DNA of 64,000 bases, taken from positions 22,480-86,479 of the forward strand of contig JALFTC010000027.1 in NCBI GenBank assembly GCA_022779485.1, in the 5' to 3' direction. This DNA is from Ruminococcus sp. Lineage in GTDB: Bacteria; Bacillota; Clostridia; Oscillospirales; Acutalibacteraceae. This document shows, one piece after another, positions 1 through 64,000 of the stretch (position 1 is its first letter; the number at the start of each line of letters is the position of its first letter). The notes below the pieces were generated by a model. That model ran no database searches, had not been told where the DNA came from, and saw nothing but the letters and a program-made list of their open reading frames with translations. Position numbers and translations under genes: made by a program.

Positions 1-1470
1 CATATGGGATATTTTTTCACTGCTATCCAAATCACAAACATCTGTTACGGAAAATTCCTCAGCCATATCGGTGAGAATATCAGAAAGCCCACCAAACTGA
101 CCTGCAAGTCCGTTGCGTATGGAGGTAATTCTACGCATACTTTCAACGCTCATTAAATATGATTGATAGTACCTGTTAATAGCTGTTGCAAGTTCATTTT
201 TGCGACAGCATTTTTTCACAAACAGAGTGTCAATATCCTCAACTGTAATGTGACTGTGTTTCTTAAGTGTCTCGCTTAATCGGTTAAAGTCATCCTCAGT
301 AACTCCCTTTTCTCTGTCCCAGCAAAACACCCTCATTCCGCAACTACTGCAAACACTGCACCTTGTATTTTCGTAGACAGCGGGAAAGGAATCAACGCTT
401 AGCTCCTTCATTTTCCCCGATACCTTTGAAACACAGGAGGAAACATCCTTTAATGCCTTAGAGGTAAAGTTCAATCGCATAATCACATTTTCTTTGAGAG
501 CCGCACCGCTGTTTACATCATCTGTTGGAGCAAATAAAGCACCTACCAAATTTCCCACACTTTGTGGGATTAGGAGAAATATCCCCGTACCGAAAAGTCC
601 CTCAACTGCCAGTGCAAATACAATTTCCTTGTTTCCGCTGGAAAAGGACATTATCACATCCGACAACAAAAATGCCACCGCAGTACCAACCTTTCCTGTT
701 ACGGAAAACAGCCCTGCCATAAGTCCTCCAAAGCCAAATCCGCCACAGAGAAAGCTGTATGAAAGGGAGCTTAAGGAAAAAATCACTCCTGTCGAAATAC
801 CGCCGATAGCTCCTCCTGTCACACCGCCGTACCTTGCGCACAACAAGACCACAACCACAGCCAACGCCCTGCCAAAGGAAAAGTTCCCGAAACTAAGTCC
901 ACCCAAAGCAAGGAGCAAAATACACCCTGACATCACCATACAGGAAAGCTCCTGCTGATTAAAGGAGGTGAGGTTTCTCCTTGATGAGCAAAGGCAAATT
1001 GTCCTGTCGATAAAGAATGCGGCTGAACCGGAAATAACAGCCTCTACTGTGCAAAGAGCAAAGGAATTTATCCTTGAGGAGTCCGAGAAGAACAGTGCAA
1101 CCCCCGTTGCAAACACAGGCAAGAAAGCTACCATAGAGGGGAAAATAGCACTTTTGCTGATATTTTTAATATCGTTAGCCACAAACCTTATTGCACCAAT
1201 GGCAACCACGATGGCAATATATCGAAAGCTACCCACAGGGGTTAGGACTATGTAGCCCAGCATTGAACCTAAAATTGAGGTTAATATATATCTGTAAGGC
1301 ACAGCCGCCACAAATGCCGCACCAAAGGGAGAAAGCTCCCCAAACATTGCCCCACGGGAGATAAGTGTACCGCAGAAAAAATAAATTATTTGTACTATGA
1401 TACTTCGCCCCGTTGAACTCTTCCTAATTTCCTGCAACCTGCTTATCAATAATTTTTTTACCGCCGTCAT
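1..1470 (-). CDS. spoIIE: Stage II sporulation protein E, N-terminal membrane region (C-terminus truncated by window edge)
   Basis: Reverse-strand open frame from ATG at 1470 (MTAVKKLLISRLQEIRKSSTGRSIIVQIIYFFCGTLISRGAMFGELSPFGAAFVAAVPYRYIL...) running off the left edge; SpoIIE-like multi-TM N-terminus. Missing from the ORF track because it has no stop in the window. Confidence 0.85.
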   Translation of the reverse strand, partial: MTAVKKLLISRLQEIRKSSTGRSIIVQIIYFFCGTLISRGAMFGELSPFGAAFVAAVPYRYILTSILGSMLGYIVLTPVGSFRYIAIVVAIGAIRFVANDIKNISKSAIFPSMVAFLPVFATGVALFFSDSSRINSFALCTVEAVISGSAAFFIDRTICLCSSRRNLTSFNQQELSCMVMSGCILLLALGGLSFGNFSFGRALAVVVVLLCARYGGVTGGAIGGISTGVIFSLSSLSYSFLCGGFGFGGLMAGLFSVTGKVGTAVAFLLSDVIMSFSSGNKEIVFALAVEGLFGTGIFLLIPQSVGNLVGALFAPTDDVNSGAALKENVIMRLNFTSKALKDVSSCVSKVSGKMKELSVDSFPAVYENTRCSVCSSCGMRVFCWDREKGVTEDDFNRLSETLKKHSHITVEDIDTLFVKKCCRKNELATAINRYYQSYLMSVESMRRITSIRNGLAGQFGGLSDILTDMAEEFSVTDVCDLDSSEKISHM

Positions 1471-1665
1471 TTTTACACATCCTGTCTTGTTATTTGTGAT
1501 TTTGAAATCACCTGTTAAATCTATTGATTTGTTCAGTGTTTCCTTTATTATAGACAGAATGTGCCGACCCTTTTGTCACAATGTGAATGTACTTTTTTTG
1601 ATTGTTTTAACTGAGTTTGTAGAATAAAAAAAGAAAGCCCTCCAAGTCGAGAGCTTTCCGCTTTT

Positions 1666-1723
1666 TTACGGAAATAATGACCAAATCAATAACCTTAGTG
1701 TGATTTCTTCAGTGATTCCTTAT
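1666..1723. repeat. Short degenerate copy of the TTAAGGAAACACTGA-type inverted-repeat element
   Basis: Ends TTACGGAAATAATGACCAAATCAA and TGATTTCTTCAGTGATTCCTTAT resemble both termini of the full copies at 12046 and 63377. Confidence 0.45.
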
Positions 1724-1743
1724 ATTTTTATCGGTAGAATTTT

Positions 1744-3360
1744 TTATTTTGCAGAATGTAGCACTATTGTGCTGTATGCAGGCATAGAAAGTAAATCATT
1801 TTCAATAGTAATTTTTCCTGACTTTGCTGTGAGCATACCGGAAATCATATAGTCTGACATCAAATCCTCTGTGATTTCAAAGGACTGTTTTTCTTCACCG
1901 GTATTGTGAAGGACAAGATATTTGTCGTTTTTGTATGTGATGTAATATCCTCCAACACCGTCACCGCCGTCAAAGCTGTCAGGCAATTCAGAGATTTCGC
2001 CCCTTGCAAGTCCGGGCTGAGTGTTGCGTATTTTCAGGCACTGTTTGTAGAAGTTAAGCAGACTTTCTTCATTTTCCTGCTGTTGCTTAACACCGCCACC
2101 GTCTGTGTAATCGGTAACATAATCTATTCCGCAGGCTGTTACATCAGGAAGATTGTCGCTGTCCCAAATCATTGCTGTTCTCTTTGCAGGGTCGTTGCCC
2201 TCGTCATAGGTTTCCATTCCCAGCTCTTCTCCGTAGTAGGTGAAGGTGTTGCCGGGAGCCATCAAATAAAGGGCAGCAGCCATTTTCTTCAGATAAAGCT
2301 CTTCAATTATATCGGCCCAACGGTTCATATCGTGGTTAGTTAGGAAGTAACAGTTGATAGCGTCTTTGTTTGCCTCTTTTGTAGTCTTTTCGTAATTTAT
2401 AAGTGTGTCAGTCATATCCATAATTGCGCCAAGACGGGCTGCGCAAAGGAATTTACCTGAAGTATCTGCAAATGGGAAAGCAAACAAGCTGTCAATCCCG
2501 GAGCTGTACATTTTGGAAATCTCGCTCATATCTGTTGACCAGTCCTCGCCAACCATATACACATCCTCTTTGACTTCCTTGCAGGTGTCGTAAAACCACT
2601 TTAGCACCTCTGAGCTTCTTTCAGCATCCTCATAGTACAAATATCTAACTGCATCAAGTCTGAAACCGGCAATGCCCCTGTCAAGCCAGAATTTTGCAGC
2701 CTTTGCAATTTCGTCCTTTGTACCCTGATAGTCGTAGTTCCACTCAGGCATAGTGTCGCTGAAATTACTCTCGTAAAGGATATTGTTGTCGTTGGGGTCA
2801 AGGTTGTATCCAAGAGGATAATCACCGTTATTTTTTATAATATTGAAGTATTTTGCATATCCGTCAAAATTGCCCTTTTCAGCCTGGGCAAGTGCTTTCT
2901 TGAACCAAGGATGCTCATTGGAGCAGTGGTTAGGAACAAAGTCAATAATAACATCAATTCCCCTCTTGTCGCACTCCGCAATAAGCTGGTCAAAGTCGTC
3001 AAGAGTACCGAACTGAGGGTCAATGTTGTAGTAATCCTTAACATCATACTTGTGGTAGGATGGAGATGGCATCATAGGGCTGAGCCAAATGCCTGTAAAT
3101 CCCAAGTCATCATCAGTGCTGTCGTCACCGTCATTGATGTAGTCAAGCTTGCTGATAATTCCCTGAATATCGCCAATCTTATCGTTGTTGGAATCACAGA
3201 AAGAACCAATCCAAATCTGATAGTAGCTGTTGTACTTATCATCAGGAATATTTACCTTGGCATTCTCAATCAAATCCTCTGTTGATTTACTGCATCCGGT
3301 ACAAAATATTGTTGTAGCAGCAATAGCACATACCATTAAAATTGCAAATAACTTTTTCAT
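1744..3360 (-). CDS. GH13 alpha-amylase family glycoside hydrolase, lipoprotein
   Basis: Lipobox TIFCTGC; GH13 motifs DFVPNHCS, GFRLDAVRYL, GEDW, FLTNHDMNR. Confidence 0.93.
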   Translation of the reverse strand: MKKLFAILMVCAIAATTIFCTGCSKSTEDLIENAKVNIPDDKYNSYYQIWIGSFCDSNNDKIGDIQGIISKLDYINDGDDSTDDDLGFTGIWLSPMMPSPSYHKYDVKDYYNIDPQFGTLDDFDQLIAECDKRGIDVIIDFVPNHCSNEHPWFKKALAQAEKGNFDGYAKYFNIIKNNGDYPLGYNLDPNDNNILYESNFSDTMPEWNYDYQGTKDEIAKAAKFWLDRGIAGFRLDAVRYLYYEDAERSSEVLKWFYDTCKEVKEDVYMVGEDWSTDMSEISKMYSSGIDSLFAFPFADTSGKFLCAARLGAIMDMTDTLINYEKTTKEANKDAINCYFLTNHDMNRWADIIEELYLKKMAAALYLMAPGNTFTYYGEELGMETYDEGNDPAKRTAMIWDSDNLPDVTACGIDYVTDYTDGGGVKQQQENEESLLNFYKQCLKIRNTQPGLARGEISELPDSFDGGDGVGGYYITYKNDKYLVLHNTGEEKQSFEITEDLMSDYMISGMLTAKSGKITIENDLLSMPAYSTIVLHSAK

Positions 3361-3399
3361 AACTTGTACTCCTCTTGATTATTTGTTGAGTCGTATCAT

Positions 3400-3422
3400 A
3401 TTTTATCATTATATGATAAAAT
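3400..3422. promoter_or_regulatory. Perfect 10-3-10 palindrome upstream of the GH13 gene (putative operator)
   Basis: ATTTTATCAT-tat-ATGATAAAAT about 40 bp before the start codon. Confidence 0.55.
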
Positions 3423-3447
3423 GTTCAATAGGTTAAAAGAAGTTTTA

Positions 3448-3469
3448 TTAAGGAAACAATGATTAAATC
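3448..3469. repeat. Solo terminus of the TTAAGGAAACACTGATTAAATC element
   Basis: TTAAGGAAACAATGATTAAATC, one mismatch to the consensus end. Confidence 0.45.
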
Positions 3470-3505
3470 CAATAAAGTTTTTCACTATAATAAATTAATA
3501 GCAAA

Positions 3506-3531
3506 AGCTCCACAGGTTACCCTGTGGAGCT
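3506..3531 (-). terminator. Terminator after malG-like gene
   Basis: AGCTCCACAGG-gtaa-CCTGTGGAGCT followed by TTTT on the minus strand. Confidence 0.7.
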
Positions 3532-3547
3532 GAAAACTGCGTTAATA

Positions 3548-4402
3548 TTAACCCTTAACACCGCCGGCTGTAACACCTTCAACATAATAGTTCTGCATCT
3601 TGAGGAACAATAATGTGATAGGTATAGCAACAACAGTAGAACCTGCAAGGAATCGTGTGAAGTACTTGGAAATGTACTGCTGACTTACCATCAACTGAAG
3701 ACCAACAGATACCGTGTAGTTATCACGAGCATCACCCATAATAATTCTTACAAGGATAAAGTCTGTCCATGGTCCGATAAAGGATGTAAGTACAGTGTAA
3801 ACAACGATTGGCTTTGACATTGGAAGAATAATCTTCCAGAATATCTGGTTCTTTGTAGCACCGTCGATTGTAGCTGCCTCGTCAAGAGCCCTTGGGATTG
3901 TATCGAAGAAGCCTTTACTAATCTGGAAACCGATACCTGCACCTGCTGAATAACAGATAACAAGAGCAGGAAGAGTCTGTGTAAGACCCATTGCCTTTAA
4001 CAGATAGTAAATAGCAATCATTGTCATAAATCCCGGGAACATACCGATAATCATACCGATGTTGATAAGAGGCTTTCTTGCCTTAAATCTCAGTCGGCTG
4101 AATGAGTAGGAAACCATTAACACTGACAATGTTGAAATTACGCAAGAGAAACAAGCAACAACAAATGTGTTAAGGAACCATCTTGGGAAGTTCAAAAGTG
4201 ATGTATCAGTAAACAGTTCAATATAGTTCTTGAAAGAAAATGTTTCAGGCATCAAATAAGGAACAGCTGAACCACCCTCTGCACGGAGTGAATGGAGCAC
4301 CATCCAAACAAGTGGTGAAATCCAAATCAAACCCATGATTGCAAGGATAGCATAAACGAGGGCATTTGATAAATTTCTTCTTAATTTATAGCTTTTTATC
4401 AT
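3548..4402 (-). CDS. malG: Maltose/maltodextrin-type ABC transporter permease (MalG-like)
   Basis: MalG-type permease with EAATIDGATKNQIFWKIILPMSKP (EAA loop); ATG overlaps the malF stop (ATGA). Confidence 0.88.
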   Translation of the reverse strand: MIKSYKLRRNLSNALVYAILAIMGLIWISPLVWMVLHSLRAEGGSAVPYLMPETFSFKNYIELFTDTSLLNFPRWFLNTFVVACFSCVISTLSVLMVSYSFSRLRFKARKPLINIGMIIGMFPGFMTMIAIYYLLKAMGLTQTLPALVICYSAGAGIGFQISKGFFDTIPRALDEAATIDGATKNQIFWKIILPMSKPIVVYTVLTSFIGPWTDFILVRIIMGDARDNYTVSVGLQLMVSQQYISKYFTRFLAGSTVVAIPITLLFLKMQNYYVEGVTAGGVKG

Positions 4403-5892
4403 GAGAATGCCTCCTCGTCCTTTGCAGATTTTGTAAGGTTGAATGTAATAAGTGACAAGGATGCACAAACTATAAATACGAGAATACCGATAGCGGCAGC
4501 GTAGTTGTAGTCTTGTGAATTCATTGTTAACTTAAACAACCAAGTAACAAGCAAGTCGGTGTAACCCGCCTGATACAACGATTCATGGGTCGGTGAACCG
4601 TTGGTCAACAGATAGATAACATTAAAGTTATTGATGTTGTTGATAAATGTTGTGATCAGGTATGGTGTTGTAACGAAGAGCATATATGGGAGAGTAATCT
4701 TCATAAAGCTCTTGAATGGACCTGCACCGTCTATTGTAGCCGATTCATAAAGGTCGGCAGGGATATTCATAAGAATACCTGATGTAATAAGAATGGTATA
4801 CGGAATACCAACCCACAGGTTGATTACAATAACAGTAATTCTTGCCGTCAATGCCGAGCTGTTAATAAAGTCTATCTGCTGGAAACCGAGGTTTTGAAGC
4901 AGAACATTAATGGCACCTGTGTTAAGCTGAAGCATCTGGTTCATAACAAGAAGTGTAACGAACTGAGGAACAGCGATTGTGATAACAAAAAGTGTTCTCC
5001 AAAGAGCTTTAAGCTTAATGCCCTTTTTGTTAATCATCAGGGCAACAATCATACCCATAATGTAGTTAAGGAATGTTGCAAATACAGCCCAAATAATTGT
5101 CCATTCTGTAAGTACGAGGAATGTGTGTCCCATACTTGCTCCGCCCTTTGAGCTGAAAACTTCGCCAAAGGTCTGAAGTCCTGTCCAATGGAACAAACTG
5201 TTCGGAGGCAGATTTGGCGGACGATAGTTTGTAAAAGCAATCAGTATCATAAAGATGAGCGGCAAAATTGTGAAGATACCAATAAGAAGTGTTGGAATTG
5301 TAAGAAGTGTAATGTGGAACTTCTCGTCCAAATATTCTTTTATCTCTTCCTTAAAGGTAGGGATGTGCTTGCCCTCTCTCTTTAACTGGCAAACCTTGTA
5401 GGCTGATTTTGTGTTGATAATATAGAATGTTAGGAAAATAACTGTTACTACGATAGTAACAACACCATAAAGGAGGATAAGCATTGAGTTATCGCCGTCA
5501 ACATGAGTTGGAATACCGTTAACCCATTCGAATCCGCCGTGTTCTGTACCCAAAGTTCCAAACTTTGCAATATAGGTTATTCCAAAGAAAATTAGGAATG
5601 CAGCATATGCTGCCTCGATTAGTAAGAACAGCAAACCTTTTATGTATTGACCCTTGCTAAAGTTACCTGTACCCATAATGAGGTAAGATACCTTGGTTGC
5701 CCAGTCGCCTTTTGCAAATCTTTTACCGTAGTTTGCAAAGCTGTGTGCAATACCAAGGATAAGCATCTTGAAAAATCTACCAATCATACAGAAGAACTTT
5801 ACTATGTTCTTTGGCAGATTCACAAAGAAATTCTTAATCTTGTAACCGGCTCTTTGAAAAGGATTTAGCTGTACATAATCAATATATTTCAT
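4399..5892 (-). CDS. malF: Maltose/maltodextrin-type ABC transporter permease (MalF-like)
   Basis: Multi-TM permease with ESATIDGAGPFKSFMKITLPYM EAA loop. Confidence 0.88.
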   Translation of the reverse strand: MKYIDYVQLNPFQRAGYKIKNFFVNLPKNIVKFFCMIGRFFKMLILGIAHSFANYGKRFAKGDWATKVSYLIMGTGNFSKGQYIKGLLFLLIEAAYAAFLIFFGITYIAKFGTLGTEHGGFEWVNGIPTHVDGDNSMLILLYGVVTIVVTVIFLTFYIINTKSAYKVCQLKREGKHIPTFKEEIKEYLDEKFHITLLTIPTLLIGIFTILPLIFMILIAFTNYRPPNLPPNSLFHWTGLQTFGEVFSSKGGASMGHTFLVLTEWTIIWAVFATFLNYIMGMIVALMINKKGIKLKALWRTLFVITIAVPQFVTLLVMNQMLQLNTGAINVLLQNLGFQQIDFINSSALTARITVIVINLWVGIPYTILITSGILMNIPADLYESATIDGAGPFKSFMKITLPYMLFVTTPYLITTFINNINNFNVIYLLTNGSPTHESLYQAGYTDLLVTWLFKLTMNSQDYNYAAAIGILVFIVCASLSLITFNLTKSAKDEEAFS

Positions 5893-5998
5893 TTATTCAC
5901 TCTCCTTTTATGCCGATAGAAGCACTTAGTGTAATACCGGAGACGACTAAGCCGTCCCCGGCAAAATACTATTAATTATCTAAGTTAGCAGCTAAATC

Positions 5999-7267
5999 TT
6001 AACCGTTGATATTAGCAACTGTCTTTTCAAGCAATGTCTTGAGGGATGCTTCGTCTGTCTTAGCACCGTCCTTGTAGAGCTGTGTGCCAAGGTTAGCCAT
6101 TGGATCCCAGAATGCCTGGAGGATGTTAGCCTGAACAACGAATGTCTTAGCCTCGTCCAGCATAGCCTGTGTACCGGCACTCTCTGTTACCTTAACATCC
6201 TTGTGAGTTGGAGTCCAGCCAAGCTCGTCAAAACGCTGCTTCTGGCACTCTGCATCTGTGATATAGCTTGCAAATGCCATAGATGCGTTCTTATACTTAG
6301 TCTGAGCATTAACACCGATATACTTGTAACCGATCATTCCGATGATGTCCTTGTCTTCGCCGTTAATGTTGATTGTAGGAAGCTTTACAACGCCGTAATC
6401 GTCGCCGAGAGCCTCAGCGTCAAGAGCAGCATTCCAAGTACCGTCGATACCTGCAGCACATGTTCTGTCCTTAAGGAGGAAGCCTGCTGAAATCTTATCA
6501 ACTGATGCAGCGGAGAATGTACCCTTATACTTCTTGAAGAGGTCTGCAAATGCTTTCATAGAAGCAACAACATCGTCTTCATTGTAGTTATTGAATTTCT
6601 GTGTGTCCTGAGCTTCACCTTCAAGGCCGTCTAACTCCATACCGCCTGTGAATGTGAACATACATGAGTAGTAACCGTTACCGGCGTCCATAATGAACTG
6701 GCGGCCTGCTTTCTTACAAGCCTCGAGAACGCCCTCAAGTGACTTAGCGTCTTCGTCAGAAACTACTGACTTATCGTAAACGAGGTAGTAGCCGTTGTCT
6801 GTTTCAGGGAAAGCGTAAAGAACTTCTGTTCCCTCGTAGTCACTCTTAACTGTTTCAACAGCAGCCTCTGTGTGGTTTGCCTTAATATCCTCTTCATACT
6901 GCTTGTAAACAGGGAGAAGAGCCTTAGCAAGTGTTAGCTTTAAAATCTGGTCTGATGCAAATGCAAATACATCGGCAGCAGCAGATGCGTCGTTAAGGAG
7001 CTGTGTACCGGCGTCATTTTCTTCCTGTGCTACAACTTCAATCTTAACATTTTTGTCTTTGTGCTCGTCTTCAAAAGCCTTTGCCTGTCTCTTGAGGAGA
7101 TCCAAGGATGCAGCAGGTCCCCAAACCTTAAGCTTTGCATTCTTTTCAACCTCTACTGTTGCAGTGTTGTCAGAACCTTCTGTGTCGGTGCCTTTGTCGC
7201 AACCAACGAATACTACTGCCATAAGGGCAATAGCGAGAACTAATGATAAAATTCTCTTGATTTTCAT
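5999..7267 (-). CDS. malE: Extracellular solute-binding lipoprotein (maltodextrin-binding, MalE-like)
   Basis: Lipobox VFVGC; SBP family 1 features; first gene of the permease cluster. Confidence 0.85.
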   Translation of the reverse strand: MKIKRILSLVLAIALMAVVFVGCDKGTDTEGSDNTATVEVEKNAKLKVWGPAASLDLLKRQAKAFEDEHKDKNVKIEVVAQEENDAGTQLLNDASAAADVFAFASDQILKLTLAKALLPVYKQYEEDIKANHTEAAVETVKSDYEGTEVLYAFPETDNGYYLVYDKSVVSDEDAKSLEGVLEACKKAGRQFIMDAGNGYYSCMFTFTGGMELDGLEGEAQDTQKFNNYNEDDVVASMKAFADLFKKYKGTFSAASVDKISAGFLLKDRTCAAGIDGTWNAALDAEALGDDYGVVKLPTININGEDKDIIGMIGYKYIGVNAQTKYKNASMAFASYITDAECQKQRFDELGWTPTHKDVKVTESAGTQAMLDEAKTFVVQANILQAFWDPMANLGTQLYKDGAKTDEASLKTLLEKTVANING

Positions 7268-7402
7268 TTTTAAATCCTTCCTTCATAAAGAATAAATAAT
7301 TTTCGTGTCGGTTGTGAAAATCCCCTCAGGACAGGACAGTCACACACCTTATCACTATGGTAATTGTAACACGAAACACGGGTTGATTTCAACTCCCTTT
7401 GT

Positions 7403-7427
7403 ACTTTTTATCTAAAACGATAAAAGT
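7403..7427. promoter_or_regulatory. Imperfect palindrome upstream of malE-like gene (putative operator)
   Basis: ACTTTTTATC-taaaac-GATAAAAGT, sharing TTTTATC...GATAAAA with the palindrome at 3400. Confidence 0.45.
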
Positions 7428-7782
7428 AAACTTTGTTTTTGTGCAAAACAACAACAAAAAATTTATTAATTATGATTTTTGTACAAACCGCACCTAAAAT
7501 TATTGTATATTTTGCTCATAGACCTTTTGTGCAATTTGTCAAAGGGGTTTTCCCAAATTTGAAAAATCCGTGTACACAATTTGTTCAAAAACTCTTTTTG
7601 CCGTTGAATTGGTGTATTTTTCCTATTTTATAGTGTAAAATAACCAAAACAGATATTTTATCCTTTTTACATACCTGTTTACACAGTCTTTATTCTTAAA
7701 CTTTTCAGTCTGTTTATACTTTATTTAAATCTTAATTGACAAACCCTTTTAAAAGTTGTAAATTTAGCATATACATAATAGG

Positions 7783-7921
7783 GATTGATTAGTAAATGAC
7801 GAAACACCCAAAGAAGCGGATATTTTTCCGAAATACGCCAGTATTCCATCGAAAAAATGCCCTGTCTTGCGAAAAAATCTTTCGCTTTTTGTGCATTCCG
7901 CTATTTATTAAACAATCCCAA
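7783..7921. repeat. Second MITE-like inverted-repeat element upstream of the murE-like gene
   Basis: GGGATTGATTAGTAAAT...GCGGA at the left and TCCGC...TATTTATTAAACAATCCC at the right form terminal inverted repeats; the interior contains AATACGCCAGTATTCC, also found in the copy at 63377. Confidence 0.5.
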
Positions 7922-7963
7922 CAAAAAATATATTCGGAAGATTTTTCCCGAGAAAGGGGTATA

Positions 7964-9431
7964 TATGCTACTATCTAATCTGCTTAAGAATGTTAATTTT
8001 AACATTATTAAAGGAAATATTGATACTGAAATCACAGACATTATTTACGACAGCCGAAAGGTTACACAGGGAACAGCATTTGTTGCACTAAAGGGCTACA
8101 ATGTTGACGGACACAAATTTATCCCACAGGCTATAAGTCAGGGTGCATCAGCCGTTGTTGTTTCCGACGATTTTGACACTCCTCAGGATATTACAGTAAT
8201 CAAGGTGGATGACACACGAAAAGCCCTTGCCTATATGAGTGCAATGCTGTTTGGCGAGCCGGCAAAGGAGCTGACAACCATTGCCCTGACCGGTACAAAG
8301 GGCAAAACAACCACAGTTGCAATGCTAAAAAGCATACTTAACGCAGAGGGCATTTCCGTTGGCACAATAGGCACCTTGGGAATTATTATCGGGGACAAAA
8401 TTTACAAAACCAACAACACAACTCCCGAATCCTACGAAATACAAAAGGCTATGAGGAAAATGGCGGATAAAGGCTGTAAGGCTATGATTATTGAGGCGTC
8501 TTCCCTTGGTCTGAAGTGGCACAGAACCGACGCAATAGACTTTGACTACGGTGTTTTCACAAACTTCAGCCACGACCATATCGGCGACAGCGAACACAAG
8601 GATTTACAGGAATACCTTGACTGCAAAGCACTACTCTTTAAGCAGTGCAAAAACGGAATTTTCAACATAGACGACAATGTGTATGAGGAAATAACAGCAA
8701 ACGCAACCTGCACCAAAACCACATATGGATTTAGCGACAAGGCAGACATAACCGCCTACGGCGACAAGCTGATTTCCAGACCGGGATATATCGGTGTGCA
8801 TTTCTCCACAAATGGGTTAAAGACAATGGATGTTGATGTTGACATTCCGGGAAAATTCTCTGTTTACAACGCCCTTGCCGCAATGACCACAGCCATAAAA
8901 ATGGGAATTTCAGAGGAGGCTATCCTAAAGGGTCTTGACACCGTAACGGTAAAGGGCAGAGTTGAGGCTGTTCCTGTTCCCGGCGACTACACCTTGCTTA
9001 TTGACTACGCCCACAACGCACTTTCTATGGAAAACATCCTTGAAACTCTCAGGGAGTACAATCCAAACAGGCTTATCGTCCTCTTTGGTGCCGGCGGAAA
9101 CAGACCAAAGGTGAGAAGATACGAAATGGGCGAAACTGCGGGACGACTTGCCGACCTGTCCGTCTTAACAGAGGACAACAGCCGTGACGAGGATGTTATG
9201 GACATTATTAACGACATCATAGAGGGCGGAATTAAAAAGACAGAGGGAAAATATGTTGTAGTACCGAAAAGACAGGACGCAATTCGCTACTGTATGGAAA
9301 ATGCCGAAAAGGGAGATATTATAGTACTTGCCGGCAAGGGACACGAGGATTACCTTGAAATCAAAGGTGTAAAATACCACCTTGACGAACGAGAGGTTAT
9401 AGCCGACATTATTGCCGATATGAAGAAATAA
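7964..9431 (+). CDS. MurE-family UDP-N-acetylmuramyl peptide ligase (divergent)
   Basis: Mur ligase P-loop GTKGKTTT, NTTPE, FTNFSHDHIGDSEH, DYAHN, GAGGNRPKVRR, TEDNSRDED. Start placed at the ATG after GAAAGGGG; the longer ORF-track start runs through the repeat. Confidence 0.85.
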
Positions 9432-9459
9432 TTTTTATAAAACCGCATTTCAAAAAATA

Positions 9460-9500
9460 AAACTGCACTGAAAAGGAAAACCCAAACAGTGCAGTTTTTT
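9460..9500. terminator. Bidirectional terminator between murE-like and HAD genes
   Basis: AAAACTGCACTG...CAGTGCAGTTTTTT. Confidence 0.7.
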
Positions 9501-9521
9501 GCGTACTAAAAAGTAAAAAAC

Positions 9522-10253
9522 TTACTTCACAATCATCTCTTTAATTTTGTAAACATCTCCGTCCATAATGCACCACTTGGTGTTCATTTTTCCCTTGATT
9601 TCAGGGCTTATGGACTGGTGGATGTACAGGCTTTTCATTCCTGCTCTTTTACTGCCGTTAATGTCAGCCTTGTAGTCGTTGCCAATCATTACGCACTCTT
9701 TTTTGTCAAGGGAAAACTCCTCCACAAGACCGTTGTAGAAGTAGGGACTTGGCTTGCATACCTCTCTGTCGGAGCTGATGAAAATTCCGTCAAAATAAGG
9801 AGTTAAGCCCAGCATATTAAGCTCGTTCATTGTAAAGCTCCTTTGAGCGTTTGAAAGAAGATAGATTTTCTTTCCCTTTGCCTTTAGGGTGTCAAGCAAA
9901 TCAATAACACCGTCATAAAGCCTTATGTACTTTGTTGAGTAACAGCGGAACATTGCGCAGATGTCAAGAATCTCTTTATCTGTCACCTCAACACCCTTGT
10001 TTTCAAAGAGTGTCTTAAACACCTTTTCCACCTTAATGTCAACATCGTTTTTGTACTCAGGATGAGCCTTTTTGATTTCAGCCTTTTCCTTTTTGCACAA
10101 TTTGTAGTACTCCTTGTGGAAGTCCTTACCGCTGTAAGAGGCACCCTTGTAGCTGTAATAAAGTGCCATTTTCTCCCACAAATCATCACTCCACTCGTCA
10201 GTATTAATGTCAATAAGTGTTCCGTATAAATCAAAAATATAGTTTTTAAACAT
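9522..10253 (-). CDS. HAD-superfamily hydrolase (YjjG-like)
   Basis: MFKNYIFDLYGTLIDI, LLSNAQ, CVMIGNDYKADINGSKRAG. Confidence 0.88.
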   Translation of the reverse strand: MFKNYIFDLYGTLIDINTDEWSDDLWEKMALYYSYKGASYSGKDFHKEYYKLCKKEKAEIKKAHPEYKNDVDIKVEKVFKTLFENKGVEVTDKEILDICAMFRCYSTKYIRLYDGVIDLLDTLKAKGKKIYLLSNAQRSFTMNELNMLGLTPYFDGIFISSDREVCKPSPYFYNGLVEEFSLDKKECVMIGNDYKADINGSKRAGMKSLYIHQSISPEIKGKMNTKWCIMDGDVYKIKEMIVK

Positions 10254-10354
10254 AGTATCACCCAACTAAACCTTAACATATCGGATATATCTTTGCAACA
10301 TTTATTTTTATGTGATATACTTAAAGTCAAGTAATACAAAAGGCGGTTGTTATT

Positions 10355-10981
10355 ATGAGAAAAAAAGAAAGAGCTTTGCTGGCTGTTGAGGCTTTAAAAA
10401 AGGAATTTCCCGATGCAATATGCTCCCTTACATACAGCGACCCGTTACAGCTACTTGTGGCAACAAGACTTGCCGCCCAATGCACAGATGCAAGGGTGAA
10501 TATGGTAACCCCCGACCTGTTCGCAAAATACCAAAATGCACAGGATTTTGCAAACGCTGATGTAAAGGATGTTGAAGAATTAATAAAATCCTGCGGACTT
10601 TACAAAACCAAGGCAAAATCCCTTGTGGATATGGGCAAGGCTTTAACGGAAAATTACGGTGGTGTTGTGCCGGATACAATAGAAGAGCTTATAAAACTCC
10701 CCGGAATCGGCAGAAAAACAGCTAACTTGATTGTGGGGGATATTTTCGGCAAGCCTGCCGTAGTGGTTGACACCCACTGCATAAGAATTACCAAAAGACT
10801 TGGTTTACATCAGGAAAAAGACCAAAAGAAGATTGAATTTATCCTTAGGGATTTGCTTCCGCCTGAGGAAAGCAACGATTTTTGCCACAGGCTTGTCCTC
10901 CACGGAAGAAAAACCTGTGACGCTCGAAAGCCAAAGTGCGAAAACTGCTGTATGAAGGACTTTTGCAAGAAAAATATATAG
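10355..10981 (+). CDS. nth: Endonuclease III
   Basis: HhH LPGIGRKTANLIVGD, VVVDTHCIRI, C-terminal Fe-S cysteines CDARKPKCENCCMKDFC. Confidence 0.94.
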   Translation: MRKKERALLAVEALKKEFPDAICSLTYSDPLQLLVATRLAAQCTDARVNMVTPDLFAKYQNAQDFANADVKDVEELIKSCGLYKTKAKSLVDMGKALTENYGGVVPDTIEELIKLPGIGRKTANLIVGDIFGKPAVVVDTHCIRITKRLGLHQEKDQKKIEFILRDLLPPEESNDFCHRLVLHGRKTCDARKPKCENCCMKDFCKKNI

Positions 10982-11009
10982 TTGGAAAACACTACCAATA
11001 ACAAAAAGT

Positions 11010-11044
11010 ATCCCGAGTAACTCCTATGAATTACTCGGGATTTT
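11010..11044. terminator. Terminator between nth and EamA transporter genes
   Basis: ATCCCGAGTAAcTCCTATGAATTACTCGGGATTTT. Confidence 0.65.
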
Positions 11045-11057
11045 GCGTTAGGTTATT

Positions 11058-11939
11058 TTATTTACCGCTGTGACTAAAGAACCACAGCTTATTGTTATAG
11101 GCAAACATCACTATTGCCATTGCAACAATTATCACATAGCCCACAACGGAGAGTAAATCCGGCACATCTCCAAAGACGAAGAATCCAAGACCTGCCGCAA
11201 AGATAATTTGGCTGTAATCGTAAACAGAAACCTCTTTTGCGGGGGAATAGGTGTATGCCGCTGTAATAGCGAACTGTCCTCCGGCGGCAGATACACCTGC
11301 CATAAGGAGGGCAAAAAGCTGAAAGGGTGTGAACATCTCAAAGTTCATAATCATTAACGGCAACAGCACAGCAGCACTAAAGCCTGAGAAAAACAAAACA
11401 ATAAAACTACCCTTTTCACCTCTTATGCCAAGGTACCTAACCATTGTATAGGCAAGTCCTGCACACATTCCGCCGATAAAACCAAGGAATGAGGGCAACC
11501 ACTCTGCGTTGGAAAAATCAGGCTTTATGACAAACACAGCGCCGATAAATGCTCCCACAACAATAAGCCCCTGTGGCAAAGTCAGCTTTTCCTTTAGTAT
11601 TATAAAAGAAAACAGTATTACAAAAAATGGCGACATTTTGTTAAGGATTGATGCGTCACTAAGCACCAAGTGGTCAATAGCATAAAAGTTGCAAATTATT
11701 CCAAGCACACCAAAGCAGGACCTTAAAATTAGGGGCGGAAGATTTTTTGGGTTAAAATGAAAGTCCTTTCTGTCCTTCAGCATCATAAACAGAGCCACAA
11801 AAAACGCCACAAAGTTCCTGAAAAAAGCCTTTTCAAAGGTGGGCAAATCCCCCGAAAGCTTAACAAACATATTCATAAGGGCAAAGCAAAAGGCTGAAAT
11901 TATGATATATACTATGCCCCTGTACTTCTTATCAATCAT
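11058..11939 (-). CDS. EamA/DMT-family transporter
   Basis: Ten-TM pattern with two EamA-like halves. Confidence 0.85.
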   Translation of the reverse strand: MIDKKYRGIVYIIISAFCFALMNMFVKLSGDLPTFEKAFFRNFVAFFVALFMMLKDRKDFHFNPKNLPPLILRSCFGVLGIICNFYAIDHLVLSDASILNKMSPFFVILFSFIILKEKLTLPQGLIVVGAFIGAVFVIKPDFSNAEWLPSFLGFIGGMCAGLAYTMVRYLGIRGEKGSFIVLFFSGFSAAVLLPLMIMNFEMFTPFQLFALLMAGVSAAGGQFAITAAYTYSPAKEVSVYDYSQIIFAAGLGFFVFGDVPDLLSVVGYVIIVAMAIVMFAYNNKLWFFSHSGK

Positions 11940-12015
11940 CTTTTACACTTCTTTTCTCTTTTTCTCTTCCAAACAAGATAATTATAGCACATTGAAAATA
12001 AGTGTCAAATTAGTC

Positions 12016-12044
12016 TTGACATTTATCTTTTTAAGGCATATAAT
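12016..12044 (+). promoter_or_regulatory. Consensus sigma-A promoter for the trp operon
   Basis: TTGACA (12016-12021), 17 bp, TATAAT (12039-12044). Confidence 0.85.
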
Positions 12045-12045
12045 C

Positions 12046-12224
12046 TTAAGGAAACACTGAATAAATCACAATTAAAATTTATTTACACATCTTGTTTGCA
12101 TATTTTCCGCCATTTTGCCCAAAAAATCCTCACAATGCGTCAGCATTCCTGCAGTTTTTTGAACAAACTGACGAAAAATCTGACGGCACAATATGTGCAA
12201 ATAATTTAATCAGTGTTTCCTTAA
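12046..12224. repeat. Full MITE-like element, copy 1
   Basis: TTAAGGAAACACTGAATAAATCA ... AATTTAATCAGTGTTTCCTTAA inverted termini; interior closely matches the element at 63377-63543 (e.g. GCCCAAAAAATCCTC, CAGTTTTTTGAACA). Confidence 0.85.
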
Positions 12225-12244
12225 CAAATAAATATTATGTCACA

Positions 12245-12498
12245 AACCGTTGACCGAGAGTGAGTAGGCTTTACAGATGTTTTCAGAGAGTTGCCGTTTG
12301 GTGGAAGGCAACAGCGGAAGTTTTGCTGAATGGGCTCGGGAGGGCAGGCTGAAATTACAGTAGGTACTGACGGAAACCTCTACCGTTATCTTGAGGAGTA
12401 TGTGTTAGCATATGTTAGAGTGGGTATTTATACCAATTTGGGTGGCACCGCAGAAGTTACAGGCTTTTGTCCCTTTTTAGAGGACAAAGGCCTTTTTT
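12245..12498 (+). ncRNA. T-box leader, tRNA-Trp (UGG specifier), upstream of trpE
   Basis: T-box motif TTTGGGTGGCACCGCAGAA at about 12437; AGTA, AG-bulge/distal-loop-like motifs (CAGAGAGTTGCCGTTTGGTGGAAGGCAACAG); GAA-TGG specifier at 12331-12333 next to CCGAG/CTCGG pairing; terminator GGCTTTTGTCC/GGACAAAGGCC plus T-run. Confidence 0.92.
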
Positions 12499-12555
12499 AT
12501 ATCCAATTTACAAACTTACTGCAAATTATTCAAAATAAATCAAAGGAGGAAAAAG

Positions 12556-14010
12556 ATGTACACACCGGGCTATGACGAAATAAATCGTTACAAAGACTAT
12601 GATGTTATCCCTGTTTCAAGGGAGATTTATGCCGACATCATCACACCAATTACACTACTTCGCAAAATCGCAGACAAATACAAGAACTTTTATCTGCTGG
12701 AAAGCATTGAGGGCGGTGAAAAGTGGGCAAGGTACAGCTTTTTCGGCTTTGACCCAAAGGCAAGACTGTACTGCAAGGACGGTACCGTCACAATAGAGGG
12801 TGAGGGTGCTAATGTAATCAAAACAGAAAAGCCTCTCCATGTGCTTAGGGAATACATCAGCCACTACAAAACACCAACATTTCATGGCAATCCACCATTT
12901 ACAGGAGGTCTTGTAGGCTACTACGGTTACTCTATGATTGGCTATGCCGAGCCTACATTAAAACTAAAGTCCAGCGAATTTAACGACTTTGATGTTATGC
13001 TTTGCGACAAAATAATCGCCTACGACCATCTTAAGCAAAAGATAACTGTAATTGTAAATATGAAAACTACTGATATGAAATCTCAGTACGAAAAGGCTGT
13101 CAGGGATATTGATGAAATCGTTGATATGATAAACGACCCAACTCCCCCATCAAAGCTCAGTTCGTATGAAAATGTTTCATTTCAGTCCAATTTTTCAGAG
13201 GAAGAATATGCACAAACTGTGGAGAAAACACGGGAATATATCTTTAACGGAGATATTTTTCAGGCTGTTATCTCAAGGCGGTTTGAAACCCCATATGAGG
13301 GTTCTCTTTTAAACGCATACAGAGTGCTTAGAGTGACAAATCCCTCACCATATATGGTGTTTATGAAAATCGGCGACAACGAGATTATATCCACTTCTCC
13401 CGAAACCTTGGTTAGGTACAAAAACGGCAGACTTACAACATTCCCTATTGCAGGCTCTCGTCCAAGGGGTAAAACAGAAGAGGAGGATTTGGCTCTTGAA
13501 AAGGATTTGTTACAGGACGAGAAGGAGCTTTCCGAGCACAATATGCTTGTTGACCTTGGCAGAAACGACCTTGGCAAAATCTCAAAGTTTAATTCTGTTG
13601 AAGTGACGGAATATATGCAAATTCTTCGCTACTCCAAAATTATGCACATCTGCTCCGAAGTGCAGAGTGACGCAAGGGATGATGTTGACGCATTTGACGC
13701 TATCGAGTCAGTTCTACCGGCAGGTACACTTTCAGGCGCACCAAAGGTGAGAGCCTGTGAAATCATTGAGGAGCTTGAAAAATGCCCCAGGGGTATTTAC
13801 GGTGGCGCAATCGGCTATGTTGACTTTAACGGAAATATGGACACCTGTATCGCAATAAGAATGGCGTCTAAAATCAAAGACAAGGTTTATGTTCAGGCAG
13901 GCGGTGGAATTGTTGCCGACAGTATTCCTCATAACGAATATATGGAAAGCTACAACAAGGCGCTTGCTGTTATGAACGCAATAAAAAACGCAGGGGAGGT
14001 TGACAGGTAA
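12556..14010 (+). CDS. trpE: Anthranilate synthase component I
   Basis: Chorismate-binding motifs FPIAGSRPRGKTEEED, LVDLGRNDLGKI, GAPKVRACEII. Confidence 0.96.
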   Translation: MYTPGYDEINRYKDYDVIPVSREIYADIITPITLLRKIADKYKNFYLLESIEGGEKWARYSFFGFDPKARLYCKDGTVTIEGEGANVIKTEKPLHVLREYISHYKTPTFHGNPPFTGGLVGYYGYSMIGYAEPTLKLKSSEFNDFDVMLCDKIIAYDHLKQKITVIVNMKTTDMKSQYEKAVRDIDEIVDMINDPTPPSKLSSYENVSFQSNFSEEEYAQTVEKTREYIFNGDIFQAVISRRFETPYEGSLLNAYRVLRVTNPSPYMVFMKIGDNEIISTSPETLVRYKNGRLTTFPIAGSRPRGKTEEEDLALEKDLLQDEKELSEHNMLVDLGRNDLGKISKFNSVEVTEYMQILRYSKIMHICSEVQSDARDDVDAFDAIESVLPAGTLSGAPKVRACEIIEELEKCPRGIYGGAIGYVDFNGNMDTCIAIRMASKIKDKVYVQAGGGIVADSIPHNEYMESYNKALAVMNAIKNAGEVDR

Positions 14011-14582
14011 TGATTTTACTAATTGACAATTACGACAGCTTTTCCTACAACCTTGTACAGCTTGCGGGAAGTATAAACCCTGATATTAATGTAGTGCGAA
14101 ACGACAAAATAACAATTACGGACATTGAAAAAATGAATCCCACCCACATAATAATTTCCCCCGGTCCGGGCTACCCAAAGGACGCAGGAATTTGCGAGGA
14201 GGTTATAAGCTACTTCAAAGGCAAAATCCCAATTTTAGGTGTTTGCCTTGGGCATCAGGCGATTTGTGAGGTTTTCGGCGGAGAAATTACCCACGCAAAA
14301 AAGCTGATGCACGGCAAGAAAAGCACCGTAAGCATTGATAATACCTGTAAAATTTTTGATGGAATTGGCAAAGCCCTTGAGGTTGCAAGGTATCATTCAC
14401 TGATAGCAAAGAGCGAAACTCTCCCCGAGGAACTGAAAGTCATTTCAACAGACGATATGGGCGAAATTATGGCGGTAAAGCACAGGGATTACGAAATTTA
14501 CGGACTCCAGTTCCACCCCGAAAGCATCCTAACCACAGACGGTGAAAAAATGCTGGAAAACTTTTTAAAAATAACAATATAA
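14010..14582 (+). CDS. trpG: Anthranilate synthase component II (glutamine amidotransferase)
   Basis: MILLIDNYDSFSYNLVQ, GVCLGHQAI, LQFHPES; TAATG overlap with trpE. Confidence 0.96.
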   Translation: MILLIDNYDSFSYNLVQLAGSINPDINVVRNDKITITDIEKMNPTHIIISPGPGYPKDAGICEEVISYFKGKIPILGVCLGHQAICEVFGGEITHAKKLMHGKKSTVSIDNTCKIFDGIGKALEVARYHSLIAKSETLPEELKVISTDDMGEIMAVKHRDYEIYGLQFHPESILTTDGEKMLENFLKITI

Positions 14583-14611
14583 ATTTTAGCAACAGATAAG
14601 GTGTGACAATT

Positions 14612-15622
14612 ATGATAAAAGAGGCTATTTCTCAGGTTGTCAAGGGTGAAAGCCTTGACCTTGAAACTGCAAAGACAGTAATGAACGAAATTATGGAGGG
14701 TGAAGCAACCAACGCACAAATTGCCTCCCTCTTAACAGCAATGATGATGAAGGGCGAAACTATTGACGAAATCACAGCATTTGCATCGGTTATGCGTGAC
14801 AAGGCTCTCCACATCAACCCAAAGGGTGATGTTATGGAGATTGTAGGCACAGGCGGTGACGGTTCGGGTACATTTAACATCTCCACCACCTCGGCATTTG
14901 TAATTTCAGCAGGCGGTGTGCCTGTTGCAAAGCATGGCAACCGTTCAATGAGTTCAAAGAGCGGTTCTGCCGACTGCCTTGAAAATATGGGTGTTGACCT
15001 TTCAATCACTCCCGAAAGAAGCGAGGACATTCTAAACCAATGCGGAATGTGCTTTATGTTTGCACAGGGCTACCACAAGTCTATGAAGTATGTTGCCCCT
15101 GTCAGAAGGGAAATCGGAATTCGCAACATATTTAACATTCTCGGGCCTCTCACAAACCCTGCAAACGCCAATATGCAGGTTATGGGTGTTTTCACTAAGG
15201 AGCTTTGCAAGCCTTTGGCACAGGTGCTTATTAACCTGGGTGTTAAAAAGGGTATGGTTGTGTATGGTCTTGACGGAATTGACGAGGCAACAGTAACGGA
15301 CAAAACCTACTGCTGTGAAATTAAGGGCGGAGAAATCAAGGACTACTACATCACCCCGGAAGAAATGGGACTTAAAAGGTACAGTGTGGATGAACTTTTA
15401 GGCGGTGACGGCAAGGAAAACGCACAAATTGCAATAGGCATTCTCAAGGGCGAAACAGTAGGAGCAAAAAGAGATGCTGTTCTCCTAAACTCAGGAATTG
15501 CCCTTTATGTTGCCGGCAAAGCCGACTCTATAAAGGCGGGAGTTGAACTGGCAGGAAAAATAATTGATGAGGGCAAGGCATTCAGCAAAAAAGAGGAATT
15601 TGTTGCCCTTACAAACGAATAA
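14612..15622 (+). CDS. trpD: Anthranilate phosphoribosyltransferase
   Basis: VGTGGDGSGTFNIST, KHGNRSMSSKSGSAD. Confidence 0.96.
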   Translation: MIKEAISQVVKGESLDLETAKTVMNEIMEGEATNAQIASLLTAMMMKGETIDEITAFASVMRDKALHINPKGDVMEIVGTGGDGSGTFNISTTSAFVISAGGVPVAKHGNRSMSSKSGSADCLENMGVDLSITPERSEDILNQCGMCFMFAQGYHKSMKYVAPVRREIGIRNIFNILGPLTNPANANMQVMGVFTKELCKPLAQVLINLGVKKGMVVYGLDGIDEATVTDKTYCCEIKGGEIKDYYITPEEMGLKRYSVDELLGGDGKENAQIAIGILKGETVGAKRDAVLLNSGIALYVAGKADSIKAGVELAGKIIDEGKAFSKKEEFVALTNE

Positions 15623-15636
15623 TGTAGGAAAAAGCT

Positions 15637-16425
15637 ATGACAATACTAAATGAAATTGCAAATTATACAAAAGAACGATATAATAGGTTGAAAAACACAG
15701 TTCCTTTAGAGGAAATCAAAAGAAAAGCACTCTCAATGGACAGTAACACAGTCTTTCCTTTCAAACAGGCACTTGCACAAGGGGGAATTTCCTACATCTG
15801 CGAGGTGAAAAAGGCAAGTCCCAGCAAGGGTGTTATTGCAGAGGATTTTCCATATCTGCAAATAGCAAAGGACTACGAAAATGCAGGTGCATCTGCAATC
15901 TCCTGCCTTACAGAGCCAAAGTACTTTTTAGGCAGTGACAAATATTTAGAGGAGATTGCAAGGGAAGTGAAAATCCCTGTTTTACGCAAGGATTTCACAG
16001 TTTGCCCCTATCAAATTTATGAGGCAAAGGTGCTTGGAGCGTCAGCAATTTTGCTAATATGCGCTTTGCTCACAGAGGATGAGTTGAGGGAATATTTAAA
16101 GATTGCCCACTCCTTGGGACTTTCCGCTTTGGTGGAGGCTCACACAAAGGATGAGGTTATGACAGCCCTTTCCATTGGTGCAGAGATAATCGGTGTAAAC
16201 AACCGTAACCTAAAGGACTTTACCGTTGACCTTGACACCTGCATTAATCTAAGGAAATATGTACCAAAGGACATAATTTTTGTTGGTGAAAGCGGTATAA
16301 AGGACAACAGTCACATTGAAAAATTAAGGTCAGCCGGAGTTGACGCTGTGCTGATTGGCGAAACCCTTATGAGGAGCGACAACAAAAAAGTTGCCCTTGA
16401 AAAACTTAACGGTTCACCGCTTTAG
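15637..16425 (+). CDS. trpC: Indole-3-glycerol phosphate synthase
   Basis: ICEVKKASPSKGVI, GVNNRNLKDFTVDL; monofunctional length (262 aa). Confidence 0.96.
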   Translation: MTILNEIANYTKERYNRLKNTVPLEEIKRKALSMDSNTVFPFKQALAQGGISYICEVKKASPSKGVIAEDFPYLQIAKDYENAGASAISCLTEPKYFLGSDKYLEEIAREVKIPVLRKDFTVCPYQIYEAKVLGASAILLICALLTEDELREYLKIAHSLGLSALVEAHTKDEVMTALSIGAEIIGVNNRNLKDFTVDLDTCINLRKYVPKDIIFVGESGIKDNSHIEKLRSAGVDAVLIGETLMRSDNKKVALEKLNGSPL

Positions 16426-16474
16426 AATAAAAGAGCATTGATTTTAAATGTAAAAGAGATAAGGAGAGAACAAA

Positions 16475-17659
16475 ATGTCAAAAGGAAGATTTGGCAAGCA
16501 CGGGGGTCAGTTTATTCCCGAAACCCTGATGAATGCCATTATTGAATTGGAGGATGCCTACAACAAATACAAGGACGACCCTGAATTTGTAAAGGAGCTT
16601 ACCACCCTCTTAAACGACTACGCAGGCAGACCGTCACGACTTTACTATGCGGAAAAAATGACAAAGGACTTGGGCGGTGCTAAGATTTATCTTAAGAGAG
16701 AGGACCTTAACCACACAGGAAGTCACAAGCTGAACAATGTTTTAGGTCAGGTTCTACTTGCCAAAAAAATGGGCAAAACAAGGGTAATTGCGGAAACAGG
16801 CGCAGGTCAGCACGGTGTGGCAACCGCCACAGCCGCCGCCCTTATGGGTATGGAATGTGAAATCTTTATGGGTAAGGAGGACACAGACCGACAAGCACTT
16901 AATGTTTACAGAATGAAACTACTTGGTGCAAAGGTACACGCAGTAACAAGCGGTACAATGACCCTAAAGGACGCAGTCAACGAAACCTTCCGTGAGTGGA
17001 CAAACAGAATTGACGACACCCACTATGTAATCGGCTCTGTTATGGGTCCTCACCCATTCCCTACAATGGTAAGGGATTTCCAAAGTGTTATCAGCAAGGA
17101 GATAAAAAGTCAAATACTGGAAAAGGAAGGCAAGCTCCCCGATGTTGTAATGGCTTGTGTCGGTGGTGGAAGTAACGCAATGGGTGCATTTTACGAATTC
17201 ATCCCCCACGAAGAGGTACAGCTAATCGGTTGTGAGGGTGCCGGAAAGGGTATCCATACCGAAAAAACAGCCGCCACAATGTCCACAGGCAGGGACGGAA
17301 TTTTCCACGGTATGCACAGTTACTTCTGTCAGGATAAGTTCGGTCAGATTGCTCCTGTTTATTCCATATCCGCAGGACTTGACTACCCCGGAATAGGCCC
17401 TGAACACGCCTACCTTCACGACATAGGCAGGGCAAAATATGTTCCTGTTACAGATGACGAGGCGGTTGACGCCTTTGAATACCTTTCAAGAACAGAGGGA
17501 ATTATCCCGGCAATAGAGTCCTCACACGCAGTTGCCCACGCAATCAAGCTGGCGCCCACTATGGACAAGGACAAAATCATTGTTGTAAATCTTTCAGGCA
17601 GAGGCGACAAGGATGTAGCCGCCATTGCCCGTTACAGAGGGGAGGATATTTATGAGTAA
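16475..17659 (+). CDS. trpB: Tryptophan synthase beta chain
   Basis: [34 protein letters not shown]. Confidence 0.97.
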
Positions 17660-18422
17660 AATTGCAGATGCTTTCAAAAAGGGAAAAGCCTTTATTCCCT
17701 TTATCACAGCAGGCGACCCAAGCCTTGAAATTACAGAACAGCTACTTATTGAAATGGACAAAAACGGTGCTGACATTATCGAGGTGGGCATACCCTTTTC
17801 CGACCCTGTTGCAGAGGGAATAGTAATTCAGGAGGCTGACATAAGGGCATTGGCAGGCGGAACAACCACAGACAAAATTTTTGAAATGCTCCTAAAAGTT
17901 CGACCAAAGCTTTCCTGTGCAGTTGCAATTATGACCTACATAAACCCTGTTTACGGCTACGGCACAGACAAGTTTTTGTCAAACTGCGAAAAGGCAGGAG
18001 TTGACGCACTTATAGTACCCGACATTCCTTATGAGGAAAGAGATGTTGTAAAGCCTTACTGCGAAAACCACGGAGTTGACTTCATCTCCTTCGTTGCCCC
18101 AACAAGCCACCAAAGAATCAAGACTATTGCAAAGGATGCACAGGGCTTTATGTACTGCGTTTCTTCCCTTGGAGTTACAGGTGTAAGGCAAAATATTACA
18201 ACCAATATCGGGGAAATGATTGACCTTGTAAAGTCTGTTAACGACATTCCCTGTGCTGTGGGATTTGGAATTTCCACACCGGAACAGGCAAAGGAAATGG
18301 CTAAAAATGCCGACGGAGTAATTGTAGGCTCAGCCATAGTTAAAATTTGTGCAAAATACGGCAAGGACTGCGTTCCATATGTAGCCGACTATGTAAAGAG
18401 TATGAAAGAGGCTATTTCTTAA
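17652..18422 (+). CDS. trpA: Tryptophan synthase alpha chain
   Basis: [27 protein letters not shown]; start at ATG 17652 overlapping the trpB end. Confidence 0.96.
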
Positions 18423-18467
18423 AAATAACGAAAAATATTGCAAACAAAAAATATTGCAAATAACAAA

Positions 18468-18502
18468 ACCGAGCAAACTTTTTTAGTCTGCTCGGTCATT
18501 TT
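18468..18502. terminator. Bidirectional terminator between trpA and trpS
   Basis: ACCGAGCA...TGCTCGGT followed by T-rich sequence. Confidence 0.65.
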
Positions 18503-18519
18503 TTATCTTTATTAACAAA

Positions 18520-19515
18520 TCACTTAATATATCCGATTTTCTTCATTACCTTGTCAAGGGTTCTCTGGCTGAAGGATTGGGCAAAGTCGTCTGCCTTTTT
18601 CCATGTTTCCTCCATATATGCTCTGTCCTTGATGATTTTGTCGTATTCGCCTTGAATCGGCTTTAGGTGCTCAACAACAGCCTCTCCCACTGCTGTTTTA
18701 AAGTCGCCGTAGCCCTTTCCGTCAAAGTCCTTTTCAATCTGCTCCATTGTAAGACCTGTAACAGCACCGTAAATTGTCATAAGGTTGCTGATACCCGGCT
18801 TATCCTCGCCAAAGCGAACAACAGCGTCGTTGTCGGTGATTGCCCTTTTAAACTTTTTCATAATTGTTTCGGGTCTGTCAAGGACATACACGCAACCGTT
18901 TACATTCTCGTCACTCTTGCTCATTTTGTTTTCGGGATTTTGCAGTGACATAACCCTTGCGCCGTTTTTAGGAATAAAGCCCTCCGGGATTTTGAAAACA
19001 TTTCCGTAAATTCCGTTAAATCTTGTGGCTATATCACGGGTGATTTCAAGGTGTTGCATCTGGTCTGCACCAACAGGCACCTTGTCTGCCTGATAAAGCA
19101 AAATATCAGCCGCCATAAGTGCAGGATATGTAAAGAGCCCTGCGTTGATGTTGTCTGCGTGTTTACGGCTTTTGTCCTTAAACTGGGTCATTCGTGAAAG
19201 CTCACCAAACTGTGTGTAGCAGTTTAGTATCCATGCAAGCTGTGCGTGGGTTGTAACATGGCTTTGAATGAAGAAAACACTTTTTTCAGGGTCAACACCG
19301 CAGGCAAGTAAGAGGGCATACATATCAAGAATGTTCTTCCTCATTTCCTTTGGATCCTGTCTTACTGTTATTGTGTGCAAATCTGCAAGGGCATAAAAGC
19401 AGAAATATTCATCCTGCATTTTTACCCAGTTTCTGATTGCTCCCATATAATTTCCAAGGGTCATTGAACCGCTTGGCTGAATTGCGCTTAAAACGATTGG
19501 CTTTTTTTCTCCCAT
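18520..19515 (-). CDS. trpS: Tryptophanyl-tRNA synthetase
   Basis: QPSGSMTLGNYMGAI (HIGH-like), KMSKSDEN (KMSKS). Confidence 0.96.
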   Translation of the reverse strand: MGEKKPIVLSAIQPSGSMTLGNYMGAIRNWVKMQDEYFCFYALADLHTITVRQDPKEMRKNILDMYALLLACGVDPEKSVFFIQSHVTTHAQLAWILNCYTQFGELSRMTQFKDKSRKHADNINAGLFTYPALMAADILLYQADKVPVGADQMQHLEITRDIATRFNGIYGNVFKIPEGFIPKNGARVMSLQNPENKMSKSDENVNGCVYVLDRPETIMKKFKRAITDNDAVVRFGEDKPGISNLMTIYGAVTGLTMEQIEKDFDGKGYGDFKTAVGEAVVEHLKPIQGEYDKIIKDRAYMEETWKKADDFAQSFSQRTLDKVMKKIGYIK

Positions 19516-19526
19516 TTCTCTTTACC

Positions 19527-20720
19527 TCATTTAATAAATTTTTTTGCTGTTTCGGCAAGTAGCTTGATTCCCTTTTCAAGCTGTTCGTCAGTCGGTGTTG
19601 AAAAGTTCACCCTAAAGGTGTGGCACTCAAGACTTTCGTCTGTCAAAAAGGCATTGCCCGGCACTACGCACACCTTATTAAGGACAGCATCCTTGCAAAA
19701 CTGTGGCATATCCACATACTTTGGCAGACTGCACATTGTGAAAAGTCCACCTGTGATTTTGGAGTAGGTAATTCCCAAAGGAACTAAATACTCATCCATT
19801 AAATCCATCATATACTGCGCCTTTTTGCTGTATATTCTGCGGAGCTTTTCAAGGTGTCCGTCAAAGTCATACTTTGTCATAAATTCATAGCACACCATCT
19901 GTGCCCACATATTTGTGTGAACATCATTACTCTGCTTGCACACAACAAGCTTTTGGAATACAGGCTTTGGTGCTATAACATAGGCAACACGCATACCGGG
20001 GGAAATAACCTTGCTCATTGAACCGGCGTAAATTACAATTCCCTCTGTATCAAGGCTTTTTATGCAAGGCACATATTCTCCCGAATATCTAAGGTCGCCG
20101 TAGGGGTTATCCTCCAAAATCAGAACTCCGTACTCCTTTGCAAGAGCATACATCTTCTTCCTCTTTTCAAGGCTCATTGTAATGCCTGACGGATTTTGAA
20201 AGTTTGGTATTGTGTAAATAATTTTTGAATTTTTGTTTTCCTTTAGTGCGTTTTCAAGGGCGGTCATATCCATTCCGTCACTTTCAACAGGAACACCCAC
20301 AAGCTTTGCATTGTAGCTTCTGAATGTGTTGAGAGAGCCGATAAAGGACGGTGCCTCTGTGATTATAACATCTCCCTCGTTTACAAGAGCCTTTGCTGTC
20401 AAATCCATAATCTGCTGTGCGCCTGTTGTGATGAGAATATCGTCCTCATCAGTACCCACATTGTGCTTTTCTTTCATATATTCCGTAAGGGCAGACCTAA
20501 GGAGAGGATAGCCCTCGGATATACCGTACTGCAAAACACCGATTGGGTTATCCTCAAACAGCTTTTTGGATATTTCCTCAATTTCCTTTACAGGAAAAGC
20601 CTCGGGGCTTGGGTTACCTGCCGAAAGCGAAACCACCTCGGGGTCGGCGGCATATTTGAAAATCTCCCTTATTGCAGATGGCTTAAGAGACTGCACTCTG
20701 TCGCTGAACTTATATTCCAT
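19527..20720 (-). CDS. PLP-dependent aminotransferase, class I/II (2-aminoadipate/aromatic type)
   Basis: LSAGNPSPEAFP, TIPNFQNPSG, YAGSMSKVISPGMRVAY; start at internal MEYKFSD after AAAGGTGG. Confidence 0.9.
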   Translation of the reverse strand: MEYKFSDRVQSLKPSAIREIFKYAADPEVVSLSAGNPSPEAFPVKEIEEISKKLFEDNPIGVLQYGISEGYPLLRSALTEYMKEKHNVGTDEDDILITTGAQQIMDLTAKALVNEGDVIITEAPSFIGSLNTFRSYNAKLVGVPVESDGMDMTALENALKENKNSKIIYTIPNFQNPSGITMSLEKRKKMYALAKEYGVLILEDNPYGDLRYSGEYVPCIKSLDTEGIVIYAGSMSKVISPGMRVAYVIAPKPVFQKLVVCKQSNDVHTNMWAQMVCYEFMTKYDFDGHLEKLRRIYSKKAQYMMDLMDEYLVPLGITYSKITGGLFTMCSLPKYVDMPQFCKDAVLNKVCVVPGNAFLTDESLECHTFRVNFSTPTDEQLEKGIKLLAETAKKFIK

Positions 20721-20928
20721 TGTGTTACCACCTTTTAAATATATACCAATAATACATACTGATATTCTATCACAATATAATGAAAAGTGCAATAAAACTC
20801 AACTTCATAAATTTACGTTTCAAATTTTTGTTATTTCCTGTTGTAATTAATGTTGTTTTGTATTATACTAAATCTATGTAACTATGTATAAAGTTTTGAT
20901 ATATATAAAAGTTTTGCGAGGTAAATTG

Positions 20929-22206
20929 ATGGCTAAAAGAAGATACTCGGATCAAAGTCCCAGAACATATAATGATGATTTTTATATTGGTATGTCAACA
21001 GAATACGGACAGCTTTCTACTGACCAGCGTCGCAGACAAAGAGCAAGAAAACGTGCTGCTGCAAGGAGAAGAAGAAACAACAGAATCAAAATTGTACTCT
21101 GCGGAATTCTGCTACTTGCAATAATTGTAACTATTGTGGTACTTATCTGCACAGGTATCAAAAGCTGTGTAAGCGGTGACAGTACACAGACCGGCGGTTT
21201 TCAGCCTGCCACAAGCTCAAAAAATAACAACAAGGGCGGTTCGACTGCTCCTAAAAACACCTCCGGCGACAGCGACCCACTAAGCTTTGTTGCTCCTGAA
21301 ATTAAGGATGACAACTCAAAGGGTACCTTTAGCAGTCAAAACGGTGCAGTATATCTTTGGAAGGACAGTGCTTACGAGATTTTCGGTGCGTCTGCCGACA
21401 GAAGTGACATTTACTCCGATGTTATCAACGAGGCGTCAGACCACTTGGGAAAAGATATAAAGGTGTACAGCATTATGGTTCCTCTTCACGCCGAGATGAG
21501 CCTGCCTCAAAGACTAAAGGACGAGGCAGGATGCACCAATGAGGCTGACAACATTTACAATGCGTACAGCAAGTTTGAAAGTGCACAGCCAATCAATGTT
21601 TACAACACCTTGGCACAGCACAACAGCGAATACATCTACTTTAAGTCTGACCACCACTGGACAGGACTTGGTGCATACTATGCATACACAGCTTTCTGCG
21701 AACAGACAAATCAAAAACCAATGACAATTTCCGAAGAGGGAACTCACAAGATAGACGGCTTTACCGGTTCTTTCCACACCTACGGAACAGGACTTTCCGA
21801 CACAGTTTACTACTACGACTTACCGTACAGCACAAGCTGTAAGATTTATTCTTCTCCTGATTCCCAGGGACAGGACGCTGATATTTACTATCAAGGCGAA
21901 ACAGGTGGAGAAAACTCCTACGGAGTATTCATAAACGGCGACCAGCCTATTTTCACAATCGACTCAGAGTGCGGTACAAACAAGAAGATTGCTGTTGTAA
22001 AAGAGAGCTTTGGTAACGCATTCGTTCCTTATCTGTCGGCAAATTACAGCCAAATTCATGTTTTGGATATGAGATACTGCGGAATAACAGACCTTAAAAA
22101 ATATTGTGAGGATAACGGCATAGAAGAGGTTATGTTCATCAATAACCTTATGTCTGCAAATTCCGGCGACAGAATTACCGATTTGGAAAAACTGATAGGA
22201 AAATAA
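20929..22206 (+). CDS. DHHW-motif protein, membrane-anchored
   Basis: Arg-rich cytoplasmic N-terminus, one TM, YFKSDHHWTGLGAYYAY. Confidence 0.82.
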   Translation: MAKRRYSDQSPRTYNDDFYIGMSTEYGQLSTDQRRRQRARKRAAARRRRNNRIKIVLCGILLLAIIVTIVVLICTGIKSCVSGDSTQTGGFQPATSSKNNNKGGSTAPKNTSGDSDPLSFVAPEIKDDNSKGTFSSQNGAVYLWKDSAYEIFGASADRSDIYSDVINEASDHLGKDIKVYSIMVPLHAEMSLPQRLKDEAGCTNEADNIYNAYSKFESAQPINVYNTLAQHNSEYIYFKSDHHWTGLGAYYAYTAFCEQTNQKPMTISEEGTHKIDGFTGSFHTYGTGLSDTVYYYDLPYSTSCKIYSSPDSQGQDADIYYQGETGGENSYGVFINGDQPIFTIDSECGTNKKIAVVKESFGNAFVPYLSANYSQIHVLDMRYCGITDLKKYCEDNGIEEVMFINNLMSANSGDRITDLEKLIGK

Positions 22207-22254
22207 AAAACATCAGGCTATAAGGCAAAAATATATTACGGGAGGTGAAAATCA

Positions 22255-22950
22255 ATGCTTGCAAAAAGGGTAACTGTTAATTTGTTCGGTCAAATTTCCG
22301 ACACACTTTACAGTGGATACATTACCGGAGAAAACAACGAAAACATCAAAGCCTTTGTTATCTCCTCAAAAACGCTGAGCCAAAGCAGTGTGGGCGGTCA
22401 GGTAATTGCCACCCTTAACCTTGAGGACAGCACCGAACAGCGAGTTGTTGTTGCTCCCGACAGAGAGATTTACTACGAACCTCAAATACTTAATACACTC
22501 AGCTGTGTAAACAACCTGAAAATCAAGGACATTAACTGCCTTTACGAAAAAAGCTGTGGAGCATTGATATTCTACCGTAATAAGCAGGGTGTAAGGGTCC
22601 TGCTTGTAAAGAATCACAACGGAAGATACTGGAGCTTTCCAAAAGGACATATGGAGCTTAACGAAACAGAAAAAGAAACAGCTGTTCGTGAAATCAAGGA
22701 AGAAACCAACCTTGATGTAAAAATCATTGACGGTTTTAGAGAAGTCAGTGACTATTGTCCCTTTGGAAATATCAAGAAAAGGGTTGTGTTCTTTTTGGCA
22801 CAGGCATTTACTGATGATGTGGTTGACCAGCCTGAGGAAATCGACAGCCACATTTGGGTGGATATTCAGCAGGCAAGGAAGAACTGCACCTATGAAAACG
22901 ACCTTAGAGTTATTGACAAGGCTGAACTTTTGATAAATCAAAGTAAATAA
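22255..22950 (+). CDS. NUDIX hydrolase
   Basis: NUDIX box GHMELNETEKETAVREIKEET. Confidence 0.9.
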   Translation: MLAKRVTVNLFGQISDTLYSGYITGENNENIKAFVISSKTLSQSSVGGQVIATLNLEDSTEQRVVVAPDREIYYEPQILNTLSCVNNLKIKDINCLYEKSCGALIFYRNKQGVRVLLVKNHNGRYWSFPKGHMELNETEKETAVREIKEETNLDVKIIDGFREVSDYCPFGNIKKRVVFFLAQAFTDDVVDQPEEIDSHIWVDIQQARKNCTYENDLRVIDKAELLINQSK

Positions 22951-22978
22951 TCAAAGTGGATAATCAAAACAAACGATT

Positions 22979-23010
22979 AAAGGACTGTGGCAAGATTGCA
23001 CAGTCCTTTT
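22979..23010. terminator. Terminator between NUDIX and second DHHW gene
   Basis: AAAGGACTGTG...CACAGTCCTTTTT. Confidence 0.65.
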
Positions 23011-23035
23011 TATGTTTCTGTATGTGTTTTTTATG

Positions 23036-24166
23036 TCACTCTAAAAATGCAAAGTCCTTGTCCTCAAGGAAATTATCCATACTCATACAAATAAGGACTT
23101 TGTCAAATTTATCCTTTTTAACAATTTCTTCGCTAACTGATTTTTTGTAGTATCTCATATCAACCAAGGTAATTTGGGAAAATTTCTCGCTTAAAAACGG
23201 TGCAAGACAATGACTAAAGCTGTCCTTAATCACAAGGAGCTTTTCTTTGCCCTTATTATCCGGATTTTTTACGGTAGTCACAGGGTTATTTCCGTTTAAA
23301 AATACTGTATATTTGTCTGCACCCTCAAGCTGTTTTGGGAAAAACATTGATTTGTAGGCTGTTGTTTTTCCGTTAGCCGTAATTTCACAGGTGGAATGAT
23401 TATCCCTGTTTTTCCACACCTCAATGGTATCGCTTTCGTTAAGCCAAAAACCTGATGTATTGTAGGTTGTGCCGTAAAAATCGGGAGTTTTTTCAACGAT
23501 ATATCCGTTCTTTTCCTTTACCTCTATCCCCCACTTTTCACACAGGCTTTGATACGCAAGGTAGGCACCCACTGTTGTCCAGTGGTGGTCGGTTTTATAG
23601 TAAATCTGCGTACTGTTTTTGTGGCTATTAAAGGTATCCCTTAAGTCAACAAAGCCAAGTCCGTTCTTTTGACAGAATGACTCTATCCTGTTGTAATACC
23701 GGTCATCATTGTAATTTTTGTGAACTAAGGGCAGTTTGTCCTCCATAATATAGCCTGTTGACGGGACTATCATAACCGTTGTGTCTATACCTGTTTTATC
23801 CTTAAAATCTGCTGTAACCGAAAGGTTCAGGTCAAGTCGGGAATCTGTTGCAGGTTCGTTTATAAGGTATCCGTCACTGCACTTGTACACGCCGTCACTG
23901 CCATTGTTAAGGACAGCAATGTTGGAATAGCTGTTAACTCCCATAAATACATCCCTAAGCACCATATGGTCGTTAATGTAGTTTTCAAAATCAGTTTCAA
24001 AGGTACCGTCAGTTAAGGACTGTACGGAAATTTCGGGAAATCCCTGCAAATAACGCTTTTCCTTTGGACTAAAGTCACTTTTGGGCAATACCCAAAACAG
24101 TACTGCAAAAATGCCTATAAATGCAACAAAAATCACAGAAATAATATATTTGGATTTGCTTGTCAT
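23036..24166 (-). CDS. DHHW-motif protein
   Basis: Signal anchor, YYKTDHHWTTVGAYLAYQSLC. Confidence 0.85.
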   Translation of the reverse strand: MTSKSKYIISVIFVAFIGIFAVLFWVLPKSDFSPKEKRYLQGFPEISVQSLTDGTFETDFENYINDHMVLRDVFMGVNSYSNIAVLNNGSDGVYKCSDGYLINEPATDSRLDLNLSVTADFKDKTGIDTTVMIVPSTGYIMEDKLPLVHKNYNDDRYYNRIESFCQKNGLGFVDLRDTFNSHKNSTQIYYKTDHHWTTVGAYLAYQSLCEKWGIEVKEKNGYIVEKTPDFYGTTYNTSGFWLNESDTIEVWKNRDNHSTCEITANGKTTAYKSMFFPKQLEGADKYTVFLNGNNPVTTVKNPDNKGKEKLLVIKDSFSHCLAPFLSEKFSQITLVDMRYYKKSVSEEIVKKDKFDKVLICMSMDNFLEDKDFAFLE

Positions 24167-24272
24167 ATCGCCAACTCCAATCTGTACTAATTGTATATCC
24201 TTTTATATTTTTAGTCAATTAACTAATTGTAATAATTTTAGTATGGATGTATAATTTAATTGGTGAAAAATA

Positions 24273-24632
24273 ATGAAGAGAAAAATTAGCACAGAAAGAT
24301 TTATTATATTAATCGGGATTATTTTTATAGCAATAATTCTTGTTGTAAACCTGTTTGCAGATTTTATCCCCCACACCCTTAAAACGGCAGATGTCCACAA
24401 GGCAGAAAACACAACACAGGCTGTTACTACCATACCTGTAATGATTAATATAAATACAGCCAATGTCTATATCCTTGCAGATTTACAGAATGTGGGAGAG
24501 CAAAAGGCGAAGAATATTGTTGCATATCGGAGAAAACACGGAAAATTTCGCTCCGTTGATGATATAGTCAATGTGCCGGGCATAGGTAAAAATACATTAG
24601 AGATGAACAAGGACAGATTGACGGTAGAATGA
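24273..24632 (+). CDS. ComEA-like helix-hairpin-helix protein
   Basis: TM anchor then ININTANVYILADLQNVGEQKAKNIVAYR...VPGIGKNTL. Confidence 0.85.
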   Translation: MKRKISTERFIILIGIIFIAIILVVNLFADFIPHTLKTADVHKAENTTQAVTTIPVMININTANVYILADLQNVGEQKAKNIVAYRRKHGKFRSVDDIVNVPGIGKNTLEMNKDRLTVE

Positions 24633-24638
24633 TTAAGG

Positions 24639-24678
24639 TTAGGGAAACACTGATTAACTTATTCTGTGTTTCCCTTGA
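24639..24678. repeat. Minimal (ends-only) copy of the TTAAGGAAACACTGA element between convergent genes
   Basis: TTAGGGAAACACTGATTAACTTATTCTGTGTTTCCCTTGA. Confidence 0.55.
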
Positions 24679-25987
24679 CCTTTAAAACCACTGTTGCCAA
24701 CAAAAATCCCTCGTCCTCATAGTATCTCAGTTCACCGTCATACTTTTCAACTGTTTCCCTTATAATGCTTATACCCCTACCGTGATACTTATTATCCTTA
24801 CTTGTGACAAAATTGGGGTTGCTTTTAAGGACAGATTTTTCGATCTTATTTTTGCACACTATAATATAGTAGTTATTGTGGCGGGAAATTTCTATACCCA
24901 TTACACGCCTTTCCCTTTGGCAACCCTTTAGGTATTCAATAGCGTTATCACAAAGGTTACCCACTATGGAAACAATATCCATATTGTTTGGCAGTGAAAG
25001 CATATTGTCCTCAATATTAATCTTAAAATTAATACCCTCTCTTACAGCCTTGTCCTGCTCAACATTAAGCACCGCATTGAGCAAGGGATTTTGTGTAGAA
25101 ACCGGTGTATATACGCTTTCTAAATTCTTTTTACTGTTACTGCAATATTCAATCGCAGAGTCATATTCCTTGTTTTTAATTAGCTCACTTATACACAAAA
25201 GCTGATTGTTCATATCGTGCTTTATGTTGGAGATATGCTCCACCTGTTGGTTAGCACTTAAAATGCTGTTTTCATACAGCTGTTCCCTTTGCTTTGACAG
25301 CAACAGCTTTGTTTTTATTTGATGCTGTCTGCTGATACGAGTCATCATATGCCATACAATAACGGTTATTACAATCATACTACTGCAAATCAAAAAGAGA
25401 TATGGCAAAATATCAGAACGAAAATCAGTAATTGTAATCACTTCTAAGGTAGAATAAACTACCACCATGGAAAGAATGGGAATAAGAACAAATGCCACAA
25501 TGTCACTTTTCTTAACAAGCCTAAGGTCGGTTGACCTAAACTTCAGAATAATCAAATAGACAAGAAGCGTTGCAAGATTTATAAAAATTATACAAAGCAG
25601 TCTGTATACAGAGGACTTTGTCGCCAAATTGTAATAGGACACTCCCGAAAGATAGCTGACAAGATAGGCAAAAACATAACTTATAACAGTGTTTATAAGG
25701 TAGGTAAACACCGGCACAATAATTCGTGATGCTATATTGCCCTTTAAAAATAAGATAGAGTAAAGCTCCAAAATAATTATATAAACAGCCGAGCTTTCTA
25801 TAACAGCAAAGTTATTGTAAAAAGTAAAGAAATTTAGTGCGGAAAAAATAACAAACACCGTACCGGCATATGCAATTATATCCTTCGCATTAACTTTATC
25901 GGGCTTAAAAAAGAAAAATATAAATCCTAAAAAAACTACCCCTTGAAACAGATTTGTCAGAACCTCAATAACAATGTTACCCAACAT
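24659..25987 (-). CDS. GHKL-domain sensor histidine kinase (AgrC-like)
   Basis: Six-TM N-terminus, HISNIKHDMNNQLLCISELI, C-terminal ATPase with LCDNAIE and GRGISIIRE. Confidence 0.9.
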   Translation of the reverse strand: MLGNIVIEVLTNLFQGVVFLGFIFFFFKPDKVNAKDIIAYAGTVFVIFSALNFFTFYNNFAVIESSAVYIIILELYSILFLKGNIASRIIVPVFTYLINTVISYVFAYLVSYLSGVSYYNLATKSSVYRLLCIIFINLATLLVYLIILKFRSTDLRLVKKSDIVAFVLIPILSMVVVYSTLEVITITDFRSDILPYLFLICSSMIVITVIVWHMMTRISRQHQIKTKLLLSKQREQLYENSILSANQQVEHISNIKHDMNNQLLCISELIKNKEYDSAIEYCSNSKKNLESVYTPVSTQNPLLNAVLNVEQDKAVREGINFKINIEDNMLSLPNNMDIVSIVGNLCDNAIEYLKGCQRERRVMGIEISRHNNYYIIVCKNKIEKSVLKSNPNFVTSKDNKYHGRGISIIRETVEKYDGELRYYEDEGFLLATVVLKVKGNTE

Positions 25988-26702
25988 TATCCACCATCCA
26001 ACTGTAATAATTACTTCTAAATTCAGCTCTGTATCTTCTGCTGATGGGCAAATGCTTCCCGCTTTGCAAGATTACTTCATGTGTTGTAAGTTCTCGAATG
26101 TGTATAGGGTTAACAAGGCAACCTAAGCTAAGTCTTAGGAAACGACATTTGCAAAGCTTTTTTTCAATTCCGGCCACTGTTCCTCTTTCTCTGTATTTTT
26201 CTTTCTTTGTGTAGAAGAACAGATAATTATTAACCTTTTCTATAAATTCTATATCTTTAATTTTAAGCACAACAGTAGTTCTTCCCTCTTTAAGGTAATA
26301 TTCAAAGGGGGTTTCTGTTTTATCAATAATTTTTTTAAGGCAATAGAGGGTCTCCTCCTTGTAGTCGGACTTTCTTATAAATGTAAGAGGATGCTTTTTT
26401 AAAGCGTCAAACACCATTTCGTCCTTGCCTGTAAGAAAGGCTATGTAAGGGAGTTCTCCGTCACTTGATATTTTTGAAATAGCATCGTAAACCTCAAAAC
26501 CATTTATTTTCGGCATATCAATATCAAGAAAAATCAGGGAAAATTCTTCAAATCTATCTATCAAATCACTTCCGCTGTATATCGGCTCTACCTTTCCTTG
26601 TATATTTAACTCCTTCAACTGATTTTCTAACCATTCTTTAATAATAAGGCAAAACTTTTTGTCATCATCACAAACTGCAATTTTAGTCACAATTATGATC
26701 AT
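25977..26702 (-). CDS. LytTR-family response regulator (AgrA-like)
   Basis: Receiver VTKIAVCDDD/IFLDIDMP and C-terminal LytTR domain (FLRLSLGCLVNPIHIRELTTHEVILQSGKHLPISRRYR). Confidence 0.9.
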   Translation of the reverse strand: MIIIVTKIAVCDDDKKFCLIIKEWLENQLKELNIQGKVEPIYSGSDLIDRFEEFSLIFLDIDMPKINGFEVYDAISKISSDGELPYIAFLTGKDEMVFDALKKHPLTFIRKSDYKEETLYCLKKIIDKTETPFEYYLKEGRTTVVLKIKDIEFIEKVNNYLFFYTKKEKYRERGTVAGIEKKLCKCRFLRLSLGCLVNPIHIRELTTHEVILQSGKHLPISRRYRAEFRSNYYSWMVDNVG

Positions 26703-26930
26703 TCCTTTCGTTTTTCGCTAATCACTCTTATGCGTGAAAACATATCACTACTATACCACAAAATTTCTATTATTAAAACACTATCCGCAAAAATAAAGCT
26801 TTATATGGCAAAATCCCCTCTAAAAGGGGATTTTGCAAGTTGGATTTTCCAAATTAATTTTCACATTGTAACTCAGTTTTCCTGTTTTTTCGGATAAATT
26901 TTATCAAAAACAGATATTAAAAACAAAGGT

Positions 26931-27521
26931 CTATTCGTAATTTCTCACCAGGCTGATTACCTTGCCAAGCAAAACCACTTCATCAACAATAATAGGTTCA
27001 AAAAGTTCATTTTCAGGCTGTAAACGATAGTGACCGTTTTCCTTGTAAAATCTTTTACAGGTTGCCTCCTCCTCCATAAGGGCAATGACAATTTCTCCGT
27101 TGTTAGCCACGGGAGTGCGTTGCACAATAACAATGTCACCGTCAAGGATACCTGCGTTAATCATAGACTCACCGTCAATACGCAGAGCAAAAATCTCTCT
27201 GCCCCTTATAAAGCTCTCCTTAACAGGAACATACCCCTCAATATCCTCCACTGCCAAGGCAGGCAAACCGGCTGTTACCCTGCCAAGTACGGGGATTTGC
27301 TTTGTGCGTTCTTCACCTGCTATGCGTATGCAACGGTTAAGACCCTTGTCACGCTCAATAAGACCTCTGTCCTCCAAAGTTTTAAGATGCAAATGGACAG
27401 TAGAGGTCGACTTTAGTCCTGTGTGCTGACAAATTTCACGAACAGAAGGAACTCTGCCCTCCTCACAACATTCCTTAACATAGTCAAACACCTTTTGTTG
27501 ACTCTTTGACAATGGTTTCAT
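26931..27521 (-). CDS. lexA: SOS repressor LexA
   Basis: wHTH SVREICQHTGLKSTSTVHLHLKTLEDRGLIERD; LGRVTAGLPA cleavage region; S24 domain. Confidence 0.95.
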   Translation of the reverse strand: MKPLSKSQQKVFDYVKECCEEGRVPSVREICQHTGLKSTSTVHLHLKTLEDRGLIERDKGLNRCIRIAGEERTKQIPVLGRVTAGLPALAVEDIEGYVPVKESFIRGREIFALRIDGESMINAGILDGDIVIVQRTPVANNGEIVIALMEEEATCKRFYKENGHYRLQPENELFEPIIVDEVVLLGKVISLVRNYE

Positions 27522-27570
27522 ATAATCACCGCCTTATTTTTTAATATTATAACACAGTCTTTCAGAAAAA

Positions 27571-27586
27571 TCAAACATTTGTTTGA
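27571..27586. promoter_or_regulatory. Putative LexA operator in the lexA promoter
   Basis: TCAAACA-tt-TGTTTGA dyad overlapping the minus-strand -35 (TTGATT, 17 bp, TATAAT). Confidence 0.65.
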
Positions 27587-27685
27587 AATTTATTCCCAAA
27601 ATATTTACATTTCCAAAGGCAATGTGCACATTTTCACATAAACAACAAATAATTTTCAAATAAACATAACCCCTATTTCATATAA

Positions 27686-27860
27686 GGGGTATATACTTCT
27701 AACTGTACTTAAGAAATGGAGCCGCAACCATTTCAATACTGTAATAGTATAAGTACATTGTTCTACCCTCCTCAATGTAATCAAAGAATAGATTTACATT
27801 GTACCCCTCATTTTTAATGAAACAAAGCACCGAGCCATCCGCAAGGTTCGGTGCTTTGTC
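27686..27860. other. Candidate structured RNA element (strand unresolved)
   Basis: Outer AGGGGTA/TACCCCT pairing enclosing GAAATGG/CCATTTC and CAATGTAATC/GATTTACATTG hairpins, flanked by AAAGCACCGA/TCGGTGCTTT. Confidence 0.4.
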
Positions 27861-28029
27861 GTTTGTGACATCTTTTTCAAATCAAATATGCGTTAAAAAA
27901 GCTTGAAAAAAGTTATTAATTTTTTATAAAAAACTGTTGACATATAAAAGTAAAATTATTATAATTAAATTAAGAAAACAGATATATTGTTAGTGTTTAT
28001 AGTTTATGTATTACAAGGAGGTAATACCA

Positions 28030-28218
28030 ATGGTTCAAGGGATTGTAATCGCTATCGTGTTGGTGGTTATAGGTGCACTTTTAGCAATCTGCGTAGGAAT
28101 AGCCTTGAATATGAACAAGTCTGACAGAAAACAGATTAGCAAAAGCAATGACGAAGGCGTCACAAAAAGACCAATAATGGATATCGAAAATTTGGATATG
28201 ACTGCTCTTTTTGAATAA
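28030..28218 (+). CDS. Small single-pass membrane protein
   Basis: RBS AAGGAGG; MVQGIVIAIVLVVIGALLAICVGIALNMNKSDRK...; 62 aa. Confidence 0.6.
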   Translation: MVQGIVIAIVLVVIGALLAICVGIALNMNKSDRKQISKSNDEGVTKRPIMDIENLDMTALFE

Positions 28219-28486
28219 TATTAATCAGCAGTTACAAAAATTGAATATTGTGTAAAATAGATAATAAAGGGTGTATCCAATAGGATATGCCCTTTTTGAC
28301 GGCAGATATAAAATTTTTATGGTAATAACCCAATAATTTTACTGCCAAAATATGGACTGACACTAATCAAAAATTAGGGAAACACCTTTCGATTGAAAAT
28401 AACAAAAGGTTACACAATAAAACCCTTGACAAACGGATAATATATTGATATACTATACTTACGCTTGAAAAAGGCGTGATAAATAT

Positions 28487-28563
<77 letters not shown>

Positions 28564-28730
28564 CTGAAAGATGGCTTAAACATTAGGTTTAGGCCATTTT
28601 TCTTTTTTACTCTTTTTCGAGAAGTTTCCTATAAAGAAATGAGAGGGCTGTCCCCACCCACCTTTTGAAATCTTACGAGTTGAATATTTTTGAAAATTTT
28701 TTCAAAAACTAAAAATTTTTCAGTAAAATC

Positions 28731-28767
28731 TGTCCCATTTTTCTCTTTTTTATTGTTGTATATAGTG
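28731..28767 (+). promoter_or_regulatory. Promoter-like element shared with 57599..57635
   Basis: TGTCCCATTTTTC-N9-TTGTTGTATATAGTG about 97 bp before the ATG. Confidence 0.55.
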
Positions 28768-28863
28768 AAAGGATAAAATTTTAATAAATCGGGAGGAAAA
28801 CTGAAATGGGATATTAACTTTTAATATAAAACAAACTAAAAAATTATGTACGGAGGTATTACT

Positions 28864-29964
28864 ATGAAAAAACTATTATCCTTAATACTGGCTACTATTA
28901 TGGCAATTTCCGCTTTGATTACTGTTTCGGCAAAGGAAAGGGCAAAAACGCCTAATACCTATGTACCCTCAAATGATGTGTATAACTTTAGCAAAGGGAC
29001 AATTCACAGTAGTATCTGGGGAAAACTGATATACAATAAGAATAAGGGAAAAGAGATAATATTGGATGAGGTTTATCCCTATAATGAAGAAATTTTTTCC
29101 TATTATGTAAGGGGCGACAAGGTATATTATTCTGTGCTTTCATATGATTTAGCTCCCGATAACAGCGAATACTACCAAATCAGGTCGGTTGACCTTAACG
29201 GTAAAAACAAAAAGGCTCTTTATTTGTCAAGCTCCCGTATGTTCGGTATGATTGGCGGATATGGTTCGGGTATAATTTTTTATGAGTACAGCAAAAAGAA
29301 TATCCTTACAGTCAAAATGCTGAAAAACAATAAGACCAACACCCTTTTTAAGGTAAAAGGCTTTTATGATTTTAATATTTTTAACGGCAAAATCTACTAC
29401 AACAACAAATCCTTTAATCTTAAAACCCACAAAACTGATAAGTATGTTGCAAAGGAAATTTATGTCACCAAAAATTATATGTACTACATAAATAAAAATA
29501 ACCGCCTAAAGAGCCTTGATAAAAAAGGCACAAGAAGAATTGTTACAAAGAATGTGCATAAATACTACGGTGCAAACAACGGTAGCAGTGTAATTTACAG
29601 CAAGCTGGACAGCAAAAAGGAAGAAGTATTTTATAAGAGGACAGGAACAGGCAAGGAATACAAATTGTGTACTTGGAGTGATATATTTAATGTTATTTCA
29701 AAGCCTGCAAACACAAATTTAAACAGTGAATATGTTGTCAGCAATGCCCTATTCTACAAAAACAAGGTTTACTTCGATTTAGGAATTGCCGACCCTGAGG
29801 AACAATACGGTTGGTATTCAAAAATTGTATCTGTTGCCACAAGAGGCGGTACACCAAAGGTTATATTAGAGGCTGAAAAGAATAATTACACATATATGTC
29901 CCTATACGGTGATAAGCTGATTTACCGTGAATATTCCGAAGAAAATTTACCCTATGACGATTAA
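28864..29964 (+). CDS. Secreted protein, possible DUF5050/beta-propeller-like fold (paralog A)
   Basis: Signal peptide MKKLLSLILATIMAISALITVSA; repeated YxxGxKVYY / VDLNGKNKKALY motifs. Confidence 0.65.
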   Translation: MKKLLSLILATIMAISALITVSAKERAKTPNTYVPSNDVYNFSKGTIHSSIWGKLIYNKNKGKEIILDEVYPYNEEIFSYYVRGDKVYYSVLSYDLAPDNSEYYQIRSVDLNGKNKKALYLSSSRMFGMIGGYGSGIIFYEYSKKNILTVKMLKNNKTNTLFKVKGFYDFNIFNGKIYYNNKSFNLKTHKTDKYVAKEIYVTKNYMYYINKNNRLKSLDKKGTRRIVTKNVHKYYGANNGSSVIYSKLDSKKEEVFYKRTGTGKEYKLCTWSDIFNVISKPANTNLNSEYVVSNALFYKNKVYFDLGIADPEEQYGWYSKIVSVATRGGTPKVILEAEKNNYTYMSLYGDKLIYREYSEENLPYDD

Positions 29965-30000
29965 GAAAAACTTTTATCAATTATTCAAGGAGGTATTACT

Positions 30001-31086
30001 ATGAAAAAACTTTTATCATTAACATTAGCTGTTGTTATAGCCTTATCAATTCTGATAGTACCAATGGGTACAAGTGCAAAGACAAAACCGAAAAAGCCTG
30101 TAAAAACATATGTTGCAAAGTCGGATGAATACTTCAACTCTTATGGCAGGGCATATTCACAAGGAGGAAAGCTATACTTTCATGAATCCTACGGCGAAAC
30201 CTATTTGCTGACAAAAACATCGGGAAATCCTGTGGGTTCCTATTATACAAGAGGGGATACTGTGTATTATTATAAAAGAGGCAATATATATTCAGTCAAC
30301 ACCAGAGGAAAAAACAGAAAAAGACTCTACGGTAAAGCTGATTCCCACAAATTACTTGGTGGTTACGGTTCTGCTGTCATTATTACTATAATTGACGAAA
30401 ACGGCAATCAAAGAGTTAGTAAAATCAAGGATGGCAAAACTACAACTCTGTTTGAACGCCGTATTCCAAATGACGGTAATGACGACCATGCCTATGAATA
30501 TTACAATCCTTGGGATTTAACTTTATTTAGCGGAAAAATTTATTTTAATAACGAAAACAAGGTATATGACCTTGCAACAAACAAAGTAAAGTCCTTTAAG
30601 GCTTCACAAATTGTTGGCACAAAGAATTACCTTTACTATGTGAACAAGGTTAATAATTTAAGAAGAATTGACAAATATGGCTCCAACCAACTATTAGCCA
30701 AAAACATAACTAAAATATATACAGCCAATGATGCAAGGACAATAGTATATGGCAAAAAAAATCCTACTACAGGGAAAGAATATTTATACAGGAAAACGGC
30801 TATTTATTACCAAACATACAGACTGTGCAGTGTAGAAGATTTGGGTGCAACCTTGGGTGTTGAGGAAAAGGACACAGTTATAAACAAAGCGTATTTTATC
30901 CCCGGCAAGGCTTATCTGCTAATCAACACAAAAATTGTTCTAAGTGTGGGCAGTAGGGGTGGTGAACCAACTGTTCTGTGTAAAGCAGAAGGAGAAAACG
31001 AGATTTGTTCACTTATTTACCACTGTAGAAAAATCTATTATGAGAAACGTTTTTATGACCCGGTCAATGATATTGACGACTGGTAA
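30001..31086 (+). CDS. Secreted protein, possible DUF5050/beta-propeller-like fold (paralog B)
   Basis: Signal peptide; same motif order as paralog A (SVNTRGKNRKRLYG, LLGGYGSAVI, SVGSRGGEPTVL). Confidence 0.65.
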   Translation: MKKLLSLTLAVVIALSILIVPMGTSAKTKPKKPVKTYVAKSDEYFNSYGRAYSQGGKLYFHESYGETYLLTKTSGNPVGSYYTRGDTVYYYKRGNIYSVNTRGKNRKRLYGKADSHKLLGGYGSAVIITIIDENGNQRVSKIKDGKTTTLFERRIPNDGNDDHAYEYYNPWDLTLFSGKIYFNNENKVYDLATNKVKSFKASQIVGTKNYLYYVNKVNNLRRIDKYGSNQLLAKNITKIYTANDARTIVYGKKNPTTGKEYLYRKTAIYYQTYRLCSVEDLGATLGVEEKDTVINKAYFIPGKAYLLINTKIVLSVGSRGGEPTVLCKAEGENEICSLIYHCRKIYYEKRFYDPVNDIDDW

Positions 31087-31160
31087 TCAATAAGTATTTT
31101 CCCTTTCCCCTTGCAAAAAGGCACTCCTTTTGTGTATAATAATCAAAAGGTCGTGATTAT

Positions 31161-31394
31161 ATGAAAGGGAAAATTAAGGCAAAGCAGGTGTTTATTGTGG
31201 CACTTATTCTCGCCGTTGCGGTTGTACTGTTTATAGGCGGAACACTCCTTACCACAAGGTACAAAACCACCATTGTAGACACCTATGAGCATTACTACAA
31301 CAAATACTACGACCAAGTGGAAAACTATATCAAAAACGGCAGAGAAGAAATCGAGAAAAACATCCAACTTGCATCTCAAGAGAATAAAAGGTGA
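31161..31394 (+). CDS. Small membrane-anchored protein
   Basis: TM helix then charged coiled-coil-like tail; terminator follows at 31407. Confidence 0.55.
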   Translation: MKGKIKAKQVFIVALILAVAVVLFIGGTLLTTRYKTTIVDTYEHYYNKYYDQVENYIKNGREEIEKNIQLASQENKR

Positions 31395-31406
31395 TTAAAG
31401 CAACTA

Positions 31407-31441
31407 ACCCCCTAATGCAAAAACGCATTAGGGGGTGTTTT
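31407..31441. terminator. Terminator
   Basis: AACCCCCTAATGC-aaaaac-GCATTAGGGGGTGTTTT. Confidence 0.7.
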
Positions 31442-31452
31442 ACTTTATATAA

Positions 31453-33264
31453 TCAATCACTGTCCAGCTTAAGCACAGCCATAAATGCCTCTTGTGGCAC
31501 TTCCACAGAGCCTAACTGGCGCATACGCTTTTTGCCCTCTTTTTGCTTTTCAAGGAGCTTTTTCTTTCGGGTAATGTCACCGCCGTAGCACTTGGCAAGA
31601 ACATCCTTGCGCATAGCCTTGACGGTTTCTCTTGCAATGATTTTTCCGCCGATACAGGCTTGAATTGGCACTTCAAACAGCTGTCTTGGGATTTTCTCCT
31701 TTAGCTTTTCTGCCATTTTTCTTGCTCTGCCGTAGGCTTTGTCGGCGTGGATGATAAAGGAAAGTGCGTCGATTACCTCACCGTTAAGCATAATATCCAA
31801 CTTAACCAGCTTGCTTTCGGCATAGTCCTTCAGCTCATAGTCAAAGGATGCATATCCCCTTGTTCTGCTCTTTAAAGTGTCGAAAAAGTCGTAGATAATT
31901 TCAGCCAAAGGCAGTTCGTAGTGAATGTCAACTCTGTCGGAGTCAATGTAATCCATACCCACAAAGTTTCCTCGTCTGTCCTGGCAAAGCTCCATAATGT
32001 TGCCTACATATTCTGACGGAGAGTAGATATGAGCGTCTGTCATAGGCTCCTCTGCCTTTGCAATAAGTGCCGGGTCGGGATAGTTTGTAGGGTTGTCTAT
32101 CATCTCAACTGTTCCGTCAGTCCTTGTTATTCTGTAGCTAACTGACGGTGCGGTTGTAACAAGGTCAAGGTTGTACTCCCTTTCAAGTCTTTCCTGAATA
32201 ATCTCCATATGGAGAAGCCCCAAAAATCCGCATCTGAAACCAAAGCCAAGGGCAACAGAGGCTTCTGCATCAAAGGTCAATGATGCGTCATTCAGCTTTA
32301 GCTTTTCAAGGGCGTCCCTCAGGTCGCCGTACCTTGCTCCGTCTGCCGGATAAATTCCACAGAAAACCATCGACTGCGCCTCTCTGTAACCCGGCAAAGG
32401 CTCTTCTGCCGGATTAGAAACAAGTGTTACTGTGTCGCCCACCTGGGCATCCCTCAAGCTTTTGATTGAGGCGGCAATGTAGCCAACCTCACCGGCATAA
32501 AGTCCGTCCCTTTGTTCAAGGGAGGTCGCCCTCATATAGCCACATTCAACAACCTGAAATTTACTTCCTGTTGCCATCAGCTTAAATTCGTCACCGGGGT
32601 GAATTTGTCCCTCTTTTACCCTTACATATATGATAACACCCTTGTAGCTGTCGTAGTAGCTGTCAAAAATCAATGCTCTTAGTGGGTCGTCATAGCTACC
32701 TGTGGGTGCAGGAATATCCGACACAATTTTCTCCATAACATCGTGAATGTTAAGTCCTGTTTTTGCCGATACGCAGGGGCATCCCTCTGCCGGAATACCG
32801 ATTACATCTTCAATCTCGTTTATAACACGCTGTGGGTCTGCGCTTGGCAAATCAACCTTGTTTACAACAGGTACAATTTCAAGTCCTCCGTCAACAGCCA
32901 AATAGGTGTTTGCAAGGGTTTGAGCCTCTATGCCCTGACTTGCATCCACCACAAGGACTGCGCCCTCACAGGCGGCAAGTGAACGGGAAACCTCGTAGTT
33001 AAAGTCAACATGACCGGGGGTGTCGATAAGGTTAAACTGGTATGTTTCGCCGTCGTCAGCCTTGTAAAGGAGAGTAACAGCGTGAGCCTTGATGGTAATT
33101 CCTCTCTCCCTTTCAAGGTCCATATCGTCAAGAATCTGGTCCTCCATCTCCCTTTTTGCCACCGACTCGGTCTGTTCAAGAATACGGTCGGCAAGGGTGG
33201 ATTTTCCGTGGTCTATGTGAGCAATTATGCTAAAATTTCGGATTTTATCCTGTGGAAATGACAT
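31453..33264 (-). CDS. lepA: Elongation factor 4
   Basis: [18 protein letters not shown], LepA-type domain order. Confidence 0.97.
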
Positions 33265-33336
33265 ACTATCACCTTTATACTGAATATTTTCTTATTTTAA
33301 TTTAAATCGCTATTAGTACAGATTATATCACATAAA

Positions 33337-33368
33337 AAATTGCCCGACAAGTCGTCAGGCAATTTTAT
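33337..33368 (-). terminator. Terminator after LCP gene
   Basis: AATTGCCTGACGACTTGTCGGGCAATTTTTT on the minus strand. Confidence 0.65.
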
Positions 33369-33398
33369 TATTTTTATTTGAATTAAAAGGCTTGAAAA

Positions 33399-34871
33399 CT
33401 ACTTCAAATCTGTGTAGATGTAGTGGGCAATATCACTCTTTGTTTCGTCCCAGCTGTTAATGCTGATAATCCAAGCACCTGCGTCTGTTGAACCTGCTGA
33501 CCAGCCGGAGGATTCCTCAGGGTAGCATCTGTCGCTGGTTTTGTATGTAAACAGCTTGTCGCTGTGGTTAACAAGCCACATCAAGTCTTCCTTGCTTAAA
33601 TCGGTTTCAACATACTTTTTCAAATCGTTGGTGATTGAAAGTATCCGGTCAACCGAGGATGATTTGTAGGACTCGATAAGTCCCATTAACATTCTTCTTT
33701 GACGGCTTGTTCTTGTGAAGTCGTTACCGCTGAAAGTTTCACTTCCTCTGTCACGACAGAACCACAGTGCCTGTTGACCGTTCAGTTTTTGTACTCCGTC
33801 CTTAACTGCAACTTCACCGTATGTTGCGGTTTGTCCGTTTTTGCCAAGCTGCCAGTTGATGTATCCGCATTCGTCCTGGTCAAGCTTGATGTCAACACCG
33901 CCCAGTGCGTCTACAATCTTCTTAAAATCGCCAAAGCCTGTTGTGATGTAGTTGTCTATCTTTATTCCGTAGTTTTTCTCAATAGTCTTTTTTGCAAGTT
34001 TTGGACCGCCGTAGGCAAAGGCGGCATTCAGCTTGTCCTTGCTGTAACCGTCAATGTCAACATAGGTGTCACGCATAAAGGAGCTGAACTTAATCTCCTT
34101 GTTGTTGCTGTCTATGGAAACAAGAATCATTGAGTCGGAACGCCTTGGACCGCTGTCGGCATCTGTTCCCAACAAGAGAATGTTTTTAACCGCTGAATTT
34201 GTGTAGCACTTAACTCCGTCAACATCAACGGTCTTTGTCTTTCCATTCTTAATATCCAGCTTGCTGTCGTCAATTTTCTTTAGACTCCAACCGTTTTTGT
34301 TGTCAAATTTATAGGTTGCTGTTACAACACCCTGCATATCGGAGTCCTTAACATTGAAGGTGATTACATCTTTGTTGCCCTCAAGGTCGGTCTTTCTGTT
34401 TTTTAGTTTTGCAGACTTGTACTCGCTTTGAATATCATTAAGAATATAGCTTTCCTGAAGTCCCGCCTTAGCTTTAAGAACTCTGCTCTGTACATTACAT
34501 TCTGTTGCTACTGAATAGTCGTCACCGTCTTTTGTGTAGTTAAGATTTACAGCAAGGTCATCAATGGAATACACTTCATTTTCCAAATCCACCTTTGCGC
34601 TGACTTTGGCTTGTTTGTCCTCTTCTTTTGTTGAATAAGTGAAGTCGGCAATCTGAAATTCTTGCTGATAGTCGCCGATTTTCTGTGACAGGATATTCGA
34701 GTTTGCAATATCCTCCTTTATTCGACTCTTGCTTATTGTACCGTCATCCCTTAAAAACAAGAAATAACCGGCCACAAGTCCCGCAATAATAACCACCGCA
34801 ACAACAACGGAAATTATTACAATCTTCTTTTTACTGCCCATTTTCACTTTTTCAGTACCGTGTTTACCCAT
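33399..34871 (-). CDS. LytR-CpsA-Psr family protein
   Basis: TM anchor; LLLGTDADSGPRRSDSMILVSID, SFMRDTYVDIDGY, WFCRDRGSE. Confidence 0.92.
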   Translation of the reverse strand: MGKHGTEKVKMGSKKKIVIISVVVAVVIIAGLVAGYFLFLRDDGTISKSRIKEDIANSNILSQKIGDYQQEFQIADFTYSTKEEDKQAKVSAKVDLENEVYSIDDLAVNLNYTKDGDDYSVATECNVQSRVLKAKAGLQESYILNDIQSEYKSAKLKNRKTDLEGNKDVITFNVKDSDMQGVVTATYKFDNKNGWSLKKIDDSKLDIKNGKTKTVDVDGVKCYTNSAVKNILLLGTDADSGPRRSDSMILVSIDSNNKEIKFSSFMRDTYVDIDGYSKDKLNAAFAYGGPKLAKKTIEKNYGIKIDNYITTGFGDFKKIVDALGGVDIKLDQDECGYINWQLGKNGQTATYGEVAVKDGVQKLNGQQALWFCRDRGSETFSGNDFTRTSRQRRMLMGLIESYKSSSVDRILSITNDLKKYVETDLSKEDLMWLVNHSDKLFTYKTSDRCYPEESSGWSAGSTDAGAWIISINSWDETKSDIAHYIYTDLK

Positions 34872-35088
34872 AAAATAACCCCTTATGAACAAATTTATTC
34901 AAATTTTACAAAATAATTGTACACTTTATCAAAGGAATTATCAACCTTTATGACAATTTTGAAATATATAGGGGCAAATCATACTCCTAAGGATTTGGTC
35001 GTCTTTATCTATACTTTTCAGCGTTCTTTTTAAAATGGGTAAAAAAATATCCCCTAATTTGAATAGGGGATTTTTCACTTATTGAAAA

Positions 35089-35322
35089 TCAGTCGATTTC
35101 AACTGAAATTCTTTCGTTTTTGCGAATAGCCGCAGAACGGGCAACTGTGCGGATAGCCTTGGCAATTCTGCCCTGCTTACCGATGATTCTACCCATATCA
35201 TCCTCTGCAACATGGATATGATAAACAGTAACGCCCTCTTCATTAACCTCGTCTGCTGTTACAGAAACCTTTTCAGGCTCCTCAACAAGACCCTTGGCTA
35301 TAATTGTGAGTAATTCCTTCAT
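35089..35322 (-). CDS. khpA: KH-domain RNA-binding protein KhpA
   Basis: GRIIGKQGRIAKAIRTV KH motif; downstream of rpsP with TAATG overlap. Confidence 0.92.
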   Translation of the reverse strand: MKELLTIIAKGLVEEPEKVSVTADEVNEEGVTVYHIHVAEDDMGRIIGKQGRIAKAIRTVARSAAIRKNERISVEID

Positions 35323-35561
35323 TAGAGAATGCCCTCCTTCTTAAGCAATGCCTTAACAGTATCAGTTGGCTGTGCGCCCTTTGCAATCCAAGACTTAACA
35401 GCGTCAGCATCAACAGTAACCTTTGATGGCTCTGTAAGTGGATTATATGTGCCGATTTCTTCAATGAAACGACCATCTCTTGGGTATCTTGAGTCAGCTA
35501 CAACAATTCTGTAAAAAGGAGCTTTTTTAGCACCCATTCTTCTCAATCTAATCTTTACCAT
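35322..35561 (-). CDS. rpsP: 30S ribosomal protein S16
   Basis: [41 protein letters not shown]. Confidence 0.97.
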
Positions 35562-35631
35562 TATCTTTTCACCTCCGGAAAATTTATCAAAAATAATATC
35601 TATATCACCAAAACAAATTGGTTAATAGCTG

Positions 35632-37041
35632 TTAAAAGGGGAATCCTCCGCCGCCCATAGGCGGCATACCGTTACCGCCCATATTTTCAAGGTTGCCTAA
35701 ATCTCCAAGATTAGGCATACCCTTCATCATAGCACGGCGTTTGCCCTTTTTGCCTTTGCCGGTAAACTGCTTCATCATCTTTTGCATCTGCTCAAGCTGT
35801 TTTAAAAGCCTGTTTACCTCTTCAACCTTTCTGCCGGAACCTGCTGCAATTCGCTTTTTGCGACTTGCGTTAATAAGGCTTGGCTTTTCCCTTTCGGCAG
35901 GCGTCATAGAAAGTATGATTGCCTGGCACCAGTCAATCTGCCTGTCGTTTATGTCGGCATTTTCAAGCTGTTTGCCAAGTCCGGGGATTTTGCCCAAGAT
36001 ACCCTTTAGCGGACCCATCTTCTTAATCTGCTCAAACTGTTGGAGCAAATCGTTAAAGTCCATCTTGTTTTGGAGCATCTTTTTGGCAACTTCCTCTGCC
36101 TTCTTTTCATCCAGCTTTGCCTCAACATCCTCAATCAGGGTAAGCACATCACCCATACCAAGGATTCTGCCGGCCATTCTGTCGGGGTGGAAAACCTCTA
36201 AATCTTCAAGCTTTTCACCGGTACCGCAGAACTTAATCGGCTTGCCTGTAACCTCTTTTACGGAAATTGCAGCACCGCCACGGGTGTCGCCGTCAAGCTT
36301 TGTAAGGATAACACCGGAGATTTCCAGGGTTTCGTTAAAGGACTTAGCCACATTTACTGCGTCCTGACCTGTCATTGAGTCGATAACAAGCAAAATTTCG
36401 TCAGGAGAAACCTCAGCCTTAACATTTTTAAGCTCGTCCATCAGCTCTTCATCAATATGCAGACGACCTGCTGTATCAAGAATAACTACATCATTTCCGT
36501 AGTCCTTGGCGTGTTTAATAGCCTCTTTCGCAATTTTTACAGGGTTTTTCTTGCCCATTTCAAAAACAGGCGCACCTGCCTTTTCACCCACAACCTTGAG
36601 CTGTTCAATTGCGGCAGGACGGTAAATGTCACAGGCGACAAGAAGTGGCCTTCTGCCCTGCTTTTTCAGCATAAGGGCAAGCTTACCGCTGTGGGTGGTT
36701 TTACCGCTACCCTGAAGACCGCACATCATAATTACTGTGGGTGGCTTTGAGGCGAATTTAATTCGTTCTTCCTCTCCGCCCATAAGGGAAGTAAGCTCTT
36801 CGTTTACTATTTTGATTACCATTTGAGCAGGAGTCAGGCTTTCCATAACATCCTGTCCTATGGCTCTTTCTGTCACTCTGTTTGTAAAGTTCTTTGCAAC
36901 CTTGTAGTTAACATCAGCCTCAAGAAGTGCAAGTCGCACCTCTCTCATAGCCTCTTTTACATCACTTTCGCTAAGCTTACCCTTGTTTCTAAGCTTTTTA
37001 AAGGCGTTGCTCAGCTTGTCTGAAAGACCTTCAAATGCCAT
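35632..37041 (-). CDS. ffh: Signal recognition particle protein
   Basis: GLQGSGKTTHSGKLA, DTAGRLHIDEELM, methionine-rich C-terminus. Confidence 0.97.
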   Translation of the reverse strand: MAFEGLSDKLSNAFKKLRNKGKLSESDVKEAMREVRLALLEADVNYKVAKNFTNRVTERAIGQDVMESLTPAQMVIKIVNEELTSLMGGEEERIKFASKPPTVIMMCGLQGSGKTTHSGKLALMLKKQGRRPLLVACDIYRPAAIEQLKVVGEKAGAPVFEMGKKNPVKIAKEAIKHAKDYGNDVVILDTAGRLHIDEELMDELKNVKAEVSPDEILLVIDSMTGQDAVNVAKSFNETLEISGVILTKLDGDTRGGAAISVKEVTGKPIKFCGTGEKLEDLEVFHPDRMAGRILGMGDVLTLIEDVEAKLDEKKAEEVAKKMLQNKMDFNDLLQQFEQIKKMGPLKGILGKIPGLGKQLENADINDRQIDWCQAIILSMTPAEREKPSLINASRKKRIAAGSGRKVEEVNRLLKQLEQMQKMMKQFTGKGKKGKRRAMMKGMPNLGDLGNLENMGGNGMPPMGGGGFPF

Positions 37042-37044
37042 AAC

Positions 37045-37419
37045 CTACCTCCTGTCCTCTCTAATAAGTTCATCTACCAAATCAATCATACCTGAAATTT
37101 CTTTGTCAATTTCAGACCTGCCTGTGTTGTTATCTAAAAGGGACTTTGCTTTTACAAGGCTTTCTTTAAGGGAGCCAAGTCCTTTTTGCATCTCCAAAAA
37201 CCTTTCGTAAAGTCCCAGCTTTTGTTCATATCCGTAAAGGTTGCCCTCGGCTCGTTTGATAAGGTCCCTCACACCCTGTCGGGTGATTCCCATATCCTCG
37301 GCAACCTCCGAAAGAGAAAGGTCGTCATTATAGTACAGTTCAGTTGCCCTCCTCACCTTTTCACTAAGCAATTCACCGTAAAAGTCCAAAAGTAGAGAAA
37401 GCTCCATATTCTTTTCCAT
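37045..37419 (-). CDS. ylxM: YlxM family putative DNA-binding protein
   Basis: Sigma70-r4-like HTH LSLSEVAEDMGITRQGVRDLIKRAE; next to ffh. Confidence 0.92.
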   Translation of the reverse strand: MEKNMELSLLLDFYGELLSEKVRRATELYYNDDLSLSEVAEDMGITRQGVRDLIKRAEGNLYGYEQKLGLYERFLEMQKGLGSLKESLVKAKSLLDNNTGRSEIDKEISGMIDLVDELIREDRR

Positions 37420-37861
37420 AACGCTCTGCCTTTCGTGTGTAAAGTTTTTTTCTTTACAGCAACGCTATTATACAACAACAGTTACTCCTTGTCAATACCT
37501 ATAACAACATATTTATTTCAAAAATAATATCTGCTAAAACCATTAAATTTTTGTATTTAGTCACGCAAATCAGGGCAAAATAACAGGTAGAATATTTGTT
37601 CCGTTTCGGCTAACACAAATGTAAATATTCTTCGTCCTTTATGTGAATAGGGTGTAAATTAATTTTTAACAGAGTTTTAAATCCCCTCTAAATACACATT
37701 TTTTGGCTTTATTTTAGATTTTATATAGTAAAAATAACCATAGTGAATAATTTTAGACTTTCTCAGTTAGCGAAATTGACAAAATTATAACTCCTCAAAA
37801 ATTTTTGGTGAAAAACACTAAAAAATGTGGTATAATTTTGTAGTACAAAACAAATGGAGGA

Positions 37862-38836
37862 TTGTTTTTGGAACAAATAATCAGTATTGACAGAATGGAA
37901 CACGCTGTTGCGCTGTTCGGAAGTTTTGATGAAAACATCAAAATGATAGAAAAAGAATACGGAGTTCATATAATCTGCCGTGACAGCGAGCTGAAAATTT
38001 CCGGTGAAGCCGAAAAAGTAAGCAAGGCTGTTAAGGTTATCGACAATCTGCTAAGCTTTATTAACAAGGGCGAAAGCCTTAGCGAACAAAACATTCGCTA
38101 CTGTATGAGCCTTGTTAACGAGGGCAGTGAGGACAAGATACAGGAGCTTTCCACAGACTGCATCTGTATTACAAGCAAGGGAAAGCCTGTAAAGCCAAAA
38201 ACCTTGGGGCAAAAGAGATATTGCCAAAGCATTGCAAAGAACACCATCACCATTGGTGTTGGACCTGCCGGAACCGGCAAGACCTACCTTGCAGTTGCTA
38301 TGGCGGTAACGGCTTTCAGGGCAAAACAGGTAAACAGGATTATCCTTACAAGACCTGCTGTTGAGGCAGGGGAAAAGCTGGGATTTTTGCCCGGGGATTT
38401 GCAAAGCAAGGTTGACCCATACCTTAGACCGCTGTATGACGCACTGTTTGATATGCTGGGTGCAGAAACATACAACAAGTATGTTGAGCGTGGCAACATT
38501 GAGGTTGCTCCACTGGCATATATGAGGGGCAGAACACTTGACGACAGCTTTATAATTTTGGACGAAGCCCAAAACACCACAAGGGAACAGATGAAAATGT
38601 TTCTCACAAGGCTTGGTTTCAACTCCAAAATGGTAATCACAGGGGATGTAACCCAAATTGACCTTCCATCAGGGGCAAGAAGCGGACTTAAGGACTGCAT
38701 TAAGGTTCTGAAAGATATAGACGATATAAAGCATATTACATTTAACGAAAAGGATGTTGTAAGACATCACCTTGTTCAGGATATTATAAAAGCTTACGCA
38801 AAAACGGAGGAGACGAGAAAAAATGACAGAAAATAA
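37862..38836 (+). CDS. phoH: PhoH-like ATPase
   Basis: GPAGTGKTYLAVAMAV, FIILDEAQNTT; TTG start (37862 or 37868) after GGAGG. Confidence 0.94.
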   Translation: MFLEQIISIDRMEHAVALFGSFDENIKMIEKEYGVHIICRDSELKISGEAEKVSKAVKVIDNLLSFINKGESLSEQNIRYCMSLVNEGSEDKIQELSTDCICITSKGKPVKPKTLGQKRYCQSIAKNTITIGVGPAGTGKTYLAVAMAVTAFRAKQVNRIILTRPAVEAGEKLGFLPGDLQSKVDPYLRPLYDALFDMLGAETYNKYVERGNIEVAPLAYMRGRTLDDSFIILDEAQNTTREQMKMFLTRLGFNSKMVITGDVTQIDLPSGARSGLKDCIKVLKDIDDIKHITFNEKDVVRHHLVQDIIKAYAKTEETRKNDRK

Positions 38837-39326
38837 AATTAAAGTTATCATCACAAACAAGCAAAAGACAGTTAAAATACCAACAGGACTTAGAATGCTG
38901 GTAAGAAGAACCTGCAACGCTGTACTAAGGATGGAAAATTTTCAGGGCTCTGCCGAGGTTAGCGTTACTTTCGTTGACAATCAGGGAATAAGAGAGCTTA
39001 ACGCCCAGTACAGGGACAAGGACACAGAAACTGATGTTTTGTCTTTCCCAATGGGTGAAAACGGAGTTTGGGACAAGGACCCCGAAACAGGCGCTTTTAT
39101 CCTTGGTGATGTTGTAATATCTATGGAAAAGGCTATGGAACAGGCAAATATTTACGGTCATTCTCTGCAAAGGGAGGTCGGCTACCTCACTGCCCACAGT
39201 GTACTTCACCTTTTGGGCTACGACCACATTGAGCCTCTTGACAGAGTACATATGAGGGAAAAGGAAGAGCTTGTTATGGATCAGCTTGGTCTGCCTGCAA
39301 GCATAAGCTACATTGCAGAGGAGTAA
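38823..39326 (+). CDS. ybeY: Endoribonuclease YbeY
   Basis: HSVLHLLGYDHI metal-binding motif. Confidence 0.96.
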   Translation: MTENKIKVIITNKQKTVKIPTGLRMLVRRTCNAVLRMENFQGSAEVSVTFVDNQGIRELNAQYRDKDTETDVLSFPMGENGVWDKDPETGAFILGDVVISMEKAMEQANIYGHSLQREVGYLTAHSVLHLLGYDHIEPLDRVHMREKEELVMDQLGLPASISYIAEE

Positions 39327-39383
39327 CAAGCAATAAAACTTTTCTGCACAGGGCTTGTCCTTCATAGGAACGGAGCTGTTAAT

Positions 39384-39836
39384 GTGTGTAGAGAGGTAAA
39401 CAGATTTGTTGTTGCAATAGAGGGTATTTGCCACGCCATCAGGACAGAAAGCCATCTGCGTTTTCACCTTGTGGCGTGTTTTTATGTGGTTTTCTTCGGC
39501 TTTTTATACAGTCTTACAAGGGCTTTATGGTGCATTACACTGCTTACAGCTTCATCTGTAATAGGCTTTGAGTTTATAAACACCGCTGTTGAAAGCCTTT
39601 GCGACTTTGTTCAGCCATCATTTCACCCTCTAATAAAAATCACAAAGGATATATCCTCGGGATGTGTTTTGGTATCGGCTGTTTTTGCTTTTGCAAACGG
39701 TATAATCATCTTTGGCAATAGGGATAAATTCTTATTTATACTGAAATTTTATCTCTCATATCCAAGTGCAATACTTTCCCTTGTGGTGACAATAATTGTT
39801 TCTCTCATTTTTATATTTTTTACAAAAAGTGAGTAA
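39384..39836 (+). CDS. dgkA: Diacylglycerol/undecaprenol kinase family protein
   Basis: EFINTAVESLCDF...KITKDISSGCVL. Confidence 0.9.
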   Translation: MCREVNRFVVAIEGICHAIRTESHLRFHLVACFYVVFFGFLYSLTRALWCITLLTASSVIGFEFINTAVESLCDFVQPSFHPLIKITKDISSGCVLVSAVFAFANGIIIFGNRDKFLFILKFYLSYPSAILSLVVTIIVSLIFIFFTKSE

Positions 39837-39905
39837 ACATTGGAAATATTGCACAACAGCAAAAATTGATTTATAATAAATAGAGCTTAGTAAAGGAGAA
39901 GGGTT

Positions 39906-40817
39906 ATGAACACTAAGGATAAATCTGCTTTTGTAGCTATAATAGGACGACCGAATGTGGGCAAAAGCTCAATATTAAATAAACTTTTAGGGCAAAAGGT
40001 TGCCATAGTTTCTTCAAAGCCACAGACAACACGCACAAGGATTATGGGTGTGCTTACAGAGGGGGAAAATCAGCTTGTATTTCTTGATACTCCCGGTATG
40101 CACAAACCAAAAAATTCCTTGGGCGACTATATGGTGCGTTCAATAAACGAATCTGTTGCCGGGGTAGACGCCTGTCTTTTGGTAACAGAGGCTTGTCAGG
40201 ACATCAGAGAAAACGAAAAACTTTTAATTGAAAAGGTTAAAAAGATGGGTTTGCCCTGTGTTTTGGCAATCAACAAAACCGATACGATTAACGACAAGGA
40301 AAAGCTACTTGAACAAATCATAAGCTACACAAGCATTTTTGACTTTGACGCAATTGTGCCGGTATCTGCCGAAACAGGGGACAATCTGGACGAGCTAAAG
40401 GACGAGCTAAAGAAATTTACATCAGAGGGCGGTCACTTTTTCCCTGACGACGCACTTACAGACCAGCCTGAAAAGGTGCTTGCATCGGAAATGATAAGGG
40501 AAAAAATCCTCCGCCTTACCGAAAAGGAAATTCCCCACGGAACTGCTGTTGTAATTGAAAGAATGAAAATGCGTGAGGACAAAAACCTGATGGACATTGA
40601 CGCAACAATTTACTGCGAAAGAGATACCCACAAGGGCATACTTATCGGAAAAAAAGGCTCTATGCTTAAGAAAATTTCCACATATGCCCGTCAGGATATG
40701 GAAAACTTCTTTAACTGCAAGGTAAACCTGAAAACCTGGGTAAAGGTTAAGGAGGACTGGCGAAACAAGGAAAATCTTATGAGAAGCTTTGGCTTTGACC
40801 AAAACGATTTTCAGTGA
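39906..40817 (+). CDS. era: GTPase Era
   Basis: GRPNVGKSSILNKLLGQK, DTPGMHKPK, C-terminal KH. Confidence 0.97.
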   Translation: MNTKDKSAFVAIIGRPNVGKSSILNKLLGQKVAIVSSKPQTTRTRIMGVLTEGENQLVFLDTPGMHKPKNSLGDYMVRSINESVAGVDACLLVTEACQDIRENEKLLIEKVKKMGLPCVLAINKTDTINDKEKLLEQIISYTSIFDFDAIVPVSAETGDNLDELKDELKKFTSEGGHFFPDDALTDQPEKVLASEMIREKILRLTEKEIPHGTAVVIERMKMREDKNLMDIDATIYCERDTHKGILIGKKGSMLKKISTYARQDMENFFNCKVNLKTWVKVKEDWRNKENLMRSFGFDQNDFQ

Positions 40818-40878
40818 TTCCATAATTTACAGACCATAAAAGAAATATCACCGTAAAATAATAATAAGGGTGATATTT

Positions 40879-41043
40879 ATGAATGAAACTGACGCATGGA
40901 ACTACTTTATGCAAACAGGCCATGTGAATGATTACCTGGCATATCTTTCTGTACAACAAGCCAAGAATGCCGGCAAGGAGCTTGAAAAGGGAAATGAAGA
41001 CTCTGACAGAGGGGCTTATACTGAAAGAACAGAATATAGGTGA
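40879..41043 (+). CDS. yqzL: YqzL-like small protein (absent from ORF track)
   Basis: MNETDAWNYFMQTGHVNDYLAYLSVQQAKNAGKELEKGNEDSDRGAYTERTEYR*, 54 aa after AAGGGTG; position between era and recO as in Bacillus. Confidence 0.8.
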   Translation: MNETDAWNYFMQTGHVNDYLAYLSVQQAKNAGKELEKGNEDSDRGAYTERTEYR

Positions 41044-41749
41044 GGGTGACAAGCTAATCACCGCCCTAACCGTCGAAAAAGGACTTGTGAAAGGCTTCGC
41101 TAAGGGTGCAAAAAATATCAAAAGTCAAAACTGCGCCGGCACACAGCTTTTCACCTACTCCCGACTTTGCTTAATTGACAGCAAAGGTCGGGATACATAT
41201 ACAATCAGTGAGGCAAAGGCAAAACAGCAGTTTTTCGCCCTTGGTAAAAGTGTAGAAAATATGTGCCTTGCCCAGTATTTTTCGGAGCTTATCCAAAGCG
41301 TTCTCGTCTTTGGGGAGAAAAATGAGGAGGCACTTTCCCTTATACTGAACTCACTTTACCTTCTTTCAAATGGCAAGCGTTCACCCAGCCTGATAAAGCC
41401 TTGCTTTGAAATGAGGCTTTTATCCATTTGCGGATATATGCCCGACCTTACAATGTGCAGTAACTGCGGTGAATACGACAGGGATTTATTCTTTTTTATC
41501 CCACAGACAGGCACACTTTACTGCAACCACTGTACAAGTCAGGACAGTCTGCCAAAGAGCATTGCCCTTGACAGAGGTGCAATTACTGCACTTCGTCACA
41601 CTATTTACGCTGATAACAGCAAACTGTTTGCCTTTTCTTTAGGCAAAGATGGACTTGAACAGCTGAACAGGGCATCGGAAGAATATGTGATATGCCAAAC
41701 AGAAAGACACTACAAAACACTTGATTTTTATAAGAGTATAAAGCTATGA
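40994..41749 (+). CDS. recO: DNA repair protein RecO
   Basis: MKTLTEGLILKEQNIGEGDKLITALT; zinc cysteines CSNCG/CNHC; start trimmed from the ORF track. Confidence 0.93.
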   Translation: MKTLTEGLILKEQNIGEGDKLITALTVEKGLVKGFAKGAKNIKSQNCAGTQLFTYSRLCLIDSKGRDTYTISEAKAKQQFFALGKSVENMCLAQYFSELIQSVLVFGEKNEEALSLILNSLYLLSNGKRSPSLIKPCFEMRLLSICGYMPDLTMCSNCGEYDRDLFFFIPQTGTLYCNHCTSQDSLPKSIALDRGAITALRHTIYADNSKLFAFSLGKDGLEQLNRASEEYVICQTERHYKTLDFYKSIKL

Positions 41750-44097
41750 ACAAACATTTTAAATCACTTGAATTTGACAAAATACTTGAACTTTTAAGTC
41801 GGGAATGTACTTTCCCTGACGCAAGGGAACAGGCTATGAACATAAAGCCTGTATTCTCAAAGGAAGAAGCACAAGCCTTGATGCAGGAAACCGACGACGC
41901 ATACTGCCTTATCGGTAAATTCGGCACACCAAGCTTTGGCTCGCTAAAGGACACCTCATCATCATTAAAAAGGGCACAGGCAGGTGCAGGACTGTCACCA
42001 CTTGAGCTTTTAAGGATTGGTGAAGTACTGCGTGTTATCCGTTCCCTAAAGCAATGGAGAAACGCAAGTGACGACAGACAAAGCACCCTTGACAAATACT
42101 TTAACCGCCTTATGCCCAACAAATTTTTGGAGGACAAAATAAGTGACGCAATTATTGCCGAGGACGAAATCTCCGACAAAGCCTCCCCCACACTTTCGGA
42201 CATTCGCCGAAAGATAAGGACAGCTTCATCAAAGGCAAGGGAGGTTCTTGACAAAATTGTCCACGGGTCAAGCTACTCAAAATATTTGCAGGACAAGGTT
42301 GTCACCCAAAGGGACGGACGATTTGTTGTTCCTGTAAAGGCTGAATGTAGGGGAAACATCCCCGGACTGGTACACGACACCTCCGGTAGCGGACAGACTG
42401 TATTTATTGAGCCAATGGGAGTTGTACAGGCGAACAACGACATTCGTATGCTGAGGAATAAAGAACAGGAAGAAATCGACAGAATTTTACTGGAGCTTTC
42501 AGGTATGGCGGGGGACTGCGCCGATTCAATAATAGGAAGCTACGAGAATCTTATCGACCTTAACATCATATTTGCAAAGGGTAATTTAGCCTACAAAATG
42601 AAAGCGACAACCCCCATTATCAATGACGAGGGATATATCAACCTGAAAAAAGCCCGACACCCGCTAATTGACAAGGACAAGGTTGTTCCTGTTGACATAA
42701 CCTTAGGCAGAGAATACACCACACTTGTAATCACAGGGCCTAACACAGGCGGTAAAACTGTTTCCCTAAAGACCACAGGACTTTTGACACTTATGGCTAT
42801 GTCAGGAATTATGCTCCCCTGTACTGACGAAAGCGAAATCTCTGTTTTTAAAAAGATTTTGGTTGATATTGGTGACGAGCAAAGCATTGAGCAGAGCCTG
42901 TCCACATTTTCCGCCCATATGACGAACATCATTGGAATTATCGACCAGGCGTCAAGATATTCCCTTGTTCTGATAGACGAGCTTGGTGCAGGAACAGACC
43001 CTGTTGAGGGTGCGGCACTTGCCGTTGCAATACTGCAAAAGCTAAAGGCAAAGGGAGCAAAGATACAATGCACCACCCACTATGCCGAGCTAAAGGAATT
43101 TGCAATCACCACAGAGGGCGTAGAAAACGGTTGCTGTGAATTTGATGTAAAAACTCTACGCCCTACATACAAGTTGTTAATCGGTGTTCCGGGCAAGAGC
43201 AACGCATTTGCAATAAGCAAAAGGCTGGGACTTTCAGAAGAGGTTATTGACAACGCAAGACAGCTTGTAAGCAGTGAAAGTCGCCGTTTTGAGGACACAA
43301 TACAACAGCTTGAGGAACGCCGACAGATACTTGAAAGACGACTGAAAGAGGCGAACGACACAAAGGCATATGCAGGCAGACAGCGAGAAAAGGCAAACAG
43401 CATCATTGAAAAGGCAAAAAAAGAGGCTGAAAAAGAGATAGAAAAGGCTCGTGAAGAAGCAGAGCGTATAAGTCGAAAGACAAAAGCTCAGGCGCAGAGT
43501 ATTCTTGACAGACTGGAGAATATGGAAAAACAGCAGAGAATGGATGCTGAAGAAAAGGCAAAACTGCGAAAGAGCATACAGAAGATGGAAACCCTTGCCG
43601 ACCCTATCACAAAAAAGAAGTCGGAGAAGTATACTCCTCCACGACCCTTTAAGGTTGGTGACAGCGTGCTGATTTACGACATTGACAAAAATGCCGAAAT
43701 ACTCAGCATAGACGAAGGGGAACAGACCGCCATGCTTCAAGCGGGAATAATCAAGACAAAGGTTAAGCTTAGTAATCTTCGCCTTAATAAAGAAAAGCCA
43801 AAGACTACTGTGCAAAGCTCAAGGCGAAATGTGCCAAGCAAGATGGATATGAAACCTTCAACAGAGGTTGATGTTCGTGGACAAACTGCCATGGACGCAA
43901 TTATGGAGGTTGATTCCGCCATTGACCGGGCTGTTCTGATGAATATGGGTCAACTTACAATTATCCACGGTAAGGGAACAGGAGTTTTAAGGACAGAAAT
44001 CCAAAAATTCCTACGCACCCACAAAAACATCAAGTCCTTCCGCTTGGGAACATACGGCGAGGGCGACGCAGGTGTTACAGTTTGTGAGATTAAATAA
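41746..44097 (+). CDS. mutS2: Endonuclease MutS2
   Basis: TGPNTGGKTVSLKT, LIDELGAGTDPVEGAAL, C-terminal Smr domain; ATGA overlap with recO. Confidence 0.97.
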   Translation: MNKHFKSLEFDKILELLSRECTFPDAREQAMNIKPVFSKEEAQALMQETDDAYCLIGKFGTPSFGSLKDTSSSLKRAQAGAGLSPLELLRIGEVLRVIRSLKQWRNASDDRQSTLDKYFNRLMPNKFLEDKISDAIIAEDEISDKASPTLSDIRRKIRTASSKAREVLDKIVHGSSYSKYLQDKVVTQRDGRFVVPVKAECRGNIPGLVHDTSGSGQTVFIEPMGVVQANNDIRMLRNKEQEEIDRILLELSGMAGDCADSIIGSYENLIDLNIIFAKGNLAYKMKATTPIINDEGYINLKKARHPLIDKDKVVPVDITLGREYTTLVITGPNTGGKTVSLKTTGLLTLMAMSGIMLPCTDESEISVFKKILVDIGDEQSIEQSLSTFSAHMTNIIGIIDQASRYSLVLIDELGAGTDPVEGAALAVAILQKLKAKGAKIQCTTHYAELKEFAITTEGVENGCCEFDVKTLRPTYKLLIGVPGKSNAFAISKRLGLSEEVIDNARQLVSSESRRFEDTIQQLEERRQILERRLKEANDTKAYAGRQREKANSIIEKAKKEAEKEIEKAREEAERISRKTKAQAQSILDRLENMEKQQRMDAEEKAKLRKSIQKMETLADPITKKKSEKYTPPRPFKVGDSVLIYDIDKNAEILSIDEGEQTAMLQAGIIKTKVKLSNLRLNKEKPKTTVQSSRRNVPSKMDMKPSTEVDVRGQTAMDAIMEVDSAIDRAVLMNMGQLTIIHGKGTGVLRTEIQKFLRTHKNIKSFRLGTYGEGDAGVTVCEIK

Positions 44098-44210
44098 AGG
44101 TTTTTATTTAGGACTTGTTTAATAAATAACGAAACATTATGGAAACTGACCTACTTCTGTCATATGAAATTAGCTTACCAAAATATAACGAGTGTTATAA
44201 CGGTGCATTA

Positions 44211-44249
44211 AGGGACTATGGAAAAAATCGCCATAGTTCCTATTTTTTG
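44211..44249 (+). terminator. Terminator after mutS2
   Basis: AGGGACTATGG-aaaaaatcg-CCATAGTTCCTATTTTTT. Confidence 0.7.
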
Positions 44250-44389
44250 CTGTTTTTCTTTGTATTAAATTTAGTAAAATACATTTTTTCGTTGTATTTC
44301 TGTGAAAATGTATTATAATGTAGTTATAAGGGGTAGTTTATCCTTTATACTTTTTAGGATTTTAAAAATTAAAACAAGAAGGTGGAAAA

Positions 44390-45082
44390 ATGAGTGCCGG
44401 AAAAATACTTATCGTAGATGACGACATCAACATTTGCGAACTTTTAAGACTTTATATTGAAAGAGAGGATTACTCTGTTGTTATAGCAAACGACGGAGAA
44501 CAGGCTGTTGAGCTATTTAATCATGAACAGCCGGATTTGGTTCTCCTTGACATTATGTTACCAAAGCTGGACGGTTGGCAGGTTTGTAAGGAAATCCGCA
44601 AAATCAGCAACCGACCAATCATTATGCTTACCGCCAAGGGAGAGCTTTTTGACAAAATTTTAGGCTTGGAGTTGGGAGCAGATGACTACATCATAAAGCC
44701 CTTTGAGGCAAAAGAGGTTATTGCAAGAATTCACGCTGTGTTAAGGCGTACTTCTCCTCCGGCAAAAAGCGAAAAGCAAAAGGAAATCAACTGGGACAAG
44801 CTTTCCATAAACCTGACAAACTACGAGCTTCGTATCAACGGAAATCTTGTTGACGCTCCTCCAAAGGAAATGGAGCTTCTCTACTACCTTGCAAGCAATC
44901 CAAACAAGGTGTTCACCCGTGACCAGCTCCTTGACAAGGTTTGGGGCTTTGATTACTACGGTGACAGCAGAACAGTTGATGTACATATTAAAAGACTAAG
45001 AGAAAAAATCAACGGTGTATCTGACCAGTGGGGACTAAAAACCGTTTGGGGCATTGGATACAAATTTGATGTGAGAAGTTAA
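44390..45082 (+). CDS. OmpR/PhoB-family response regulator
   Basis: ILIVDDDINICELL, DIMLPKLDGW, winged helix. Confidence 0.95.
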   Translation: MSAGKILIVDDDINICELLRLYIEREDYSVVIANDGEQAVELFNHEQPDLVLLDIMLPKLDGWQVCKEIRKISNRPIIMLTAKGELFDKILGLELGADDYIIKPFEAKEVIARIHAVLRRTSPPAKSEKQKEINWDKLSINLTNYELRINGNLVDAPPKEMELLYYLASNPNKVFTRDQLLDKVWGFDYYGDSRTVDVHIKRLREKINGVSDQWGLKTVWGIGYKFDVRS

Positions 45083-45083
45083 T

Positions 45084-46520
45084 ATGAAATTATCTCTGTT
45101 TAAAAAGTACCTTTTTATTACAACCGGGATAATACTTGTTGCCTTTATTATTCTTGGTGCCTTTTTAATGGCATTTGTTACCCAATACTGGTCAACAAGA
45201 GAGAAAAACCGTGTTGAGGACAGCATAGAAAACATCAGTGATCTTGTTTCGAGCTGTATGGAAACCTCCAACGGTAATCTTTGGATTAGCGAAAGGTCAA
45301 CATGGGATCAGGTAATCGAGCTTAGCAGTAGCTATAACTATGACATCATTGTCACAGACTCCGACGGTGTTGTGTACAAAACCACCCGCCGTGACGATGT
45401 ACTTAAGAGAGGTTATCAAATCTCAAATGACGCTATGTCTCCCCTAATAAAGAACGACAAATATAAAGAAGAGAGCTACACAGGACATTTTTATAATGAC
45501 ACCGAAATTTGCGTTGCAGCTCCCCTTAGGGTGGCGGTTGGTCTTACAACCACCACAGCCGGATATGTGTTTGTTTGCTCATCCAATGCGATAAGCAACG
45601 ACCTGCCACTCCAGGTTGCAGAAATCCTCCTTTACGCTGTGGTTGCTTCCCTCATAGTGTCTGTGGTACTTGCCGGACTGTTCTCATACAGCCGGACCTA
45701 TCCCCTAAAGCAGATGAGCCTTCAGGCGGGAAAATTGGCAAAGGGCGACTTTACAGGCAGACTTCCTGTAAAGGGCAACGACGAAATTGCACAGCTTACA
45801 AAATCCTTTAACGATATGGCGGATGCCCTTGAAAAAGAGGAATGTGTAAGGCGTGACTTTATTGCAAACATAAGCCACGAGCTAAAAACTCCAATGACCA
45901 CAATTTCTGGTTTTATTGACGGAATTTTGGACGGTACTATACCTCCTGCAAAGCAAAATCACTACCTTGAAATTGTATCGGAGGAAATCTCCCGACTTTC
46001 AAGGCTGGTTGCCTCTATGCTTAGCCTTGCAAGGATAGACAGCGGAAAAACCCAGCTTTACAAAACTGATTTTATGCTTGCCGAAATTATTGTAAACATT
46101 CTTACAACCTTTGAGGACAGGCTCATAGACAAGGACATTGCAATAGAAGGACTGGAAACCGCTGACGGAATACAGGTGCACGGCGACCAAACCTTGCTAC
46201 ATCAGGTGCTTTACAACCTGTTTGAAAACGCCACAAAATTTACACCTCAAAACGGCGTTATCACATTTAAATTTGAGGTAAGGGACAACAGATTTTACTT
46301 TAGCATCAAAAACACAGGTAAGGGTATTGCAAAAGACGATTTGCCCTTTATCTTTGACAAATTCTACAAGACCGACAAATCCCGAAGTGAGGACAAAAAA
46401 TCTATGGGACTTGGTCTATATATAGTAAAAACAATCATAACATTACACGGTGGCGAAATTGTTGTCACCAGTGATGTTGACAGGGAAACCTGTTTTTCAG
46501 CATGGATTCCCGAAAAATAG
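45084..46520 (+). CDS. HAMP-domain sensor histidine kinase
   Basis: FIANISHELKTPMTTISGF, N/G boxes; follows the regulator. Confidence 0.95.
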   Translation: MKLSLFKKYLFITTGIILVAFIILGAFLMAFVTQYWSTREKNRVEDSIENISDLVSSCMETSNGNLWISERSTWDQVIELSSSYNYDIIVTDSDGVVYKTTRRDDVLKRGYQISNDAMSPLIKNDKYKEESYTGHFYNDTEICVAAPLRVAVGLTTTTAGYVFVCSSNAISNDLPLQVAEILLYAVVASLIVSVVLAGLFSYSRTYPLKQMSLQAGKLAKGDFTGRLPVKGNDEIAQLTKSFNDMADALEKEECVRRDFIANISHELKTPMTTISGFIDGILDGTIPPAKQNHYLEIVSEEISRLSRLVASMLSLARIDSGKTQLYKTDFMLAEIIVNILTTFEDRLIDKDIAIEGLETADGIQVHGDQTLLHQVLYNLFENATKFTPQNGVITFKFEVRDNRFYFSIKNTGKGIAKDDLPFIFDKFYKTDKSRSEDKKSMGLGLYIVKTIITLHGGEIVVTSDVDRETCFSAWIPEK

Positions 46521-46538
46521 GGAGATAAGAGAATTAAT

Positions 46539-48194
46539 ATGGAAGAAAATAACAACCTTGAACTTAATAACCCAAAGCCGGCTCCCCTGCCAAAGCCACT
46601 TCCTGAGCTTAAACAGAACAGGCGTGACGGAGGCTTTAGCGGGGCAATGAACAGGTTTTGCAGTGACCGTTCTCCGGAGCCGGTAAAGGATATGCCCAAC
46701 TTTTCCTTGGGAAAAGGCGGAGAGCATCCTCAGTTTTACGGCGAAAGCACTCCTGACAAAGCCTCAGTTCCCAACAGCTTTAGGCACAAGGAAAGTGTAG
46801 CAGAAAACGAGGACTCGGACATAACTATTGACATTCTCACCACAAACAAGGATAACCCTCAATACTTTGAGAGAAATGATTCTTCAAATCAACCAAATCA
46901 AGGGGAAACAATAGGCAAGTTCAATGTTCCTCAAAAAGAGAAAAAATCCCACACTGCCCTTGCGGTATTTATCTCAGTTGTTGCAACTATTATGGTGCTT
47001 GTGTGTGTATTTTTTGTTTTCGAGTTAAACGGTGATTCACAAAACTCATCAAATCCTTTTGAACAGCTTTTTCCTGATGAAACTGTTCCAAACACAGTGG
47101 AAACATATCCAAACGACTTTAATTCTTTTGTTCAGCAGAAAAAGAGTGCAACCTCCCCAACTACCAATAACCAAAGCGGTCAGGACTACACAAACAAAAA
47201 CTACAAGGGCATTTCCTTGCAGGGTGTTAATACCAAGGAAAAAAATCCATCTGCACAGTCTGCCTACAACAAGGTTGCAAACTCTACCGTCGCTGTGCTG
47301 TGCTTTATTGACAAAGTAAAGGACGAGAAACTTGCTGACGGTCAGGGAACAGGAATTATCATCACAGGTGACGGATACATTGTAACCAACAGCCATGTTA
47401 TCGGTGACTCAAAGAGCAAATATTATTATCAGATAAAGGATAACAAGGGTAAAAAGTACAACGCATATGTTGTAGGCTATGACACACGCACAGACCTTGC
47501 TGTGCTGAAAATATCGGCAAAAAACCTCACCCCTGTCACATTTGGAAAAAGCACTGACTTAAAGGTTGGCGACGACATAATCGCCGTTGGTAATCCCGGT
47601 GGTGTTAACTTCCAAAACAGCCTTACAAAGGGCATTGTTTCAGCCAAGGAAAGAAGCATTGACGACGGCTCTGTAACCTACATTCAAACCGATGCCGCAG
47701 TAAACCCGGGCAACAGCGGTGGACCGATGTGCAACCTTTACGGTCAAGTGGTGGGCATCACCACTGCAAAAATAAGCTCGTCTGTTTACGAGGGTATGGG
47801 TTTTGCAATTCCAAGTGAAACAATTAAGGAAATAACAGACGACATAATTCAAAAGGGTTATGTTGGAAACCGTGTGAGAATCGGCATTACAGGCTTTCCG
47901 ATAAACAGCTACACCTCATCTATGTATGAAGTTCCACAGGGCATTGTAATTGCAGAAATATCAGAGGACGGAAGTCTTGCAAATACAGACGCTAAGGAAG
48001 GGGACATCATAACAGAATTTGACGGTACAGTTATTACAAACTTCAGCCAAATTTATTCCTTACTTGAAAAGCATAAGCCGGGTGACAAGGTAAAAATCAC
48101 CCTTTACAGACCTGACAGCAAAGACTCCTCAAAGGGTCAGACAATCACCGTCACAGCAACCCTCACAGCCGACAACGGTGAAAGTCAGAAATAA
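46539..48194 (+). CDS. HtrA/DegP-like trypsin-PDZ serine protease
   Basis: GTGIIITGDGYIVTNSHVI, NPGNSGGPMCNL, PDZ. Confidence 0.94.
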   Translation: MEENNNLELNNPKPAPLPKPLPELKQNRRDGGFSGAMNRFCSDRSPEPVKDMPNFSLGKGGEHPQFYGESTPDKASVPNSFRHKESVAENEDSDITIDILTTNKDNPQYFERNDSSNQPNQGETIGKFNVPQKEKKSHTALAVFISVVATIMVLVCVFFVFELNGDSQNSSNPFEQLFPDETVPNTVETYPNDFNSFVQQKKSATSPTTNNQSGQDYTNKNYKGISLQGVNTKEKNPSAQSAYNKVANSTVAVLCFIDKVKDEKLADGQGTGIIITGDGYIVTNSHVIGDSKSKYYYQIKDNKGKKYNAYVVGYDTRTDLAVLKISAKNLTPVTFGKSTDLKVGDDIIAVGNPGGVNFQNSLTKGIVSAKERSIDDGSVTYIQTDAAVNPGNSGGPMCNLYGQVVGITTAKISSSVYEGMGFAIPSETIKEITDDIIQKGYVGNRVRIGITGFPINSYTSSMYEVPQGIVIAEISEDGSLANTDAKEGDIITEFDGTVITNFSQIYSLLEKHKPGDKVKITLYRPDSKDSSKGQTITVTATLTADNGESQK

Positions 48195-48480
48195 AAACAA
48201 ATAAAAAAGCATTGCCTAAACGACAATGCCCTTAGACTAATTTATATGAAATAATGTAAAAGAACAGTTTTGGCTGTTCCGCACAGATGATTATTTTTTA
48301 TTTAACCGCTCTGTAGTGCGAATACAGGGCGGTTATTTTTTTATGTATTTAATGACTTCGGTAAGTGCAAGAATAAACAATAAAATTTTTCACAATATAT
48401 AAGGGGATAGACTTTTATATATTGGAAAAAATAAATCCCATTAAAAAGCCTGTAAATGACTTTTTAATGGGATTTTTCTT

Positions 48481-48556
48481 TGGAGCTGGTGGCGTGACTT
48501 GAACACGTGACCTTCTCATTACGAGTGAGATGCTCTACCAACTGAGCTACACCAGC
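48481..48556 (-). tRNA. tRNA-Thr (CGU)
   Basis: GCTGGTGTAGCTCAGTTGGTAGAGCATCTCACTCGTAATGAGAAGGTCACGTGTTCAAGTCACGCCACCAGCTCCA. Confidence 0.93.
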
Positions 48557-48727
48557 AAGTATTAATTGATTATTCATACACAATATGTGAAATACCACAA
48601 TAAATATAATAAACGACAAAATGCAAACTGTCAACCATATATTTTTTGTAGAGTTATTTCACGAAATTAAGACAAGAAAAAATATGAATTATATAATAAT
48701 TGTATGAATTTAATAGGAGATGATTAT

Positions 48728-49090
48728 ATGCCATCTAAAACTAAATTAGGTGACTTACTAAAGCGTTACCGCACCAACTGTATGCTTACACAACAGCAGG
48801 TTGCAGACGCCCTTAACATAAATCGAACGACCTACACATATTACGAAACCGGCAAAACAGAACCTTCTATTGAAACTCTGCACAAGCTGGTACAAATTTT
48901 CAACATAACCTATGAAGATCTTTTGCCTTCTGTTGATGATAATTATGTTAAAGATTCCTTTATCAGCTCAAGGACTAATCAGGCAATTTACAATCTTTCT
49001 AAGGACGAGCAACAAATACTAATTTCAAGAAGAGCTTTGTCCCCTGAAAAGCAAAAAGAGCTTGATGAATTTATTGCAAATTTAAAATAA
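48728..49090 (+). CDS. XRE-family transcriptional regulator
   Basis: LGDLLKRYRTNCMLTQQQVADALNINRTTYTYYETGKTEPSIETL. Confidence 0.9.
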   Translation: MPSKTKLGDLLKRYRTNCMLTQQQVADALNINRTTYTYYETGKTEPSIETLHKLVQIFNITYEDLLPSVDDNYVKDSFISSRTNQAIYNLSKDEQQILISRRALSPEKQKELDEFIANLK

Positions 49091-49103
49091 TCAGTAAATT
49101 TTC

Positions 49104-49132
49104 TTTACAAAGTTATTTTATTGTGTTATAAT
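49104..49132 (+). promoter_or_regulatory. Sigma-A promoter for rpsO
   Basis: TTTACA, 17 bp, TATAAT. Confidence 0.65.
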
Positions 49133-49282
49133 ACTGAAGTCTAAGCCCCACTACGGATTATGGATTATGCCGTCAAAACGGAACACCTTTTTCCTTAACC
49201 TGTTGTGAGGGCAAACGCCAACACTCCTAAGAATTTTTGTTCTTTTGTTTGTTGGTAAAATTAAAGAAAGGTGGAAATAAAA

Positions 49283-49546
49283 ATGCTTAAAGAAGAAAAG
49301 ACAGCTATAATGCAGGAGTATGCTACTCACGAAGGCGACACAGGTTCACCGGAGGTACAGATTGCCCTCCTTACAAAGAGAATCAAGGACCTTACAGCTC
49401 ACCTTCAGGAGCATCCAAAGGATCATCACTCAAGACGCGGTCTTTACAAAATGATCGGTCAGAGAAAGAGCCTGCTCAAGTATCTCACAAGTGTAGATAT
49501 TGAAAGATATCGTTCAATCATTAAGAGACTTGGTATCCGTAAGTAA
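49283..49546 (+). CDS. rpsO: 30S ribosomal protein S15
   Basis: [18 protein letters not shown]...[22 protein letters not shown]. Confidence 0.97.
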
Positions 49547-49561
49547 TATTTTGCGATTATT

Positions 49562-49590
49562 AGGGCGAAGGGATAACCTTTGCCCTGATT
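49562..49590 (+). terminator. Weak terminator/attenuator after rpsO
   Basis: AGGGCGAAGG-gataa-CCTTTGCCCTGATTTT. Confidence 0.55.
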
Positions 49591-49619
49591 TTGCGTAACA
49601 CAAACACTTTTTTTAATCA

Positions 49620-49752
49620 TTACAGGATTTTCTACTACTAATACTCACCGAAAAATTCTACATTTTCGGTATTAGTATAGGAGCTTTTAGCGGTAAAACG
49701 AACACATCAAGTGGTGTGGTGGTTTTATTGCTAAAACACGAAAATCCTGTAA
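49620..49752 (+). ncRNA. Structured 5' leader of pnp (predicted three-way junction)
   Basis: 12-bp closing stem TTACAGGATTTT/AAAATCCTGTAA enclosing TACTAATAC...GTATTAGTA and TTTTAGCGGTAAAAC...GTTTTATTGCTAAAA hairpins, just before the pnp RBS. Confidence 0.65.
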
Positions 49753-49781
49753 CAATAAATTTTATTATTCAGGAGGAAATT

Positions 49782-51974
49782 ATGAACAAAGCAATGGTAT
49801 TTGATAAGTTCAGAAAATTTGAAACTGAGTTTGCCGGCAGACCTTTGGTTGTTGAAACAGGCAAAATGACTCAGCTTGCAAACGGTGCTTGTCTTGTAAG
49901 GTACGGCGACACCGTTGTACATGTGGCTTGTACAGCATCAGAAAAGCCAAGAGAGGGCGTTGACTTTTTCCCTCTTTCTGTTGACTACGAGGAAAAGATG
50001 TATTCCGTGGGCAAAATCCCCGGTTCTTATCTAAAGAGAGAGGGCAGACCTTCCGAAAAGGCTATCCTTACTTCTCGTGTTATCGACAGACCAATTCGTC
50101 CTTTGTTCCCAAAGGATATGAGAAACGACTGTTCAATCGTTTGTACAGTTATGTCAGTTGACCCTGACTGCCAGCCTGAAATTGCGGCAATGATTGGTAC
50201 TTCCATCGCAATTTCCATTTCCGATGTACCTTGGAACGGACCTGTTTCATCCTGCTCCGTTGGACTTGTTGACGGTGAAATCGTTATCAACCCAACTCTT
50301 GAGCAGAGAGCAGTTTCAGATATGGCTACAACTGTTGCCTCTACATCCGAACGAATCGCTATGATTGAGGCCGGTGCAAACTGTGTTGACGACGATACAA
50401 TGTACAAGGCTATTATGGCAGGTCACGAGGCAAACCAGCCCATTATTCAGTTTATCAAGGGTATTCAGGAGGAAATCGGCAAGGAGAAGTTCTCCTACCC
50501 ATCAAACGACCCTGACCACGAAATGTTTGAGGCTATCTTTGACTTTGCTAAGGATGACGTAATGGTTGCTATGGATACAGACGACAAAAATGTTCGTGAC
50601 GAAAGACTCCTTCCCATCTACGAGGCTGTTCACGCAAAGTTTGACGAAATCTACCCTGAGCAGGAAGCAAAGATTGACGAATGTATGTACAAAACTCAAA
50701 AGACTATCGTAAGAAGATGGCTCCTTGACGAGCAAAAGAGAGTTGACGGCAGAGGTATGGACGACATCAGACCTCTTGCATCCGAGGTTGGTGTTCTTCC
50801 AAGAGTTCACGGCTCAGGTATGTTCACAAGAGGACAAACTCAGGTACTTACAGTTGCAACACTTGGTTCTGTTTCCGAACAGCAGTACCTTGACGGCATT
50901 GACGAGGAGGAAACAAAGAGATATATCCACCACTACAACTTCCCAAGCTACTCCGTTGGCGAAACCAAGCCAAGCAGAGGCCCCGGAAGAAGAGAAATCG
51001 GCCACGGTGCACTTGCAGAAAGAGCATTAAAGCCTGTTATTCCACCTGTCGAGGACTTCCCATACGCAATCAGACTTGTTTCTGAAATTCTATCCTCCAA
51101 CGGTTCAACCTCACAGGGCTCTATCTGCGGTTCAACCCTTGCGCTTATGGACGCCGGTGTGCCGATTAAGGCACCTGTTGCAGGTATCTCCTGCGGTCTT
51201 ATCACAGAGGGCGAACGCTGGATGACAATGGTTGACATTCAGGGCGTTGAGGACTTCTTCGGTGATATGGACTTTAAGGTTGCCGGTACAAAGGACGGCA
51301 TCACTGCAATTCAGATGGACCTTAAAATCTCCGGCTTACTGCCTGAAATGGTTAAGGAGGCACTTGAAAAGACTCACAAGGCAAGGAACTACATCCTTGA
51401 CGAGGTTATGCTGAAGGCTATTGCAGAGCCAAGACAAGAGCTTAGCCCATATGCACCAAAGATGTTTACAACTCAGATTCCTGCTGACAAGATTTCCGAG
51501 GTTATCGGCAAAAGCGGTAAGGTTATCAAGGAAATCCAGGCTGAATGTGAGGTTAAGGTTGACATTGAAGAGGACGGCGAAATCGGCAATGTATTTGTTG
51601 CCGGTCTTGACACTGAAAAGTGCAACAAGGCTTTGTCTATCATTGAAATGATTGCAAAGGGACCTGAAATCGGCGCTATCTATGTTGGTAAGGTTACAAG
51701 GATAATGGACTTCGGTGCATTTATCGAAATCGCTCCCGGTATGGAGGGACTTTGCCATGTAAGCAAGCTGGATGTTAAGAGAACAGAAAATGTAACCGAT
51801 GTTGTAAATGTTGGCGATGTTATCCGTGTTAAGGTTGAAGAAATCGACGACAAGGGCAGACTGAACCTTTCCAGAAGAGCAGTTCTCATTGAGGTTGACG
51901 GTTTAACCCCAGAGAACGACTTGGACGAAAGACCAAGACGCCCAAGAAACAACAGACACAACGGCAGAAGATAA
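49782..51974 (+). CDS. pnp: Polyribonucleotide nucleotidyltransferase
   Basis: RNase PH domains, KH IGKSGKVIKEIQ, S1 domain; start ATG after AGGAGGAAATT. Confidence 0.97.
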   Translation: MNKAMVFDKFRKFETEFAGRPLVVETGKMTQLANGACLVRYGDTVVHVACTASEKPREGVDFFPLSVDYEEKMYSVGKIPGSYLKREGRPSEKAILTSRVIDRPIRPLFPKDMRNDCSIVCTVMSVDPDCQPEIAAMIGTSIAISISDVPWNGPVSSCSVGLVDGEIVINPTLEQRAVSDMATTVASTSERIAMIEAGANCVDDDTMYKAIMAGHEANQPIIQFIKGIQEEIGKEKFSYPSNDPDHEMFEAIFDFAKDDVMVAMDTDDKNVRDERLLPIYEAVHAKFDEIYPEQEAKIDECMYKTQKTIVRRWLLDEQKRVDGRGMDDIRPLASEVGVLPRVHGSGMFTRGQTQVLTVATLGSVSEQQYLDGIDEEETKRYIHHYNFPSYSVGETKPSRGPGRREIGHGALAERALKPVIPPVEDFPYAIRLVSEILSSNGSTSQGSICGSTLALMDAGVPIKAPVAGISCGLITEGERWMTMVDIQGVEDFFGDMDFKVAGTKDGITAIQMDLKISGLLPEMVKEALEKTHKARNYILDEVMLKAIAEPRQELSPYAPKMFTTQIPADKISEVIGKSGKVIKEIQAECEVKVDIEEDGEIGNVFVAGLDTEKCNKALSIIEMIAKGPEIGAIYVGKVTRIMDFGAFIEIAPGMEGLCHVSKLDVKRTENVTDVVNVGDVIRVKVEEIDDKGRLNLSRRAVLIEVDGLTPENDLDERPRRPRNNRHNGRR

Positions 51975-52062
51975 ATTTTACAAAACAGTATAAGTTAAGG
52001 GGCAGTCAAAACGACTGCCCCTTTTACTTCTGGTATTTCACCAATGTCGTCAACTGAAGGAA
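51953..52062 (+). repeat. Direct repeat copy 1: pnp 3' end plus terminator
   Basis: CAGACACAACGGCAGAAGATAAATTTTA...GGGGCAGTC...CTTCTGGTATTTCACCAATGTCGTCAACT, duplicated at 55000. Confidence 0.9.
51997..52025 (+). terminator. pnp terminator
   Basis: AAGGGGCAGTC-aaaa-CGACTGCCCCTTTT. Confidence 0.8.
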
Positions 52063-52172
52063 AAATTCACACTCTGTCATTGTGAGCAATCATTATGTCA
52101 TTCCGTGCCACCACCCTGTCATTCCGAGCTTGTCGAGGAATCCCCTCCCTTTACACAAGGGAGGCTGGGTGT

Positions 52173-52225
52173 AACTAAAAGTGCTTTCTCTGTTTGAGCA
52201 GAATTAACAGAGAAAGCGCTGTTTT
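52173..52225. repeat. Hairpin repeated in inverted orientation at 57677..57727
   Basis: AGTGCTTTCTCTGTT-tgagcagaatt-AACAGAGAAAGCGCT; the other copy lies after the C39/Fn3 gene. Confidence 0.75.
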
Positions 52226-52328
52226 TATGAAAAAATAAATAAATTAAACAAATAGTATTGAAAATAATATAAATATATGGTAAAATTACACTGTTCTTTT
52301 AGATACATAATTTTGAGGAGGAAATTTT

Positions 52329-54914
52329 ATGAGAACAAAAAGAATTGTTAGCGTCATTCTGTCAATAATGATAGTCTGTTCTTCCTTTGCAGGACTGACT
52401 GCCTTTGCAGATGAAACTAATAAATCGGAAAGAACAAAAGAAGTAGTGTCAGTTGGTGCTGAGGTTAGTGTTGATGATGTTTCAGCAACATCAGGAACAA
52501 CAGGTGACTGCACTTGGTCTTTTGACGAAGGTACAAAAACCCTTACTATTACAGGTAATGGTAAGATGGAAGATTATTATTGTTTGGAAGATATCCCATG
52601 GGACGACTTTAGAAAAAGTATTAAGAATATTGTAATAGGTAATGGTGTAACAAGCATTGGTGAATTAGCGTTTTCCGATTGCACAGGTTTAAACGATGTA
52701 ACAATCGGCGACAATGTAACAAGCATCGGGCAAGATGCGTTTTCCAATTGCATAGGTTTAAGCGATGTAACAATCGGCGGCAATGTAACAAGCATTGGGC
52801 GAGATGCGTTTTCCAATTGCACAGGTTTAAACGATGTAACAATCGGCGACAATGTAACAAGCATCGAAAATTCTGCGTTTTACAATTGCACAGGTTTATC
52901 CAGTGTGAAAATAGGTGACGGTGTAACAAGTATTGGAGATTGTGCGTTTTATAGTTGTACAAGCTTATCCAATATAACAATAGGTGAAAGTGTAACAAGC
53001 ATTGGTTATGATGCATTTTACGGTTGTGAACACTTAACCGATATTTATATTACAGACATTACAAAATGGTGCAAAATTAAATTTGACGAATACCCCTCTA
53101 ACCCACTTTCAATTTCTGGTAAGGCAAATTTATATATTGATGATGAATTTGTTTCTGAATTAACAATTCCAAATAGCGTAACAAGCATCGGAAATTATGC
53201 GTTTTACAATTGCAAAGGTTTATCCAGTGTGAAAATAGGTGACGGTGTAACAAGTATTGGAGATTATGCGTTTTGTAGTTGTACAAGCTTATCCAATATA
53301 ACAATAGGTGAAAGTGTAACAAGCATTGGAAATTGTGCGTTTTATAGCTGTACAAGCTTAACTGAATTAGAAATTCCATTTAGTGTAAAGAGCATTGGAG
53401 ATTATGCGTTTGATAGTTGTACAAGCTTAACCAGTGTGAAAATAGGCGACAATGTAACTGACATTGGATATTGTGCGTTTGTTAACTGTACAAGCTTAAC
53501 CAGTGTGACAATTCCTGATAGTGTAACAAGCATTGGTGATGCAGCATTTGACGGTAGTGAACACTTAACAATTTATGGTTATACAGGCACTTTTGCAGAG
53601 CAATATGCGAATGATAATCTGTTTAACTTCGTTTCATTAGGTACTCCAAAAACTGCACAGAATATTACCAACTACAAAAGTAGATATGAAATAACGGTTG
53701 AAACAAAAACAATCGAAATTAAAGCAACAGCAAAAACACAGCTTTCATACAGAAGCGATAACCCTTCTGTTGCAGAGGTATCCGATGACGGTGTAGTAAC
53801 TATCAAGGGAGCGGGATTTGCAAAAATAACTATCACCGCACAAGAATCAAAGGAGTATAAATCTGCTACTGCAATAACAAAAATTACTGTAAACAAGATA
53901 AGCCAAGATATTACAGGACTTAATTCAAAGTATGAAATAAAAGTTGGTACAGAGCCATTCAAACTTAACGCAAAAGCGAAAACATCACTTTCCTATGTAA
54001 GTGACAATACATCAGTTGCAGAAGTTTCAGCAGACGGTACTGTAACAATCAAGGGTGTAGGAACTGCGACTATTACAATCACCGCAGCAGAAACAGCTGA
54101 TTACAACCCTGCAACAGCGACAGCAGAAATTACAGTAGGTAAATCAAGTCAGAATATTACAGGCTTTGAGTCACGATATAATTTAAAATGTGGCGACAAG
54201 CCATTCAGCCTTAACGCAAAAGCGGAAACATCACTTTCCTATGTAAGTGACAATACATCAGTTGCAGAAGTATCAGCAGACGGCACTGTAACAATCAAGG
54301 GTGCCGGAACAGCAACTATTACAATCACCGCAGCAGAAACAGAAAAATATAATTCTGCTACTGCAACAGTAAAAATCACAGTTGCCAAGATTTCACAGAA
54401 AGTAACAGGTGTAAAATCTCAGTATGTTACAAAAGCCGGAAAGTCTTTTACCCTAAAACCAAAGGCAAAGACAAAACTGACCTATACAAGCAGTAACAAG
54501 AATGTTGCTGTGGTATCTTCAAATGGCAAGGTAACAGTAAAGGGCGGTGGATGTGCATACATTACCGTTAAGGCAAGTGAAAACGGAAATTACAAGTCAG
54601 CAACTGTAAAGACAAAGATAATTTCCTCACCAAGGAATTTTACATCAAAGGATGTTTCCAAGGTGAAGAAAACAGGCAAAACAAAAGCCAAAATCACTTG
54701 GAAATCCCTTGCCGGTGCAAAGGGTTACACAGTACAGCTTGCAACAAAGAAAAGTTACAAGGGTGCAAAGACTGTTAAGAACAGCAAAAACACAGCCACA
54801 CTAACAGGTCTTAAAAAGGGCAAAACCTACTATGTAAGAATAAGTGCCTACGCAAAGGTATCAGGCAAAAATTACGCTAACAAGTGGTACACAGCAAAGT
54901 TTAAGATGAAATAA
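52329..54914 (+). CDS. BspA-like secreted LRR protein with Ig-like and Fn3-like domains
   Basis: Signal peptide; 23-aa LRR_5-type repeats (NCTGLNDVTIGDNVTSIGxDAF); Ig-like repeats; C-terminal KAKITWKSLAGAKGYTVQL... Confidence 0.92.
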   Translation: MRTKRIVSVILSIMIVCSSFAGLTAFADETNKSERTKEVVSVGAEVSVDDVSATSGTTGDCTWSFDEGTKTLTITGNGKMEDYYCLEDIPWDDFRKSIKNIVIGNGVTSIGELAFSDCTGLNDVTIGDNVTSIGQDAFSNCIGLSDVTIGGNVTSIGRDAFSNCTGLNDVTIGDNVTSIENSAFYNCTGLSSVKIGDGVTSIGDCAFYSCTSLSNITIGESVTSIGYDAFYGCEHLTDIYITDITKWCKIKFDEYPSNPLSISGKANLYIDDEFVSELTIPNSVTSIGNYAFYNCKGLSSVKIGDGVTSIGDYAFCSCTSLSNITIGESVTSIGNCAFYSCTSLTELEIPFSVKSIGDYAFDSCTSLTSVKIGDNVTDIGYCAFVNCTSLTSVTIPDSVTSIGDAAFDGSEHLTIYGYTGTFAEQYANDNLFNFVSLGTPKTAQNITNYKSRYEITVETKTIEIKATAKTQLSYRSDNPSVAEVSDDGVVTIKGAGFAKITITAQESKEYKSATAITKITVNKISQDITGLNSKYEIKVGTEPFKLNAKAKTSLSYVSDNTSVAEVSADGTVTIKGVGTATITITAAETADYNPATATAEITVGKSSQNITGFESRYNLKCGDKPFSLNAKAETSLSYVSDNTSVAEVSADGTVTIKGAGTATITITAAETEKYNSATATVKITVAKISQKVTGVKSQYVTKAGKSFTLKPKAKTKLTYTSSNKNVAVVSSNGKVTVKGGGCAYITVKASENGNYKSATVKTKIISSPRNFTSKDVSKVKKTGKTKAKITWKSLAGAKGYTVQLATKKSYKGAKTVKNSKNTATLTGLKKGKTYYVRISAYAKVSGKNYANKWYTAKFKMK

Positions 54915-54956
54915 GCTGATTACAGCAGAAAAGCTCGGTGAAAACCGAGCTTTTTC
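54395..54956. repeat. Arm 1 of a large inverted repeat (3' ends of the two BspA-like genes plus terminator)
   Basis: High identity to the reverse complement of about 55633..56200. Confidence 0.8.
54929..54956 (+). terminator. Terminator of BspA-like gene 1
   Basis: AAAGCTCGGT-gaaa-ACCGAGCTTTTTC. Confidence 0.75.
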
Positions 54957-54999
54957 TTTTCGCTGATAATTTTTAGATAATCATATAAACCAAAAACGG

Positions 55000-55107
55000 C
55001 AGACACAACGGCAGAAGATAAATTTTAAAATAGTATAAGTTAAGGGGCAGTCAAAGCGACTGCCCCTTTTACTTCTGGTATTTCACCAATGTCGTCAACT
55101 TAAGGAA
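55000..55107 (+). repeat. Direct repeat copy 2: orphan pnp 3' end plus terminator
   Basis: Still encodes ...NGRHNGRR-stop with terminator GGGGCAGTC/GACTGCCCC; no upstream pnp. Confidence 0.9.
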
Positions 55108-55156
55108 ACTACGAAAGGAATATTAAAGGAAAGTAGTTGGAATTATATTGACATTA

Positions 55157-55362
55157 ATAGGTCATATGAAATTATGGCATCACAAAGGCTCCATCGGATG
55201 AGCAATGTCGTCAACTTAAGAATATTTGCACTCAACGGTATGTGTCATCACCCTGTCATTCCGAGCGTAGAGGAATCCGAAAGGACAGAAGTGGTGCCTT
55301 AACCGATACTAATAATAGGTTAGATGAAATTATGGGCTGAACAAAGGCTCCATCGGATGAGG
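55157..55362. repeat. Intergenic repeat mosaic
   Basis: Two copies of AATAGGTYAKATGAAATTATGG...ACAAAGGCTCCATCGGATGAG (55157, 55316) plus CCCTGTCATTCCGAGC..GAGGAATCC (also near 52115). Confidence 0.75.
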
Positions 55363-55632
55363 GAGCTGTCACGCCTTGCGTGACTGAGGGAGTGAAAAAG
55401 TAGTCAATGTATCTTGCTTTGTCTTTAGATTGAAAAGTATGAGTCAGAACAATGAACCATACTATCCTCTAAAGACAAAATGAGCAAAAGAGAACACTTT
55501 TTCCCTCCTTCCACCGCAAGCGGTCCCCCTCCCCCCTCTGGTGGAGGCTGTCTGTAAACTAAAATTTCTACTCCTCTTATTGTTTTCTTTGGCTAACTAA
55601 TTGAACACAAAACTACAACTTAACAAATCCAA

Positions 55633-56200
55633 GATAAAAAGCTCGGTTTTCACCGAGCTTTTCTGCTGTAATCAGCTTATTTCATCTTAAATTTTACTGT
55701 GTACCACTTGTTAGAATATTTTTTGCCTGATACCTTTGCGTAGGCACTTATTCTTACATAGTAGGTTTTGCCTTTTTTAAGACCTGTTAGTGTGGCTGAA
55801 TTTTTGCTGTTCTTCACAGTCTTTGCACCCTTGTAGCTTTTCTTTGTTGCAAGCTGTACTGTGTAACCCTTTGCACCTGTAAGAGCTTTCCAAGAGATTT
55901 TGGCTTTTGTTTTGCCTGTTTTCTTCACCTTGGAAATATCCTTTGAGGTAAAATTCCTTGGGGAAGAAATAATCTTTGTCTTTACAGTTGCTGACTTGTA
56001 ATTTCCGTTTTCACTTGCCTTTACGGTGATGTATGCATATCCGCCGGACTTTAATATTACCTTGCCATTTGAAGATACAACAGCAACATTCTTGTTACTG
56101 CTTGAATATGTCAGTTTTGTCTTTGCCTTTGGCTTAAGGGTAAAGGACTTTCCGGCTTTTGTAACATACTGAGATTTTACACTTGTTACTTTTTGTGACG
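55633..56200. repeat. Arm 2 of the large inverted repeat
   Basis: See arm 1. Confidence 0.8.
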
Positions 56201-57509
56201 ACTTGTATGCATAGTGTATGTTTGCACCGAGAAGTCCATCGTTGTAGTCATAAATACGAATTTGCTTCCATTGTTCTATTGAACCGTTGTAATATACATC
56301 CTTTAAGCCTTTGCAACCGCTAAATGAACCGTATCCTATGCCCTTAACACTTTTTCCTATTGTAACACTTGTTAACTCGTCACAATTAAAGAAAGCAAAA
56401 TCTCCAACATATTTTACATTGTCAGAAATTTTTGCAACCGTCAGACTTGAACAGTCATAAAATGCCTCATCGCGAAAAACGGTTACACTGTTGGGAATTG
56501 TTACCTTGGTCAAATTAGTACAACTTTTAAACAGCTCTCTTTCAATGCTTGTCAAGGTATTAGAGAGGGTAACATTTTTTAAATTTGTACATTCCTTAAA
56601 TGCGCAATCGCGTATTTCCGTTACACTGTCCGGTATAGTTATTTCTGTTAAGCTACTGCAACGAGAAAAAGCATATTCTCCAATAATATCTACGCTGTTG
56701 CCAATTGTCACATTTGTCAGGCTTGTGCAACCATAAAAAGCCATATCTCCAACATATGCCACACTATTGCCTATTAACGCATTTGTAAGACCTGTGCAAC
56801 CGTAAAAAGTCCATTCTCCAATACTAATCGCACTATCGGGAATTGTTACGCTTTCAATACATTTACATCCAATAAACGGACTTGCATAATATTCGCTTTC
56901 ACCTGTATCTCCGATAGATGCAGAATATCCTCCAAGCCTTTTTACATCTTCAGGTATTACTAAATCCCTAACCGGTTTACCGTTCAGATACAAGTTTCCT
57001 CCATAAACAAGGGGATTAGAGGAACATTCCAAATTATTATACGAGGCATCATAACCAATTACAAAATCTGTATTACACCAAGATTTTAGGTTTGTAATAT
57101 AAACACCGTCTAATTTGTTACAATCATTAAATGCTTTCATACCAATTCTGGTAACACTTTCGGGAATTGTAACTTTGGATACAGTTGTACAATTATTAAA
57201 TGCAAAATCTCCTATCGCTGTTACGCCGTTTTCAATTACAATGCTATCAATCTTATCCTTAAATTCATACCATGGGGCATTCTTCTCATAGGAATAATCC
57301 TCCATCTTGCCATTGCCGTAAATGGTAAGGGCTTTGGCAGATGCATCATATGCCCATTTACAGTCGCCCGTTGTTCCTGATGTGGCTGATTCTGACAATA
57401 CATTAACTGTTTTTGCAAAATTCTTTGTGACTGCACCTGCTGACGGAATTACAGATAAAGCCGTAAGCATTATAACGATAGTAAGTATAAGTGATAATAA
57501 TTTTTTCAT
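55677..57509 (-). CDS. BspA-like secreted LRR protein with Ig-like and Fn3-like domains
   Basis: Signal peptide MKKLLSLILTIVIMLTALSVIPSAGA; LRR_5 repeats; C-terminus near-identical to the 52329 product. Confidence 0.9.
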   Translation of the reverse strand: MKKLLSLILTIVIMLTALSVIPSAGAVTKNFAKTVNVLSESATSGTTGDCKWAYDASAKALTIYGNGKMEDYSYEKNAPWYEFKDKIDSIVIENGVTAIGDFAFNNCTTVSKVTIPESVTRIGMKAFNDCNKLDGVYITNLKSWCNTDFVIGYDASYNNLECSSNPLVYGGNLYLNGKPVRDLVIPEDVKRLGGYSASIGDTGESEYYASPFIGCKCIESVTIPDSAISIGEWTFYGCTGLTNALIGNSVAYVGDMAFYGCTSLTNVTIGNSVDIIGEYAFSRCSSLTEITIPDSVTEIRDCAFKECTNLKNVTLSNTLTSIERELFKSCTNLTKVTIPNSVTVFRDEAFYDCSSLTVAKISDNVKYVGDFAFFNCDELTSVTIGKSVKGIGYGSFSGCKGLKDVYYNGSIEQWKQIRIYDYNDGLLGANIHYAYKSSQKVTSVKSQYVTKAGKSFTLKPKAKTKLTYSSSNKNVAVVSSNGKVILKSGGYAYITVKASENGNYKSATVKTKIISSPRNFTSKDISKVKKTGKTKAKISWKALTGAKGYTVQLATKKSYKGAKTVKNSKNSATLTGLKKGKTYYVRISAYAKVSGKKYSNKWYTVKFKMK

Positions 57510-57598
57510 AATATGTCCTTCCAACTAACTAAAAATATTTACTATAAAAACAATATACTTATATATCTTCTCTTGAGTTATATTATATATCGTCTTCA

Positions 57599-57635
57599 CA
57601 TTATATACAACAAAGGAAAATGGAAAAATGGGACA
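57599..57635 (-). promoter_or_regulatory. Promoter-like element shared with 28731..28767
   Basis: Minus strand TGTCCCATTTTTC-N9-TTGTTGTATATAATG about 90 bp before the ATG. Confidence 0.55.
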
Positions 57636-57676
57636 AATATTTTAACGTTTTTACACAATTAATATATTATTATATA

Positions 57677-57727
57677 AAAACAGTGCTTTCTCTGTTAATT
57701 CTGCTCAAACAAAGAAAGCACTGTTTT
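57677..57727 (-). terminator. Terminator of the C39/Fn3 gene; inverted copy of 52173..52225
   Basis: AAAACAGTGCTTTCTTTGTTTGAGCAGAATTAACAGAGAAAGCACTGTTTTT on the minus strand. Confidence 0.7.
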
Positions 57728-57762
57728 AATTTTTCTAAAAATTAAAAAATTACATAACCATA

Positions 57763-60700
57763 TTATTTCACCGTCACGGAAACACCTGTTTTATTATAAC
57801 CGCCTGTTATGTAACCTGCCGGACAAATTGTGTATGCCTTTACAGTATAGGTGTATTTTTTGCCGGTTTCAAGTCCTGTATCGGTAAACTTCTTTGTGCT
57901 GTTGCCCTCGGCGTCGTAAACCAATTTATATGTTTCGTTGCCCTCTTTGCGGTAAACATAATATCCGCTGGCTCCGGCAACATTCTCCCAATTTACAGTT
58001 GCTTTTTTTGCACCGGCTGTTACTGATGTTATGGTAGGTGTTGCCGGAACAGCCTTGCAAGTTCTCTCCTTACTTCCGTAACTGCCATACTCAATCTTGT
58101 CAACTGTCACATAGGCTGTTACATAGTATGTGTATTCAACACCGCAGGAAACAGTGTCGTAAAATCTGTAATTACCCTTTGCTGTAACTGTCTTGATATG
58201 GGAGTAACTTCCCCCTGATGGCTTTCGGTAAATCTTGTAACCGTCAGCACCAAGGCACTTGCTCCAGGTGACGCTAATCTTGTTGTAGGAGATTGAAGAA
58301 AGGCTTATGATAGGTGTTTCCGGAACTGATGTTATAGATAATCCTGTTTCGCTGTATTTGCCGTATATATTTTTGCTATTTACCGTCCTGTACGCTCTAA
58401 CTGTATATGTATATTTTACGCCACAGGATGCAGTTTCGTCATCATAGCTAAGTACAGACTTGTCCTGTATTGTTGCTATGCCCGCCCAAGAAGTGTTTTG
58501 GGTTTTTCTGTAAATTTTGTATCCGCTTGCACCGGCAACAGAGTTCCAGTTAATCCTGTTTGTTTTGTAGTTAATACTTTTTAAGGATGTAAGTTTTGGA
58601 GCTGTTGTAACAGGTGTTCCGCTGGCTCCGGTATTATCATATGCTCCCCAGCATTTAGAATTATCAACCTTGTGATACGCCCTTACTGTGTAGGTGTATT
58701 TTTTGCCGGTTGTTAGTGATGATTGGAAAAAGCTTGTCAAGTCACCGTTATCAAAGGTAGTAAGCCTTGACCACTTTGTATCGTTACTATTTTTGTAGTA
58801 TATTCTGTAACCGTCTGCTCCGTTTACCTTGTTCCAAGAGATGTTAAGGGAGTCATAACTTAGATTACTAACCTTTACAACAGGTGCAGAGGGGATTGAC
58901 TTGCCCTTAATAACCCGGCTGTTAGGTCCGTAGTAATCACTGTCTCCCTGTGTTCTAAAAGCCTTTATAGTGTAGCAATAATCAACACCACATTCTGTGT
59001 TACTGTCAATGCATCTCACATTGTTTTTGCCAAGGGCTGTACCAAGGAGCTTGTAGCTTTTGTCGGTGGCTTTTTTATGATAAATTTTATATCCGCTTGC
59101 ACCCTCAACAGTTTTCCACATTACCTCTGTGGAATTGTAATTTAGACTTTTTACTGCAACAGGCACTACCTGTGCCGGATAGGCTGTACCGGTAATGGTA
59201 TCCCCGCAGTTGCTGTACTTAATTACATCACCCTTCTTACAAAAGGCTCTCACTGTATATGTATATTTTACTCCTGTAACTGCTGTTTGGTCTTGACAGG
59301 CAGTTCTTGTCTTGCCTGTAATATCCAATAGCTTTTTGTATTTTCCTGTTGTTTTTCTGTAGAGGGTATATCCTGTTGCTCCGTCAACCTGATTCCAGTT
59401 AACCTGAATAGTGTTGTAACCTATGCTTTGTGTATTTGTAAGCTTCGGCTTTGCAGGTTTTGTGTAAGCCTCAACAGCAACCCCATATTCACCCTCGTAA
59501 TTTTTTCCGTTTACTGTTCTGTAACCACGCACCCTATAAAGGTACTTTACACAGCACTTTAGGTCTTTGTCTGTGTAGCTCACATTACCATTGCCGTTAA
59601 TTGTGGCAACCTTTTGATAACTTTTTTTGCCTTCCGCTTTGCGATAAATTGTATATCCCGTTGCTCCGTTAACAGCCTGCCACTCCAGCTTTATCTTATC
59701 GTAGGCATTGCTTGTATATTTGGTTGAGGCAGTAGCCTTTGTATTTGCCTTGCCCACAATACCTGTGGCATTATATTTTCCAAGATAATCCACACTGTTT
59801 ACTGTTTTATACGCTCTTACCGTATAGGTATATTTTTGACCGCATATAGGTGACAAATCGGTAAATGAAGTGATTTTTGCTCCTATTTCAGTTCCGATTT
59901 TCTTATAGGTTTTATCTGTTCCGCCCTTTCGGTAAATACAATATCCGTTGACACCTGGAATTTTATTCCAAGTCAATTTAATTGCGTTAAAATCAAGGCT
60001 TTCGGTTTTGTCTAAAACTACCTCCTTGGGAACAGCCACTCCCGAAATACCCTTTTGGTCAAAGGCACCTAAAAAGTTCTTTTTTCCAATAAAAGCTCTA
60101 ACGGTATAGTAATACTTTTCACCGCAAACAGCAGTATTATCTGTAAATTCAGTTTTCTTTACATCATCATCAAGGGCAGTCCACTTGTCTGTACTGCTCT
60201 TTCTTCGATAAACCTTATATCCGTCTGCGTTTTTAACAGCACTCCAAGAGATTTTTATTGTCTTGTGGTCAATACTCTCGGCACTTTTCAGCTTTGGTGC
60301 ATCTGCGTGGGTTGTAACGGACAATCCGGACTTGTTATATCCGGTATAAACCATGTTTCCTCCCACTTTGTAATACCCTCGCACTGTATATTCGTAAGTT
60401 TTTCCTGTTACAAGGGTTTTATCTGTGTAGGAACGAATTCCCTCACCGGTAATATGCTTAACATTAGCAATTTTCTTACCATTCCATGAGGATTCTCCTT
60501 TTTCTCTCTTAAACACCAAATAGTTTTGACAAGAACCGTTTGGATACCAGTATATTTGAGCTGAGGTAGAGCTCCTCTCAACTATATTTTTCATTTTAAG
60601 ATTGGCATTTGTATAGAACACTACAAAATAGTTTGCAGTATAGTTGGAGTTACTTAACCTTTTAAGGGACACAGCATCATAGTAGGCAGAGGCTGAATTA

Positions 60701-61302
60701 TACCTTGTTCCTCCGTCTGAGGTATTGGTGGAGTCGTTATATACAATCTCGCCTGAGTCAATGGTTGCCTGACGGTCAACCTGAACATAGTGTGAGCCAC
60801 CATGGGATAAAGTGACCTTTAACAAAAGATGATACTGGTGGTCTTTCCTGTTGAAAAAGCTCATTGCAGTGTTGTAAAAGGAGCCTGTGGGGTAATACTG
60901 AAAACTTTCACAGGTCATTCCGAATTGACCGGCAAGGGTTGACCAGTAGATGCCCACATCTCCAATACCCTTAGAGGGTGAGCCGTACTTGCTCATAAGT
61001 GTTCCCGGATTTACAGTGGATGGATTAGCCACACCCGCCTCAACAAACATCTTAGCCATAGCAACAGTACTGCAACCGTACCTGTTCATCCAGTCGGACT
61101 CCCATGCATCACTTGGCTTTGTGTTGTGCCAAGGAAACTGGTCCTGACTCCACGCTCTGTAATATTTATATCCGCTATCTGAAATCATCTTTTCGCCGTT
61201 AAAATAAAAGACAGCCCCTACATTCATCAGCGGAAAAACAGTCATCACTATTCCAAGGATAAACACAGTAATTGTAATGGAAATTTTCTTAATCCAATTC
61301 AC
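57763..61302 (-). CDS. Secreted C39-like cysteine peptidase domain with about ten Fn3-like repeats
   Basis: N-terminal YGCSTVAMAKMF and GGSHYVQVDR; about ten repeats of the form WxxVxGAxGYxIYRK...YTVRAY. Confidence 0.85.
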   Translation of the reverse strand: MNWIKKISITITVFILGIVMTVFPLMNVGAVFYFNGEKMISDSGYKYYRAWSQDQFPWHNTKPSDAWESDWMNRYGCSTVAMAKMFVEAGVANPSTVNPGTLMSKYGSPSKGIGDVGIYWSTLAGQFGMTCESFQYYPTGSFYNTAMSFFNRKDHQYHLLLKVTLSHGGSHYVQVDRQATIDSGEIVYNDSTNTSDGGTRYNSASAYYDAVSLKRLSNSNYTANYFVVFYTNANLKMKNIVERSSTSAQIYWYPNGSCQNYLVFKREKGESSWNGKKIANVKHITGEGIRSYTDKTLVTGKTYEYTVRGYYKVGGNMVYTGYNKSGLSVTTHADAPKLKSAESIDHKTIKISWSAVKNADGYKVYRRKSSTDKWTALDDDVKKTEFTDNTAVCGEKYYYTVRAFIGKKNFLGAFDQKGISGVAVPKEVVLDKTESLDFNAIKLTWNKIPGVNGYCIYRKGGTDKTYKKIGTEIGAKITSFTDLSPICGQKYTYTVRAYKTVNSVDYLGKYNATGIVGKANTKATASTKYTSNAYDKIKLEWQAVNGATGYTIYRKAEGKKSYQKVATINGNGNVSYTDKDLKCCVKYLYRVRGYRTVNGKNYEGEYGVAVEAYTKPAKPKLTNTQSIGYNTIQVNWNQVDGATGYTLYRKTTGKYKKLLDITGKTRTACQDQTAVTGVKYTYTVRAFCKKGDVIKYSNCGDTITGTAYPAQVVPVAVKSLNYNSTEVMWKTVEGASGYKIYHKKATDKSYKLLGTALGKNNVRCIDSNTECGVDYCYTIKAFRTQGDSDYYGPNSRVIKGKSIPSAPVVKVSNLSYDSLNISWNKVNGADGYRIYYKNSNDTKWSRLTTFDNGDLTSFFQSSLTTGKKYTYTVRAYHKVDNSKCWGAYDNTGASGTPVTTAPKLTSLKSINYKTNRINWNSVAGASGYKIYRKTQNTSWAGIATIQDKSVLSYDDETASCGVKYTYTVRAYRTVNSKNIYGKYSETGLSITSVPETPIISLSSISYNKISVTWSKCLGADGYKIYRKPSGGSYSHIKTVTAKGNYRFYDTVSCGVEYTYYVTAYVTVDKIEYGSYGSKERTCKAVPATPTITSVTAGAKKATVNWENVAGASGYYVYRKEGNETYKLVYDAEGNSTKKFTDTGLETGKKYTYTVKAYTICPAGYITGGYNKTGVSVTVK

Positions 61303-61535
61303 TGTTAACCTCCTGTAAATATGTATATAAAATACAACAATTTTTTATTAAGTATGATTTTTAACCCTTATACCTTGTAATTATAACATTTTTATTACAT
61401 TATTGCAACAGAAATGATACAATTACGCTGGGTTATGTGTTCTGCCTAAAAATCTCCTGTCAACTTGATATTATAAGCACAATCCTCTATAATATTTTTA
61501 GTGTTTTTTATTAGAGGATATTGGGAGTTATAACA

Positions 61536-63380
61536 ATGAAAAAATTTACATCTCTGATTATCTCAATTATGTTGTTCACATCAGTAATGCTAACTGTTTC
61601 CGCATATTCTGATTCAGAATTTGTAAACGGAGATGTTGACCTTGACGGTAAATTATCAATAAGAGATACCACATATATTCAAAAATACCTTGCAAAAAAA
61701 CTTTCGCTCACCAGTCAACAGATGAGATTAGCTGATTTTAATCTTGATGGTGAAGTGAATATTGGGGATGCAACCAAGATACAAAAAGTAATAGCTAAAA
61801 TTGAGGATATGCCAACGGAAAGCACCTACACAACACCGACAAAAGAATATGTAACACCGGAGGAATTCGGGTTAACACCCAATACCGTTGACGAGATGCG
61901 TTGCTTTCAAAAGGCACTTGATTCTGCCACAGAATTGGGTATTCCTCTTAATCTTGGAGGTAAAACATATTACATATACACATCTGAGGCAAAGTGCCCT
62001 ATTATAAATGGCTCTCTCAAAATCATGCCAAGCTCCAGTTTGGTTTTAACAGGAAACAGTGTTTCCCTAAATAATGTTAATATAGCCCGCTGGTGGGATG
62101 GTGACGGTTACGAATTCGGTGATGTAAGACTTCACCTCACTGACGGATGTGCAATTGAGAATTGTAACTTTTCTTCACAGACAATCACCCCAAGCATTTT
62201 CTGCAATACAGAGGCAAGTAATACCACCATTAAGAATTGTACCTTTAGCGAGGGATTTGGCATTCTATTTAATGACGCAGTTCAAGAAAAGAGAAAATAT
62301 AATGATGTACTTTATACATCTACAATTGGGAAAGGACTTTATATAGATAATTGCACATTCAATACCGAAGGAAAAACAGTACAATATGCCGGTGATAATA
62401 TTGAGGTAAATACACCATACAACAGATTTTCTGATGTTCGGGTAACAAATTGCATAAGCTACGGTGCCAAAGAGGGTTCCTTTATGGGTATCGGTTTTGG
62501 CTTTGCTCAGGTTGACAACCTTGTTTGTTCCGATAATGTCCTTTACAATATAGAAGGTCCCGGCGCAATACATATGGAGGGCTGTACTGATGTGGAGAGT
62601 AAGAATAATTTTGTAAATAACTCAAAATACGGCATTATGTGCCTTTATACTCAAGACGCATTGTATGATAATAATACATTGGATAATTGCGAATACGGAA
62701 TATTTTGTCTTTCACAATATCCTTACGGTTACGATGAAAATATATGCTTTTCTAATAACCGCATTTTCAACTGCACCTCATGTCCTTTTAAGGGGTCAGG
62801 ACTAAAAAATTCTCAAATTGTAAACAATATTTTTCAGACTGACAGCCATTATGCCTCTGCAGTCATTCAATTAGAATATAGTGAAGAATACAAAACAAGT
62901 GGTATTTCTATTGTTGAAAATACAATAGAATATATAGGTGACTTGACGGAAAAATACTGGGCATATATTGTGGGAACAGATTGCACCCTGCTGGATAATA
63001 AAATCATAGGCTTAAATTCATCTAACTTTGTTAGTAACAGCATTCCGGTAATAAACATAAAACTTAATCTGCCCACCAATACCCCGGAATCCGACACTCT
63101 GTATCTTGCAAGCGATTTAAACGATTGGAATCCGGCAGATAGATCCTATACTTTTACAAGAACCTCAAAAACCACAGCCGAGATTACCCTTACCGTAAAT
63201 CCTGAGAGCATAGAAACCCCAGTTGAATTCAAGGTGACAAGAGGTAGCTGGCAAACGGGCGAATGTAACGCAAACGGTGAAGGAAATGTGGGGGACTACG
63301 GAGTATTAAATCATACATTTGACATCTACGGTAGCGGATTATATATTGTAAATATAGCTGATTGGACAGATCTATATTAA
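61536..63380 (+). CDS. Secreted dockerin protein with right-handed beta-helix and C-terminal CBM/E-set-like module
   Basis: Signal peptide; dockerin repeats NGDVDLDGKLSIRDTTYIQKYLA / ADFNLDGEVNIGDATKIQKVIA; beta-helix N-rich repeats; LYLASDLNDWNPADRSY...VEFKVTRGSWQTGE. Confidence 0.85.
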   Translation: MKKFTSLIISIMLFTSVMLTVSAYSDSEFVNGDVDLDGKLSIRDTTYIQKYLAKKLSLTSQQMRLADFNLDGEVNIGDATKIQKVIAKIEDMPTESTYTTPTKEYVTPEEFGLTPNTVDEMRCFQKALDSATELGIPLNLGGKTYYIYTSEAKCPIINGSLKIMPSSSLVLTGNSVSLNNVNIARWWDGDGYEFGDVRLHLTDGCAIENCNFSSQTITPSIFCNTEASNTTIKNCTFSEGFGILFNDAVQEKRKYNDVLYTSTIGKGLYIDNCTFNTEGKTVQYAGDNIEVNTPYNRFSDVRVTNCISYGAKEGSFMGIGFGFAQVDNLVCSDNVLYNIEGPGAIHMEGCTDVESKNNFVNNSKYGIMCLYTQDALYDNNTLDNCEYGIFCLSQYPYGYDENICFSNNRIFNCTSCPFKGSGLKNSQIVNNIFQTDSHYASAVIQLEYSEEYKTSGISIVENTIEYIGDLTEKYWAYIVGTDCTLLDNKIIGLNSSNFVSNSIPVINIKLNLPTNTPESDTLYLASDLNDWNPADRSYTFTRTSKTTAEITLTVNPESIETPVEFKVTRGSWQTGECNANGEGNVGDYGVLNHTFDIYGSGLYIVNIADWTDLY

Positions 63381-63543
63381 GGAAACACTGAATAAATCAC
63401 TTTACACATCTTGTACGCATATTTTCTGCCGGTATGCCCAAAAAATCCTCGCAATACGCCAGTATTCCTGCGGTTTTTTGAACATACCGACAAAAAATCT
63501 GACTGTACAATCTGTGCAAATGATTTAATCAGTATTTCCTTAA
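63377..63543. repeat. Full MITE-like element, copy 2
   Basis: TTAAGGAAACACTGAATAAATCA...TGATTTAATCAGTATTTCCTTAA; interior as in 12046..12224. Confidence 0.85.
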
Positions 63544-63813
63544 TAATTTTTAGTTACAAGTCTAATCATATAATTTAATAACGCGTATTATATAACTATT
63601 TCAAAAAACAAAACAAACAGCCCAAATACTGCATTTACGCAGATTTTGGGCTGTAATCTGTTTTTAAACAATTAATAAAACAAAAACACCACACAAGATG
63701 TGTGGTGTAGCTTTTCAAATAAACGGTTGCTTTGGCAACCTATGTAAAAGGGTTTACACCCTGAAAACTGAATAAAGAACAAGCGATATAATTAGCTGAC
63801 CAAAAGACTTTGT

Positions 63814-64000
63814 GGTCAAGCCCTCGACCTATTAGTACTGCCAAGCTGAACATATCACTATGCTTACACACGCAGCCTATCAACCTCGTAGTCTACAAGG
63901 GGTCTTACTCAGTTTCCTGATGGGATATCTAATCTTGGAGTCGGCTTCACGCTTAGATGCTTTCAGCGTTTATCCGTTCCGTACATAGCTGCCCAGCTGT
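63814..64000 (-). rRNA. 23S ribosomal RNA, 3' end (partial)
   Basis: Reverse complement ends ...CAGTACTAATAGGTCGAGGGCTTGACC; upstream matches conserved 23S 3' sequence (GCATCTAAGCGTGAAGCCGACTCCAAGAT). Confidence 0.93.

Follow-up and report, generated by a model that had tools for sequence, protein, structure and literature searches.

MITEs of the IS5 type have short terminal inverted repeats beginning with GG and no coding capacity, they produce 4-bp duplications that are mostly YTAR (PMC10359306), and they are present in multiple dispersed copies, mostly intergenic. The element described here shares these characters. It differs from them in that 5 of its 20 clean duplications lie off YTAR and in that the genomes searched yielded no IS5-type transposase whose ends match. 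The Correia/NEMIS elements of Neisseria offer a second comparison. They are MITEs of 100–200 bp that occur in mRNAs as long stem-loops and are cut there by RNase III (PMC10969869, PMC2229807). Our element is of the same kind in size and fold, its transcription being predicted, but it has different ends, another host, and another target, and the available portions of those papers describe no T-box context for Correia/NEMIS.

Two other systems touch on the T-box itself. The BOX elements of Streptococcus pneumoniae are dispersed repeats that are discussed together with T-box motifs (PMC10969869). Potential T-box motifs are said to lie within the BOX repeat, whereas our repeat is separate from the complete trp T-box and precedes it. 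Trp T-box leaders (RF00230) have, like the one studied here, a complete T-box with a UGG specifier ahead of trpE. They differ from the leader in the window (the whole stretch of 64,000 nucleotides that was analysed), which has 175 nt of element-derived sequence between the promoter and stem I. In the literature that was searched, no case turned up of a MITE inserted into the leader of a T-box or another riboswitch.

The trp leader of the window and its empty counterpart

The window belongs to a draft genome of 52 contigs (2.02 Mb). The promoter of its trp operon (plus strand, 12016 to 12044) was identified by a promoter scan with a score of 12/12. It consists of TTGACA at 12016 to 12021, a spacer of 17 nt, and TATAAT at 12039 to 12044, and is indeed the perfect sigma-A-type promoter ending at 12044 that the first-pass annotation had reported. 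The −10 box is followed by one C, a TTAA that forms the left target-site duplication (12046 to 12049), the 171-bp MITE in plus orientation (12050 to 12220) with its terminal inverted repeats GGAAACACTGA...TCAGTGTTTCC, the right TTAA duplication (12221 to 12224), CAAATAAATATTATGTCACAAACCGTTGACC, and then the T-box. The limits previously given to the element, 12046 to 12224, hold for the element plus both duplications, and the element proper is confined to 12050 to 12220. A divergent promoter on the minus strand (11981 to 12008), also scoring 12/12 in the scan, precedes a gene for an EamA-type transporter (11058 to 11939, Pfam match) and is undisturbed by the insertion.

The T-box leader matches the Rfam covariance model RF00230 at 12241 to 12477 on the plus strand, with 109.7 bits (E 2.4e-23; gathering score 93). 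Stem I starts from about 12247, close to the 12250 proposed earlier. The specifier triplet is TGG (UGG, Trp; 12331 to 12333), in a GAATGG motif conserved in relatives. The UGG specifier, GGGTGGCACCGC, and the terminator are all present in the T-box alignment, which places the leader in RF00230. The terminator hairpin, AGGCTTTTGTCCC...GGACAAAGGCCTTTTTT, was read from the sequence on the plus strand, with approximate limits at 12460 and 12499, and is conserved in the alignment. Downstream, on the same strand, lie trpE (anthranilate synthase component I; PF04715 and PF00425; 12556 to 14010) and trpG, trpD, trpC, trpB, and trpA (Pfam matches; 14010 to 18422), in the order trpEGDCBA and with intact frames. 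The operon is followed by a convergent gene for a class I tRNA synthetase of the Trp/Tyr family, which is probably trpS.

We compared this locus with that of a sister species, an Oscillospiraceae metagenome assembly (L066, JAQXVY010000046.1) that is also a draft and whose TrpE is 98% identical. At the trp leader, the sister contig reads GGGCATATAATCTTAACAAATAAATATTATGTCACAAACCGTTGACC, with a single TTAA. This is an exact empty site, and it matches letter for letter the TATAATC-TTAA-CAAATAAATATTATGTCACAAACCGTTGACC that had been predicted for the state before insertion. The TTAA is doubled in the window and single in the sister, as in a MITE insertion. An alignment of the 331 nt that run from the element to trpE shows 8 mismatches and one 1-nt gap between the two species, and longer aligned stretches around the leader are 92–96% identical. 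Both hexamers of the promoter and the distance between them are unchanged, while the spacer sequence has diverged. Without the element, the −10 box and CCGTTGACC are 27 nt apart; transcription starting about 7 nt downstream of that box would begin some 20 nt before stem I, as the first-pass annotation had supposed. Its figure of about 180 added nucleotides is close to the net addition of 175 nt (171 + 4). Its description of the riboswitch as working stands at the level of the letters: the stretch of 192 nt that directly follows the element is identical in the sister.

This comparison establishes an insertion with a 4-bp duplication, at a site that is empty in the sister, between a promoter and a T-box that are both intact in sequence. 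That the insertion postdates the split from the sister species is well supported by the sister's empty site, and activity of the element since that split is apparent in both lineages. Wrong joining of short reads at a dispersed repeat might produce such an arrangement, given a 52-contig draft and a repetitive element. We consider it highly improbable, because the sister's empty site joins the two flanks without a break and the TTAA duplication is an exact match; a repeat of 171 bp is also short relative to the usual spans of read pairs.

The T-box leaders of the genus give a broader view of the ancestral layout. The promoter ahead of the T-box is unusually invariant across these loci (L147 to L168), with a perfect TTGACA-17-TATAAT in 27 genus members, and the hexamers and 17-nt spacing of the window are common to these 27 other leaders. 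The AGTA anchor lies 27–40 nt after the 12/12 promoter in the 27, which exclude two leaders that were not cleanly measured (L164 and L169) and include one with no visible GAATGG specifier motif (L160); in the window, this distance is 213 nt. A Blast search with the element against the T-box loci of the genus gave a sole match (L147), on the sister's trp contig at about 1.1 kb from its T-box, and this match corresponds to the copy that the sister itself carries at the gene for endonuclease III. The element is hence found in the trp leader in one of about 28 measured leaders. The first-pass annotation had raised the objection that all relatives might carry the sequence as part of a conserved leader; the exact empty site and the absence of the element from every other measured leader of the genus answer it. 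The related proposal of an ancient, conserved segment of the trp leader that the sister has lost has a negligible probability: all cleanly measured relatives have the short leader, the duplicated TTAA and the dispersed copies (at least 41) show insertion, and nothing was found in its favour. A rival promoter downstream of 12224, the other objection raised at that stage, did not appear either, as the scan gave no plus-strand promoter-like site of at least 9/12 from 12045 to the T-box.

Copies of the element and the search for a transposase

At least 41 full-length copies of the element are dispersed over the draft genome (2.02 Mb), so it is not there by chance. The inspected copies measure 159–171 bp and end in the terminal inverted repeats GGAAACACTGA and TCAGTGTTTCC, and there is no open reading frame of 60 amino acids or more within the element. 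It is thus short, dispersed, multi-copy, and noncoding, as MITEs are. Perfect 4-bp direct repeats were found in 20 of 30 inspected copies. In 15 of these 20, they fit YTAR, the target duplication motif reported for IS5 (PMC10359306), which agrees with the IS5 group, and the remaining 5 depart from it. Related elements, 72–98% identical, are present in 15 of 119 other members of the genus (E 1e-20). The element is of a known kind, and the trp leader is one of the many places where it has inserted. Rfam assigned no family to it; the candidate MIR4239 was rejected at 34 bits, far under its cut-off of 100, and this match reflects only the long hairpin.

Several other copies and derivatives were observed. 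The window has a second full-length copy of 159 bp with TTAA duplications (63381 to 63539) and a very small palindrome, TTAGGGAAACACTGATTAACTTATTCTGTGTTTCCCTTGA (24639 to 24677), that resembles two element ends with almost no core. Elsewhere in the window genome (L006:1462-1703), TTTACA-17-TATAAT is followed by the element and then by a gene for a papain-family protease, an insertion that is absent from the sister. In the sister, for its part, a copy is inserted precisely at the stop codon of the gene for endonuclease III (L066:1427-1585), where the target sequence supplies the stop; the end of this gene in the window, near 10981, has no element and its flanks have slightly diverged from those of the sister. 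Many single, unpaired ends (YTAR + GGAAACACTGAWTAAATCA, about 15–30 bp) lie in intergenic regions (L074 to L093), e.g., before mreB at L075:2245. In L065 and other G006 matches, the core alone (query positions 46 to 147) is conserved and the ends that flank it are different ones, TTTTAAGGCAACACCGCACAATTC, as though MITE families had traded cores and ends. Cores 73–77% identical to that of the element also occur in four unannotated records from human faeces labelled bacteriophage (MT835572.1, MT835885.1, MT835489.1, and MT836531.1).

The searches for a mobilising transposase were negative. Profile searches of the element's own genome found neither PF01609 nor PF05598 (DUF772). Across 60 genus members, none of the 26 PF01609 or 4 PF13586 loci has the GGAAACACTGA ends. 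When the open reading frames next to 20 stretches with unpaired ends were scanned, there was no transposase among the best 25 of 87 families. The full end sequence pattern had no match in viral_contigs, and the plasmids had no match to the element. Because neither the own genome nor the genus members searched yielded an IS5-type transposase with these ends, it is the target duplication, and no further character, that suggests a link to IS5. The parent of the MITE may have been lost, may be unassembled, or may belong to another family. An IS able to mobilise the element would be expected to bear the ends YTAR-GGAAACACTGAWTAAATC.

The hairpin in the element family and in the predicted trp transcript

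The RNA of the element folds into one long hairpin (−43 kcal/mol versus −22.5 ± 3.5 for shuffles, z −5.9), in line with the foldable RNA that had been proposed for it. We studied the pairing in an alignment of 36 copies from the window genome and the sister, which includes the copy at 12050 to 12220. Standard pairs occupy 98.9% of the cells of the consensus hairpin, and slid versions of the hairpin drop to 27–47% paired. Both sides have changed in 56 cells, against 19.5 ± 3.8 in shuffles (0 of 500 as high), although these counts overstate the independent events because the copies are related. The strongest pairs switch fully, e.g., UA to AU in columns 66/118 and AU to GC in columns 88/95, with almost no G-U intermediates. 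Such complete switches may result from arm-to-arm templated copying during replication or from stepwise selection on the hairpin RNA, and the scarcity of G-U may point to the former. As the pairing covaries in copies at unrelated places, the covariation is a property of the element family and not of the trp site.

In the trp transcript, the promoter is expected to still fire, with a start at about 12050 to 12053, on the first bases of the element. With this start, almost the whole element would be transcribed as a 5'-terminal stem-loop and the 5' leader would be lengthened by 175 nt. Within the whole predicted leader, the element is expected to form only about 1.1 base pairs with the T-box part. 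Taken separately, the two parts have ensemble energies that sum to −124.4 kcal/mol, versus −124.7 kcal/mol for the whole. The stem-loop would fold by itself upstream of the T-box, so the sensing of tRNA-Trp should be unchanged. The 5' nucleotide is predicted to be paired with a probability of 0.99–1.0 for starts at 12050 or 12051, and to be about half paired for starts at 12052 to 12055. In Firmicutes, an mRNA whose 5' end is base-paired can be protected from decay that depends on this end. Such an end may here resist this decay or be cut by RNase III, and indirect effects could arise from the new initial transcribed sequence and from a slightly longer transcription time. The most economical reading of these predictions is that the insertion would affect, if anything, the initiation or stability of the transcript rather than tRNA sensing.

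Long hairpins can also pause RNA polymerase, and the sequence from about +1 onward has been replaced. The insertion might then damage trp expression, because the start region has changed or because polymerase pauses or terminates early within the hairpin, and the operon might be heading for loss. We find this very unlikely: there is no U-run after the hairpin of the element, and the T-box, the promoter, and the trpEGDCBA frames are intact. The terminator scan has no site there, a weak argument since the same scan misses the T-box terminator.

One may also ask if the element is an adaptive regulatory addition, i.e., if a 5' hairpin that stabilises the mRNA, is cut by RNase III, or changes initiation was selected through altered trp expression. 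The predicted placement of the mRNA 5' end in a stem would fit this, and so would the Correia/NEMIS elements, which are known as RNase III substrates in mRNAs (PMC10969869, PMC2229807). The copies do keep their hairpin through paired changes, but they do so at unrelated places, and a similar insertion precedes an unrelated protease gene. Since the element occupies only one of about 28 measured leaders, and one recent insertion gives no signal of selection, we hold an adaptive origin to be unlikely. A bolder version, in which the covarying hairpin is a portable RNA module that alters the lifetime or initiation of the T-box leader, adds a second layer of trp control in one species, and does the same at other genes, is a long shot.

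We favour, with a probability of roughly 85%, the interpretation that a non-autonomous MITE inserted recently at a TTAA directly 3' of the trp −10 box, left the promoter and T-box intact, and is tolerated as a near-neutral change. The two sister species then amount to a natural experiment, in which the same promoter hexamers and a near-identical T-box occur with and without a structured insert of 175 nt. This occupied/empty pair makes the tolerance of a riboswitch to extra upstream structure testable, and with it the reshaping of clostridial mRNA leaders by short mobile repeats.
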